From Verrucomicrobiota bacterium (GTDB taxonomy: Bacteria; Verrucomicrobiota; Verrucomicrobiia; Limisphaerales; UBA9464): a DNA stretch of 50,763 bases. Under the pieces are notes generated by a model. It ran no database searches. It worked only from the letters and a program-made list of their open reading frames with translations, and was not told where the DNA came from. How positions within the stretch are numbered: the first letter of the stretch is position 1; every line of letters begins with the position of its first letter. A program made the position numbers and the translations under genes. Below are positions 1-50,763 of this stretch, piece after piece. The stretch spans positions 1 through 50,763 of the forward strand of contig VHCX01000022.1 in NCBI GenBank assembly GCA_016871615.1, written 5' to 3'.

Positions 1-1428
1 GGCCGCTTGGGTGCGGTTGCCGCCACAGGCATCGACCGCCTGAAGGATGGCCTGCTTCTCCATCTGGTCGAGGGGCACGATGGCCGCAAGACCGATGGGC
101 GCGGAGGAGGAAGCCGCCGCCGGGGCGTCGGCCGCGGATCCGAAGACCACCGGGCGCGACGGCGACGGCGAAGCGACCGGCACGGTGAGTTGGCTGGGCT
201 GGAATCCCAGGTGGCTCTCGGAAAGCTCGCCGCCATCGGGGCACAGGATGACCGCCCGCTCGATGACGTTCTGGAGCTCGCGCACGTTGCCCGGCCAATC
301 GTGGGAGACCAGGGCCGCCTGGCAGGAGGCCGAGATGCCGTTGACCCGGACGCCATGCTTGCGCGCCAGGCGCTGCATGAACTGCTCGGCCAGGAACGCG
401 ATGTCTTCACGACGTTCGCGGAGCGGCGGCACGGCGATCGGCACCACGTTGAGGCGGAAGTAGAGGTCCTGGCGGAATTCCTTGCGGGCCACGCTTTCCT
501 CCAGGTTGCGGTTGGTGGTGGCGATGACCCTCACATCCACCTTGATGAGGCGGTTGCCGCCAACCCGCTCCAGCTCCCGCTCCTGCAGGACGCGCAGCAG
601 CTTGGCCTGGACGTGGGGCGCCACCTCGCTGATCTCGTCGAGCAGGATCGTGCCGCCGTGGGCCAGCTCGAAGCGCCCCTCGCGCTTGGTCAACGCACCG
701 GTGAAGGCCCCTTTCTCATGGCCGAAGAACTCGCTCTCGATGAGGTTCTCCGGGATGGCCGCACAGTTGACCTTGATGAAGGGACCTTTGGACCGGGAGC
801 TTTCGCGGTAGATGGCGCGGGAAACCAGCTCCTTGCCGGTGCCGCTCTCCCCCTGCACCATCACCGTGGCCTGGGTGCGGGCCACCTTCCGGATGAGGTC
901 GCGAAGGCCCTGCATGGCCGGGCTGCGTCCGAGCAGCTCCGAACCGGTGGCCTCCGACGGATCGCCTTGGCTGAGGTAGCGGTTGACCTTGAGGAGCTGC
1001 GTGAACTCCTGCGCCTTCTTGAGGGTGATGTCGATCTGGTCCGACGAGAAGGGCTTGATCAGCTAGTCGAAGGCCCCGTCGCGCATGCAGGCGACGGCCG
1101 ACTCGATCGACGCGTGGCCGGTCATCACCACCACCAGCGGTTTGACCGAGCGGTTCTGCAGGATGCGCAGGATGTCGGTGCCCTCCCCGTCGGGCAGGCG
1201 GACATCCACGAAGACCAGGTCGAAGTTGTCCTTGCCGAGGTGATCCTGAGCGACGGCCAGGGTGGACACCCCGACCACATCGAATTTCCGGCGCTGGAGC
1301 TGCATCTCCAGGGCCCTGCGGATGACCTCGTTGTCCTCGACGATGAGGATCTTCTCGAGGGACATGTGCTCGCTGCCGTCGGCCACGGGCACCTGTTCCC
1401 GCCCGGGGCGGGCGTTGGTCCGGGCCAT
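1..1428 (-). pseudogene. NtrC-family sigma-54 response regulator, interrupted by an amber codon, partial at left edge
   Basis: Two-component response regulator that would activate sigma-54 promoters. Counting from the ATG at 1365, a receiver domain fills codons 1-100, with acidic residues VEDN and the phospho-acceptor D54 in VFVDVRLPDG. Codon 101 is TAG (1063-1065), exactly where the family has Tyr in GAFDYLxKPF; the reading frame resumes at once as LIKPFS. The AAA+ domain follows with Walker A GESGTGKE, the sigma-54 contact loop GAFTGA and Walker B ILLDEIS. At the window start the C-terminal Fis-like helix begins (EKQAILQAVDACGGNRTQAA), so the gene is cut by the edge. An upstream ATG at 1428 would add 21 residues; 1365 gives canonical receiver numbering. 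It lies 31 bases behind the TPR gene and is probably cotranscribed with it. No early start codon follows the stop, so as written only an isolated receiver would be made. A TAC-to-TAG consensus error is equally possible. Confidence 0.93.
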
Positions 1429-1459
1429 GGCCCGCGGGTTGTTCCTGGCATCGGTTCTC

Positions 1460-2851
1460 TCATCCTTGAGACGCGTAGTACTGGTCCACCCGGGCCATCA
1501 CGTCGCGATAGGCGATGTCCTGCTCATAGATGAGCTTGAACTGCTCGATGGCCTCTTGAGGACGATTCATGGTTTCGAGCACGATGCCAAGGTGATATGT
1601 CAGGTCCTTGGCCTCGTCGTCGAAGACCGGCTTCTCCTTGAGGGCCTCCTGCAGCTTGCGCGCGGCCATGTCGTTCATGCCCCGCTGGAAGAAGGCCCGC
1701 GCCAACAGGCCCATGGCGGCAATGCGCTTGTTGGGGTTGTTCTGGGCCTTCTGCAGTTCGGCGATGGCCTCGCCCAGGCGGCCGGCCTTGAAGTGGAGTT
1801 CCCCCAGCTCGAATCGGACCAGCAGGTCGCTCGGGTTGGCCTCGGCGCGGCGCTTCGCGTCGTCCAGGAGGAAGGCCTCGCGCCGCTGGCGGATCTCCTC
1901 GAGGGCCTGCCGACCCGCCTCGGTGGTCGCGTCGAGGGCCTTCTCCGCGGCGGCGAACTGCGCCACCCGGGCATCCCGGAGGCACTGCAGGATGAGCGGG
2001 TCGTTGAGACTGGTGGCGGCCAGGAGCTGCTCGTAGGAGGCGATGGCCCGATCGAACTCCCCCTTCTTGACGCACAGATCAGCCAGGGTGCGCAGGACCC
2101 TCGGGTTGGCCGGGTCGGCGGCCCGGAGGGTTTCCTGCTCGGCGATCAGGCGGGAAAGCACATCCACATCCTTCACCTCGCGATGCTCCTGCTCGAGGGA
2201 CTTGGCCTGTTCCTTGTCTCGCAGCACGTCGCGGTAGCTCCCGCCCCCGCCGGCCAGCTGCTCGTAACCGCTCTCGCGCAGGGTGCGCAGCGCCAGCAGG
2301 TTCTTGAGGCGCTCGTTGAGGGCCGGATTGCCCGGGTCACCGGCCAAGAGATCGCGGAGCACCTTCTCGGCGCGGGCCCGGTTGCCCAACTGGGTGTGGG
2401 CCTCCACCAGCTTCTCGGCCAGGCGGCGGTCGGAGGGGTTGGCCTTGAAGGCGACCTCGAGGGAGAGCAACGCGGTCTTGGGCAGTTGCGCCTGCAGGGC
2501 GGCATCGGCCAGCAGGTCGTGGGCCTGCATGTTGGAGGGGTCGTGGTTGAGGGCCTCCTCGGCGATCCGGATGGCCTCGAGCGGGTCGTTCCGAAGGGCG
2601 AGGCGGCCGGAGGTCAGGGTGTTGGCCGATCCCAACAGTTTCTTGAAGAGGCCGCTTCCCCGGTTGCCGGCGCGCCTGTGCTGGGCGGCCCGCAACGCCT
2701 CCCGGCATTCGTAGAACTCCGGCTCGGACTGGAGCACCTGCACGAAGAGGGTCACCGCGTAGTCGAGGTTGTTCTTCTGGAGGGCCGACAATCCCTTGTC
2801 GAACAGCTCCCGCTGGGCCACGGGGATCTCCACCAACGTCTTCTCTGCCAT
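1460..2851 (-). CDS. Tetratricopeptide repeat protein
   Basis: A 463-residue protein built largely of TPR-like helical pairs, expected to act as a protein-interaction scaffold. Repeat-like units are visible around residues 14-55 (FDKGLSALQKNNLDYAVTLF), 85-150 (HDLLADAALQAQLPKTALLS), 240-300 (DRAIASYEQLL) and 345-440 (LGEAIAELQKAQNNPNKR, EAIEQFKLIYEQ). There is no signal peptide or membrane segment, so it is probably cytoplasmic. The ATG at 2851 is followed by a plausible N-terminus (MAEKTLVEIPVAQ). The downstream sigma-54 response regulator starts about 30 bases after its stop, which suggests an operon and possibly a shared role in signalling. The partner is unknown. Confidence 0.88.
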   Translation of the reverse strand: MAEKTLVEIPVAQRELFDKGLSALQKNNLDYAVTLFVQVLQSEPEFYECREALRAAQHRRAGNRGSGLFKKLLGSANTLTSGRLALRNDPLEAIRIAEEALNHDPSNMQAHDLLADAALQAQLPKTALLSLEVAFKANPSDRRLAEKLVEAHTQLGNRARAEKVLRDLLAGDPGNPALNERLKNLLALRTLRESGYEQLAGGGGSYRDVLRDKEQAKSLEQEHREVKDVDVLSRLIAEQETLRAADPANPRVLRTLADLCVKKGEFDRAIASYEQLLAATSLNDPLILQCLRDARVAQFAAAEKALDATTEAGRQALEEIRQRREAFLLDDAKRRAEANPSDLLVRFELGELHFKAGRLGEAIAELQKAQNNPNKRIAAMGLLARAFFQRGMNDMAARKLQEALKEKPVFDDEAKDLTYHLGIVLETMNRPQEAIEQFKLIYEQDIAYRDVMARVDQYYASQG

Positions 2852-2989
2852 CTGCGGCGACTATGGCGGATCCGTGGTTCAAGGCAACAGGTTCAAGGGC
2901 GCGCCGCGGGCCTCGTCCCGCCTTGCCTCGCCGCGCGTCGGGCCGTCGGGAGCCTTCCGACCGCGAGGCCCACCCCGAGACGCCCGGTT

Positions 2990-4651
2990 TCAATCCACCC
3001 GAAGCCAGACGGTCTTCATGTAGGCCGGCTCCTCCCGGGACACCGGGAAATCCGGGGGCTGCGGGACATAGCGCTCGGCCTTCACGCGCCGACCGGCCGC
3101 CGCCAGGCCGGAGCGGACGTGCGCCAGGAAGGTCCCGGGCTCCAGCCTCGCTGCGTTGGTCGAGGCGAAGAGGACGCCCCCGGGCTTGAGCACCTCGGCG
3201 GCCAGTTGGGCCAGACGGCCATAGTCGCGCTCGGCCCGGAAATCGCCCCGCTCCTTCGACCGCGAGAAGGTCGGCGGATCCAGGAGCACCGCGTCGAAGC
3301 GTCGGGCGCGCCGGGCCCAGCGGCCGAGCCAGTCGAAGGTGTCGCCGAAGACGAAGTCGTGGGCGGCGGGATCGAGGGCATTCAGGGCGAAGTTGCGCCG
3401 GCCCCAGTCGAGGTACTTGCGGGATAGGTCGAGGCTGGTCACCCGCGCCCCGCCCAAGGCGGCGCAGACGCTGAAGGCGCAGGTGTAGGCGAAGGTGTTG
3501 AGCACCTCGGGCCCGGCGGTTCCAGGCCGCAGGAGCGGAAACCCGGCCCCGACATGCCCGGTGAGCAGGCGACGCCGGTTGTCCCGCTGGTCGAGGAAGA
3601 GCCCGACGCTGTAACCCTGGTCGAAGCGGATCTCGTACCTCACCCCGTTCTCCCGGACGGTGAACGACTCCGGCGCGGTGCGGCCCCGGATCCAGCGGGG
3701 CCCGTTCTCGTCGGGACCGGAACATCCCACCCGACGGTTGAGCGGCCGGTGGTACAGGTCCGGCACCTCGAGGCCGCCCACCCGGCCCGGTTCCCCGAGG
3801 CCATCCCGCCCCGAGTCGGGGTCGCTGTACAGCAGGTGGAAGCCCCCCCAGGCATCCAGGTGGAGCCCCTCGGCATCCGCGTCCGAAGCCCCGTGCAGTC
3901 GCCGGAACGCATCGGTCTCGCCGGGGACGATCACGGCCTGCCGCAGGCGGACCCTCGGATCGCCCCAGGCATCGGGCTCGGCCGTCCAGGCCACCCGGTC
4001 CCCGCTGCGCGGGTGCTCGAAGGCCAACCGGTGCGCGACGAGGTGCAACCGCCGGGCCGGGCCGCCACCGTAGAGACGGTCGCCCAGGATCGGCATGCCA
4101 CCCTCGGCGGCGTGGACGCGGATCTGATGGGTCCGGCCGGTCTTGGGCTGGGCTTCCCAGTCGATGCCCTCGCCCGACTCGGACACCTTCCGGAAAACCG
4201 TCTCGGCGGCCTCCATGCCGGCAGCGCGCGGCCGGGCCACCTGTCGATCCCCGGCACGGACCAGGGACCAGTCGGCGATCCACTCCGAGGCCGGGATCCG
4301 ACGATCGGTCCGCAGGCGGTACACCTTCTCGACGCGGCGCTCCTCGAACTGCCGGGTCAGCGACCGGTTGGCCAGGGGGGTCTTGCCGAAGACGATCAGG
4401 CCCGAGGTCTCCTTGTCGAGCCGGTGCAGGATGGACAGGTCCGCCCAGCGCGGTTCCCGATGCCGCAACCACTCGTGGAGTCCCTCCCCGGCGTACGGAT
4501 CCGGTGCGTGGGTGTTCCAGCCGGGAGGCTTGTCGACCACGAGCAGGTCCTCGTCCTCGAAGACCACGCACGGCGGGACCGCGGTCGTCCGGGGCCGGGG
4601 GGCGGCGGCGTCTCCCCGGAGGTTCCCGTCAGGCTCGGAACCTGGATCCAT
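2990..4651 (-). CDS. RluA-type pseudouridine synthase fused to an RlmI-like SAM methyltransferase
   Basis: A 553-residue two-enzyme protein. Residues ~28-230 are an RluA/RsuA-type pseudouridine synthase with the catalytic HRLDKETSG motif (Asp79), which isomerises uridine in RNA. Residues ~240-553 resemble the RlmI/RlmK type of class I SAM methyltransferase: an RNA-binding-like segment ending in FLDQRDNRR, SAM motif I around residues 385-400 (NTFAYTCAFSVCAALGG) and catalytic-loop motif LLDPPTFSRSK near 457. It probably modifies rRNA at two sites or in two ways; the target is unknown. I chose ATG 4651 because the frame upstream is low-complexity shadow of the preceding CPBP gene, whose stop is only 23 bases before it. 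The frame is continuous through the domain boundary, so this is a true fusion as written. A separate single-domain RlmI-like methyltransferase lies at 30560-31765. Confidence 0.9.
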   Translation of the reverse strand: MDPGSEPDGNLRGDAAAPRPRTTAVPPCVVFEDEDLLVVDKPPGWNTHAPDPYAGEGLHEWLRHREPRWADLSILHRLDKETSGLIVFGKTPLANRSLTRQFEERRVEKVYRLRTDRRIPASEWIADWSLVRAGDRQVARPRAAGMEAAETVFRKVSESGEGIDWEAQPKTGRTHQIRVHAAEGGMPILGDRLYGGGPARRLHLVAHRLAFEHPRSGDRVAWTAEPDAWGDPRVRLRQAVIVPGETDAFRRLHGASDADAEGLHLDAWGGFHLLYSDPDSGRDGLGEPGRVGGLEVPDLYHRPLNRRVGCSGPDENGPRWIRGRTAPESFTVRENGVRYEIRFDQGYSVGLFLDQRDNRRRLLTGHVGAGFPLLRPGTAGPEVLNTFAYTCAFSVCAALGGARVTSLDLSRKYLDWGRRNFALNALDPAAHDFVFGDTFDWLGRWARRARRFDAVLLDPPTFSRSKERGDFRAERDYGRLAQLAAEVLKPGGVLFASTNAARLEPGTFLAHVRSGLAAAGRRVKAERYVPQPPDFPVSREEPAYMKTVWLRVD

Positions 4652-4674
4652 GCGTCGAGGGATCTCGCCCGGCT

Positions 4675-5424
4675 TCAGGTGAATCGCCAGTTCCCGGTGG
4701 CGATGGCATACACGCTCAGGATCGCATTGGTCACGCCATGCGCGACCATCGCATCCCCGAGCCGGCGGCGGCGCAGCACCAGCCCCTGGTAGAGGGCCGC
4801 GCAAACAAGGGCCGGGAGCCACTGTCCCGGGTGGCTCAGGCCGAACAGCAGGCAGGTGACGGCGAAGGCCTTGGCCTGCCAGAGCCCCATCGACACCGAC
4901 TCGAAGTCCGGGCGGACGACCATGCGGTACAGGAACGACCGGTAGAAGACCTCCTCGATCATCGGCACGAGCACGGATCGACCGACCACACGAACCGCCA
5001 CGAAGGCCCACCCGAGGGCCGGAGCGTCCCGGAAGAAGACCAGCGGGTTCCACGGCGGTTCGACCGGTTCCGGCACGGGCCCCTTGCCGGTCCACAGGGT
5101 GGAGAACCGGTCATAAAGTGCCGACAGCGAGGGGATTTGCCCGTCGAGTGCCATCCACAGGGCGGCCACGGTGATGCCGACAGCCACCGCCGGCAGGCTG
5201 AAGGCCCAGCGCATCTCGGGAAGGCGACCGCGCAGCGTCCAGACCAGGACCGCGGCGACGAGGGTCTTGATGGCGTAGACCCAGTACTCGGAGCCGGCAA
5301 ACCCCTTGCCGGCAAGGCTGCCGATGAGCAGGAACACCGCGAACGGCAGGACCCGGGGGAACTCCGGGGTGTTCCAGAGGGGCTGGGAACCGGATGGCGA
5401 TCCAAGCGGCGGCGAGGCGGACAT
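4675..5424 (-). CDS. CPBP family intramembrane metalloprotease
   Basis: A 249-residue polytopic membrane protein of the CPBP/Abi (CAAX protease-like) family. The three conserved motifs are visible: EEVFYRSFLYR near residue 156 (EExxxR type), FGLSHPGQW near 196 and HGVTNAIL near 228. Several hydrophobic segments come before them (VLPFAVFLLIGSLAG, LVAAVLVWTL). Its length and N-terminal layout recall the subgroup found with exosortase systems, but there is no exosortase in this window, so that link is only a suggestion. ATG 5424 (MSASPPLG) is preferred over an open frame extending to 5616, whose extra 64 residues look non-coding. The fused pseudouridine synthase/methyltransferase follows after 23 bases and is probably cotranscribed. 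Confidence 0.87.
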   Translation of the reverse strand: MSASPPLGSPSGSQPLWNTPEFPRVLPFAVFLLIGSLAGKGFAGSEYWVYAIKTLVAAVLVWTLRGRLPEMRWAFSLPAVAVGITVAALWMALDGQIPSLSALYDRFSTLWTGKGPVPEPVEPPWNPLVFFRDAPALGWAFVAVRVVGRSVLVPMIEEVFYRSFLYRMVVRPDFESVSMGLWQAKAFAVTCLLFGLSHPGQWLPALVCAALYQGLVLRRRRLGDAMVAHGVTNAILSVYAIATGNWRFT

Positions 5425-5689
5425 CGCCTTGGATGATCCTCGGTGCCGGAAACCGGGCAAGCGCCAAGGCAACGGCCGTGAGTCCGCCCTGAAGTGGGCC
5501 ACGTGAGGCAACGGCGCTTGGAACCACCCGCACCCGGGCGATGTCCCGGAGTCATCCATTGGGCAGGCAGGCATCCACGTGGCGATACCGGCGCCCCCGA
5601 CCCACCCCCATGTCATGTCCCCTGCCGAGGGGGCGTCCCGGGGTTCCCGGTTGCGGCCGCCGGGTCGGATCGATCACCGTCTTGGGGGG

Positions 5690-6202
5690 ATGCCTTGCCG
5701 ATCCCGCCCCGTGAACATCGTCCTTGTCGAGCCCGAGATCCCGCCCAACACCGGCAACATCGCGCGGTTGTGTGCGGCAACCGGGGCGACCCTTCACCTC
5801 ATCGAACCGCTGGGCTTCGAGATCGACGACCGGCGGCTGGCCCGGGCGGGCATGGATTACTGGAAGCTGGTCCGCTGGCACCGGTGGCCGGACTGGACGG
5901 CCTACAGGAACCACATCCTACCCAAACCGTGCGAAAACGGGATCGGACCGGGCGGCGGCCGGCTGTGGTTCATCGAGCAGGGCGCCCCGCGCCGCTACAC
6001 GGAGGCGCGCTTCGAGGCCGGCGACCACCTGATCTTCGGCCGGGAGACCAGCGGGCTGCCGAGGGCGCTCCTCGAAGGGCATCCGGAGGGCTGGCTGGAT
6101 ATCCCCATGGCCAACCCCGAGGCCCGGTCCCTCAACCTCTCGAACTGCGTCGCGATCGTTCTGTTCGAGGCCCTGCGCCAAATCGGATCGGGCGGAAGGT
6201 AA
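5690..6202 (+). CDS. trmL: tRNA (cytidine(34)-2'-O)-methyltransferase TrmL
   Basis: SPOUT-class enzyme that 2'-O-methylates the wobble nucleotide of certain tRNA-Leu. The N-terminal signature NIVLVEPEIPPNTGNIARLC and the following HLIEPLGFEIDDRRLARAGMDYW match TrmL closely. The C-terminal knot carries the SAM-binding motifs LIFGRETSGLPRALLE, IPMANPEARSLNLS and NCVAIVLFEALRQ. The product is 170 residues from ATG 5690; a GTG at 5711 would give a start just before NIVLVEPE, as in E. coli TrmL, and is equally plausible. It is an isolated plus-strand gene between divergent CPBP and convergent thioredoxin-like genes. Confidence 0.95.
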   Translation: MPCRSRPVNIVLVEPEIPPNTGNIARLCAATGATLHLIEPLGFEIDDRRLARAGMDYWKLVRWHRWPDWTAYRNHILPKPCENGIGPGGGRLWFIEQGAPRRYTEARFEAGDHLIFGRETSGLPRALLEGHPEGWLDIPMANPEARSLNLSNCVAIVLFEALRQIGSGGR

Positions 6203-6282
6203 AGCCGGCGGGCATAATCCGGCTGGCAAACCCCGGCGGACAATGACCCAGGGCAGGCCGGGGCCTTGAGAGCCCGGGCTCC

Positions 6283-6762
6283 TTACCTGGCGGAACCGCG
6301 TTTGGTCCACCCTTCGATCTTGTCGACGAAGGCCGAGGGGCCGCCCTTGAGGTAGCCCACATGCCGGCCCAGTTCCTTGCCGTCACCGTCCACCAGCACG
6401 AAGGTGGGGTAGCCCTCGACGTTGTAGCGCTTCTGGAGATCCTCGTTCTGCTGCTTCACCGCGTCGGTCTGCTTCTTCTTGTTCGGGAAGTCCACCTCGA
6501 CGAGGACCAGCTTCTTGTCGGCGAACTCGAGGAAGGCCTTCTGGTCGAGGGAATCCTTCTTCATCTTGATGCACCAGCCGCACCAGTCGGACCCGGTGAA
6601 GTCGAGCAGGATGGCCTTGTTGTCCTTCTTGGCGGCGGTCTTGGCGGCGGCGAAATCGGTCTGCCAGCCGGGTCCGGCCAAGGCCGGCAGGGCGCTCGCG
6701 AGGAGGGCCAGGCACAGGACGCGTAACGGCGGGACGCCGGGGGAGAAACTGCGGGATCTCAT
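6283..6762 (-). CDS. Secreted thioredoxin-fold protein (WCGWC active site)
   Basis: A 159-residue protein with an N-terminal signal peptide (hydrophobic core VLCLALLASALPALAG) and a single thioredoxin-like domain. The redox motif is DWCGWCIKMKKD, typical of the periplasmic thioredoxin_7/DUF255-like group, and the cis-Pro region reads VEGYPTFVLVDGDG. It probably reduces or isomerises disulfides outside the cytoplasm. ATG 6762 is chosen over an upstream ATG at 6825 because it places the signal peptide at the N-terminus. It lies 143 bases downstream of the second metal permease gene on the same strand and could be read from that operon, but nothing shows this directly. Confidence 0.85.
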   Translation of the reverse strand: MRSRSFSPGVPPLRVLCLALLASALPALAGPGWQTDFAAAKTAAKKDNKAILLDFTGSDWCGWCIKMKKDSLDQKAFLEFADKKLVLVEVDFPNKKKQTDAVKQQNEDLQKRYNVEGYPTFVLVDGDGKELGRHVGYLKGGPSAFVDKIEGWTKRGSAR

Positions 6763-6905
6763 CGGAGGTGGTTCGTTGGGTCGAGGATTTCGATCGAACG
6801 TCGGAGGCTCCTGGCGGATTGTCAACGCCGGCCCGACCCTGGACCTTGGTCGAATCCTTCATCCGGACCCCCAGCTTGGACCTTCGTCGGCAACGGGCCG
6901 CGGGT

Positions 6906-7844
6906 TCAGGCAGCCCCCCGGGAGCGCCACCACCGCGGAACCCAACCCGCCGTTGGGCTGAAGAGCCAGGCCAGGGTGAACCATGCGCCCCCGGCCACGA
7001 CCGACGCCCCGGCCGGGGAGCAATCCAGCGCCACCGACAGGTGCATGCCGCCGATGGCGCTCAGCGCGGCATGCACGACGCCCAGCACCAGCCGGGGCAC
7101 CATCCGCTCGGTCAGGATTGCAGCCGTGGCCCCCGGCAGGATGAGCAGCGCGATGACCAGGATGGCCCCGACCGCCTCGAACGACGCCACCACCGCCAAG
7201 GCCAGCCACAGCATCAGGCCGTGGTGCACCGCGCTCACCGGAAGGCCCAGCGCGGCGGCCAGACCCGGATCGAAGGAGGTCAGCAGCAGCTCCTTGTAGA
7301 AGAGGGCCAACAACAGCACCGAGGCCACCAGCAGGCCCGCCAACCGGACCAAGGGCGGCGGCCCCAGCGACAGGGATCCCAAGTGCACGGGAGGCTCCAG
7401 GGGGATCATCGGCAATTCCCCGTTGAGCACGCAGTCCTGGTCGAGATCGACCCGGTCGGCAAACACCGCGACCAGCACCACGCCCAGGGCGAAGAGCGTC
7501 GAGAAGGCGATGCCGATCGCCGCATCGGGCCGGACGCGGGAGTAGCGCGTGATCCCCTCGACCAGCAGGTGCGTCGCAAAGGCCGCGACGAAGGCGCCGA
7601 GGACCATCGCGCCGATCCCGCGTGAACCGGTCAGCAGAAACGCCACGGCGATGCCCGGGAGCACGCTGTGGCTGATGGCGTCGCCCATCAGGGCCATGCG
7701 CCGCAGGATGAGGAAATTGCCCACCAGCCCGCAGGTGCACCCGACCAGGAAGGTGACCAGGGCCATCATGCCGTGGCTGTCGATCCCGGTGGTCCACGGA
7801 TCCACGAAGACACGCTGCACGCTGAAGTCCGGCACCAGCGTCAT
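6906..7844 (-). CDS. Metal ABC transporter permease (TroD/MntB/ZnuB type)
   Basis: A 312-residue integral membrane permease of the ABC-3 family for Mn2+, Zn2+ or Fe2+. Hydrophobic helices fill nearly the whole length, and family signatures include LILRRMALMGDAISHSVLPG near the N-terminus and SFDPGLAAALGLP plus VVASFEAVGAILVIALLILP in the second half. It is the last gene of the importer operon; its ATG overlaps the stop of the upstream permease by four bases (7841-7844), which indicates translational coupling. Unlike its partner it has no C-terminal extension. The metal cannot be assigned from sequence alone. Confidence 0.93.
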   Translation of the reverse strand: MTLVPDFSVQRVFVDPWTTGIDSHGMMALVTFLVGCTCGLVGNFLILRRMALMGDAISHSVLPGIAVAFLLTGSRGIGAMVLGAFVAAFATHLLVEGITRYSRVRPDAAIGIAFSTLFALGVVLVAVFADRVDLDQDCVLNGELPMIPLEPPVHLGSLSLGPPPLVRLAGLLVASVLLLALFYKELLLTSFDPGLAAALGLPVSAVHHGLMLWLALAVVASFEAVGAILVIALLILPGATAAILTERMVPRLVLGVVHAALSAIGGMHLSVALDCSPAGASVVAGGAWFTLAWLFSPTAGWVPRWWRSRGAA

Positions 7845-9370
7845 GGCCGCCCTCCGTAGCCGATCACCCCGCCCTGCGGCCGGTCGCCGGGGGCCCGGCC
7901 TCCCGGAGCCGGGGCCGGGACCGACGGGATCGGCCGTCCATGCGGGTCGACATCCGTCCGGGGCAACCGCCGCTCCAGTTCGCGCACGGTCGCCTCGCCC
8001 AGCACGTGCTCGATCTTCTCGGCGTCGTCATGGACGTGGTCCGGGGCGATGCAGGCATCCTGGGTGAGGTACAGCTCCCAAAGACGATGGTTGCGCACGA
8101 TCGCGCAGGCCCGCTGCCAACCGGACGGTGTCAGGGCGACGGTGTCGCCCGACAGCGTGGCGAACTCCCCACGGACCAGCGCACCGATCTCCCCCAGCGC
8201 GGCCTCGCGATCAATGCGACGCCGGGCGGCCAACGCCCCGACCGGGACGGTCTCCCCCGGGAAACCGCCGGATTCGAGGACCTGGTAGATCGCCTTCAGG
8301 GTGTTCTCCTGGGCCACCCGCAGACGCTGGGAACGCTGGCGGTTCCAACGCGGCCACACGCCATGTCGCGGCGAGAACACCAGCGCCGCCCCGAAGAACA
8401 GGCCTGCCGAGAGGACCATGAAGGGGCCTGTGGGCAGGCGGGTGCCCAGGAAGGACAAAAAGGCCCCGCTGAGGCCGGACACCGCACCGATGGCGGCACT
8501 CCACAGGAGCATCCGGTGGAACCGATCCGTCAGCAGCGAGGCGGTCGCCGCCGGGATGATGAGCATGGCCGACACGAGCACCACCCCGACCGCCTGCAGG
8601 GCGGCCACGACGGCGAAGGCCAGGAGCAACAGCAGCACCCGCTCCAGCCAGCGGGTCGGCAGCGCGAGCACCCGCGCGAAGCCCGGGTCGAAGCTCACCA
8701 GGAGGAACTCCTTGTAGCCGACGGCCAGCATGCCGACCACCAGCGCCGTCACGACGCCCATGAGTTGCAGGTCCCCCGGGCCGAGGGCGGCGGCCTGCCC
8801 GAAGAGGAAGCTCTCGATGCCGCTCTTGTTGCCGGTCGGCAACCGCTGGAACATCGACATGAGACAAAGGCCCGCGCCGAAGAAGGTCGCCAGCACCATG
8901 CCGAGGGCGGTGTCCTCCTTGAGTCGGGTCGTCCGGGTGATGAGCGAGACGACGGCCGATCCGGCGAACCCGGCGACCAGGGCCCCGACGAAGATGGCCA
9001 GCGGGTCCTTCTCGAGGTTCCACAGGAACCCCAGGGCCACCCCGGGCAACACCGCATGGGACAGGGCGTCGCCGAGCAGCGCCATCCGACGGACCACGAG
9101 GAAGCCGCCGAGCAGGCCACAGGACACCCCCAGCAGGACGGTGCCCAGGCAGGCATGGCGGACCGCCGGGTCGGACAACGAGGCGAAGCGCAGGGCCTGT
9201 TCGGTCCAGCGCACCTCGGTGAGGTCGCCGATCTTGGCGGCCTGGGCCAGAGCCGCCGACGCCAGCCAGAGCCATCCGGCCACGCCGCGGAGGATCCTGC
9301 GGGCGCCGCGGAAGGCGTCGACCCGGGTCGACGGTGGGCGGGGAATCCATTGGGTCGATGATCCGTCCAT
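7841..9370 (-). CDS. Metal ABC transporter permease with fused C-terminal MntR/DtxR-like domain
   Basis: A 509-residue fusion. Residues ~50-325 are an ABC-3 metal permease (GGFLVVRRMALLGDALSHAV, SFDPGFARVLALP, LQAVGVVLVSAMLIIPAA). Residues ~340-475 resemble an iron/manganese-dependent repressor: a winged-helix segment (VGALAARRRIDREAALGEIG, then VALTPSGWQRA) and a dimerisation/metal segment with HDDAEKIEHVL, keeping the E-x-x-E-H ligand pattern of MntR, then DPHGRPIPS, which matches the DtxR PxGxPIP turn. The last ~30 residues are Gly/Pro-rich. The domain should face the cytoplasm and could sense metal, bind DNA from the membrane, or gate transport; none of this is shown. The start ATG 9370 is nine bases after the ATPase gene stop. 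Length is about 200 residues above a plain permease. Confidence 0.92.
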   Translation of the reverse strand: MDGSSTQWIPRPPSTRVDAFRGARRILRGVAGWLWLASAALAQAAKIGDLTEVRWTEQALRFASLSDPAVRHACLGTVLLGVSCGLLGGFLVVRRMALLGDALSHAVLPGVALGFLWNLEKDPLAIFVGALVAGFAGSAVVSLITRTTRLKEDTALGMVLATFFGAGLCLMSMFQRLPTGNKSGIESFLFGQAAALGPGDLQLMGVVTALVVGMLAVGYKEFLLVSFDPGFARVLALPTRWLERVLLLLLAFAVVAALQAVGVVLVSAMLIIPAATASLLTDRFHRMLLWSAAIGAVSGLSGAFLSFLGTRLPTGPFMVLSAGLFFGAALVFSPRHGVWPRWNRQRSQRLRVAQENTLKAIYQVLESGGFPGETVPVGALAARRRIDREAALGEIGALVRGEFATLSGDTVALTPSGWQRACAIVRNHRLWELYLTQDACIAPDHVHDDAEKIEHVLGEATVRELERRLPRTDVDPHGRPIPSVPAPAPGGRAPGDRPQGGVIGYGGRP

Positions 9371-9379
9371 GGCACCCCT

Positions 9380-10177
9380 TCAACGCGCCTTGGCGCGCAC
9401 CGCCTCCGCCACCTCGCTCAGCAGGGTGAGCCGGCCGCCGTAGGTCTTCTGCAGCAGGTCGGGCGTGAACACCTCTGCGGTGGGACCGAAGGCCACCACG
9501 CGCAGGTTCAGCAGCAGGAGCCAGTCGAAGTAGTCGCGGGCGGTGGGCAGGTCATGGTGCACCACGAAGAGGGTCTTGCCCCGGTCACGGAGCCCCTGCA
9601 GCAGGGCGATGATCGAGGCCTCGGTGGCTGCATCCACGCCGGCGAACGGCTCGTCCATGAAATAGAGGTCGCTCTCCTGCGCCAGCGCCCTTGCCAGGAA
9701 GACCCGCTGCTGCTGCCCGCCCGAGAGGTTGGAGATCTGCCGGTCGGCGAAGGGCAGCATCTGCACCTGGTCGAGGCAGTCGCGCGCGATCCGACGATCC
9801 TCGGCCGAGGGGCGCCGGAACAGGCCGACGCGCCCGTAGCGGCCCATCAGGACGACGTCCATGACGCTCACCGGAAAATCCCAGTCCACCGACTCCCGCT
9901 GGGGCACGTACCCGATCCGACCCAAGGACTCGGACACCGGATGGCCGAAAGCCTTCACCCAGCCCGAGGCGCAGGGAAGCAGCCCCATGCAGGCCTTGAT
10001 GAGCGTGGACTTGCCCGCACCGTTGGGTCCCACGATGCCGATGAGCTTTCCTGCGGGTGCCTCGAGGTCGACGCCCCACAGCACGGGCTTGTCCCGGTAG
10101 GCGACCGTCAGGTCATGGATCTCCAGCGGGGGCGCGACAGGCCCGCCCGACGTGGACCCGGCCTCCGGACCGCTCAC
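9380..10177 (-). CDS. Metal ABC transporter ATP-binding protein (TroB/MntA/ZnuC type)
   Basis: A 265-residue ABC ATPase that powers the importer. Walker A is GPNGAGKST, the Q-loop region reads YVPQRESVDWDFP (typical of the Mn/Zn/Fe group), the signature is NLSGGQQQRVFLARAL and Walker B is LYFMDEPFAGVDA, followed by the switch His in FVVHHDLPT. The start is GTG at 10177, which overlaps the binding-protein stop as GTGA (10174-10177); no ATG fits better. Order binding protein, ATPase, permease, permease is the same as in troABCD-type operons. Confidence 0.95.
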   Translation of the reverse strand: MSGPEAGSTSGGPVAPPLEIHDLTVAYRDKPVLWGVDLEAPAGKLIGIVGPNGAGKSTLIKACMGLLPCASGWVKAFGHPVSESLGRIGYVPQRESVDWDFPVSVMDVVLMGRYGRVGLFRRPSAEDRRIARDCLDQVQMLPFADRQISNLSGGQQQRVFLARALAQESDLYFMDEPFAGVDAATEASIIALLQGLRDRGKTLFVVHHDLPTARDYFDWLLLLNLRVVAFGPTAEVFTPDLLQKTYGGRLTLLSEVAEAVRAKAR

Positions 10178-11145
10178 TTCAGGCCCTCCACGATGCGGTC
10201 GACATTGCGTCGGATCATGCCCTCGTAGGTCCCGAGGTCGAACGGCCCGTGCTTCTGCCCGGGCGTGCCGAGCGCATCGGAGAAGAGTTCCCCACCCCGC
10301 CGTACCCCGGCATCCTTGGCGATCCTCTGCAGGCCGGCCGGGGAGACGCTGCTCTCAAGAAACACGGCCGGGACCCCCTTGGAGCGGATGAAGTCGGTCA
10401 ACTGGGCCATGTCGGCCAGACCGGCCTCGGTCACGGTCGAGATCCCCTGGAGGGCGACGACCTGCATCCCGTAGGCCCGTCCAAAATAGCCGAAGGCGTC
10501 ATGGCTGGTCACCAGGATGCGGCGCGTCGGAGGGATCTCCTCCACCCGCCCGCGGACCCACCGGTCCAGGCCGTCCCACCGCCGCTTGAGCTCCGAGGCA
10601 CGGCTGCGGAACGCCTCCGCCGAGGCCGGGCGGACCCCGGCGAGGGCCTCGGCGACCGCGTCGGCGCAGTCGGCCCACAGGCGCACATCGAACCACACGT
10701 GGGGATCCTTCTGGCCCTCCCCGCCGGCGTTGATCAGGCGGTCGCGGGCCAACCCGTCGGTCACGGCCGCAACCCGGCGACCGGAACGGCGGAGCCTCTC
10801 GAAGGTCTCCTGCATGCGGCCCTCAAGGTGCAGGCCGCTGTAGAGGATGAGGTCCGCCCGTTGCAACCGCACGAGGTCCGACGCGGTGGCCCGGTAGAGG
10901 TGCGGATCGACGCCCGGCCCCATGAGGGCGTGGACGGCCACCTGTGGGCCGCCCACCTCCCGGGCGAGGTCGGCCACCATGCCCACCGTCGCGCAGACCG
11001 ACACGAGCGTCCCCGCCCCGTCCCCGCCCCGGGCGGCCAGCGTGGCGGCCATCAGGAACCCCAACAGGCGCAGAACGACGTCGACCGACACCAACAACCG
11101 GAGCCGCAACCACGCGGAAGCGGCGGAAAGGAAGCACCCAAGCAT
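10174..11145 (-). CDS. Metal ABC transporter substrate-binding protein (TroA/ZnuA family)
   Basis: A 323-residue extracytoplasmic metal-binding protein, first gene of the importer operon. The N-terminus has a hydrophobic export segment (residues ~15-38). Cluster A-I ligand positions are recognisable: His82 in GPGVDPHLY, a His in DPHVWFDV, a His in LVTSHDAFGYFGRAYG and an acidic residue in LFSDALG. There is no long His-rich loop of the kind seen in many ZnuA proteins, which leans slightly to manganese or iron, but the metal is uncertain. The stop overlaps the ATPase GTG. A palindrome and candidate promoter lie 9-63 bases upstream. Confidence 0.93.
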   Translation of the reverse strand: MLGCFLSAASAWLRLRLLVSVDVVLRLLGFLMAATLAARGGDGAGTLVSVCATVGMVADLAREVGGPQVAVHALMGPGVDPHLYRATASDLVRLQRADLILYSGLHLEGRMQETFERLRRSGRRVAAVTDGLARDRLINAGGEGQKDPHVWFDVRLWADCADAVAEALAGVRPASAEAFRSRASELKRRWDGLDRWVRGRVEEIPPTRRILVTSHDAFGYFGRAYGMQVVALQGISTVTEAGLADMAQLTDFIRSKGVPAVFLESSVSPAGLQRIAKDAGVRRGGELFSDALGTPGQKHGPFDLGTYEGMIRRNVDRIVEGLK

Positions 11146-11153
11146 GGATGCGC

Positions 11154-11182
11154 ATCATCGGACCCCGAAAGTGTTGAGTCAA
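11154..11182 (-). promoter_or_regulatory. Candidate sigma-70 promoter of the metal importer operon
   Basis: On the minus strand TTGACT (11182-11177) is followed after 17 bases by GATGAT (11159-11154), a 5/6 and 4/6 match to the -35 and -10 consensus. Transcription would begin very near the ATG at 11145, giving an almost leaderless mRNA, which is acceptable in a genome with few Shine-Dalgarno sites but lowers confidence. This is inference from pattern only. Confidence 0.4.
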
Positions 11183-11186
11183 ACAG

Positions 11187-11208
11187 GATGTTTTATCTCT
11201 AAAACATC
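11187..11208. promoter_or_regulatory. Perfect inverted repeat, candidate metalloregulator operator
   Basis: Arms GATGTTTTA (11187-11195) and TAAAACATC (11200-11208) are exact reverse complements separated by TCTC. The site is AT-rich in a GC-rich intergenic stretch and ends four bases upstream of the candidate -35 box of the metal importer. Size and symmetry fit a dimeric repressor of the MntR/DtxR, Fur or Zur type; the sequence is not an exact match to any consensus I know. The gene for guaA starts 147 bases away on the other strand and could also be affected. Confidence 0.6.
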
Positions 11209-11354
11209 GACCCCGGGCATCCCGAGGGCCAACCGGCTCCCCAGGCACCCTTTGGCGTTCCCGTCGCCGCCGTCGCCCCGCCCCCAAGGAGGACCGTCGC
11301 ACGCGGCTCCAAATCCGGCTTGATGGGCCGGCGGCCGACCCGCCACCGTTGCTC

Positions 11355-12893
11355 ATGGAGCAGATCGTCATCCTCGATTTCGGATCCCAATACACGCAGG
11401 TCATCGCGCGACGGGTCCGGGAACTGAACGTCTATTCGACCCTGCTGCGCTACGACACCCCGGCCGCGGAGATCCGGAAGCTCGGGGTCAAGGGAATCAT
11501 CCTTTCGGGCGGCCCCGCCTCGGTCTACTCGCCCAAGGCCCCCCTGCCCGACCCGGCGATCTTCCAGCTCGGGGTGCCCGTCCTGGGCATCTGCTACGGC
11601 GTGCAGCTGATGGGGCATTTCCTCGGGGGCAAGGTCGAGAAGGGCACCAAGCGCGAATACGGCAAGGGCACCCTCAAGGTCACCCGGAAGGCCTGCCCCC
11701 TGTTCCGCAGGCTCCCCGGCACCCTGCAGGTGTGGAACTCGCACGGCGACAAGCTCACCCGGCTGCCGGAGGGATTCGCCGCCGTGGCGACCACGGACAA
11801 CTCCGAATATGCCGCCATCGAGGATCCGGCCCGGTCCTTCTTCGGCATCCAGTTCCACCCGGAGGTGGTGCATTCACCCCGTGGGCGGGAGATCCTCGCC
11901 AACTTCGTTCGGGGCGTCTGCGGCTGCCGGCCGAGCTGGACCATGCGCAGCTACGTCGACCAGGCCTGCGAGGAGATCCGGTCCAGGGTTGGCAACGAGA
12001 AGGTCGTCCTCGGCCTGAGCGGCGGCGTGGACTCGAGCGTGGCGGCCGCACTCATCCACAAGGCCATCGGCGACCAGCTCACCTGCATCTTCGTGAACAA
12101 CGGGCTGCTGCGGCACCGCGAGGCGGAGGTCGTGCAGGAGGTTTTTGGCCGCCATTTCCATATCCGCCTGCAGTACGAGGACGCGACGGCGCTGTTCCTG
12201 CGCAAGCTCAAGGGGGTCACCGACCCGGAGCGGAAGCGCAAGATCATCGGCAAGACCTTCATCGACGTCTTCCAGGCGGCCACCCGCCGGGCAGGGAAGG
12301 CCAAATTCCTGGCCCAGGGGACCCTCTACCCGGACGTGATCGAGTCGGTGCCCATCGCGGGCAACCCCGCCCACATGATCAAGAGCCACCACAATGTGGG
12401 AGGCCTGCCCAAGGGCATGAAGTTCCAGTTGCTGGAGCCCCTGCGCAACCTCTTCAAGGACGAGGTCCGCCAGCTTGGGCTGGAACTGGGCCTGCCGAAG
12501 GAGATCGTGCACCGGCAACCCTTCCCCGGGCCGGGCCTGGCCGTGCGCTGCCTTGGGGACCTGACGCCGGAGAAGCTCGAGATCACCCGCAACGCCGACC
12601 GGATCGTCGTCGAGGAGATGAAGGCGGCCGACTGGTACTACAGGACCTGGCAGGCGTTCGCCGTGCTCTTGCCGGTCCGCAGCGTGGGCGTGCAGGGAGA
12701 CGAACGTACCTACGCCTACACCATCGCGCTGCGCATCGTGGAATCCCAGGACGGCATGACCGCCGACTGGGTGAAGGTGCCCTACGAGCTGCTTGAGCGC
12801 ATCAGCACCCGGATCACCAACGAGGTGCGCGGGGTCAACCGCGTGGTGCTGGATCTGACCAGCAAGCCGCCGGGGACCATCGAGTGGGAGTAG
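11355..12893 (+). CDS. guaA: GMP synthase (glutamine-hydrolysing)
   Basis: A 512-residue enzyme converting XMP to GMP with glutamine and ATP, the last step of guanine nucleotide synthesis. The N-terminal class I glutamine amidotransferase has the nucleophile in GICYGVQLM and the His-Glu pair in FHPEVVHSP. The ATP-pyrophosphatase domain carries the PP-loop LSGGVDSS near residue 220. The C-terminal dimerisation domain has [12 protein letters not shown] and ends [15 protein letters not shown], the usual GuaA terminus. ATG 11355 is preferred to a TTG six bases upstream. It is transcribed away from the metal importer. Confidence 0.98.
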
Positions 12894-12964
12894 GCGCCCG
12901 CAGGCTTTCAGGTCGGACGGGAAGGTCGGACGGGATCGGCAGCCCGGGCTGGTCCCGGCCGAGA

Positions 12965-13366
12965 TCACCCGGGGACGGCGCCGTCGGCATCGTAGCCGCA
13001 AGCGAGGGTGATCAGTTCGCCACAGGAGCACTGCACCTCGATGTGCGTGACCCGCTCCCCGTCGCGAACCACCCGGGTGATGGCCGCCGACGCCCGCGGA
13101 GGGGGCGGTGCTGCCGGCGCGTCATGGGAAGGCTGCGGAGGATGGTGGGCGTGGGGCTGGATCGGCGTGGGCTGCGCACCCAGAGCCGGGTACGGGGACG
13201 GTGCGGACCTGGCAGCCGGCGTCGCCTTCGAAGGAAGGGGCGATTCGCCGGTGACCCCGATCGGCTTGAAATCAGCCTTGAGATCGCGACCTGCCGCGGC
13301 CTTGCCGTGGGCGTGGGAACCGGCCGTCGACGATCCGGGAATCAGGGGTTGGAATGCGCTGGGCAT
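12965..13366 (-). CDS. Hypothetical 133-residue protein downstream of motB-like gene
   Basis: Not recognised. The first ~85 residues are low-complexity and rich in Pro, Ala and His (for example PTPIQPHAHHPPQP), then a short conserved-looking end reads AITRVVRDGERVTHIEVQCSCGELITLACGYD. The CSCG pair could bind metal, but only two or three Cys are present. ATG 13366 lies 11 bases after the motB-like stop, so the two are probably cotranscribed. Given the flagellar remnants next to it, a flagellar accessory role is a guess from context. The open frame continues upstream of 13366 as a shadow of the motB-like gene. Confidence 0.6.
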   Translation of the reverse strand: MPSAFQPLIPGSSTAGSHAHGKAAAGRDLKADFKPIGVTGESPLPSKATPAARSAPSPYPALGAQPTPIQPHAHHPPQPSHDAPAAPPPPRASAAITRVVRDGERVTHIEVQCSCGELITLACGYDADGAVPG

Positions 13367-13377
13367 GGGGGCGGAGC

Positions 13378-14061
13378 TCAGAACTTGTAGGTGCCTTCGT
13401 TGGCCCGGAGCACGAGGCTGACCCGGCGGTTGCGCGGGTCCTCCGGGGGGATGCCCTCCAGGGGCACCGTGTCCCCGTAGCCGCAGACCCGGCGGATCTG
13501 ACTGGATTTGACGGCATGTTCCATGAGGAGCTTCCGGGCGGTCTGGGCACGGGTCGAAGACAGGTCCCAACCGTCCAACTGGCCCGGCTTGGGCTGGTAG
13601 CCGGACTCGGTATGGCCCTCGATCTCGAGGGCGAAGTCGTTGGTGAACCGGGTGATCTGCCACGCCATCGTCGTGAACACCCACTTGCCGTACTCCGAAA
13701 GGTCGACCGCCCCCTTGTCGAAGAGCGGCCGCTGGTGACGATCAAAGAGGCTCGGGCGGATGCCATCGCTCAACAACTCCATCCTCAGGGTCGGATCCTG
13801 CTGGATCTCGGGATTGCTGTTGAGGGTCTTGAGCATGTCCTGGCTGATGCGCCGCAGGATGCCCAGCTCGATGGGGGCGCTGGCGTCGAAATCGTCCTTA
13901 TAGTGCGTCTTGTCGCTCTCCTTCTTCTCGTCGAAGGTGCCGGTGGATTTTTTCTCCGTCCCGGAAAACGGGTTGCGGAAGGTCCGCGACACGGCGTCCT
14001 TCACCTTCGAGTCCTGCGACACGAACCAAACCACCAGGAACAGCGCCATCATCGCGGTCAC
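13378..14061 (-). pseudogene. MotB-like flagellar stator protein lacking its native start
   Basis: Homologous sequence begins near 14106 (GGGGGRSWKVAYADFVTAMM), the classic MotB N-terminus with the proton-binding Asp in YADF, but an in-frame TAA lies at 14113-14115 and no ATG, GTG or TTG fits before it. The first usable start is GTG 14061, two codons after that Asp, so the product as written (227 residues) would lose the essential residue and half of the membrane helix (MALFLVVWFVS). The C-terminal OmpA-like peptidoglycan-binding domain is intact (EGHTESGYQPKPG, RRVSLVL). MotB normally anchors the stator to the cell wall with MotA, which is absent here. The 5' end is joined to the start of flhF, so this is probably a broken gene or an assembly join. 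Confidence 0.8.
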
Positions 14062-14210
14062 GAAGTCCGCATAGGCGACCTTCCAGGATCTTCCCCCTCC
14101 TCCTCCTGGACCTTACGCACGCTCAGGACCCCTGCGTCGGGGCCCAACTTGCCCCGGATCAGGCCCACCGCCTCGGCGGCGGAATCGACTAGGAAGGTAT
14201 GCACCAGCAT
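14058..14210 (-). pseudogene. flhF 5' fragment joined out of frame to motB-like gene
   Basis: From ATG 14210 the frame reads MLVHTFLVDSAAEAVGLIRG then KLGPDAGVLSVRKVQ, which matches the N-terminal ~35 residues of FlhF, the SRP-type GTPase that places flagella (pattern M-x-V-x-x-F...A...R..LG.DA.ILS.RK). It then runs through the motB sequence in a different frame and stops at 14058 after 50 residues. No GTPase domain follows. The switch from flhF-like to motB-like sequence happens around 14105-14112. Confidence 0.65.
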
Positions 14211-14330
14211 CGGTCAGGCCTCGAGGGAAACAACTACCATGCCGAAATTGGCTGCAACGACGATTCCACCCGCCGACCCCGGGACCGGATGCCGACTTGG
14301 CAGGCCATCCTGCAGGAACGAGGCTGGGCC

Positions 14331-14507
14331 ATGAACGAATCCGAGGAGGTCTTGTGTCCCTACTGCGGCCAGTCGATGGAACTCCTCATCGACACCACGG
14401 TTCGCAACCAGCGATTCACCACCGACTGCGAGGTGTGTTGCCGGCCCTTCGAGGTGATCGCGGAATGCGACGATGGCGAGGTGGTGAGCCTCGACACGCA
14501 GGCCTGA
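14331..14507 (+). CDS. CPxCG motif cysteine-rich zinc-ribbon protein
   Basis: A 58-residue protein with CPYCGQSMELLIDTT and DCEVCCRPFEV, the paired knuckles of the small CPxCG cysteine-rich family (zinc-ribbon-like). Function is unknown in the family. ATG 14331 is preceded by AACGAGG about 8-12 bases upstream, which can act as a ribosome binding site; the longer open frame from 14199 is not needed. It is a single plus-strand gene between the flagellar remnants and cysteine desulfurase. Confidence 0.85.
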   Translation: MNESEEVLCPYCGQSMELLIDTTVRNQRFTTDCEVCCRPFEVIAECDDGEVVSLDTQA

Positions 14508-14529
14508 TCCCCGGCACGGGTCCCCGGGC

Positions 14530-15771
14530 TCAGCCCTCACGCTGGCCGGACATCTCGACCTCGTGTTTGCGCCGCGCGGCGTCGATGTCATAGGCGTCGT
14601 TGTCCGGGTGGTCGGGATTCAACGGCGAGATCTCGCGCAACCGGTGGATGATGGGCGTGAGCCTCTCGATCAGGTAGTCGACGTCCTCGTCGGTGTTGTA
14701 GATGCCGAAGCTGAACCGCACCGAGCCCCGGGCGCGCATCGGCGGCAGCCCCATGGCCGTCAGGACATGCGACGGATCGAGCGAGCCCGTGGTGCAGGCC
14801 GACCCGGAGCTGGCGCAGATGCCGGCTTGGTCGAGCAGCAGCAGCACGGCCTCGGCCTCGACGAAGTCGAAGGCGATGTTGGCCGTGTTGGGCAGGCGCT
14901 GGTTCCGGTTGCCGTTGCGCACCGTGTTGGGGATGCGGGTGAGCACGTGGTTCTCGAAGCGGTCGCGCAGACCCCGGATGCGCGTGTTCTCGTCGTCGAT
15001 GCTGGCCATGGCCAGCTCGGCCGCACGACCGAAGGCGATGATGTTGGCCACGCTCTCGGTGCCGCCACGACGACCGCGCTCCTGGTGACCGCCGATGACG
15101 TAGGGCTGGAACTTCGTCCGGCGCTTCACATACAGCATCCCGATGCCCTTGGGCGCATGGAGCTTGTGGGCGCTGAGCGACAGGAAGTCGACCCCCAGCT
15201 GGCGGACATCGATCGTCAGCTTGCCCGGCACCTGCACGGCGTCGGTGTGGCAGAGCACCCCCTTGCTGCGGCAAATCGCGGCGATCTCCTCGATGGGGAA
15301 CAGCACGCCCGTCTCGTTGTTGGCCATCATCGCCGAGACGATGGCGGTGTCGGGGCGGATGGCCCGCTCGAGCAGGTGCAGGTCGAGCGAGCCGTCGCTC
15401 TCGACCGGAAGGTAGGTCACCTCGAAGCCGCGCTTTTCGAGGTAGGCGCCGAAATTCATGTTGGCGCTGTGCTCGACCGCGGTGGTCACCACATGCCGCC
15501 TGCCGCTCGTCACCAACGCGCTGTGGACGGCCGAGTTGTTGGCCTCGGTGCCGCAACTGGTGAAGGTGACCTCCTTGGGATCGGCGTTGACCAGGGCCGC
15601 CACCGTCTCCCGGGCCTTCTCCACGTGCCCATGCACCTGGGAACCGAACGCATAGGCGCTGGAGGGGTTGCCCCACATCTCGCTCAGGAACGGCATCATG
15701 GCCGTCACCACCTCGGGGGCGACTCGGGTCGTAGCGTTGTTGTCGAAATAGTAGACCTTCTTCGGGGACAT
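14530..15771 (-). CDS. Cysteine desulfurase (NifS/IscS family)
   Basis: A 413-residue PLP enzyme that removes sulfur from cysteine for Fe-S clusters and thiolated tRNA. Motifs: N-terminal YYFDNNATTRVAPEV, SCGTEANNSA, the substrate/PLP His in EHSANM, the Schiff-base Lys in SLSAHKLHAPKG and the catalytic Cys loop SSGSACTTGSLDPSHVL. Its loop and sequence resemble the NifS-like group rather than SufS. ATG 15771 (MSPKKVYYFDNN) is preferred to an upstream frame opening at 15837. No iscU or sufBCD genes are nearby, so its acceptor is not evident. Confidence 0.96.
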   Translation of the reverse strand: MSPKKVYYFDNNATTRVAPEVVTAMMPFLSEMWGNPSSAYAFGSQVHGHVEKARETVAALVNADPKEVTFTSCGTEANNSAVHSALVTSGRRHVVTTAVEHSANMNFGAYLEKRGFEVTYLPVESDGSLDLHLLERAIRPDTAIVSAMMANNETGVLFPIEEIAAICRSKGVLCHTDAVQVPGKLTIDVRQLGVDFLSLSAHKLHAPKGIGMLYVKRRTKFQPYVIGGHQERGRRGGTESVANIIAFGRAAELAMASIDDENTRIRGLRDRFENHVLTRIPNTVRNGNRNQRLPNTANIAFDFVEAEAVLLLLDQAGICASSGSACTTGSLDPSHVLTAMGLPPMRARGSVRFSFGIYNTDEDVDYLIERLTPIIHRLREISPLNPDHPDNDAYDIDAARRKHEVEMSGQREG

Positions 15772-15890
15772 GATGCAGAGGACGGCGGACACCCCGCCAA
15801 CCGGCCGTGAACCTAAATCGGGCACCCGGGCGTGCAAGGGTCGATTTCAGACAAACTTGGTCATGTTCAAGTCTACCGGGATCAACAGGC

Positions 15891-18188
15891 CTACCGCGGC
15901 TTCTCGATGAAGCCGTGGTAGAGGCCGAGGTAGTAGGGAAGCAGGAAGACCGTGCCGCTGCCGAGGACGTTGCCGCCGCCGCCATAGTCGAGCCTCCAGG
16001 GATCGGTGTTCCAGTGCTCGAAGTGACGGTTCTCGACGGGCAGCACCTTGCCGTCGACCGCGTGGCCACGGCCCTCGTCCCGCGGATCGTACAAATCCCG
16101 GGCCTGCTGCCGCGACAGCCGAACGATGTCGAGGCGATGCGAGTTCTGGTGCGGCCAGTTCAGGCGGTCGAGCGGGAAGCCGCGCAAGGTGGCCATAGCG
16201 TCCTCATGCCACCCGTCCCACGGATGCACGGAGAACTCGCCCCAGACATTCCGGATGTCCTTGCCCAGCGCATGCGCCGCGAAGGCGAAGTTGAAGAAGG
16301 GATTCCGCTCCGGAGCCTCCATGGCCCAGTAGGCGTAGAAGGAGTAACGGACCCGGTCCGTGATGGAGGGATCCTTCCCGTAACGCAGGAGGTTGTAGAA
16401 GCACATGAAGGCCATCTCGTCGTCGGAGTGGTTGCCCGAGCCCGGACCGAACTGAACCTTGGGAAACATCAGGTTCTGGGCATATCCGTGGCGATCGACC
16501 AACTCGCGGTAGGCCTCGAGGTACTTGGGATCCCCGGTGACCTGGCCCGCCACGGCGAGATAGCTGAGGATGCTCAGCGAATTGAGTCCGCGCTCGGCGG
16601 CCCAGCGCTCGTCCCGGTTGAGCGAGTCGGGACCAAAACGCCCCCACCGGGTCGGCTGGCCATCGATGTCCACGAGGTTGAATCCGTGGCTCATCAGGTG
16701 ATCGGCCAGGTCGCGGACCACTTCGCGGCACCGGTCCTTCTCCTCGGGCGTCTCCGCCACATGCTCGAAGTAGGCGGCATGGAAGAAGAAGTGGCCGTCG
16801 AGTTCGTCGCTGCTCGTGTCGCTCTTCCAATACCAGCGGCCATCGGCGCTCTTGGGCCAGCGGGGCTCGTAGACCTTCCACAATCCGTCGCGCTTGGCTT
16901 CTTCACGGTCGCCTTCGATGCGTCCCACATTCGGGTCGGGCCCTTCCACCGGTCGGATGGTCCGGGCCACGTAGCCCTTCGGCGGACTCGGGTTCCCGCC
17001 TTGGGTCACCGTCTGCAGGAACCGCAGCGCCTCGAAGGCCTTGGTGGCGCGGACCTTGGCCTTCGGGTCCCGGGTCGCCGCATAGGCGAAGCACTCGCCC
17101 GCCCCGTACATGGCGGTCCACAGGCCGTCGTTGTCGGAGTCGTCAGGCGAGGCCGAGGCCCGGTCGCCCGGGATCTTGAGCGGCGCCTCGGCGGTGAAAC
17201 CAAAGGGGGTGCGGCGGATGTGCTGATCGATTTCCCGTTCGTAGTGCTCCGCCTTCTGGGCGAGGGTCATGGCCTGCTGATCGATGAAGCCCACCCCGTC
17301 AGCCGTGGCGAACCAGGCGAGGCCACCGGGTTGGACCAAGGCTTGGGAGACCGCATCGGAAGGCAGCCACCGCGGCCCTTGGCGGTATTGGAACCGCGAA
17401 CCGGTCCAGCGGATCACGCCACGGGACGTGGTGAACCAGACCTCACCCGCAGGCCCCGCGGCGATCCCGGTGAACTCGTTCCACGGGAGTCCGTCCTTGC
17501 CCTCGAAGAACCGCCAGCCTTTCGGCGTGCGGCACCCCACCCCGGCCTTGCTGGCGAACCAAAGCTGCCCCGAGGCATCGACGGCGACCCCCAGGACCGA
17601 ACGCACCGCCCAGGCCCGGTCACCGGCATCGATGACGGACTCGGGCTCCCAGCCGGAGGCGGTCCGACGGACCAATCCATGACTGCAGGCAGCCCACCAG
17701 GTGCCATCGCGGGCCACGGCCACCTGGGCCAAGGCCCACCCCTCCGGCCAGGGTTCCCGGGTCCACTTCCCGGAGTCCCAACGGTCCAACCGGTGGGTGG
17801 AGACCACCAGGAGCCCCTGCCCCATCGGCAGCACCTGGATCACCGAGGTTTTCGGGAGGTCGGAGGCTACCAGGTTGCCCGCGTCATCTGGAAGGGTGAA
17901 GCGCCCCGCCGGAACACCCGATCCCGGAATCAAGGGGTGCCATCGCCCCTTCCGATGCTGATGCCAGCCACCCTGGCCATGGGTCCGGACGGATCCGTCG
18001 GGACCGGCAACGAGCAACGACACCCGACCCTTGGGGGCCGCCGGATCGGCTTGGAACCGCCCGGCCACCTCCTGGAAGAACGCCTGCGGCGCCGGGGCTG
18101 GGCGGGCAGGCGAGGCCGGTGGGGCTGCCGCAGTGCCGAACGTGATCGCCCAGACTCCGAGGCCGACGGCAAGGAAGACGCGTTTCAT
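15891..18188 (-). CDS. Secreted two-domain protein: beta-propeller repeats plus alpha/alpha-barrel-like domain
   Basis: A 765-residue protein with a signal peptide (MKRVFLAVGLGVWAITFGTA). Residues ~85-310 contain repeated Trp-rich units such as GTWWAACSHGLVRRTASG, GQLWFASKAGVGCRTPKG and GEVWFTTSRGVIRW, which match two-component-regulator-propeller (Reg_prop) blades. Residues ~330-740 are helical with motifs of six-hairpin toroids (DGLWTAMYGAGECFAYAAT, KAFEALRFLQTVT, LNSLSILSYLAVAGQVTGD), as in glycoside hydrolases and lyases. Possible function: recognition and cleavage of a polysaccharide outside the cell, but no catalytic residues can be named. ATG 18188 puts the signal peptide first; the frame upstream to 18362 is trpA shadow. 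It starts 43 bases after the trpA stop. Confidence 0.75.
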   Translation of the reverse strand: MKRVFLAVGLGVWAITFGTAAAPPASPARPAPAPQAFFQEVAGRFQADPAAPKGRVSLLVAGPDGSVRTHGQGGWHQHRKGRWHPLIPGSGVPAGRFTLPDDAGNLVASDLPKTSVIQVLPMGQGLLVVSTHRLDRWDSGKWTREPWPEGWALAQVAVARDGTWWAACSHGLVRRTASGWEPESVIDAGDRAWAVRSVLGVAVDASGQLWFASKAGVGCRTPKGWRFFEGKDGLPWNEFTGIAAGPAGEVWFTTSRGVIRWTGSRFQYRQGPRWLPSDAVSQALVQPGGLAWFATADGVGFIDQQAMTLAQKAEHYEREIDQHIRRTPFGFTAEAPLKIPGDRASASPDDSDNDGLWTAMYGAGECFAYAATRDPKAKVRATKAFEALRFLQTVTQGGNPSPPKGYVARTIRPVEGPDPNVGRIEGDREEAKRDGLWKVYEPRWPKSADGRWYWKSDTSSDELDGHFFFHAAYFEHVAETPEEKDRCREVVRDLADHLMSHGFNLVDIDGQPTRWGRFGPDSLNRDERWAAERGLNSLSILSYLAVAGQVTGDPKYLEAYRELVDRHGYAQNLMFPKVQFGPGSGNHSDDEMAFMCFYNLLRYGKDPSITDRVRYSFYAYWAMEAPERNPFFNFAFAAHALGKDIRNVWGEFSVHPWDGWHEDAMATLRGFPLDRLNWPHQNSHRLDIVRLSRQQARDLYDPRDEGRGHAVDGKVLPVENRHFEHWNTDPWRLDYGGGGNVLGSGTVFLLPYYLGLYHGFIEKPR

Positions 18189-18231
18189 GCAAGCCATGGC
18201 CGACGCGACAGGGGAACCCTGCATTCGAGAC

Positions 18232-19035
18232 TCAACGGACCGAATGCACCGCCTCGGCCAGTTCCCGCACGAACCCGCCCACCCGCTCGACGAGGTCGGG
18301 CGACGTCCCGTGTTCGGCGATGCGGTTGACGATGGCGCTGCCGACGACGATGGCCTCGGCATGCTGGGCGACCTGTCGGGCCTGGTCTGCGTTGGAGATG
18401 CCGAAGCCCACGGCGATGGGCAGCGGCGAATGGCTGCGGATCTTGGCGGTCATGAGGGCGATGGTGTCGCTCACCTGGCTCTGCATGCCGGTGACGCCTT
18501 CGCGGCTGACGTAGTAGACGAAGCCGCGTGCGCGGGGTGCGATCACGGCAATGCGGGCATCGGGCGTCGTCGGGGCGATCAGGTACACCGGGCACAGGCC
18601 CGCCGCGGCCATGAGCGCCTCGTAGCTCTCGGATTCCTCGGGCGGCAAGTCCAGGACCAGCAACCCGTCCACGCCCGCGGCGGCCGCCTCGCGGATGAAA
18701 TGATCCACGCCCACGCGGTGCAGCAGGTTGAAGTAGATGTAGAGCACGATGGGGATTCCCGACTCGCGTCGGATCTCGGCGACGGTGGCCAGCACCTTGG
18801 GCGGGGTCGTGCCACTCTCCAGGCCGCGCTGGGCCGCCAACTGGTTGACGATGCCGTCGGCCAGCGGATCGCTGAAGGGCACGCCAAGCTCCAGGATGTC
18901 CACCCCGGCAGCATCGAAGGCCAAGGACAGCCGACGGGTGGCCCCCAGGTCCGGATCCCCGGCCCCGATGTACACTACCAACCCCCGTTGACCCGACGCC
19001 TTCAGGCCGGCGAAACGCTGCTCGATGCGGTTCAT
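18232..19035 (-). CDS. trpA: Tryptophan synthase alpha subunit
   Basis: A 267-residue TIM-barrel enzyme that cleaves indole-3-glycerol phosphate to indole for the beta subunit. The catalytic Glu and Asp lie in ILELGVPFSDPLADG; other conserved stretches are YIGAGDPDL near the N-terminus, FVYYVSREGVTG (phosphate-binding side) and VGFGISNADQA plus AIVVGSAIV near the end. ATG 19035 is chosen; the open frame to 19266 is a shadow of the upstream gene. No trpB or other trp gene is adjacent, so the beta subunit must be encoded elsewhere. Confidence 0.97.
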   Translation of the reverse strand: MNRIEQRFAGLKASGQRGLVVYIGAGDPDLGATRRLSLAFDAAGVDILELGVPFSDPLADGIVNQLAAQRGLESGTTPPKVLATVAEIRRESGIPIVLYIYFNLLHRVGVDHFIREAAAAGVDGLLVLDLPPEESESYEALMAAAGLCPVYLIAPTTPDARIAVIAPRARGFVYYVSREGVTGMQSQVSDTIALMTAKIRSHSPLPIAVGFGISNADQARQVAQHAEAIVVGSAIVNRIAEHGTSPDLVERVGGFVRELAEAVHSVR

Positions 19036-19123
19036 GTCCCCGACGTTGGGACGGCCGCAGGAGGCGAGGCAAGGTGAACTTGCCCCGCCCTGCCGGACGC
19101 CTGCCCACCGACCCGCCGACACC

Positions 19124-22100
19124 TCACCGGACGACCACCCGGAAAAACCGGGCCTGGCCCGACAACGGCACCGGGATGCGCCGTGTGGCCGCCTGGGAAA
19201 CCGCCGGCACCTGCTCGAGGACCTTCCAGACCGGGGTCGCGAGGTCCTCGCAGACCTCCACCGCATAGGCGCGGCCCGCCTCGGCGTCGAACCGGAGGGT
19301 CAATCCATCCAATCCGGCCTCGATGGAAACCAGCGGACGTCGGGATTCGGAGCCCACCTGCAATCGCAGCTCCTGACGCGTGGTCAGCACTCCGTCCGCC
19401 GCCTCGAAGGCGACCACGTAGTTCCCGGGCCGATCGAAGGTGGCCGAGGTGCGGGGGGACTTCGGATCGCTGAAACCCACCGCCCCCGGGCCGCTGACCT
19501 GCGTCCACGCGAACGCGGGCACGCCTGGCGGCAGCGGCAGGCCGTCGTCGGAGAACTGCGCGTCGAGGACCACCGTGCCCGGGGCCGACAGCAGGCGCTC
19601 GCCCCCCAGCGACACCGTCGGCGCCCGGTTGGACGGCAACACCATCGCCACCAGCGCAAGATCGAAGCCCAGGTCGCTCGAGGAGGCGGCATTCTGGTGC
19701 ACCTCCACCGCCAGCGTGTTCTCGCCCGCCCGGAGCAGGGCAGGATCGAGTCGATACTCGAAGTACGTGGTCTCGTCGCTCCCGCCGACGGCACTGTTGG
19801 CCAGCGTTCCCGGGCCGACGTCGCCCTCGGGCAGGTTGTCCTTGGCCGCCTGGACGCCGTTGAGCCACACCACCATGCCGTCATCCCGCAGCACCTGGGC
19901 CATGAGGGCCGTGACCGACGCCGGGTCGGGCACGGTGAACTTCGACCGGAAGTAGGTGGTGATGAACTTCGCGCCGGAGTTCGGGCCGAACCCCACGGAG
20001 GTCGCCTGCCCGGCATCGCCGTAGCCCAGGATGCCCTTGCCGGATTTCCAGGCGCCGTCGTTGAAGCCGGGGGTGCGCCAAGCGGAGGTAGGATCCACGC
20101 CGGTGTCCAGGTAGCGCCAGACGGAGCCCTTGGACACCCAGGTCGCCTCGCCGCCGGAGCGGGCGGCGGTAAGCACCACCTCGTCGGACCCGGTCAACGC
20201 CCCGTCGGAAACGCTCAGGCGCACGGTGTAGGTGCCCTGGCCCGGCAAGCGGACCCGGGTGACCCGCTGGTCGGCCGCCTCGATGACCACCGGGCCGGGA
20301 CCGCCGGTCTGGCTCCATCGATAGGTGAGACGGCCATCCGGCTGGCCGTCGTCGGTCACCGACGGGTCAAGGGCCAGATTCAACGGAAATTCCGTGACCG
20401 CGGGGAAGGACTGGTCCGGGCCGGCATCGACCCGCGGTGGCCGGTTGCTGCCGGCGGTCAGGCCGGGCAGGGGCTCGCCGGGGCTGGCCGTCCATTGGGC
20501 GGGATCGTCCCCGAGGGCGGCCGGCAGACGCCGCTCCAGCGACCGGCCCAAGCCGGCGGCCTCCGTGGGCCACGGCGGCTTCGGTGCATAGCGCACCGTG
20601 TCCACGAGGAGGAAAGGCACCCGGACCGTCACCTGCCCCAGCTGGTTGGTCTCGAGGTCCGGCTCATCGGGCCGCAACAGCTCGATGCGCTCGCCCTCAT
20701 CCTGGAGACTTCCGGGCCATGGACCGAGCACGGGCACGGAATCCGGAATGCCATGGCGTTGCCGGAACCAGACCGGGTCGCCCCCCGACACCACCAGGAG
20801 ACCGCCCGACGGCATCGTGATCCCGGCAGGGAACCGGAAGTCCACGCCCGACAGGCGCCAGGTGTTGGTGGGATGGCGGGGATCGAACAGCGGCACGGGC
20901 TGCGCCGAAACGTTCTGGAGCTCGATGAATTCCACGGCCCCGGGACCGGGCTGGTAGTCGATTTCGCTCAAGATCACCGGACCCACCGTGGGCCCCGCGT
21001 TGGGGGCTCCGAGGCTCGTCGCCCGTTGCGCCGCCCAGAGCACCTGTCCCACCGAGTTGGTCAGGCGGCCCAACGACACGCCGTTCGCGGTCGCGTCAAA
21101 CGAGACCCCGTCGCTGAAGCCCGTCAGGTTTCCGGCCGCATCGGCCGAATGGAGCCACACCGAATCGCCATGCGAATCGAGCCGGAAGGCCCGGGCGCCG
21201 AGCGCCGCATCGGCGAACTGCGTCTCGTCGACCACCAGATACCCGCCGGCCGGCAGGCGCGTCCCGTCGGGCACGCGGTACTTCTTCGGCTCGTTGCGGT
21301 CGTCCGAGAGGAACCAGCCGCCGAGGTCGACCGGCATGCCACCCGGGTTGAACAGCTCCACCGCATCGCGCTGGGGCGGGTCGGTATGGGCGAGGATTTC
21401 GTTCACCTGCACCACCGGCACCGACAGCACGGGGTCATCGGCCCCCGGGGACCCACCGACCCGGGCGCTGGCCCGCCAGGCCGTGGCCTCGCTGCGGGTC
21501 GGGCCGTTCGGATCCACGGGCACCAGCGAGAAGCCCTGCCCGTCGGCCACCGCGGGCCATGGCGGCAGCGTCCCGTAGGTGACCTCGAAGAGCGGGGTGC
21601 CGGTAGCATGGACCCAGGCCACGCGCTCGCCTCCGTTGGAGAGCCGCCCGCTGTAGACGCCCCCGACCGGCACGCCCGGATGCCTGCGGGCGAACGCCTC
21701 GGCATCCGCCACCAGGACCACCCGCTGGCCGGGTTCCAGACGGCTGCCGACCGGGAACGTGAAGCCGACCCCGTCGACGCACCGGACCCCGCTCAGGTCG
21801 AGCGTCGACGCACCCACGTTCTTGAGCTCAAGGAACTCGAAGGCGTCGCCGTCGACACCGCCCTCGGCCGCCGGATGGTAGGCGATCTCGGTGATGCGCA
21901 AGGTGTCGAAGGTCTGGAGGACCGTGAAGGAGGCCTCGGTGAGCGCGCTCCAGGTGCCGGCAGCCAGGACGCGGGCGCGGAGGGTGGTGCTCTGGTCGAG
22001 CGGGATCTCTCCCGAATACAGACGCGAACCCGGCGCCACCGCGCCGCCGAGCGACCGGGGATCTGATCCGTCCAGCGTGTATCGGATCTCACCCGTCGGC

Positions 22101-24328
22101 GCGCTGAGGCCCAGGCGGAATCCCGCCGGGATGTTGCCGCCGTGCTGGGAGAACGAGGGTGCGACCGTGGCCGGATAGAGGTTCCGGGTCCGAAGCTGGG
22201 CCAGCACGTTCGTGGTCCGTTGGCCCATGTAGTTGGCCAGGATGTCCCGCACCCGGGGCAGCCAGTGCTGGTCGCGGTTCAGCGGGGCCGACACCTTCGA
22301 ATCACCCCAGCGGGCCGATTCCGCGACCACCGCCGAAAACAGCTCGTTGGTCCGGGCCGAGAAGCGGGCCCGAGCCGCCGCAGGCGTCAGCGCGCCGTCG
22401 TTGAAGAAGTGCTTCTGGACATGGTCGGCGACGCGCAGACGGAACTCGGCGTTGGCGCTCAACTGCTGCCACAGGTACTGGGGGTTGCTCTTGGGCAGGC
22501 TCCAGCTGGTGGCCGTTCCGTAGGGCCCGGTGCGGTTCTCCGCGACGTTGAGCAGCGTGTGCTCCGAGTCGTGGGCCGTGAACCGGAAGCCGCCGTGGCG
22601 GCCCGTCCGGTCGCGCTGGCCGTACCAGTTGTTCGGCGAGGTGTTGCCCAGGAAGTTGGAGATCGGCGCATCGAGGTTGCCGCCGTAGAGGATGACCAGC
22701 ATGTAGTCGATGAGGTTGTCCACATCGAGCAGGGTCTCGTAGGCCGGGTTGGGCGTGCCGTCGGCGTTGCGCCCCTCGAGGCGGAAGTACGCCGCATTCT
22801 CCGAGAGTCCTGCCCGGGCGGCGTTGTAGAGTCGCGTCCACGCGTCCAGGGTGCCGTCGGTGGCGTTGATCGTGTAGGGGCCTGCCTCGACCTTGACCAC
22901 GTCGTAGTCGTCCTTGTCCCCGCCATAATAGGTGGCCGCATAGGCCGCCTCCGGCCGCTCGCAACTGTTGAAGATGCCCCAGTACTGGCCATTGATGTAG
23001 AGGTGGTAGTAGTCGCCCCGTTCGCCCTGCCGCCCCATGGCCAACTGGGTGTCCCGGCTGAACTGGTCCCGGATGAAGACGCCCCGCGAGTCACCCTGGA
23101 AACTCCACGAGTAATTCTGGAAGGTGCGCAGGTCGAGGGCGTCGAACTCGTCGGTGCCCTTGTCGCCAAACAGGGGGAACCTGAGCTTGGATTCCCCGTA
23201 GGACTCCCGGAAGAAGAAGCGCAACGCGTGCTTGGGATTGCCGGTGCTCCGGGAGAACCCGCCCCGGATGCGGATGCCGGCGTCGATCTGGAAGCCCTTG
23301 CTCCCGTCTGGGAAGACCAACTCCAGCGAACAGGGCCGCTCCCAGTCCCGGCCATCCTGCCCGGGATTCGCATAGATGCCCGTGGCGGGGTCGAAGAGGT
23401 GCTTGAGGTCGGTCACCACCGAGAACGACGGCAGGGACTTCAGGGCCGGCACGATCTGGTCCCGGTAGGTCGCCGAGTCGACGATGTCCGGATCCATGCC
23501 GTAGTCGCGGGTGTTGGAGCCCCAGGAACTCGGCCAACCGGGCGGCGGCGCCCCGTTGGGCGACTGACGGATGACATCCCCCAGGAACAGGTAGGTGTGG
23601 GTCTTCACCGGGCTGGGTTGCAGGCCGTCCTTGAAGGCGGCCGCCCGGAGCAGGGTCGTCTCGCGGATGCGCAACGGACCGGCGTAGACCAAGCCCGTGG
23701 TCGCCGTCGGCCAGGTGCCGTTGGTGGTGTACCGCAGCACCGCCCCGGGGGTCTCGGACGACAGGGTCAGGTCGAACGGCGCCTCGAAGAACCCACGGGT
23801 CTGGCTGAAGCGGGGCGCCTCCACCCAGTCGGCGAAGCCACCCATATTGGCGGCCCCGGGCGATGGCGGTTGGAAGTAGAGGGCTTGTCCCGCGCGGAAG
23901 CCGTAGGACACGTCGGGCTGCTGCGGCGGAAACACCGGCGCGAACTCGCTGGCGGCCGAGCGGGCTTCCGGGGAGAAGAGGCCGAGGTACTCGCCATCGG
24001 CCGAGAGGCTGAAGTTGGCATGGAGCGGCGCCCCGGCCACGGCCCGGTCCTTGCCCGAGGCGAAGACCACCAGGAAGGCCCCGGCGTTCAGGTTGGTGGC
24101 CGGCAGGCGCCATTTGGCCGGGTTGGCCGGGTCGTCGGTCAACGTCCACCCCAGCAGGTTGACGGCCGTGCTGCCGGTGTTCTGCAGCTCAATCCAGTCA
24201 GGATGGTCCCCATCGGCGTCGGCCAGGATCCTCGAATTGCTGGCAAGGAACTCATTGATCCTCACCGGTGACTGGCCAAGGACGGTTCCGATGAGGGAGA
24301 TCCCGAGGAACAGCGCACGGAGGAGCAT
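19124..24328 (-). CDS. Giant secreted CotH-kinase / lamin-tail domain protein
   Basis: A 1734-residue protein with a signal peptide (MLLRALFLGISLIGTVLG). Domains in order: lamin-tail domain ~20-120 (VRINEFLASNSRI, DWIELQNTG); chitobiase-like Ig fold ~185-250 (VLRYTTNGTWPT); CotH kinase-like ~285-620 (FQIDAGIRIRGGFSRSTGNP, HLYINGQYWGIFNSCERPE, FRFTAHDSEHTLL); a second Ig-like repeat ~730-810 (IRYTLDGSDPRS); lamin-tail domains around 820, 985 and 1120 (ITEIAYHPAA, VNEILAHTDPPQ, LSEIDYQPGPG); PKD-like stretches and a jelly-roll-like segment (~1390-1555, WRTPGFNDGAWKSGKG). CotH domains can phosphorylate proteins, but whether this one is active is unknown. Such proteins are common in Verrucomicrobiota and are probably surface or secreted. 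The gene is intact over its full length. Confidence 0.88.
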   Translation of the reverse strand: MLLRALFLGISLIGTVLGQSPVRINEFLASNSRILADADGDHPDWIELQNTGSTAVNLLGWTLTDDPANPAKWRLPATNLNAGAFLVVFASGKDRAVAGAPLHANFSLSADGEYLGLFSPEARSAASEFAPVFPPQQPDVSYGFRAGQALYFQPPSPGAANMGGFADWVEAPRFSQTRGFFEAPFDLTLSSETPGAVLRYTTNGTWPTATTGLVYAGPLRIRETTLLRAAAFKDGLQPSPVKTHTYLFLGDVIRQSPNGAPPPGWPSSWGSNTRDYGMDPDIVDSATYRDQIVPALKSLPSFSVVTDLKHLFDPATGIYANPGQDGRDWERPCSLELVFPDGSKGFQIDAGIRIRGGFSRSTGNPKHALRFFFRESYGESKLRFPLFGDKGTDEFDALDLRTFQNYSWSFQGDSRGVFIRDQFSRDTQLAMGRQGERGDYYHLYINGQYWGIFNSCERPEAAYAATYYGGDKDDYDVVKVEAGPYTINATDGTLDAWTRLYNAARAGLSENAAYFRLEGRNADGTPNPAYETLLDVDNLIDYMLVILYGGNLDAPISNFLGNTSPNNWYGQRDRTGRHGGFRFTAHDSEHTLLNVAENRTGPYGTATSWSLPKSNPQYLWQQLSANAEFRLRVADHVQKHFFNDGALTPAAARARFSARTNELFSAVVAESARWGDSKVSAPLNRDQHWLPRVRDILANYMGQRTTNVLAQLRTRNLYPATVAPSFSQHGGNIPAGFRLGLSAPTGEIRYTLDGSDPRSLGGAVAPGSRLYSGEIPLDQSTTLRARVLAAGTWSALTEASFTVLQTFDTLRITEIAYHPAAEGGVDGDAFEFLELKNVGASTLDLSGVRCVDGVGFTFPVGSRLEPGQRVVLVADAEAFARRHPGVPVGGVYSGRLSNGGERVAWVHATGTPLFEVTYGTLPPWPAVADGQGFSLVPVDPNGPTRSEATAWRASARVGGSPGADDPVLSVPVVQVNEILAHTDPPQRDAVELFNPGGMPVDLGGWFLSDDRNEPKKYRVPDGTRLPAGGYLVVDETQFADAALGARAFRLDSHGDSVWLHSADAAGNLTGFSDGVSFDATANGVSLGRLTNSVGQVLWAAQRATSLGAPNAGPTVGPVILSEIDYQPGPGAVEFIELQNVSAQPVPLFDPRHPTNTWRLSGVDFRFPAGITMPSGGLLVVSGGDPVWFRQRHGIPDSVPVLGPWPGSLQDEGERIELLRPDEPDLETNQLGQVTVRVPFLLVDTVRYAPKPPWPTEAAGLGRSLERRLPAALGDDPAQWTASPGEPLPGLTAGSNRPPRVDAGPDQSFPAVTEFPLNLALDPSVTDDGQPDGRLTYRWSQTGGPGPVVIEAADQRVTRVRLPGQGTYTVRLSVSDGALTGSDEVVLTAARSGGEATWVSKGSVWRYLDTGVDPTSAWRTPGFNDGAWKSGKGILGYGDAGQATSVGFGPNSGAKFITTYFRSKFTVPDPASVTALMAQVLRDDGMVVWLNGVQAAKDNLPEGDVGPGTLANSAVGGSDETTYFEYRLDPALLRAGENTLAVEVHQNAASSSDLGFDLALVAMVLPSNRAPTVSLGGERLLSAPGTVVLDAQFSDDGLPLPPGVPAFAWTQVSGPGAVGFSDPKSPRTSATFDRPGNYVVAFEAADGVLTTRQELRLQVGSESRRPLVSIEAGLDGLTLRFDAEAGRAYAVEVCEDLATPVWKVLEQVPAVSQAATRRIPVPLSGQARFFRVVVR

Positions 24329-24601
24329 GCAACGACCTTAGCGAGTCCCGGGCCAAACCCAACCGAAAGGTCGAACCACGCCTCACGGGCCTCGCGGGAT
24401 CGACCGGACAGGCCGACCTTCGGGATGCGGCGGACGAACGCCCAAGGCTATCGCGGCGCCGCCGCCCGTCGCCCTGATGGATCGATCGGGAAATCCCCGA
24501 CGGGACCTCGGGTGGGCATCGGCCATCGGACCTTCCATCCAACCTCCCCGGGGGCCGGGGCGGGCTTTACCAGGGCCCCGGTAGGCCCCATCTTGGGCGG
24601 G

Positions 24602-25009
24602 TTGAAACTGGAGATCTTCACCCTGTGCGACTCGGCCGTGGATTACGGCGGCAAGGTCTGCATCCTCGGCGCCTTCGACTCGGTCGCCGCCAGCGAGGCG
24701 CCCTACACCCTCGCGCACTGCGCGGTCGTGGCCCGCATGCGCTTCCACCGCATCGAGGAGGGCAACCACAAGCTGCGGGTCACGCTGGCCGACCAGGACG
24801 GCCGGATGATCATGCCCAATGTCGATGCGCAGGTGGGGGTCCGCTTCAGCGAGAAGTCCCAAAGTGCGACCTTCAACCTCGTCATGCAGATCAACGGATT
24901 GAAGCTGGAGCAGTTCGGCGAATACACGGTGGATCTGGCCGTGGACGGCGTACATCAGGGTTCCCTGCCCCTCTACTTTGCCCAGAAACCGTCGCACGAG
25001 CCCGTCTGA
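24602..25009 (+). CDS. DUF6941-like conserved protein
   Basis: A ~135-residue protein beginning LKLEIFTLCDSAVDYGGKVC, then ILGAFDSV, which fits the small DUF6941 family (pattern K-x-E-I-F-x-L-C-D-x-A-x-D..GG..ILG.FD). The rest is predicted all-beta and ends FGEYTVDLAVDGVHQGSLPL. There is no signal peptide or catalytic motif and the function is unknown. The start is taken as TTG 24602 because no ATG or GTG lies near the conserved N-terminus; the ORF is open from 24425 but that part is unconserved-looking. It is transcribed divergently from the CotH protein, with a 273-base gap in which I see no other gene. Confidence 0.75.
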   Translation: MKLEIFTLCDSAVDYGGKVCILGAFDSVAASEAPYTLAHCAVVARMRFHRIEEGNHKLRVTLADQDGRMIMPNVDAQVGVRFSEKSQSATFNLVMQINGLKLEQFGEYTVDLAVDGVHQGSLPLYFAQKPSHEPV

Positions 25010-25113
25010 AACCGCAGGAAACCGGACCGTCCGGCACCGGACACCGGACCTGCGCATGGATCGGGGTCATCGGACGGGGAACACAGGACAGGCACTGTCC
25101 GGGTTGGGGGCTG

Positions 25114-25160
25114 TCCGAAGGGTTGGAGCTTTCCCGAAGGCTTTGAGGATTTCCCGAAGG
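25114..25160. repeat. Three short direct repeats (CCGAAGG) at 19-20 base spacing
   Basis: CCGAAGG occurs at 25115-25121, 25134-25140 and 25154-25160; the last two copies share TTCCCGAAGG and a similar 20-base period. It lies between the DUF6941-like gene and the tRNA. A GGACAG/CTGTCC inverted repeat (25086-25100) is just before it. No function can be assigned. Confidence 0.5.
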
Positions 25161-25224
25161 GGTTCGTGGGGCGCGTGAACCACCGACCGACCTTGGGTCG
25201 ATCCTGGGTAACCCCGGCAAAAGC

Positions 25225-25313
25225 TGGCGGAGAGGGAGGGATTCGAACCCCCGGTAGGGATTAGCTACGCACGCTTTCCAGGCGTGTGCCTTAAACCACT
25301 CAGCCACCTCTCC
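25225..25313 (-). tRNA. tRNA-Ser (anticodon GGA)
   Basis: The minus strand folds as a class II tRNA: acceptor GGAGAGG pairs with CCTCTCC, discriminator G, encoded CCA (25225-25227); D-arm with GCTGAGTGGTTTAAGGC; anticodon loop CTGGAAA giving GGA (reads UCC/UCU); a long variable arm; T-loop GGTTCGAATCC. The 5' end is 25313. The serine identity fits both the anticodon and the long variable arm. Confidence 0.97.
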
Positions 25314-25382
25314 GCCTCGAAGGCCTCGGACGATGCCGAAGGCTCCGGTCGGCCGCAATCGATTTCAGCGATTCATGCGCAT

Positions 25383-25408
25383 GCGAATTGCGCCAGCGAA
25401 TTGCGCCA
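25383..25408. repeat. Tandem 13-base repeat with a third partial copy
   Basis: GCGAATTGCGCCA is repeated exactly head to tail (25383-25395, 25396-25408). The end of the second copy continues as TTGCGCCAAAAG (25401-25412), and this 12-mer recurs at 25458-25469. The 274-base stretch between the tRNA and the secreted protein gene holds no coding gene that I can support; too few units for CRISPR. Confidence 0.6.
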
Positions 25409-25587
25409 AAAGGTTTGTTGCCGGCAAGGGGCTTGAACCGAGGGCCCGAACGGGTCGTTGCGCCAAAAGTCCTGTTACCGTCGCCAACAGGGACACATCG
25501 ATGGATCCCGGCCGCGTCAGGAGGCGCTGAGGACGAGAGGGGGGCAAACCCCGGGGCCGCGGGGTCCAAGGGGGCAACCTCGCCCCG

Positions 25588-27588
25588 CTACGGCGCCCTG
25601 GGGGAGAACCACCGGAAACGGTAGCCTTCGGCGTCCGTGGCCCCGCTGAGCGCCTGCAGGGTCCAGTAGCGTGCGACCGCCTCGAACGACGGAAGGCGCT
25701 TGAAATCGGCCCAGGACTCGACGGCCTGCACGGTCTCGAGACTGGTGGTTCCGGCAGGCATCACGCCGGCCAGCGACTCCGAGGTCCGCAGGGCCTCCCA
25801 GACGGGGCGCAACTCCAGCGAGGGCTGCGAGAATCCGAAGAGGCCCCGCCCGGTGCCGCCCACCCCGGCCACCGCCTCGGACCACCCGGGAATCGCCGCG
25901 ACGCCACCGGGTGCGCCCGGGGTGGGCGTCTGGACCGGGGTGGACGTCTGGGCCACGGCAGCCGTCGCGTTGGTGCCCGGCGCCGGCGCGAACGGAGCCT
26001 GGGGGGCGGGCGCGGCAGGGACCGCCGGGACGGTGGTGTTGCCGGGGGGCGTGGGCGCGCGTCGCCCGGAGGCCGCCGCAAGGTAGGCGTCCATCGAGGG
26101 CCCATCGCTGGCGATGACCACGTGGGTCGGGGCCGGGACCATCTGGAAGGCGTTCTGCGCCCCCCCCTTGGCGGCCACCGTGGCCACCATCACCTTGCGT
26201 CCACCGGGGCCGGTGCGCTCGGAGAACTCCAAGGCCCCGGCCTGCATGTGGACCAACGCCTCAAGCGCCTTCCACCCGCTGGTCAGCCGGGCCGGATTCG
26301 GGGAACCGACCATCTGGACCCGGCCGGACCATCTCAACTGCAGGAGGTTGGTGCCCGTCGGGGGCAGGCTGAAGGTGATGAAGTCGTCGCCGAGGTTGCC
26401 CACGAGGTCGCGCTGGAGGTTGAAGTTGGGATCGAAGACCTGACCCGCCGACTCGACGGTGATGCGCGCCAGCTTGCCGAGATTCGGCGACACCCGCTCG
26501 AGCGAAGACTCCAGTGCCTTCCAGCCGGCGGCTCCATCGATCCGCCAACGCTGGAACGAGGCCACGCCGTCGGGGATTCCCTCCGGCAGGCCCGCCTCCT
26601 TGGGAAGGATCTGCATCACCTGGGTCAACCCGGCCCGCTTGGCCGCGGGACATTCGACGACGAGGTCGGCGGTCATGCCCGCCCCCGTGGCGGTGACCGC
26701 ACCGGCTACCGCGCCGATGGACTCGAGGCCGGTGGCCGGCACCACCTTGGCCGGATCGGCACCCAGCAGGGACAGCATGCCGAACACCCCCTCCAGGCCT
26801 GGGGCGATGCGCTGGTACACGGCGGCGACATCGACATGGAACCAGGCCGGCCGATCCTTGAGCGTCGACGACCAGAGCCGGGCGAACGAGGCCCTGCCGG
26901 CCATTCCGGCGGCGGCGTTGGTGGCCGCCAGCCTCGGGATCACGTTGGAGACCGCCGACCACGACGGCCCCGCCACGAAGGCCGAGCCGACCTGTCCGAA
27001 GCAGACCTCCCAATGCAGGTTCTCGTCCTCGAGCTTCTCCGCCGGGACCTGGGCGCCCGGCGGGACGGACGCCTGCAGATCGAGGGTCAACCGGGTGAAG
27101 CGATGGCCGTCGATCTGCAGGTTGGTGGCGACCGAGGGGGCCTTGGTGGCCAGGTGGGCGCGGGCCTTGTCGAGCAGCCGGGCCAGCGCGTCGGAGCCCT
27201 CGCGCGCGTCGAGCAGCAGCAGCCACGGGATGCCCGGGGCCTCCGCACCGGGGGTCGGGGTCGGCGGCGGCAGCACGGCGAAGGTGGCCTGCCCGCGGGT
27301 CAGGGCGAGGAGTTCGCCCAGGTCCAGGCCCGACTCCCGCTCGATGCCGGCCAGCCACTTCTGGCGGAAGGTCCCCTCGAAGCGCGCGCGGAAATCGCCC
27401 ATCGCCGGATCCGCCCAGAGACGGCCTGGATTGGACGCCTGCCAGGCCGAGCGGGCCGCGGGCACGTCGGGCAGGGTCACCACGGCCAGCGTGTCCGGCG
27501 GGAGGAATTGCTGCGGAGGAGCCACCTCGGCCAGGAGCCACGCGGAACCGGCCAGCCACCCAAGCATCCACCGCAGGAGACGTGTCAT
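25588..27588 (-). CDS. Secreted protein of unknown function with Pro/Ala-rich linker
   Basis: A 666-residue protein with a signal peptide (RWMLGWLAGSAWLLAEVA) and then FLPPDTLAVVTLPDVPAARS, a beginning seen in DUF3352-like envelope proteins. The central part (residues ~60-500) alternates strands and helices with no catalytic motif that I recognise. A linker at ~510-570 is rich in Pro, Ala and Thr (PAVPAAPAPQAPFAPAPG), followed by a ~100-residue C-terminal piece ending GYRFRWFSPRAP. It is probably periplasmic or surface-attached. Start ATG 27588 agrees with the signal peptide. It is divergent from the beta-helix gene at 27739. Confidence 0.7.
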   Translation of the reverse strand: MTRLLRWMLGWLAGSAWLLAEVAPPQQFLPPDTLAVVTLPDVPAARSAWQASNPGRLWADPAMGDFRARFEGTFRQKWLAGIERESGLDLGELLALTRGQATFAVLPPPTPTPGAEAPGIPWLLLLDAREGSDALARLLDKARAHLATKAPSVATNLQIDGHRFTRLTLDLQASVPPGAQVPAEKLEDENLHWEVCFGQVGSAFVAGPSWSAVSNVIPRLAATNAAAGMAGRASFARLWSSTLKDRPAWFHVDVAAVYQRIAPGLEGVFGMLSLLGADPAKVVPATGLESIGAVAGAVTATGAGMTADLVVECPAAKRAGLTQVMQILPKEAGLPEGIPDGVASFQRWRIDGAAGWKALESSLERVSPNLGKLARITVESAGQVFDPNFNLQRDLVGNLGDDFITFSLPPTGTNLLQLRWSGRVQMVGSPNPARLTSGWKALEALVHMQAGALEFSERTGPGGRKVMVATVAAKGGAQNAFQMVPAPTHVVIASDGPSMDAYLAAASGRRAPTPPGNTTVPAVPAAPAPQAPFAPAPGTNATAAVAQTSTPVQTPTPGAPGGVAAIPGWSEAVAGVGGTGRGLFGFSQPSLELRPVWEALRTSESLAGVMPAGTTSLETVQAVESWADFKRLPSFEAVARYWTLQALSGATDAEGYRFRWFSPRAP

Positions 27589-27738
27589 CGTGCCCCAACC
27601 GTGGCCGAGGGGCCGGCCCGGTCAAGTGTCCGGCCAAGCCCAGTCGGACGCCCCGACCCGCACCGGACTTGCCGGGTTCGCACCCGGCGCATGTTGCGGC
27701 TTGCCCCACCGCCCTCGAACCCCGACAAGATCACGTCC

Positions 27739-28431
27739 ATGATCTACCATGTGGAGGATCTGTTCGACCTCAGCCAGACCTCTCACGGCGCCCTGTTCGA
27801 AGGCGTCGAACACTCCTGGGATGCCCTCAAGCGTCTGGCGGGGTACCTGTCGCAGGCCGTGCGGCCGGGTTCCCAGGGTGCCACGGTCCACCCGGGGGCG
27901 CTGGTCGGTCCGCAGGTGTTCCTCGGCGAGGGCACGGTGGTGGAACCCGGGGCGATGATCGTCGGCCCGGCGATCATCGGGAAGGGCTGCCAGATCCGGC
28001 ACAACGCCTACCTGCGGGAGAACGTGATCGTGGGCGACGGCTGCGTGGTGGGCAACTCGGTCGAGTTGAAGCACTGCGTGCTCTTCAACCAGTGCCAGGT
28101 GCCGCACTTCAACTATGTCGGCGACTCGATCCTCGGCCACAAGGCCCACCTCGGCGCCGGGTCGATCCTGTCGAACGTGAAGCTCGACAACCAGAACGTC
28201 TGGGTGAACTTCGAAGGCACGCCCATGGACACCGGCCTGCGCAAGTTCGGCGGTCTCATCGGGGACCGGGCCGAGATCGGCTGCAACGCGGTGCTGAACC
28301 CGGGATCCATCGTCGGACGGGCCTCCATCATCTACCCGAACGTGTCGTGGCGGGGCATCCTGCCCCAGCATATGATCGCCAAGCACACCAAGCAGAACCA
28401 CGTGGTGGTCCGCCGGCCCCGCGAGACCTGA
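27739..28431 (+). CDS. Left-handed beta-helix (hexapeptide) protein, GlmU C-terminal-like
   Basis: A 230-residue protein. A short helical N-terminus (DLFDLSQTSHGALFEGVEHS) leads into hexapeptide repeats from ~residue 50 (GATVHPGALVGPQVFLGEGT, VVEPGAMIVGPAIIGKGCQI, VIVGDGCVVGNSVELK), then SYxGD-like FNYVGDSILGHKAHLGAGSI and IGDRAEIGCNAVLNPGSIVG. This layout is that of sugar-nucleotide acyltransferases and of proteins often named UDP-GlcNAc diphosphorylase/GlmU-like. The pyrophosphorylase domain is absent, so an acetyltransferase-like role is more probable; the substrate is unknown. ATG 27739 gives a compact N-terminus; a much longer open frame upstream is shadow of the secreted protein. Confidence 0.85.
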   Translation: MIYHVEDLFDLSQTSHGALFEGVEHSWDALKRLAGYLSQAVRPGSQGATVHPGALVGPQVFLGEGTVVEPGAMIVGPAIIGKGCQIRHNAYLRENVIVGDGCVVGNSVELKHCVLFNQCQVPHFNYVGDSILGHKAHLGAGSILSNVKLDNQNVWVNFEGTPMDTGLRKFGGLIGDRAEIGCNAVLNPGSIVGRASIIYPNVSWRGILPQHMIAKHTKQNHVVVRRPRET

Positions 28432-28513
28432 CCGGTCGGGCATCGCCCCGGATCCACCGTCCGCCGGGCCATTCGACCCACCTTATATCGGCCCGTGGAT
28501 CGGCCCGGTCAAC

Positions 28514-29650
28514 TCAGGCCCTGGGGGTGATCTTCACCACCAGCGATTCGTACCCGACGGGCCGCTGGTAGGCCTGCTCGCGCTCGACCCGCTCCTGGGC
28601 CGACAACACCGTGATCCCCTCGACCTGCTCGATGCACCGCTGCAACAGGGTGCGCACGAGCAGTCGGGCATGGGCCGCGCCGAGGCAGAGATGGGCCCCG
28701 AACCCGAAGGCCAGGTGCGGGTTGGGCTTGCGGTCGAGGCGGACCTCGAGCGGGTCGTCGAACACCGTCTCGTCACGGTTGGCCGACGCCCAGCACAGCG
28801 AGGCCCGGCCCTGCGGCGGCACGTGGACGCCATGGACGTCGGTCTCCACCGGGCACACGCGCCCGATGTGGGTGAGCGGCGTGACCACGCGGAAGAACTC
28901 CTCCGTGGCATGGACGACCCGCTGCGGATCCTCCCGCAGGAACGCCAGGGCCTCGGGCCGGCCGGCAAGATATCCGAGCACCGACGACAGGGTGTGGATG
29001 ACCGTGTCGCGGCCGCCGGCGAAGGTGAGGTTGCCAAACCCCATCATCTCCTGCCGGGTCAGCGGCCGCCCCCGGAAGGTGGCCTGCGCCAGGGCGCTGA
29101 AGAAGTCGCGTCCGTCCCCACCGGCCGCCCGGTCGAACCGTTCGTGCAGGTACGCCTCCAGCGCCCCGCCCTTCGAGCCGCCGTCGCGGAAGACATGGAT
29201 GCCCCAGCTGATCCAGAGGTCCGCATCGGACTCGGGCACGTTCAGGAGGTAGGTCATCGCCCGCGACTGGATCGGCAGGGCGAATTCCCGCACGACCTCG
29301 ATCGACTCGCGGCCGGCGGCCTCGCGGAGCATGCCCCCGATGAGGGCCTCCACCTGGGCGATCATCCCGGGGTCCTTGGCCCGCTGGAAGAACGGCTCGA
29401 CGATCCGGCGGTAGTCGGTGTGGTCGGGCGGATCGGTCTCGACGGGCAGTTGCCGCATGGTGCGCACGGCCTCCTCGGACGGGATGGGCACGCGGAACGG
29501 CGCATCCGAGCTGTAGGTCTTCCAGTCGCGGGCGGCCTTCCGGACCTCCTCATGGCGGAGGATCATGGGCACGGTCTCCCCCTGGAACTCGCACGGGAGC
29601 ACGCCGTCCTGGCGGCGGGCGTGTTGGAACGGATCGTCGACGGGTTGCAT
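28514..29650 (-). CDS. Cytochrome P450
   Basis: A 378-residue soluble bacterial-type P450 monooxygenase. The haem ligand loop is FGFGAHLCLGAAHARL near residue 325, the ExxR helix is EEFFRVVTP, and the I-helix oxygen-binding motif is FAGGRDTVIHT. The N-terminal ~25 residues lack a membrane anchor. No ferredoxin or reductase lies nearby, so redox partners must be elsewhere. The substrate cannot be predicted. The ABC ATPase gene ends 46 bases upstream of the ATG on the same strand, which could mean a transcript containing both. Confidence 0.96.
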   Translation of the reverse strand: MQPVDDPFQHARRQDGVLPCEFQGETVPMILRHEEVRKAARDWKTYSSDAPFRVPIPSEEAVRTMRQLPVETDPPDHTDYRRIVEPFFQRAKDPGMIAQVEALIGGMLREAAGRESIEVVREFALPIQSRAMTYLLNVPESDADLWISWGIHVFRDGGSKGGALEAYLHERFDRAAGGDGRDFFSALAQATFRGRPLTRQEMMGFGNLTFAGGRDTVIHTLSSVLGYLAGRPEALAFLREDPQRVVHATEEFFRVVTPLTHIGRVCPVETDVHGVHVPPQGRASLCWASANRDETVFDDPLEVRLDRKPNPHLAFGFGAHLCLGAAHARLLVRTLLQRCIEQVEGITVLSAQERVEREQAYQRPVGYESLVVKITPRA

Positions 29651-29696
29651 GGCGATGGCTTGCGGCAGGCGACTGCACCGCCGGCCCGGCCGCCCG

Positions 29697-30398
29697 TCAA
29701 GACGGCAACCCGGGCCCGGCGGCGCCGGTCTCCGGCCGCCCCCCGCGCAGGCGCAGGACCGACCCGGTGCGGGCGGCCAGCTCGCGGTCGTGGGTGACCA
29801 GCACGAGGGCGGTGCCCGCGCGGGCGTTCAGCTCGAAGAGCAGGTCGGTCACCCGGGCCGCCGTGGCCGGATCAAGGTTCCCGGTCGGCTCGTCGGCGAA
29901 GAGGATGCCCGGGCGGTTGATGAAGGCCCTGGCCAGCGCCACGCGCTGCTGCTCGCCGCCCGACAACTGCGCCGGGTAGTGGTCCACCCGCTCGGCCAGG
30001 CCCACCCAGCCGAGCAGTTCCCGGGCGCGGGCCTCGCCGTCCAGCACGCCTTGGAGTTCGGCCGGCACCAGCACGTTCTCGAGCGCGGTGAAGGTCGGCA
30101 GCAGCTGGAAGTTCTGGAACACGAACCCCACATGCGCGTTGCGCACGCGGGCCAGCCCGTCCTCGTCCAGCGAACCGAGGTCATGGCCCGCCAGGCGAAC
30201 CCTCCCGCCGGTCGGCCGGTCGAGGCCGGCGCACAATCCCAGCAGGGTGGTCTTGCCCGAGCCGCTGGGCCCCACGATGGCGCAGGTTTCCCCGGGCATC
30301 AGGCGCAGGTCCACCCGATCCAGCACCGTCAGGGCCCCGCCGTCGGCGGTCGGATGCACCTTGCGCAGGTCGCACACCTCGAGGATCGGCTCGGTCAT
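29697..30398 (-). CDS. ABC transporter ATP-binding protein (LolD/MacB/YbbA type), orphan
   Basis: A 233-residue ATPase of the group that drives lipoprotein release or MacB-type export. Walker A GPSGSGKTT, Q-loop VFQNFQLLPTFTALENV (typical of the LolD/MacB group), signature LSGGEQQRVALARA, Walker B ILFADEPTGNLD and switch His in VLVTHDRELAA are all present. ATG 30398 is chosen; an ATG nine bases upstream (30407, MHAM) is possible. No permease gene is adjacent, which is unusual for this group; its partner must be elsewhere. Confidence 0.92.
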   Translation of the reverse strand: MTEPILEVCDLRKVHPTADGGALTVLDRVDLRLMPGETCAIVGPSGSGKTTLLGLCAGLDRPTGGRVRLAGHDLGSLDEDGLARVRNAHVGFVFQNFQLLPTFTALENVLVPAELQGVLDGEARARELLGWVGLAERVDHYPAQLSGGEQQRVALARAFINRPGILFADEPTGNLDPATAARVTDLLFELNARAGTALVLVTHDRELAARTGSVLRLRGGRPETGAAGPGLPS

Positions 30399-30559
30399 GG
30401 CGTGCATCGAATCACAGCGCCCCCCGCCGGACCAGCGCGACGAGGGCGGCGGCAGACACCCATCTCTTGAGCGCAGCGTGCGATGACGTCCCCAAAGCGC
30501 AAGCCCCGGCCCGGGGCGGGGCGAACCCCGGCCCGGAATCGATGGCCCGGGACGTCGGC

Positions 30560-31765
30560 TCAGCGCACCAGCTCGTAGGCCGCGCCCTTGAGGTACTCGG
30601 TCTCGGGGATGCTCGGAAGGATCGGGTGGTCCGGCGACTGGGAGTAGGTCGCCACCCGGCGGAGCAGCTTGCGCTGGTCGTAGGCGGCGCTCAGGGCGAC
30701 ATCCTCGAAGAGCCGGGCATCGACATGGTGCGAGCAGCAGAAGGTCGCCAGCGTGCCGCCCGGCTTGAGCAGCTTGAGGGCGCGCACGTGGATCTCCTTG
30801 TAGCCCCGCAGCGCATCCGGCACCGAGGCGCGGTTCCGCGTGAAGCTGGGCGGGTCGAGGATGATGAGGTCGAACTGCGGCACGAGGCGCTCGTTGGGCC
30901 CGGTAACCGTGCGCGCCTTGAGCCAGTCGAAGACATTGCACACCTCGAACTGCGTGACCCCGGCCAGCCCGTTGCGCCCGGCATGGGCGTTGGCCGCGCG
31001 GATGGCGTCCTCGCTCTGGTCCAGCGCGATGACCTGCCTGGCCCCGCCCCGGGCGCAATGCAGGGCGAACCCACCCAGGAAGGTGAAGCAGTCGAGCACC
31101 ACCGCGTCCTTGGCCAGGGCGCCGACGCGGGCATGGTTCACCTGCTGGTCGAGGTACAGGCCGGTCTTGTGGCCGGCCTTCAGGTCGGCCGTGAATCGCA
31201 GCCCGTTGAGGGTCACCTCCACCGCCTCCACCGGTTCGCCGGCCAACAGGCCCGAGACCGGGGGCAGGCCCTCGAACTTCCGCGAGGCGATCTCATTGCG
31301 CTCGTACACCGAGCGCGGCTGGAGGACGCGCTGGATCGCCTTCACGATCTCGGCCTTGCGACGTTCCATGCCCAGCGAGCTGATCTGCAGCACCACCACG
31401 TCCTCGTACTTGTCGATGATGAGGCCCGAGAGCAGGTCGGCCTCGGCGCTGACCACCCGGAAGGAGGTCGCCCCGGGCAGGTGGCGCCGGCGCACCTCGA
31501 GGGCGGCCCGGAGGCGGTCGGCGAAGAAATCGGCGTCCACCTCCACCCGCTCGGGCGCGATCATGCGCACGTGGATCTTGGACCGGGAGTTGAAGAAGCC
31601 CACGCCCAGCAGGCGCTGGCGGTGGTCCTTGACCTGGACGAGGTCGCCATCGACCGGGCTCTGGACGCAGTGCTGGATGGCGCTGGAGTAGACCCAGGGA
31701 TGACCGGCGACCAGCCGGTCGGCCTCGCCGGGTTTCACGATGACGGTGGGGAGGATGCTTTCCAT
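30560..31765 (-). CDS. RlmI-like 23S rRNA (cytosine-C5) methyltransferase
   Basis: A 401-residue SAM-dependent RNA methyltransferase. Residues ~8-80 form a PUA domain (VIVKPGEADRLVAGHPWVYS). A central EEHUB-type segment has DLLSGLIIDKYEDVVVLQIS and LKAGHKTGLYLDQQVNHARV. The Rossmann domain shows motif I VLDCFTFLGGFALHCARGGA and catalytic LIILDPPSFTRNR, then LKPGGTLATFCCSHHV with the Cys expected for m5C enzymes of this family. It is close to RlmI, which methylates C1962 in 23S rRNA; the exact site here is inferred. A second, fused copy of this type of methyltransferase is at 2990-4651. Confidence 0.93.
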   Translation of the reverse strand: MESILPTVIVKPGEADRLVAGHPWVYSSAIQHCVQSPVDGDLVQVKDHRQRLLGVGFFNSRSKIHVRMIAPERVEVDADFFADRLRAALEVRRRHLPGATSFRVVSAEADLLSGLIIDKYEDVVVLQISSLGMERRKAEIVKAIQRVLQPRSVYERNEIASRKFEGLPPVSGLLAGEPVEAVEVTLNGLRFTADLKAGHKTGLYLDQQVNHARVGALAKDAVVLDCFTFLGGFALHCARGGARQVIALDQSEDAIRAANAHAGRNGLAGVTQFEVCNVFDWLKARTVTGPNERLVPQFDLIILDPPSFTRNRASVPDALRGYKEIHVRALKLLKPGGTLATFCCSHHVDARLFEDVALSAAYDQRKLLRRVATYSQSPDHPILPSIPETEYLKGAAYELVR

Positions 31766-31810
31766 GATAGTAGACAGTCCGTGCGCTCGCGGAGCCTCGA
31801 GCATCGACAG

Positions 31811-31881
31811 AAAACCCGCCCGGGAGCGAGGCGGTTTTCCAACCCTCGCAGGACCGGGGACCCCCGGTCTCCCCCGTTTTT
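31811..31881. promoter_or_regulatory. Two consecutive hairpins, the second with a T-run, in a divergent gap
   Basis: Hairpin 1: AAAACCCGCC (31811-31820) against GGCGGTTTT (31830-31838), one bulged base. Hairpin 2: GACCGGGG (31852-31859) against CCCCGGTC (31862-31869), perfect, followed by TTTTT at 31877-31881. They sit upstream of both the rlmI-like (-) and haem-protein (+) genes, so a terminator here could be an attenuator in the leader of the haem-protein gene or the end of an unseen transcript. Structure seen, role inferred. Confidence 0.4.
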
Positions 31882-31921
31882 GCCTTTCGCCGAAAGCGCG
31901 GACCCCGGCTAGGTTGGGCCC

Positions 31922-34900
31922 ATGAGATGGCTCATCGGTTCCTGGTTCGCGGGCCTTGCCTCGATCCTCCTCGCCCAGCACGGGGCCCCTGCCCCGGCAT
32001 GGTCCGAGGCGGCCGACGGCGCCAAGCGTTTCCAGCTCGGCCCCGGACTGAAGCTGGAGGTCTGGGCGGCCGAGCCCCAGCTCAGCAACAGCGTGGCCTT
32101 CGCCTTCGACGGCAAGGGGCGGGTCTACCTCGCGGAATCCGACCGTTGGGCGATCAGCGTCTTCGACATCACCCAGAAGACGAACTGGCTGCTGGCCGAC
32201 ATGGCCTTCCGCAGCGTGGCCGACCGGGGAACCTTCCTGACCAACGCCTTCGCCACCAACCTCGCCTTCCTGACCCGCGAGAGCGAGGTCGTGCGCCGGG
32301 TGAGCGACCGGGATGGCGACGGCCGCGCCGACCACTCCGAGATCCTCGCGCAGGGATTCCGCGACGCCGTGGATGGCACGGCCGCCGGGGTGCTCGCCTC
32401 GCCGGACGGCCTCTACTTCGCCAACCTCCCGAGCCTCTGGCGCCTGCCCCATCCGGGCGACGGGCCGGTGGCTGCACCGCTCGAGGCCCCGCGCCTCAGG
32501 CCGCTGGCCTCGGGCTTCGGGGTGCACATCGGTGTGTCGGGCCACGACCTGCACGGCCTGATCCAGGGCCCGGACGGGCGCATCTACTTCAGCTTCGGCG
32601 ACCGCGGGGCCAGCCTGACCAACCGCGAGGGTCGACGGATCCACCTGCCCGACTGCGGTGGCGTGCTGCGCTGCGAACCCGACGGGCGGTCCCTCGAGAT
32701 CTTCTGCCGCGGCCTGCGCAACCCGCAGGAACTGGCCTTCGACGACGAGGGCAACCTGTGGACCGTGGACAACGACACCGCCGGCGCCGACCCCTGCCGG
32801 GTGCTGCACCTCGTGGAGGGGGGCGACTACGGCTGGCGCACCGGTTACCAGCACCTCGACGGCTTCGGCCAGTGGGTGACGGAGGAACTCTGGAAGGGGG
32901 GCCGGGACGGCACGCTGCCGCCGGCAGGCACCGTCAGCCAGGGACCCAGCGGCCTGGCCTTCCATCCGGGAACGGGGTTCGGGCAACGCCTCAAGGGCAC
33001 CTTCCTGCATGCGGATTTCCCGGGTGGCGTGTGGGCCTACACGGTCCGGCCCTCGGGTGCGAGCTTCGTGGTCGACCGCAAGGAGAAATTCCTGTGGAAC
33101 TGCTGGCCGACCGACGTGGACTTCGGCCCGGACGGCGCGGCCTATGTGCTGGACTGGGTGAGCGGCTGGGGGCAGACGCCACGCGGCCGCATCTACCGGA
33201 TCACGACCGACCAGTCCGCATCCGCCGGGGAGCAGGCCGTGCTCGACGAGGTGCGGCGGCTGCTGGCCGAGGGCTTCGGCGGGCGTCCCGACGACGAGGT
33301 CCTCGCACACCTGGGCCACGACGACCGGCGGGTGCGCCTCGGAGCGACCTGGGAGCTGGCCCGCCGCGGGACGGCCGTGCGCGACCGGCTCGTGCATACG
33401 GCACTGACCGGATCCCCGTTGGCCCGGCGTCATGCGGTCTGGGCCCTCGGGCAAATCGGCCGCCGGGATGCCGGTTCCGCGACCACGCGCGCCCTGCAGG
33501 CGCTCGTGCCGCTGATCGGCGGCGAGGATGCGGTCCAGGCCCGCTGCGCCGCGCAGACGCTGGCCGAGAATGCAATCGTGGCCGCCCATCCGGCCCTGGT
33601 GGCGCTGCTCGACGCGCCCGAGGTGGCCCGCCGCGCCACCGCCATCGACGGGCTCCGGGTCCTGCGCTCGCACCGGACCCGGGACCGCCTGGAGCCGGAG
33701 TCGCGCGCGCCCAGCCGGCCGGACCGCACGGAACCGCAGACCCCGGGGTTCCGCCTCGGGTTCCCGTGGAAGGCCTTCCGACAGGCGGTGCTGGCCGACG
33801 GGGGATCGGACCTCTTCCTGCGGTCGATGGCCGAGCGGTGCCTGCGCCACGAGCGGTCCGCCGACGCCGGCGGCCGTTCGGCCTTGGCCGAGGCCGGGGC
33901 GGATCCGGACCCCCGCATCCGGGAGCTGGCCGTCGGGGCCATCCGCTGGATCCGGAACGAGGAGCCGGAGTTCTCCGGAGAGGCCGCCGAGGACCTGCGC
34001 GCCTTCCTAGGCGACAGCCACCCCGGAGTGGTCACGGCCGCGGCCCGGGCGATCCATGACGTGCCCTGCGCGGAGGGGCTGCCGGCCCTGGCCCAGTTCA
34101 TCACCCGAGTGGACTGCCCCACGAACCTGCTCAGCCGGGTGATCCTCGCCTGCCGGCGCCTGGGAGCCCCGCAACACGCCCAGCAATTGGCCCAGGTGGC
34201 CAAGCGCCGGGACGCGCCCGATGCGGCCCGGGTGGCCGCCCTCGACGCACTGGCCACCTGGGCCCAGCCACCGCAGATCGACCCCGTCTCGGGCCTGTGG
34301 CGACCGGCCTTCGGTGGCGCCGCACCCTTCGAGCTGCGCTTCCCCGCGGAGGCGACGCCGGGAACCGTGCCCGGGCGCGGCCCCGACACGCTCTCGCCGA
34401 TCCAGCCGGGCGCGCCCAAGGCCCCGGCGGCGACGACGCCCCCGACGGCCCCGTCCAATCCCCTGCTCGCCGCCGCCCTCGAGGCCACCAGCGGCCGGGG
34501 CACCGCGCCGATTCCCCTGCCGCGGCTCCCGTCGGACCTCGGCCGATCCCTCGACTTCGCCGACGTGCAGACCTTCCGCCGCAACGCCGAGCCGGCCAAG
34601 CGGGCGTTCCTCAAGGTGGCCGGCGAGATCATGAACCCGCAGACCCCGGACGAATACGGCCTGAAGCTCGGCGGCGGGCCGTCTTCGGAGGCGGTGCAAC
34701 GGGCCGTGGTGACCACGGCACGCCGGCTGGGGACCCGCGAGGCCAGCACCCCGCTCTTCGATCGGCTCACCCATCCTTCGACCCCGCCGGCCGTCCGCCG
34801 GGAAATCGTCCGGACCCTCGCCGAACTCCGCGCCGGACAGGCCCAGGAGGCGCTGCGGTGGGCCATGGAGGATCCGGACCTCCGGTCGGCCGCGGTGCCC

Positions 34901-35644
34901 TACCTGGACCGCCTGGGCGACGGCCCGGAGGTCGCCGGCCTGCTCTCCAACCTGGTCGCGCAGGCCGCCTCCGGGGAATCCCTCAAGACCGGCCAGGCCG
35001 CCCTGCTGGCCCTCGGCCGGCTGGGCGGAGAGGGCGCGCAACCCGTGCTCGCCGCCATGATCCAGCGCTGGAAGGCCGGAACGCTGCCGGCCGGACTGGA
35101 ACTCGACCTGCGCGAGGCGGTGGGTTCCACCCCGCTGTCGCCGGCGCTGCCGACCCGGACACCGGCGGCCGGGTTGGAGGATCCGATCGCCGCCCACCGG
35201 GCCAGCCTTGTCGGAGGCGATGCGGTGGCGGGCGGGCGGATCTTCCGGGAGCACCCGGCCGTGCAATGCCTGCGCTGCCATCAGGTCGGGGCCGACGGCG
35301 GCATCGTGGGACCGAAGCTCGACGGGATCGGCCGGCGCCAGACCCGCGAGCAACTACTCGAGAGCATCGTCTGGCCGAACCGCCGGATCGCCGAGGGCTT
35401 CGAGACCGTGGCGCTGACGCTCCGAGACGGCTCCGAGGCCAAGGGCACCGTGAAGGCCGAGAAGGAGGGGGTGCTCACCGTGGAGACGACGCTGGACGAC
35501 GGCACGGCCGCAACGCGGACGATCCGAACCCTGGACATCTCCCGGCGCGAACGCGGCCCCAGCGCCATGCCGGAGGGACTCGCCGAATCGCTCAGCCCGA
35601 GGGAGTTGCGCGACCTCGTGGAGTACCTGGCCACCTTGCGCTGA
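31922..35644 (+). CDS. PVC-type haem-binding (CxxCH) secreted dehydrogenase-like protein
   Basis: A 1240-residue protein with a signal peptide (MRWLIGSWFAGLASILLAQ). Residues ~35-420 form a membrane-bound-dehydrogenase-type beta-propeller (FAFDGKGRVYLAES, HGLIQGPDGRIYFSFGDRG, CRGLRNPQELAFDDEGNLWT, VDFGPDGAAYVLDWVSGWGQ). A HEAT-repeat-like region follows (~430-760), with a Pro/Ala-rich linker near 820-850, more HEAT-like helices, and a C-terminal cytochrome c domain with CLRCH at 1116-1120 and ending in SPRELRDLVEYLATLR. The domain order is that of the large PVC haem proteins of Verrucomicrobia and Planctomycetes, thought to oxidise sugars or alcohols outside the cytoplasm; the substrate is unknown. 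Start ATG 31922 leads directly into the signal peptide. Confidence 0.93.
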   Translation: MRWLIGSWFAGLASILLAQHGAPAPAWSEAADGAKRFQLGPGLKLEVWAAEPQLSNSVAFAFDGKGRVYLAESDRWAISVFDITQKTNWLLADMAFRSVADRGTFLTNAFATNLAFLTRESEVVRRVSDRDGDGRADHSEILAQGFRDAVDGTAAGVLASPDGLYFANLPSLWRLPHPGDGPVAAPLEAPRLRPLASGFGVHIGVSGHDLHGLIQGPDGRIYFSFGDRGASLTNREGRRIHLPDCGGVLRCEPDGRSLEIFCRGLRNPQELAFDDEGNLWTVDNDTAGADPCRVLHLVEGGDYGWRTGYQHLDGFGQWVTEELWKGGRDGTLPPAGTVSQGPSGLAFHPGTGFGQRLKGTFLHADFPGGVWAYTVRPSGASFVVDRKEKFLWNCWPTDVDFGPDGAAYVLDWVSGWGQTPRGRIYRITTDQSASAGEQAVLDEVRRLLAEGFGGRPDDEVLAHLGHDDRRVRLGATWELARRGTAVRDRLVHTALTGSPLARRHAVWALGQIGRRDAGSATTRALQALVPLIGGEDAVQARCAAQTLAENAIVAAHPALVALLDAPEVARRATAIDGLRVLRSHRTRDRLEPESRAPSRPDRTEPQTPGFRLGFPWKAFRQAVLADGGSDLFLRSMAERCLRHERSADAGGRSALAEAGADPDPRIRELAVGAIRWIRNEEPEFSGEAAEDLRAFLGDSHPGVVTAAARAIHDVPCAEGLPALAQFITRVDCPTNLLSRVILACRRLGAPQHAQQLAQVAKRRDAPDAARVAALDALATWAQPPQIDPVSGLWRPAFGGAAPFELRFPAEATPGTVPGRGPDTLSPIQPGAPKAPAATTPPTAPSNPLLAAALEATSGRGTAPIPLPRLPSDLGRSLDFADVQTFRRNAEPAKRAFLKVAGEIMNPQTPDEYGLKLGGGPSSEAVQRAVVTTARRLGTREASTPLFDRLTHPSTPPAVRREIVRTLAELRAGQAQEALRWAMEDPDLRSAAVPYLDRLGDGPEVAGLLSNLVAQAASGESLKTGQAALLALGRLGGEGAQPVLAAMIQRWKAGTLPAGLELDLREAVGSTPLSPALPTRTPAAGLEDPIAAHRASLVGGDAVAGGRIFREHPAVQCLRCHQVGADGGIVGPKLDGIGRRQTREQLLESIVWPNRRIAEGFETVALTLRDGSEAKGTVKAEKEGVLTVETTLDDGTAATRTIRTLDISRRERGPSAMPEGLAESLSPRELRDLVEYLATLR

Positions 35645-35669
35645 ACCGGCAACGGACCGATGCCCATTC

Positions 35670-35719
35670 GGCGGTGGCTGACCGCCGGGATTGGCAGAAG
35701 GCTGGGGCCAGGACCAGCC
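35670..35719. terminator. Possible bidirectional terminator hairpins between convergent genes
   Basis: GGCGGT/ACCGCC (35670-35675, 35681-35686) and GGCTGG/CCAGCC (35700-35705, 35714-35719) lie in the 107-base gap between the haem-protein gene (+) and the TlpA-like gene (-). Stems are only six pairs and there is no T-run, so this is weak. Confidence 0.3.
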
Positions 35720-35751
35720 CCGGATCACCAACCCCACCGCCGCCCCATGCG

Positions 35752-36723
35752 TCACTTGCCCTCGTACTTGCGCAGCGACGCCTCGAGCTCGGCCTTCGCG
35801 GCCGCGGGCGCCAGCTCGATGGCCTTCTTCTGCTGGGCGACCGCCTCGGCCTTCTTGCCGTTGTCGAAGAGCGCGCGGGCGTAGGTGTCGAGGAGCGCCG
35901 CCTCCTTGCCGCCCGACGCCCCCACGGCCGCCTCGGCGACCTTGAGCGCGAAGGCCGTGTCGCGGGTCTTGATCACCGGGGCCGTCAGCACGTTCCAGGC
36001 GATCGCGTTGAGGATCTGGGGATCCTTCTCGGCCATCGTCACCAGCGCCTCGCCCAGGGGGGCGAGATCCTTGGCGTCCGGTTTCGAGGCCGCCTCCATG
36101 TACTTGCCGAAGGCCTTGTTCAGGTCCTGCAAGCGGGCTTCGCGGGCCGCCCGGCCATCGAATTCCTTCTGGGCGGCGGCCAGGTCGTACTTGGCCGCAA
36201 CGATCTGCTCCAGCGCCTGGTCGAGGCCTCCCATGGGGTGTCCGACCCAGGCGATGCGGCCCTGCTGGTCGACCACGAAGGCCGTCGGGATGCCGTTCTG
36301 GCGGAAGGCCTGCATGTAGTCCCGGGAGGTCTTGCGGTCGTCGTCGAGGGCCACGGCGTAGTCCATCTTGGCGCCCATCTTGTCGACGAACGGCCGGACC
36401 TCGTCCTCGGTCTCGTCGGAGATGCCGACAAAGGTCACCCCCTGGTCCTTGAAACGCTTCTGCAGCTCGGTCAGGTGCGGGATCGACGTCCGGCACGGGC
36501 CGCACCAGGTGGCCCAGAACTCCACCACATACACCTGCTTGCCCTTGCCGGCCGACAGGTCGACGGCCGTGCCCTTGACCGTCTTGGCCAGGCTCAGCGG
36601 CTTGGCCGGATCGCCCAACCGGGCCGCTTGGGCGTTGAGGATGGCGGGTCCCAGGAGGAAACCCAGGGAGAGGCCGCAAGCCATGGAGAGTGCCACGAAG
36701 GAGAAGCGGGAACGAAGCGTCAT
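35752..36723 (-). CDS. TlpA-like redoxin with C-terminal helical extension
   Basis: A 323-residue exported protein: signal peptide (FVALSMACGLSLGFLLG), a TlpA/AhpC-type thioredoxin domain (residues ~35-175) with VVEFWATWCGPCRTSIPHL and cis-Pro loop NGIPTAFVVDQQG, then ~140 residues of TPR-like helices (AFALKVAEAAVGAS, ALLDTYARALFDNGKKAEA, QQKKAIELAPAAAKAEL). It probably acts as a thiol-disulfide oxidoreductase in the periplasm, with the extension for protein contact. ATG 36723 is preferred to 36783, which would displace the signal peptide. Confidence 0.9.
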   Translation of the reverse strand: MTLRSRFSFVALSMACGLSLGFLLGPAILNAQAARLGDPAKPLSLAKTVKGTAVDLSAGKGKQVYVVEFWATWCGPCRTSIPHLTELQKRFKDQGVTFVGISDETEDEVRPFVDKMGAKMDYAVALDDDRKTSRDYMQAFRQNGIPTAFVVDQQGRIAWVGHPMGGLDQALEQIVAAKYDLAAAQKEFDGRAAREARLQDLNKAFGKYMEAASKPDAKDLAPLGEALVTMAEKDPQILNAIAWNVLTAPVIKTRDTAFALKVAEAAVGASGGKEAALLDTYARALFDNGKKAEAVAQQKKAIELAPAAAKAELEASLRKYEGK

Positions 36724-36875
36724 GGGGAGGAAAGGTCGTCTCTGGACCCGGCGGCAAGATCCGGGATGGCAGGTCCTTGGCAAGCCCTCAATCGTCCGCA
36801 GGATCCCACCCCTTCCTCGGGCCAGCCCCCCATCGGACCGGGAATACCCCCTGAAGGGGCCTCGGAGCCGGAAAC

Positions 36876-38773
36876 TCAGGAGGGGTCCACCCGCCGCAGC
36901 AGGCGCAGGCTGTTGAGGACCACCAGCACGGTGCTGCCCTCATGGGCCGCGACACCGACCGACAGCGGGAGGTTCGAGGCCGCCAGCGCGAGCACCGCCA
37001 TGCCGAGGATGGTGCCGAGGGACAGGACGATGTTCTGCCGGATGATGCGCCGGGACCGCAGGCTGAGGTCGCGGGCTGTGAGGAAGCCCTCGAGGCGGTC
37101 GTTGGCCAGCACCACCTCGGCTTGCTCGATGGCCGCGTCGGACCCCCGCGCGCCCATGGCGATGCCCACGTCGGCCGCCACCAGACATGGCGCGTCGTTG
37201 ACCCCGTCGCCGATCATGGCCACCAATCCGCCCCGCTGCTGGAACTCCCGGATGGCGGCCACCTTGTCCTCGGGCTTCAGGCCCGCCCGCACCTCGTCGA
37301 CCCCGGTGGCGGCGGCCATCTCGCGCGCTGGCGCGACCCGGTCGCCGGTGAGCATGACGGTGCGCAGCCCGGCCTCGCGCAACCGCCCCACCACGGCCTT
37401 GGACTGGGGACGAAGGGCGTCCTTGAGCACCCATCGGGCGAGCAGACCGCGTCCGGCGATCCAGGTCTCGGAGGCCTTCTCCACGGGCTCGGGCAGCGAG
37501 GCCGGGGCGCCTCCCTCCCGTTGGGCGAGGAACTCCCGGTTGCCCAGCAGCATCACCCGCCCGCGCCAGCGGCCGGAGAGTCCCTTGCCGGCGACGGTCT
37601 CCGTTGCCTCGACCGCCTCGGCCGGCAGGCCCTGCACCTCGGCCCAGCGGGCGATGGAGCGCGACACCGGGTGGTTCGAGACCCGGGCCAGGGCCACGGT
37701 CGCGGCCACCAGGTCGCCCTCGGCACCCTCGAACAACTCCACCCGGTCCACCGCGAGGCGTCCCTCGGTCAACGTCCCGGTCTTGTCGAAGCACACCACG
37801 CCGACCCCGGCCAGGTTCTCGATGGCGGCCCCGCCCCGGCACAGCACGCCCCGACGGGCACCGGAGGCGATGGCCGAGAGGATGGCCGACGGCACCGACA
37901 GGACCAGGGCGCACGGCGACAACACGACCAGGAGGGTCATCGCGCGGTAGAAGGCGCTGGCCTGCCTGTCCGTGGTGAAGAACGGCGGCCGTCCGGCCCC
38001 CTGCCACTGGTGCAGGAGGGTGCCGAGGCAGGCCAACAGGACGAATCCGGTGTAGGCCGTGCCGAAGCGGTCGGTGAAGCGCTGCGAGGGGGCCTTGAGG
38101 TGCCTCGCCTCGAGGATGAGGTTCAGGATGCGGTGCAGCGCGCTGTCGCCGACCGGCCGAAGCACCCGCCCCTCCAGCACGCCCCAGAGGTTCAGGGTGC
38201 CGCCCATCACCGCGTCGCCGGGGACCTTGGGAATGGGCTCCGACTCGCCGGTCAACGACGACTCGTCGCAGGCGCTCTGGCCGCGCAGGACGCTCAGGCC
38301 ACCGGCGCGAGTTCGCCCGCGGTGACCCGCAGGATGTCGCCCGGCTTGAGGCTCTCGACGGGCACCCGGCGCTCGGCACCCTCCTTCTCCAGCAGGACGG
38401 CCGTCTTCGGCGCGCGCCGCATCAGCGCGTCGATCTCACGCCGGGTCCGCCCGGCCGCGAAGCTCTCCATCGCCGACGAGGCCGAGAACAGGAAGAGCAG
38501 CAGGGCCGCCTCACCGAGCGCCCCGACGGCAACCGATCCGGGCACCACCAGCAGCATCAGGAAATGCGTGTCGAAGCGCAGGATGCGCAGGTCGGTCCAC
38601 ACCTCGCGGGCGAGGTCCCATCCGCCGGCGAGGAAGGCGACCATGAAGGCCGCGGTGGACACCGTCGGCCACCGGCCCGCCAGCACCCAACCCAGCACAC
38701 CGGCGACCAGGCAAACCGCCGACCGCGCCGCCATCGGCTTCCAGGCGTGGACGGGCGAGTCGGCGGGGTTCAT
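36876..38773 (-). pseudogene. P1B-4 (CoaT/CtpD-like) metal-transporting ATPase with a one-base frameshift
   Basis: Together the two frames encode a complete ATPase of ~630 residues. The first frame (ATG 38773) holds the first membrane helices and ends LRVTAGELAPVA then TGA (38294-38296). The next frame takes over at once with SVLRGQSACDESSLTGESEP. Eight bases (GCCTGAGC) stand where the family needs nine (Asp-Gly-x), so one base is missing near 38290-38298. The rest is intact: SPCALVLSVPSA (SPC of P1B-4), FDKTGTLTEG, GDGVNDAPCL and HEGSTVLVVLNSL. The SPC and HEG motifs and the lack of an N-terminal HMA domain point to Co2+, Fe2+ or Zn2+ export. Either a recent lesion or a consensus error. Confidence 0.88.
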
Positions 38774-38814
38774 GGCGGGGTCGGCTCATCCCAGACCGGA
38801 TCATGCGGACCGGA

Positions 38815-39279
38815 TCATGCGGTCGGCACGGTCTTCCGGTTCCGGGAACCCTTGGGGGCTTTCCCGGCCTTGGCGGCCACCACGGGAGGCTCCGCACCCA
38901 CGGCTTCCTCGGCCTTCGCGACCTTCTTCCGGGGGGCAGTCGGGCGGACCTTCGGCGCGTCGGCCCAGAGACCCTCGATGTCGTAATGGGCGCGCACGTC
39001 GGCGCTCATGATGTGCACGATCACGTCGAAGAAGTCGGCCACCACCCAATGCGACTGGGCCGAACCCTCGGTGTGCACGGGCTTGAGGTCGTGGTCGCGG
39101 CGCAGGCCGTCGAGCACCTCGTTCTCGATCGCCCGGAGATGTGGCTCGCTGGTGCCGGTGGCCATCACGAAGAAGTCGGTCACCGTGGACAGCTTGCGCA
39201 CATCGAGGACGACCAGGTTCTCGGCCTTCTTGTTGTCGGCCAAGGCCCGGCAGGCCAGGGCCAGTTGTTTCGAATCCAT
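38815..39279 (-). CDS. rsfS: Ribosome silencing factor RsfS
   Basis: A 154-residue protein of the RsfS/YbeB (Iojap) family, which binds uL14 and blocks subunit joining in starvation. Core signatures: ENLVVLDVRKLSTVTDFFVM, ATGTSEPHLRAIENEV and AQSHWVVADFFDVIVHIM, DVRAHYDIEGLWADAP. The ~45-residue tail after this is rich in Lys and Ala (PRKKVAKAEEAVGAE, KGSRNRKTVPTA) and is longer than in E. coli. ATG 39279. The common neighbour nadD is not here; upstream is the truncated FG-GAP gene. Confidence 0.95.
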   Translation of the reverse strand: MDSKQLALACRALADNKKAENLVVLDVRKLSTVTDFFVMATGTSEPHLRAIENEVLDGLRRDHDLKPVHTEGSAQSHWVVADFFDVIVHIMSADVRAHYDIEGLWADAPKVRPTAPRKKVAKAEEAVGAEPPVVAAKAGKAPKGSRNRKTVPTA

Positions 39280-39384
39280 CGGGGATAGGATTGCCGGAAC
39301 CCGGGGCCGAAGAAAGCCGATTTCCCCGGGCCGTCGGCCGGGCGTCCAACCCGGCTCCCCAGGCCCCCCCCGGGCCGCCACGCC

Positions 39385-40603
39385 CCGCATGACGCCTGCG
39401 GACAGACGGATCGCGGGCGAGCATGTCCACGATGAGGATGGCGAAGTGGCCGTCCCGGTCGACATCGGCCACGTCGAGCCCCATCGACGAGCGGCTCCCG
39501 TGACGCACCGCGTCGGTGGCGATGGCGCGGAAGGTGCCCCGGCCCGTGTTGATCCAGAAGCGGTCGGGCGAGCCGTTGTCGTTGGAGACGACGAGGTCCG
39601 GTGCCCGGTCGCCGTCGAGGTCGCGGAACTGGACGCCGAGCCCCCAGTCGCGCGGCGGGTCCATGGGACGCCCGTCGGCGTCGAGGAAGGTGCCGGGTTC
39701 CTGGCCGATCGGCGTGAAGCGTCCTCCGCCCTCGTTGCGGTAGAGCCCGTCGGCCTCGGGCACCTCCACCACCTCGCCCTCCGGGCCGACCCGGAAACGT
39801 CCCAACCACCGCGGATGCGTGGCCGGCAATCCGTTGACCTGCGAGATCCTGCGCCTGCCGCCCTCCCTGGAGACCACCACCTTCACCGTCGGGTCGGCCA
39901 GCGCGACCAGGTCGCTGTAGTGGGCGCAGTACAGGTCGAGATCGCCGTCGCCGTCGCTGTCCGCCAGCGCCATCGACATCGGGGTCGCCGAGCGGGACAG
40001 GCCGGAGTCGGTCCCCTCCGTGAACCCTCCACGGCCGTCGTTGCGGCAGAACCGGGTGCCGGCGGCGATCCCGTTGGCCAGCAGGTCCACATCCCCGTCG
40101 CCATCCACGTCGGCCAGGACGGCCCCGGTCGACAACTGGTCCGGGCAGGCGGCCGCACCGATCGCCCGCTCCTCGAAACGCAGGTCACCACGGTTCAGGA
40201 ACAGCCGGTTGGATCCCTGGAGGGCGCACAGGTAGATGTCGGGTCGGCCATCCCCATCCACATCCCCGACGGCCACTCCCGACCCGTTGTTGGCCACGGC
40301 ATTGGTGAGGAAGGCATCCCCCTCGAGGCGGTTGGTGAAGGCGATGCCCGTGCGCAACCCGTCCAGCCGGGTGAAGCCCACGGTGGTCTTCGCCCCCGGC
40401 GCCGGGGAGGAGGTCCAGGACTGGGCCACGAGACCGGGGACGACCGTGCCGGCGGGGGCGGCGGGAGCGACGGCGGGCACCTCCGCCCGGAGGAAGAGGA
40501 CCGGGAGGGCGACCAGGAGACCCGCCCATGCGGCCAGCCTCCGAACCGGGCCCGGGATCGACCACCGGACCCATCGACCCATCCAGCGGAGGCGAGGCGT
40601 CAT
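39385..40603 (-). pseudogene. FG-GAP/VCBS repeat protein (CRTAC1-like), C-terminally truncated
   Basis: From ATG 40603 a signal/anchor segment (LAAWAGLLVALPVLFLRA) is followed by FG-GAP-type repeats: VAVGDVDGDGRPDIYL, AVLADVDGDGDVDLL, MALADSDGDGDLDLYCAH, VQFRDLDGDRAPDLVVS and LDVADVDRDGHFAILIVDML. In related proteins the part ending in VDMLxRD is followed by several hundred more residues with further repeats. Here similarity stops after VRRRHA near 39385; the frame stays open to 38801 but only as an out-of-phase shadow of rsfS. A run of eight C (39364-39371) lies just after. I regard the gene as truncated or wrongly joined. Related full-length proteins are secreted; their function is not well known. 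Confidence 0.75.
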
Positions 40604-40665
40604 CGGAAACCCGAGGAAACGCTCCTGACGCTCCCCGCCACCCGGTGCGGGGTCAGGCCGGGCGA

Positions 40666-43600
40666 TCAGGCACGGGACCAACCCGGGGAGGCGCGGCCCG
40701 CCACCGTCCGGCCCGGCCGCACCGGCCGACGCCCGGGCGCCACGGGCTCGCCTGGGCGCAGGAAGGGACCGGTGCGGCTCTCCGGGACCCGGGCGACATG
40801 ATCCGGTGGACCGGCCGCGACAATCCGCCCCCCGTCGTCCCCGGACTCCGGGCCCAGGTCGATCAGCCAGTCCACGCAGCGGAGCAGTTCGACATGGTGC
40901 TCGATGAGGACCACCGAATGCCCCTCATCCACCAACCGCTGGAAGACCCCCAGCAGGATGCGCACGTCCTCGAGGTGCAGGCCGGTGGTCGGCTCATCCA
41001 GCAGGAAGAGGGTGGGCTTGGGCCGTCGCCCCCCACCGTCCGGCCCCGATGCGGCAGGCCCGGCGGCCCGGCCCCGGGTCCCGGGCGCAACCGGGGCCTC
41101 GGCCGCCGTGCCGGCCAGGTGGCTGACGAGCTTGAGACGCTGGCTCTCCCCGCCCGAGAGGGTGTTCAGCGGCTGCCCCAGCCTCAGATAGCCCAGCCCA
41201 ACCTCCAAGAGCAGCGCCAGCTTCGCCCGGGCCCTCGCGGCCGGCCGCGACCCGGGAAACGCGTCGAGGAACCGGACGGCCTCCTCCACCGTGGCCTCCA
41301 GCAGGTCCGAGATGGAAAGGGGCTGCAGGCCCGATCCGTCCGGCGGGCCCACCTTCACCGCGGCCACGCGGGCCCGATAGCGACGGCCGCCGCAGGCCGC
41401 GCACCGGATCAGCACGTCGCTCAGGAACTGCATCTCGATCTTCTCGTAGCCGGCCCCACGGCAGGTCTCGCACTGGCCCTGGCGGGAGTTGAAGCTGAAG
41501 CACCCGGCCGGCAGGCCGTTGGCGACGGCCTCGGGGCTCGCCGCATAGAAGGCGCGGAGGTCGTCGAAGGCCCCGATGTAGACGGCCGGATTCGATCTCG
41601 GCGTCCGCCCCAGCAGGGACTGGTCGACCAGCACCACGGCACCAAGATGGGACGTGCCGTCCAACTCGGCCGCATGGAGGGCCGCTCGGGCCTCGCCGAT
41701 GGACTCGCCGTCCACCTCGTCCTCCAGCGCCGCCCCGGGATCGCCGGGAGCGTCCGCATCGCCGGCACTCAGTCGCGCCTCGAGCATCGGCAGCAGGATC
41801 TCCCGCACGAGGGTGGTCTTGCCGGAACCGCTCACCCCGCTGACGCCGACGAGGCGGCCGAGAGGCACGGTCACGGTCAGGTCCCTGAGGCAATGCGCCG
41901 TCGCATGGCGCAACTGCAGGGCAGGCAGGGCCTCCTCCACGGGCGCCGTGACCGGGCGGATCGCGCCGGGCAGGGCGTCGTGGAGCCGCAGCGGATCCGG
42001 GGCGGTCTCCGCCTCGAGGTAGGAACCCACTTCCCCGACCGCGGTCCCCACCCGTGGCAACGGTACCGGACGCCGCCGGGACCGACCGACGGATCGGCGG
42101 CCGGCCAGGTGGTCGCCCGTGAGGGATCCCGGGGTCCGGAGCAATTCCTCGGGGGACCCCTGGAACATCACCTGCCCGCCGAGGATCCCCTGCCCCGGAC
42201 CGATGTCCACGATCTGGTCGGCTGCGCGCATCACCTCCGGTTCGTGCTCCACCACCACCACCGTGTTGCCGGCATCGCGCAGCGTGCGAAGCACCCGGAT
42301 GAGCCGCTGGCTGTCCCTCGGGTGCAGGCCGACGCTGGGTTCGTCGAGCACGTAGAGCGTGTTCACCAGCCGGGTGCCGAGGCAGGTCGTGAGGTTGACC
42401 CGGGCCGTCTCGCCGCCGCTGAGGCTGCGGGTCGTCCGGTCGAGCGTGAGATAGCCGAGGCCGACGGCCTCGAGGTAGGCCAGGCGCGAGCGGACCTCGG
42501 CCAGCACGAGACCCACCGGATCGCGTGCCAGCAGGCGCAGCGCCCCGGCCGCCGTCTCCAGGAGGGCGAGCGCGTCGCGCACGGGCAGCTGATAGAACCC
42601 GGCCAGATCCAACGACCCGGTCCGGCCCGGCGGACTCCACCGGAACGACAGAGCCTCCGGACGCAGGCGCCGCCCCCCGCAGGCCTCGCAGGTGCGGTAA
42701 CTGCGGTAGCGGGACAGGAGCACCCGCACATGCATCTTGTAGGCCTTGCTTTCCAGCCACCGGAAATAACCCCGGACCCCGTACCATTTGTTGGGCCAGG
42801 ACCGGTCGGGATCCTTGGGGTCGTAGTCGGCCTCGCCGTCCATCACCCAGCCCCGGTGGGCCTCGGACAGGTCACGGAACGGCACGCGCGTCGGGATGCC
42901 TGCACTGCGGGCCTTGCGCATCATGTCCTGCTGGCACTCGACGCCCATGCCGCTTTGCCACGGCTTGACCACCCCGCCCTCGATGGACTTTGACGGGTCG
43001 GGGATGGCCAGCGTGGGGTCGATGGAGATGATCCTCCCGAAGCCCTTGCAGGACGGGCAGGCACCCAGCGGGTGGTTGAAGGAGAACAGCGCGGGCCCGG
43101 CCTCCGGGGCCTCCAGGTCGCAGGCCGCACAGTGCCTCGCCCGGGAGAAACGGCGGGGCGAGACCGCCTCGCGGCCCCGGAGTTGCCAGACCGTGAGCCG
43201 CCCGTGACCAAACCGGTAGGCGGTCTCGCAAGCCTCGCGGAAGCGGTGGCGCTGGGGGGCCTCGACCTTCAACCGGTCGGCGACCACGTGGACGGAGGCC
43301 GTGCCCGGCGGCAGCGTCCCGGCGCCCTCGTCCAGCCTCAGCACCTGCTCCCCCGCCACCCACCGTTGGAAGCCCTGCTGGATCATCCACTGGAACTGCT
43401 CGGACACGGCCATCTTGTCGGACAGCGGCACCTCGAAGCCCACCAGCACCTCGGTGCCGCCCCCGCCCGTGAGCAACGGCTGGGACACCAGCTCCCAGAC
43501 GCGGTCCGGGGACTCCGCCTCGACCGACCGGCCGCACCTGAGGCAATGCGGCCTCGCCAGGTGGGGCCAGACGACCTTCATGTGGTCGCAGACCTCGGTC

Positions 43601-43965
43601 ATCGTGCCCACCGTGCTGCGCGTGGAGCGCACCGAGTTGCACTGCTCGATGGCGATGGCGGGCGGGATGTTCTCGATCCGGTCCACCGCCGGCTTGTCCA
43701 TCCGGTCGAAGAACTGGCGCGCGTAAGGCGAGAACGTCTCGATGTAGCGCCGCTGGCCCTCGGCGTAGAGGGTGTCGAAAGCCAGCGAACTCTTGCCCGA
43801 CCCGCTCAGGCCGGTGATGACGATCCACTTGCCGAGCGGCAGATCGAGGTCGAACCCCTTCAGGTTGTTCTGACGGACGCCCCGCAACCGCAGGCACGGT
43901 TCCGGGGTGATCTCGGCCGGAGCGCCCCCGGTCCGAAGCCGGGGATTGGGACCGGGTCCATTCAT
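40666..43965 (-). CDS. uvrA: Long UvrA-type excinuclease ABC subunit A
   Basis: A 1099-residue DNA-repair ATPase, about 150 residues longer than E. coli UvrA. Both ABC modules are complete: Walker A GLSGSGKSS and GVSGSGKTT, signatures SLSGGETARV and LSGGESQRL, and Walker B regions VLDEPSVGLHPRD and LLDEPTTGLHLED. Zinc-finger Cys pairs are visible as CAAC...CPSC in the first module and CETC...CAAC in the second. The UvrB-binding-like insert region (~130-270) is present. Extra length is in the linker between modules (~640-770) and before the second Walker B. ATG 43965 is used; a TTG at 43989 is possible. It may be the main UvrA or a paralogue; no uvrB is here. Confidence 0.93.
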   Translation of the reverse strand: MNGPGPNPRLRTGGAPAEITPEPCLRLRGVRQNNLKGFDLDLPLGKWIVITGLSGSGKSSLAFDTLYAEGQRRYIETFSPYARQFFDRMDKPAVDRIENIPPAIAIEQCNSVRSTRSTVGTMTEVCDHMKVVWPHLARPHCLRCGRSVEAESPDRVWELVSQPLLTGGGGTEVLVGFEVPLSDKMAVSEQFQWMIQQGFQRWVAGEQVLRLDEGAGTLPPGTASVHVVADRLKVEAPQRHRFREACETAYRFGHGRLTVWQLRGREAVSPRRFSRARHCAACDLEAPEAGPALFSFNHPLGACPSCKGFGRIISIDPTLAIPDPSKSIEGGVVKPWQSGMGVECQQDMMRKARSAGIPTRVPFRDLSEAHRGWVMDGEADYDPKDPDRSWPNKWYGVRGYFRWLESKAYKMHVRVLLSRYRSYRTCEACGGRRLRPEALSFRWSPPGRTGSLDLAGFYQLPVRDALALLETAAGALRLLARDPVGLVLAEVRSRLAYLEAVGLGYLTLDRTTRSLSGGETARVNLTTCLGTRLVNTLYVLDEPSVGLHPRDSQRLIRVLRTLRDAGNTVVVVEHEPEVMRAADQIVDIGPGQGILGGQVMFQGSPEELLRTPGSLTGDHLAGRRSVGRSRRRPVPLPRVGTAVGEVGSYLEAETAPDPLRLHDALPGAIRPVTAPVEEALPALQLRHATAHCLRDLTVTVPLGRLVGVSGVSGSGKTTLVREILLPMLEARLSAGDADAPGDPGAALEDEVDGESIGEARAALHAAELDGTSHLGAVVLVDQSLLGRTPRSNPAVYIGAFDDLRAFYAASPEAVANGLPAGCFSFNSRQGQCETCRGAGYEKIEMQFLSDVLIRCAACGGRRYRARVAAVKVGPPDGSGLQPLSISDLLEATVEEAVRFLDAFPGSRPAARARAKLALLLEVGLGYLRLGQPLNTLSGGESQRLKLVSHLAGTAAEAPVAPGTRGRAAGPAASGPDGGGRRPKPTLFLLDEPTTGLHLEDVRILLGVFQRLVDEGHSVVLIEHHVELLRCVDWLIDLGPESGDDGGRIVAAGPPDHVARVPESRTGPFLRPGEPVAPGRRPVRPGRTVAGRASPGWSRA

Positions 43966-44095
43966 CGAAGCGGCCAAGCTATGGCGCAAGTCGGGCGAGT
44001 CAACCCGCCGACAGAAGGGCGGGATCTTCCGCGGGATCTGCGGCGGGATCTGCCGCGGGATCGGAGGCGCCGAAGGACCCGGGAACCGGAACAGG

Positions 44096-44512
44096 TCACG
44101 CCGGGATCTCGTCGGCGCGGAAGAAGCGCTTCACCTCGATCTCCGCGTTCTCCACCGAATCGGAGGCATGGGCGATGTTGAGCATGTTGGTCTCGCCCAG
44201 GTCGCCGCGGATCGTGCCCTTGGCCGCCTTGCGGCTGTCGGTTGGCCCGAGGAGATCGCGCACCGTCACCACGGCGTTGTCGCCGGTCAGGATGAGCGCC
44301 AGCACCGGCGCCGACTTCATGAAGGTGACGATCTCCGGGAAGAACGGCTTGTCGGTCAGGTGGGAGTAATGCTCGGCCAGCAAGGCGTCGGTCAACCGGA
44401 GAACCTTGGCCGCCTGGATGCGCAGGCCGGCCTTCTGGAGACGGGCGGTCACCTCGCCGGCGAGGTTCTTTTGCATGCAGTCGGGTTTGCAGAGGATCAA
44501 CGTGCGTTCCAT
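44096..44512 (-). CDS. ndk: Nucleoside diphosphate kinase
   Basis: A 138-residue enzyme that equilibrates nucleoside di- and triphosphates. It starts MERTLILCKPDCMQKNLAGE, has the phospho-acceptor His in NMLNIAHASDSVENA and the dNDP-binding stretch GPTDSRKAAKGTIRGDLGET. Full length for the family. ATG 44512. It lies 131 bases upstream of uvrA on the same strand. Confidence 0.97.
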   Translation of the reverse strand: MERTLILCKPDCMQKNLAGEVTARLQKAGLRIQAAKVLRLTDALLAEHYSHLTDKPFFPEIVTFMKSAPVLALILTGDNAVVTVRDLLGPTDSRKAAKGTIRGDLGETNMLNIAHASDSVENAEIEVKRFFRADEIPA

Positions 44513-44650
44513 GGGCGAAACAGACTAGCCGAGGCACGACCGCAAGTCCACGAAACGCCGAGCCCCATCGGGCACACCGAACCCTCGACCCCCAAGCAAT
44601 CGGGACCACTTGCAGGTTGCAGCGCCGACTGGTCGGGGCAGCATCTCCGC

Positions 44651-45658
44651 ATGATCACCCGTCGGGATTTCCTCGGGACGACCGGGGCCTGTGCCGCCGT
44701 CGCCATGGCCTTACCCCTGAGCTGCAACCCCGGAGCGGGCGCGACCGGAATCATCGACACCCACACCCACTTCTACGATCCCACCCGATCCCAGGGCGTC
44801 CCCTGGCCGTCGAAGGACGACGCCGTCCTGCACCGCCGGGTGATGCCGCGGGATTTCCGCCGACTGGCCGAACCGCTTGGCATCACCGGCACCGTGGTGG
44901 TCGAGGCCAGCCCGTGGGAGGAGGACAACCAGTGGATCCTCGACCTGGCCGCGCAGGACCCCTACCTGCTCGGATTGGTCGGCCACCTCAAGCCCGGGCG
45001 GCCGGGGTTCCGGGACCCGTTGCTCCGCTTCTCGGCCCACCGCCGATTCCGGGGCATCCGGACCGGCGGTTGGGACGGAGGCCTACCGCTCGACAACCCC
45101 GACTGGAGGCGCGACATCACCCTGCTGGCCGACCACGACCTCAGCCTGGACCTGCTGATCGGCCCGGAGCGGTTTCCCGATGCCGTCCGCATCGCCGAGG
45201 CCTTCCCCGGGCTGCGGATCATCGTCGACCACTGCTGCAACGTGCCCGTGAAGCACCCCCTGCCGGAGGCCTGGCTCTCAGCCGTCCGGGCGGCCGAAAA
45301 GCATCCCAACCTGATCATGAAGGTGTCCGGATTGGTCGAGGGCACCGGGAAATCCGATGGCACCGCCCCGAGGGACACCGAGGCCTACCGCTTCATCTTG
45401 GACCCCATCGCCGAGGCCTTCGGCGAGGACCGCGTGGTCTTCGGCAGCAATTGGCCCGTCAGCGAGCGCTTCGCCCCGCTGGCCACGGTCTTCAGCATCG
45501 TCGACGACTACTTCAGCGCCCGGGGCGCGACCGCGCGGGCCAAGTTCTTCACCCACAACGCTCGGCGCATCTACCTGGGAGACACCCCCGCCCGAGGGGC
45601 GCGGCGCTTGCTTCCGATCCCGACGCATCCCCAGTATCCGACCCTCCGATTCGGATGA
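44651..45658 (+). CDS. Tat-exported amidohydrolase (PF04909 type)
   Basis: A 335-residue TIM-barrel hydrolase. The N-terminus ITRRDFLGTTGACAAVAMAL is a twin-arginine signal. Metal ligands start with the HxH motif in IIDTHTHFYDPT; other conserved parts are GHLKPGRPGFRD, IIVDHCCNVPV and the C-terminal VVFGSNWPVSE with the catalytic-type Asp replaced by Asn (GSNWP, as in lactonase-like members). It resembles 2-pyrone-4,6-dicarboxylate hydrolase/L-rhamnonate or fuconolactone lactonase-like proteins; the substrate is unknown. Its stop overlaps the start of the next gene (ATGA, 45655-45658), so the two are translationally coupled. Confidence 0.87.
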   Translation: MITRRDFLGTTGACAAVAMALPLSCNPGAGATGIIDTHTHFYDPTRSQGVPWPSKDDAVLHRRVMPRDFRRLAEPLGITGTVVVEASPWEEDNQWILDLAAQDPYLLGLVGHLKPGRPGFRDPLLRFSAHRRFRGIRTGGWDGGLPLDNPDWRRDITLLADHDLSLDLLIGPERFPDAVRIAEAFPGLRIIVDHCCNVPVKHPLPEAWLSAVRAAEKHPNLIMKVSGLVEGTGKSDGTAPRDTEAYRFILDPIAEAFGEDRVVFGSNWPVSERFAPLATVFSIVDDYFSARGATARAKFFTHNARRIYLGDTPARGARRLLPIPTHPQYPTLRFG

Positions 45659-46989
45659 ACCACCTGCTCTCCTCCCTCGCCCTCGCTCTCGTCCTCGGGC
45701 TGGTCTCGGCCCAATCGGCCGCCCGGGCTGCCAGCCTGCTGCTGAAGGACGGCTGGATCTTCACCGCCTCCGGCCCGGTGCTGACCAACGGGTCGGTGCT
45801 CGTGCGGGACGGGCGCATCGAGAAGGTGGGAGCCGGACTGACCGACACGGCGGACACGGTGGTGGACTTGCGCGGCCAGCGGGTGTTCCCCGGGCTCATC
45901 GCCCCGACGACCGTGCTCGGATTGCTGGAGATCGACGCGGTCCGGGCCACCCGCGACACGACCGAGGTGGGCCAGTACACGCCCGACGTGGCCTCCTGGA
46001 TCGCGGTGAACCCGGACAGCGAACTCATCCCCGTGGCCCGTGCCAACGGGTACACCCACGCGCAGGTGGTTCCGTCGGGCGGCACCGTCTCCGGCGTCAG
46101 CGGCCTGATCCAACTCGACGGGTGGACCATCGAAGACCTCACGGTCGACAAGACCGTGGCCCTGCACCTCCGGTGGCCGGGCTTCGGACTCGACACGACC
46201 CCGAGGCCACCCGGCAAGGATTCCAGCCCCTCGCTGGAGGACCAGGTCCGGGACCGGGACCGCAAATTGCGGGAGATCGACACCTTCTTCACCGAGGCCA
46301 CCGCCTACTCGGAGGCCCGGAAGGCAAGTGGGCCGGGCTTCCGCGTGGTGCCGGCCTGGGAGGCGATGTTGCCGTTCGTTCGGCGGGAGAGACCCCTGTG
46401 GATCCACGCCGACGAGGCGCGCGCCATCCGCTCGGCTGCCGAATGGGCGGTGCGCAGGAACTACCGGGCCGTGATCGCCGGAGGACGCGACGCCGTCCGC
46501 GAGGCCGCCTACCTCGCGGAACACCGCATCCCGGTGGTCTTCGAGCACGTGTTCACGCAACCGGCCCGGGACACCGATCCCTACGACATGCACTACGCCG
46601 CCCCGGCGGCGCTGGCCAAGGCCGGGGTGCTGTTCGCCCTCAGCGAGGGCACCGACCAGTTCGGGGCCAGCAACATCCGGAACATCCCCTACGCGGCCGC
46701 CCAGGCGCGGGCGTTCGGACTCTCCCACGAGGAGGCCGTTCGGGGGCTGACGCTCAACGCGGCGAAGATCCTCGGGGTGTCCGACCGCCTGGGCTCCCTC
46801 GAGCCGGGCAAGGACGCCACGCTCTTCGTGGCCGACGGCGACGTGCTGGACCTCCGGGCCAACGTCCGACGCCTGTGGATCCGGGGACGCGAGGTGGACC
46901 TGTCCTCCCGTCATACCCGGCTCTACGACAGGTACCGGAAGCGACCCGCCCCGACGGTTCCCGGCGCCCCGGTCAAACCCACGCCCTGA
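45655..46989 (+). CDS. Imidazolonepropionase-like amidohydrolase lacking the HxH motif
   Basis: A 444-residue exported protein (signal MNHLLSSLALALVLGLVSAQ) of the amidohydrolase superfamily. The beta-sandwich start LLLKDGWIFTASGPVLTNGS and end LEPGKDATLFVADGDVLDLR are typical. After VFPGLIAPTTVLGL the canonical PGxIDxHxH metal motif is missing, and later only isolated His remain (PLWIHADEARAI, PVVFEHVF). The stretch AVRATRDTTEVGQYTPDVAS is seen in a group of such proteins from Bacteroidetes and Verrucomicrobia. Activity may be altered or lost; perhaps it works with the coupled upstream enzyme. Confidence 0.82.
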   Translation: MNHLLSSLALALVLGLVSAQSAARAASLLLKDGWIFTASGPVLTNGSVLVRDGRIEKVGAGLTDTADTVVDLRGQRVFPGLIAPTTVLGLLEIDAVRATRDTTEVGQYTPDVASWIAVNPDSELIPVARANGYTHAQVVPSGGTVSGVSGLIQLDGWTIEDLTVDKTVALHLRWPGFGLDTTPRPPGKDSSPSLEDQVRDRDRKLREIDTFFTEATAYSEARKASGPGFRVVPAWEAMLPFVRRERPLWIHADEARAIRSAAEWAVRRNYRAVIAGGRDAVREAAYLAEHRIPVVFEHVFTQPARDTDPYDMHYAAPAALAKAGVLFALSEGTDQFGASNIRNIPYAAAQARAFGLSHEEAVRGLTLNAAKILGVSDRLGSLEPGKDATLFVADGDVLDLRANVRRLWIRGREVDLSSRHTRLYDRYRKRPAPTVPGAPVKPTP

Positions 46990-47054
46990 GCGGGCCCAAG
47001 GGCCAGCCTGGTTCCGATCGGACCGTCGGCGATCCGACCCCGACGCCCAGGCTC

Positions 47055-48371
47055 TCAGGACACCGCCTTGGCAGCCGGACCGACCGGGGCGCCCTGCAGG
47101 TGCACCGTCTGGGTGGGAAACGCGAACTCCAAGCCTGCGGCGTCGAAGCGCTCCTTCACCTGGAGGTTCAGGCTGTGCAACGTCGCCAGGTGGGTCGGCA
47201 AGTCGCGGGTGTTGCACTGGTAGTTCACCTCAAGGTTCAGCGACGACGCGTCGAAGCGGTTGAAGGTCACCTGGCACTCCCCGGTCAAGGGGTGGCCCGT
47301 GAAGATCGACCTCAGCAAACGCGCCGCCTCGTCGATGCGGGCGGCCGGGGTGTCGTAGGTGAGCCCATAGTTGAGCACCGTGCGTACCGAGGGGCGGGCG
47401 CTGACGTTGACGACCGTGTTGTTGCCCACGGACTTGTTCGGCACGGTGATCAGGAACCCGTCCGCATGGCGCAGCTTGGTCGCACGAAGCCCCATCGTCT
47501 CGACGACGCCGTCCACGTCGGAGCCCACCTTGATGCGGTCCCCCACCTTGAAGGGCTTGTCGACAAAGACCGCCACCGCGCCGAAGAGGTTGGCCACCGA
47601 ATCCTGCGCGGCCAGGCCGAAGGCCAACCCCAGCACGGACACCGAGCCCAGGATGGCGGTGATGTCCACCCCGAGGTTGCCCAGCAGGGTGAGCAGGGAG
47701 ATCAGAACGAGCGCCGCCTTGATCAGCTTGCCCACCAGCAGGACGAACTGGTCGTTGAAGGCGGCGTCGCCGGCGGCCCGGGATTGCCGCCGCCACAGGG
47801 AGACCGACAGGTCGATCACCCGGAGGGCGATGAAGGTCAGGGCAATGGCCCCGACGATGAGCGAGAGGCGCGAAACGCTGGACTCCAGCCAGAGCGGCCA
47901 CTCGTAGAGCTGGAGGCCGACATGGACGAGGAACACCAGCGTGATGGCCTTGACCGGACCGCTGACGAGCTTCACCAGGAGGTCGTCCCACTCGGTCTCC
48001 GTCCTCGAGGCCCAGTGCTTGAGGCGGGTCTGAATGAACCGGTCGAGACCCCACGACACCAGGACCGCCAGCAGCAGGTAGATCAGCGACGCGGCGTATT
48101 GCCACAGGGGGATGCCCTGAAGGCGCTTGTCCATGCCGGGGAGCCCGTTGAGCCAGAAGGACAACTCGGCCTCGTGGCTGTGCACGAACTCCTCGTCGAT
48201 CACCTTCCGGGTGAGGGCGCTGGCCTTGGCGGCGAGGTCCGTGGCGAGGGGCGAGACCGTGTTCGTATCGGCGGCCGACACGGTGGTCGACCACAGGCTC
48301 CAGACCAGCGTGGCGGCACAGAGGAGCAAGCCAAACGATAGGGCCAGTCGGGGCATCAGGCGTCGTATCAT
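47055..48371 (-). CDS. MscS-family mechanosensitive channel
   Basis: A 438-residue membrane channel that releases solutes on osmotic downshift. Signal-like N-terminus (LALSFGLLLCAATLVWSLW), a periplasmic stretch (residues ~35-85), membrane helices ~88-110, 145-165, 172-195 and 215-235, then the pore helix and beta domain: ILGSVSVLGLAFGLAAQDSV, NLFGAVAVFVDKPFKVGD, RIKVGSDVDGVVETMGLRAT, VPNKSVGNNTVVNVS. The cytoplasmic alpha/beta domain ends the protein. ATG 48371. It is preceded by a 264-base gap toward the IS fragment. Confidence 0.94.
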   Translation of the reverse strand: MIRRLMPRLALSFGLLLCAATLVWSLWSTTVSAADTNTVSPLATDLAAKASALTRKVIDEEFVHSHEAELSFWLNGLPGMDKRLQGIPLWQYAASLIYLLLAVLVSWGLDRFIQTRLKHWASRTETEWDDLLVKLVSGPVKAITLVFLVHVGLQLYEWPLWLESSVSRLSLIVGAIALTFIALRVIDLSVSLWRRQSRAAGDAAFNDQFVLLVGKLIKAALVLISLLTLLGNLGVDITAILGSVSVLGLAFGLAAQDSVANLFGAVAVFVDKPFKVGDRIKVGSDVDGVVETMGLRATKLRHADGFLITVPNKSVGNNTVVNVSARPSVRTVLNYGLTYDTPAARIDEAARLLRSIFTGHPLTGECQVTFNRFDASSLNLEVNYQCNTRDLPTHLATLHSLNLQVKERFDAAGLEFAFPTQTVHLQGAPVGPAAKAVS

Positions 48372-48456
48372 CGCGGTGACGAGTTAGTCGCGAAGACCGG
48401 GACTGGCAAGGTCCTTTCGGCCCCGGGGGCCGCTGCGGGTCCCGGGTCGAGGCGGC

Positions 48457-48476
48457 GTCCGGCCGGCTAGCCGGAC
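48457..48476. repeat. Inverted repeat upstream of the MscS gene
   Basis: GTCCGGC (48457-48463) pairs with GCCGGAC (48470-48476) across a six-base loop. It lies between the MscS gene and the IS remnant in a stretch that turns AT-richer after 48480. It might be an IS end or a transcription signal; nothing else supports either. Confidence 0.35.
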
Positions 48477-48635
48477 TTGTGCAATTGGGCAGCGGTTTTC
48501 GGTGATTTGCGCCGGTCGACCTGCGGTTTTCATCGATAAAACGACTCTTTGAACTCCATGGGCCAGCGAATTTCTCTGTGGAGCAGACCTGCCCCCTTGT
48601 CTCAGCTCCGGGATTTTCGGATCGGATGTCGGCCT

Positions 48636-49219
48636 TTGTTCCTGCGCTGCCATCGACGCAAGAAGGACCGGAAGATCCACCGATCCTGAAGCATCGTGGA
48701 AAGCAGCCGTACTTCCCGAGGCCCTGTTCAACGCCATGTCCTCCATCTGGGCGAGATCAACGATTCCCAACTCGCCTTTTGGGAAAAGGCCATCACCGTC
48801 TTCGGCAAGCAGCACTCCGCCGAACGCCCGCCGGCCCTCTACCCGGCCGACCGACCTTTGCCCGAACATGCTCGCGAGCATGGAGTCTCCATCCGTCTCG
48901 ACGCCCTCTCCATCCGACGTCCACGCTTGTGGGGGGCCTGTTGGATCGCCCTCGAACTTTGGCGCGAGCTCCGGCTCGACTCCTTTTGGTCGGCCCGTCT
49001 GGGCTCATCCTGCGAGGGCACCCACTGGGAGACCGTCCTCACCGTCGTGGTCTCCCACCGGCTCATCGACCCGGGCAGCGGATGGCGTCTGCATCGTCAT
49101 TGGTTCGACCACACGGCGCTGGCCGATCTCCTGGGGGGTGACTTCGCCTTGGCCGCCAAGGATACCCTCTACCGCTGCCATGACCGCCTGCTTGATCACA
49201 AGGAGGCACTGTTTTCGTG
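48636..49219 (+). mobile_element. IS1634/IS4-like transposase, N-terminal remnant with nonsense codon
   Basis: From TTG 48636 the frame reads [17 protein letters not shown], then TGA (48687-48689) where the family has Trp (YWSIVE), and continues [35 protein letters not shown], then [27 protein letters not shown] and [19 protein letters not shown]. This is the N-terminal third of an IS1634-like transposase. After ~49219 similarity stops; the DDE catalytic region is missing and unrelated sequence leads to the prepilin-like gene. No terminal inverted repeats could be identified. An inactive, decayed insertion. Confidence 0.75.
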
Positions 49220-49338
49220 GAGCGATTCTGATCCAAATGCTCAAGGCCCCCGACCGGACCAGCGAATCGATTCAAACTTGCCCGTTGCCTGCCGGTCGCA
49301 CCGTGGCTTCCATGGCTCGCAACTTCTCCGATACCGCA

Positions 49339-50193
49339 ATGACGCCTTTCCCCATCCTTTCCCTGCGCCGCCAGGCCTTCACCCTCATCGAACTCCTGGT
49401 CGTCATCGCCATCATTGCCATCCTAGCCAGCATGCTCTTGCCCACCTTGAGCAAGGCGCGGCAGAAAGCGCGCGCAATCAAATGCATTTCGAACCTTCAC
49501 CAATGGGGGTTGGCTTGGACCTTCTACACGGACGAGAATCATGGCTCCTTCAGCGAGGGGTCAGCGGTTGGGTGGGCTCGGGGAGAGTGGCTTAATGCCC
49601 TGAGTAAACATTATCAGAGGCGGCCCTACTTGCTTTTGTGCCCAGAAGCCACACAGCGGAGGAGGGAGGGCTCCCCAAGCCGTGAAATTCCTGCCGCAGC
49701 CTCCTCCGCAGGCTTGGCCGCTTATGGCGGCCCTCGCACCGCCTATGACTTTCCAGTACCGGACTCTGATGCCCCAGTCAGTGGTAGCCGTCTCATCATC
49801 TCCAGCTATGGGCAAAACAATTGGGTCTACAATCCTCCCTCGGGGGTCACCGCCATCCAAGGGCGGCCTAGTCGTTATCACTGGCGCAAGATTGACAATG
49901 CCGCCCAACCTACGGAAGTGCCCCTTATGCTCGATTCGATGTGGCGCGGTGGCGGACCTCACCATTTTGACCCATCGGTCCTCACCGCGCCTTCGTCCCA
50001 TGGACAATGGGGTGGGGCGAATATGGAGATGTGGCACTTTGCTCTCAGGCGTCACGGACGTGCTTGCAACGCCGTCTTCCTCGACGGCTCAACGCGCGCT
50101 CTGAGAACTACCCATCTTTGGTCGCTCAAATGGAACACCGAATACGATCAGCGGGCGAGCCCGTCGCGTGGTTTCCCAGCATGGATGAATTGA
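49339..50193 (+). CDS. Prepilin-like protein with N-terminal methylation motif and H-x9-DG C-terminus
   Basis: A 284-residue type II secretion/type IV pilus pseudopilin-like protein. A short basic leader ([13 protein letters not shown]) comes before the prepilin cleavage motif and hydrophobic helix [20 protein letters not shown], then a helical stretch [20 protein letters not shown]. The C-terminal motif [20 protein letters not shown] is the H-x9-DG signature of the abundant Verrucomicrobia/Planctomycetes family, whose function is not established. ATG 49339 gives a typical leader; ATG 49312 would add nine residues. Base composition and codon use look less GC-biased than the rest of the window. 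Confidence 0.9.
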
Positions 50194-50763
50194 ACGTTGA
50201 TCCAGCAGTTGAATGCATTCGGCGCACCCCATGTCCTCCACCCTTGCGAGAAGTTGTGACGATTCCGGGTTTTTGCGTTCGTCCGCCAGCCTGTTCTCAC
50301 CGGGCCACCTCAGCGGTCAGGCTGACAAAGCCTCCGCAACCAGCGCCCGAGAAGGGGACAATTGTTGTGCCGGATACGTTGAGGGCCCTTACAACACGGC
50401 CAGCCAATCTGATTTGCGGTCTCCAAGCCCGCGGTGATGGCGTGCGTCGATGAGATTTGCGGGTTGGATTTCGAGGAGTGCGAATGCGATGGCCTTCTCC
50501 TGCGGTCTTCGCAACGTCGGAGAGCCGGCCACCGTGGTTGAGACCGTCACCGCGGGCTTCGTCACCGGCGTCACGGTGACCTCCGTCGGCTTCCGGGGCG
50601 ATGGAGGAACCGGCGGTCACGATCACTGGGGGGACAGGGAACGCGCCCGGACCCTCGGATACGATGGTCTCGGTCCCCGTGCCCCCTGAATCCGACCCAG
50701 ACGGGGCCTTGGCAGGGGATCCGACCGGTGGCAGCATCCTTTGGCTGAACACCCGAATTCATC
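50194..50763. other. Unassigned right edge, possibly broken reading frames on the minus strand
   Basis: No gene can be supported in these 570 bases. On the minus strand, protein-like stretches rich in Val, Thr, Ser and Pro appear in different frames: PPVIVTAGSSIAPEADG (frame ending 50297) and VTKPAVTVSTTVAGSPTLRR (frame ending 50389), as if one extracellular beta-sandwich repeat protein were frameshifted near 50580-50590. The frame ending at 50297 is open for 151 codons to 50752. This is weak evidence only. Confidence 0.3.

Follow-up and report, generated by a model that had tools for sequence, protein, structure and literature searches.

A DtxR-type domain fused to an ABC-3 metal permease in Verrucomicrobiota: a putative metal sensor within the importer

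Introduction

What does a repressor-like domain do when it is tied to the membrane at the end of a metal permease? The question is raised by a gene in a 50,763-nucleotide stretch of DNA from a Verrucomicrobiota bacterium (contig VHCX01000022.1; this whole stretch is called the window below). The gene encodes an ABC-3 permease followed by a C-terminal domain of the DtxR/MntR type. A first-pass annotation of the sequence had proposed two readings, a membrane-bound transcription factor or a metal sensor that gates transport. It had added that similar architectures exist in PVC bacteria and that the mechanism was not described. The first of these statements is right and the second fails for Chlamydia, because the chlamydial YtgC-YtgR system has been studied experimentally. 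According to the available text of the two reports, the C-terminal part of Chlamydia trachomatis YtgC-YtgR (YtgCR, CT069) is cleaved and represses the ytg and trp genes (PMC5599777, PMC7755916). Chlamydia is described there as having no obvious Fur, DtxR or Irr homologue by sequence (PMC5599777), and homologues of YtgC-YtgR exist in chlamydia-related bacteria, as stated in the accessible part of a review (PMC10972484). Another review reports on cytosolic domains that trans-inhibit the methionine and molybdate importers MetNI and ModABC; its available text does not contain the word DtxR (PMC10710835).

Results

The fused gene and its operon

The fused gene is the third of a compact, troABCD-like operon on the minus strand, in the order binding protein, ATPase, fused permease and second permease. 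The fused gene and the second permease gene overlap in the sequence ATGA. The features of the locus are as follows.

10174..11145, minus strand: metal-binding periplasmic protein of the ZnuA/TroA family (PF01297, E 2.1e-76)
9380..10177, minus strand: ABC ATPase of the importer (PF00005, E 3.1e-27)
7841..9370, minus strand: fused permease gene, 509 codons, TroC-like permease plus DtxR-derived domain
8378..9166, minus strand: ABC-3 permease domain, residues 69-331 (PF00950, E 1.7e-67; model resembling PsaBC, Z 33.9)
8132..8326, minus strand: winged-helix half, residues 349-413; fold modelled (helices, wing), no PF01325 match at E<=0.1
8171..8209, minus strand: recognition-helix equivalent, residues 388-400; a helix in the model, unconserved among fused proteins
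7925..8131, minus strand: metal-binding and dimerisation half, PF02742 (Fe_dep_repr_C), residues 414-482 (E 7.4e-20), with ligand positions H428, E432, H447, E451, E454 and H455; N356 is in the helix before it
6906..7844, minus strand: second ABC-3 permease, TroD-like, without extra domain (PF00950, E 1.5e-49)
11187..11208, no strand assigned: perfect palindrome, probable operator of a separate MntR, adjoining a promoter-like site
11182-11154, minus strand: promoter-like site beside the palindrome, by consensus match only

The fused permease is indeed a single unbroken frame of 509 residues, and it lies on the minus strand (9370..7841), a detail missing from the earlier description. In Pfam searches, an ABC-3 permease (residues 69-331) is followed by the metal-ligand segment (residues 414-482), and the two stretches that had been quoted from the protein, HDDAEKIEHV and DPHGRPIPS, are both present in it. 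The expected match to the two repressor domains was obtained in part: PF02742 was found with an E value of 7.4e-20, whereas PF01325 was absent at E<=0.1. The permease part belongs to the ABC-3 family, with PF00950 in an operon that also holds the ATPase and a cluster A-I binding protein. When the C-terminal 173 residues were searched against PDB sequences, manganese and iron repressors were matched (best E 1.1e-12). For the binding protein, the nearest model is AztC, of the Zn type, with 197 bits for a cut-off of 350. Between positions 4000 and 14000, nothing reached the gathering score of any Rfam model.

Distribution of the fusion

Ninety-six genomes were searched for PF02742, and the fusion was scored by the frame and by reading most loci. 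A fused permease was found in 38 of them; G013, G021 and G087 are cut by contig ends, and four others (G038, G052, G068, G077) carry a more divergent fusion subtype. All 19 genomes of the same genus, the window's own included, have the fused frame, G013 as a C-terminal piece only at its contig end. A scan of named genomes gave 67 loci, titled Verrucomicrobia or close kin, and reading these yielded 66 distinct fused proteins. Across the phylum, 387 genomes were sampled; frames of at least 430 residues above the family cut-off occur in at least 22 of them, and the fusion was present in each of the 20 of these 22 that were fetched. This sample of 387 contains no recognisable Chlamydia genome. Among viral contigs, 19 pattern matches gave no confirmed relative. 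Matches were obtained in 1,424 plasmid records, none of them spanning 80% of the query. Overall, the architecture recurs across Verrucomicrobiota. Since the fused frame recurs in relatives, an assembly error or a stop codon between the two halves is very unlikely, and the fusion of a permease with a DtxR/MntR-type domain is confirmed as genuine.

The metal-binding half and the predicted structure

Conservation was measured on 102 non-redundant fused domains (F), 50 DtxR-like proteins of about 230 residues (D) and 49 MntR-like proteins of about 150 residues (M), all from the same phylum. This set omits exact duplicates and three of 280 domain hits that were short (L007, L100 and one of two in L181); L007 and L100 are partial rows and were also left out of the sequence listing. 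One truncated fused fragment, L166, is filed as M-type in the conservation set, the ligand tally and the tree; it was removed from the disjoint-pair and HTH-profile tests described below. For the Pfam scan and the alignment, the fused set consisted of the window protein and 50 of the 66 fused proteins, and the separate set of 44 of the 99 non-redundant proteins, picked by hand across clades before the scan.

Like separate members of the repressor family, the fused protein has the PF02742 half with its ligands. Positions 10, 79, 83, 98, 102, 105 and 106 of DtxR are those that we take to bind the metal; the equivalents in the window protein are, in this order, N356, H428, E432, H447, E451, E454 and H455. 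In the alignment of the 102 fused domains to DtxR, H79, E83 and E105 are kept in all 102 and H106 in 101. H98 is kept in 94 (the other eight have D), position 102 is either E (93) or D (9), and position 10 is mostly N (85), with D in nine, H in six and E and Q in one each. The alignment thus shows the predicted metal ligands to be nearly invariant in fused domains. With a profile of the metal half, held-out separate proteins scored 58.7-86.4 bits and fused ones 23.3-55.2 bits. The sensed metal is likely to be Mn, because the regulator is MntR-like; it is possibly Zn or Fe, given that AztC, the nearest model for the binding protein, is of the Zn type.

A single-chain AlphaFold2 model was calculated from an alignment of 51 fused relatives. 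Its mean pLDDT is 84.7, with block means of 89-98 across residues 341-480. The model matches the PsaBC manganese permease (Z 33.9, 271 residues, 31% identity), and its residues 349-487 match DtxR (1bi2; Z 18.8, 135 residues, rmsd 1.6), in a list of structure matches from which the absence of a family is no evidence. The likeness to PsaBC is one of permease fold: the PsaBC chains listed have 258-290 residues, match the permease part alone and carry no added C-terminal domain. The last membrane helix is modelled at residues 314-332, and a long helix (338-367) that precedes the metal half and carries N356 begins five residues later. A winged-helix fold is predicted with high confidence despite the missing sequence profile.

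The DNA-reading half

The DNA-binding domain PF01325 was detected at E<=0.01 in none of the 51 fused proteins as compared to all 44 separate ones, PF02742 being found in every protein of both sets. The same difference was observed in the recognition helix. Pairs with a metal-half identity of 0.75-0.85 have a recognition-helix identity of 0.24 among fused domains (1,640 pairs), 0.69 among D proteins (102 pairs) and 0.89 among M proteins (53 pairs). Because these pairs overlap, the test was repeated on disjoint pairs matched on metal-half identity (means of 0.80, 0.80 and 0.78 for F, D and M; p 0.14 for the difference in matching). Recognition-helix identity was then 0.27 in F (42 pairs), 0.66 in D (19) and 0.86 in M (12); the difference between F and the combined D and M pairs has p 1.7e-12. 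In all 42 fused pairs the helix had a lower identity than the metal half; among the separate pairs this was so in 16 of 31. Within the window's genus, its identity is 0.47 among 16 fused proteins versus 0.95 among 14 MntR proteins. Helix 1, where one of the metal-ligand positions lies, is kept, with identities of 0.63 among F, 0.60 among D and 0.84 among M.

An HTH profile was built from one half of the separate proteins. It gave 67.2-102.6 bits with the other, held-out half and at most 22.0 bits with the 102 fused domains. A remnant of the HTH is recognisable, since 26 of the 102 score above 10 bits, the window protein among them (11.1 bits). Taken over helices 2 and 3 and the wing, the net charge averages +0.07 in fused domains, as compared to +2.26 and +2.22 in the two separate kinds. 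Overall, these comparisons show the modelled recognition helix of fused domains to be released from constraint, and DNA binding by the fused domain is not supported. The fused form shares with the DtxR, MntR and TroR repressors the metal-binding half, the ligands and the overall fold. It differs from them in being tied to the membrane and in lacking what marks a DNA-binding repressor, a detectable PF01325 half and a conserved recognition helix.

These results bear on a mechanism like that of YtgR, in which a protease would free the C-terminal domain and the metal-loaded dimer would repress its own operon. Architecture and gene order are those of chlamydial YtgC-YtgR, for which the available text describes a fragment that is seen and represses (PMC5599777, PMC7755916); the ligands are kept and so, in the model, is the winged-helix fold. 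With an unconserved recognition helix, no PF01325, and a separate MntR that is present and would share the operator (see below), we consider such a mechanism quite unlikely in Verrucomicrobiota.

The upstream palindrome and the separate repressor

The palindrome upstream of the operon, GATGTTTTA-TCTC-TAAAACATC, is perfect over 22 bp, with 9-bp arms and a 4-bp spacer. At up to three mismatches, the site occurs once in the window, never in 100 shuffles, and at a single place in its own 3.8-Mb genome. A separate MntR (G000:C74) is encoded on another contig of this genome (L002 1279..1728); with two NCBIfam models of MntR it scores 132.7 bits (cut-off 138) and 116.9 bits (cut-off 153). Allowing one mismatch, TGTTTTA-N4-TAAAACA was found in 26 of 50 genomes, 15 of the 19 of the same genus and 11 others. 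The same family includes 28 fusion-free genomes (G019, G022-G037, G039-G049). The site is present in nine of these and missing from the remaining 19, and the reversed control pattern occurs in one of the 28. Reading of the nine loci showed that in every case the site lies upstream of the separate mntR, at a distance of 266-300 bp from the part encoding the repressor domain. The site appears to track the separate MntR, and the palindrome is a probable operator of that protein.

In other clades, a different palindrome stands upstream of troA (ACTTTGATTAATCAAAGT, TTAGCCTAGGCTAA, ATTGTTTAAACAAT), and at many loci the neighbour is a divergent gene for a separate repressor. Such palindromes were sought in 57 of 86 fused loci, those whose sequence includes troA; in 21 of the 57 none had arms of at least 7 bp, in three of these because fewer than 40 bases of upstream sequence were available.

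A separate member of the DtxR/MntR family accompanies the fusion in 36 of the 38 fusion genomes of the PF02742 search, the window's genome included, a count that takes in a contig-end fragment in G015 (PF01325 match) and a short frame in G068. The exceptions, G006 and G012, are 67% and 77% complete. In a second set of 38 fusion genomes, taken from 38 of the 67 named loci and overlapping the first (partly the same species), the figure is again 36; the exceptions are G120 and G116, whose second match is another fused permease. On our own reading of the available text, a fused domain that is the sole DtxR-type regulator is a defining trait of the chlamydial system. This trait is not found here, as the window's own genome encodes a separate MntR.

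The first-pass suggestion of a membrane-bound transcription factor at 11187-11208, that is, an uncleaved domain binding the palindrome, can draw on the modelled winged-helix fold and on a palindrome lying upstream of the operon. We rejected it as the main reading and hold it to be very improbable: the recognition helix has decayed, PF01325 is undetected, the net charge of the DNA-reading elements is near zero against more than +2 in separate repressors, and the candidate operator goes with the separate MntR, standing beside mntR in genomes that have no fusion.

The co-occurrence with a separate family member and the conserved dimerisation half would also suit a membrane-bound domain that pairs with the separate repressor and holds it, so that the state of the transporter is coupled to transcription. 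However, the partner varies by clade, being of the short MntR or the long DtxR type, while the fused domain stays constant, and the MntR of the window's genome lacks the DPHG stretch of the fused domain. This makes the pairing decidedly unlikely.

Double fusions and a Feo-tethered form

At eight of 20 deeper loci (L181, L183, L186, L187, L190, L191, L192 and L193), the two neighbouring permeases both carry a DtxR-like domain at their C-terminal end, and all eight have a separate, intact repressor as well. None of ten proteins from the doubly fused loci matched PF01325. In the second copy of L187 the winged-helix stretch has 48 residues, as compared to 60-63 in separate proteins. A domain on both channel halves is what a dimer within the transporter would be expected to look like.

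A sister form consists of a membrane anchor, a DtxR domain and one or two FeoA domains per protein. It stands directly before feoB in all five loci read, the neighbour being presumed to be feoB from its GNPN motif. In a tree, the sister form and the fused domains make up one group, separated from D and M with an SH-aLRT value of 94 (the tool's mark is 95); one truncated fused row filed as M falls within this group. The tree was built quickly from 143 columns, leaves 58 of its 157 inner branches open and includes some long branches. The recognition helix of the sister form is poorly conserved, net charge over helices 2 and 3 and the wing averages -1.67, and PF01325 was matched in one of ten Feo-tethered proteins, below the cut-off. 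The linker that follows the membrane segment resembles the linker of the fused permease. The DtxR domain and two FeoA domains of Porphyromonas gingivalis PgMntR, which binds DNA, have the same order as in the sister form, but the latter is anchored in the membrane and its recognition helix is poorly conserved; the available part of the PgMntR report mentions no transmembrane segment (PMC4805248).

Conservation of both metal sites together with the loss of DNA reading would also suit a domain that binds imported metal and buffers it or hands it on, without gating. For such a role the kept dimerisation half, the winged-helix fold and the placement on both permeases are not obviously needed. On this point, which is an argument rather than a test, we regard a buffer or hand-over function as unlikely.

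Discussion

The best explanation, which we favour while leaving considerable room for doubt, is that the C-terminal domain is a former DtxR-type repressor that now serves as the metal sensor of the importer and throttles import when cytosolic metal is high. The throttling is what we infer from the features above, and of the two first-pass readings the gating sensor is, on the sequence, the better one. At high cytosolic Mn(II), possibly Fe or Zn, metal would occupy the site formed by N356, E451, E454 and H455 in the fused domain, and H428, E432 and H447 would be the second site. In DtxR, the N-terminal segment shifts upon metal activation. The same motion, passed on through the N356 helix (338-367), could act on the permease, and transport would be slowed or stopped. 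Such trans-inhibition would be a fast feedback at the level of the protein, added to the slow control of transcription that MntR exerts.

Several points count against the sensor reading. The domain retains a recognisable remnant of the HTH, and the model gives it a winged-helix fold at high confidence. The operator site is present in only nine of 28 fusion-free genomes of the same family, and four fusion genomes show no separate repressor. Chlamydial YtgR, with the same architecture, binds DNA according to the literature. Moreover, only one permease of the two in the window is fused, so that it is not evident how a DtxR-like dimer would form within a single transporter.

The comparison with known systems is one of partial likeness. 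Chlamydial YtgC-YtgR also joins an ABC-3 permease to a C-terminal DtxR-like domain in an ABCD-type operon; the Verrucomicrobiota form differs in its decayed recognition helix, as judged within a comparison set that does not include YtgR, and in its separate MntR. The likeness to MetNI and ModBC is in the working idea only, a cytosolic domain sensing the imported substrate: the fused permease may work like them, as far as the accessible review text describes them, without being a member. Their domain is on the ATPase and has other folds, whereas here it is on the permease and of DtxR origin. Among the open-licence titles and abstract openings listed, there were Chlamydia papers on the permease-repressor fusion, but we found no such fusion outside Chlamydia and no DtxR domain acting on a transporter. 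The architecture is therefore already known from Chlamydia; within these titles and abstracts, a DtxR domain that leaves DNA for the control of a transporter is apparently undescribed.

More tentatively, and with somewhat less than even confidence, we suggest that the DtxR domain gave up DNA binding, perhaps a single time in this group's history, and turned into a reusable metal-sensor module tethered to the membrane. It would give direct feedback to two unrelated importers, the ABC-3 permeases, on one or both of a pair, and, via FeoA domains, FeoB.

By analogy with Chlamydia, permeases that match PF02742 would be labelled permease-repressors, which for Verrucomicrobiota is probably wrong. Conversely, the question is raised for Chlamydia of whether uncleaved YtgR acts on its own transporter. 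If gating is true, it would offer a route to protein-level feedback in transition-metal ABC importers and would show that a transcription factor can be reused as an allosteric domain. If the domain is a reusable module, a family of transcription factors would also include non-transcriptional regulators of transporters.

Operator surroundings and palindromes upstream of troA

On the far side of the window's probable operator from the tro operon, a divergent frame starts with a TTG codon about 140 bp away; it reads by eye like a GMP synthase.

Window 11349-12893 (+): GMP synthase-like frame (guaA), by-eye reading

In relatives from the same family whose genomes carry no fused permease (L234, L235, L236, L239, L240), the predicted MntR operator is flanked by mntR on one side and, on the other, by a divergent frame some 430-500 residues long. 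To the eye this frame resembles an outer-membrane porin, which may be under metal control.

Palindromes upstream of troA, the gene of the metal-binding periplasmic protein, were compared between loci L071, L072, L085, L092 and loci L084, L088, L089, L093. They are specific to clades, with a ACTTTGATTAATCAAAGT type contrasting with a TTAGCCTAGGCTAA type, hinting that the regulator may have changed between clades.

DtxR-like domains attached to other importers

In loci L181, L183, L186, L187, L190, L191, L192 and L193, from the deeper part of the phylum-wide sample, both permeases of a pair carry a DtxR-like domain at the C-terminus, and each such locus also contains a separate repressor.

A gammaproteobacterial plasmid encodes a metal permease with a C-terminal tail. 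As judged by eye on the basis of its tblastn match and reading frame, this tail resembles the winged-helix half and ends ahead of the metal-binding helices.

L260 4893-5999: metal permease with C-terminal tail, Halomonas sp. PA16-9 plasmid NZ_CP040452.1

Membrane-anchored proteins combining DtxR and FeoA are encoded immediately ahead of feoB; their recognition helix is weakly conserved.

DtxR + FeoA proteins with a membrane anchor, immediately ahead of feoB
L104 7976-9007
L106 6869-8068
L107 6356-7462
L108 7379-8491
L110 1872-2966

Besides the fused ABC-3 permease, these feoB loci represent a second type of importer that is paired with a DtxR domain tethered to the membrane.
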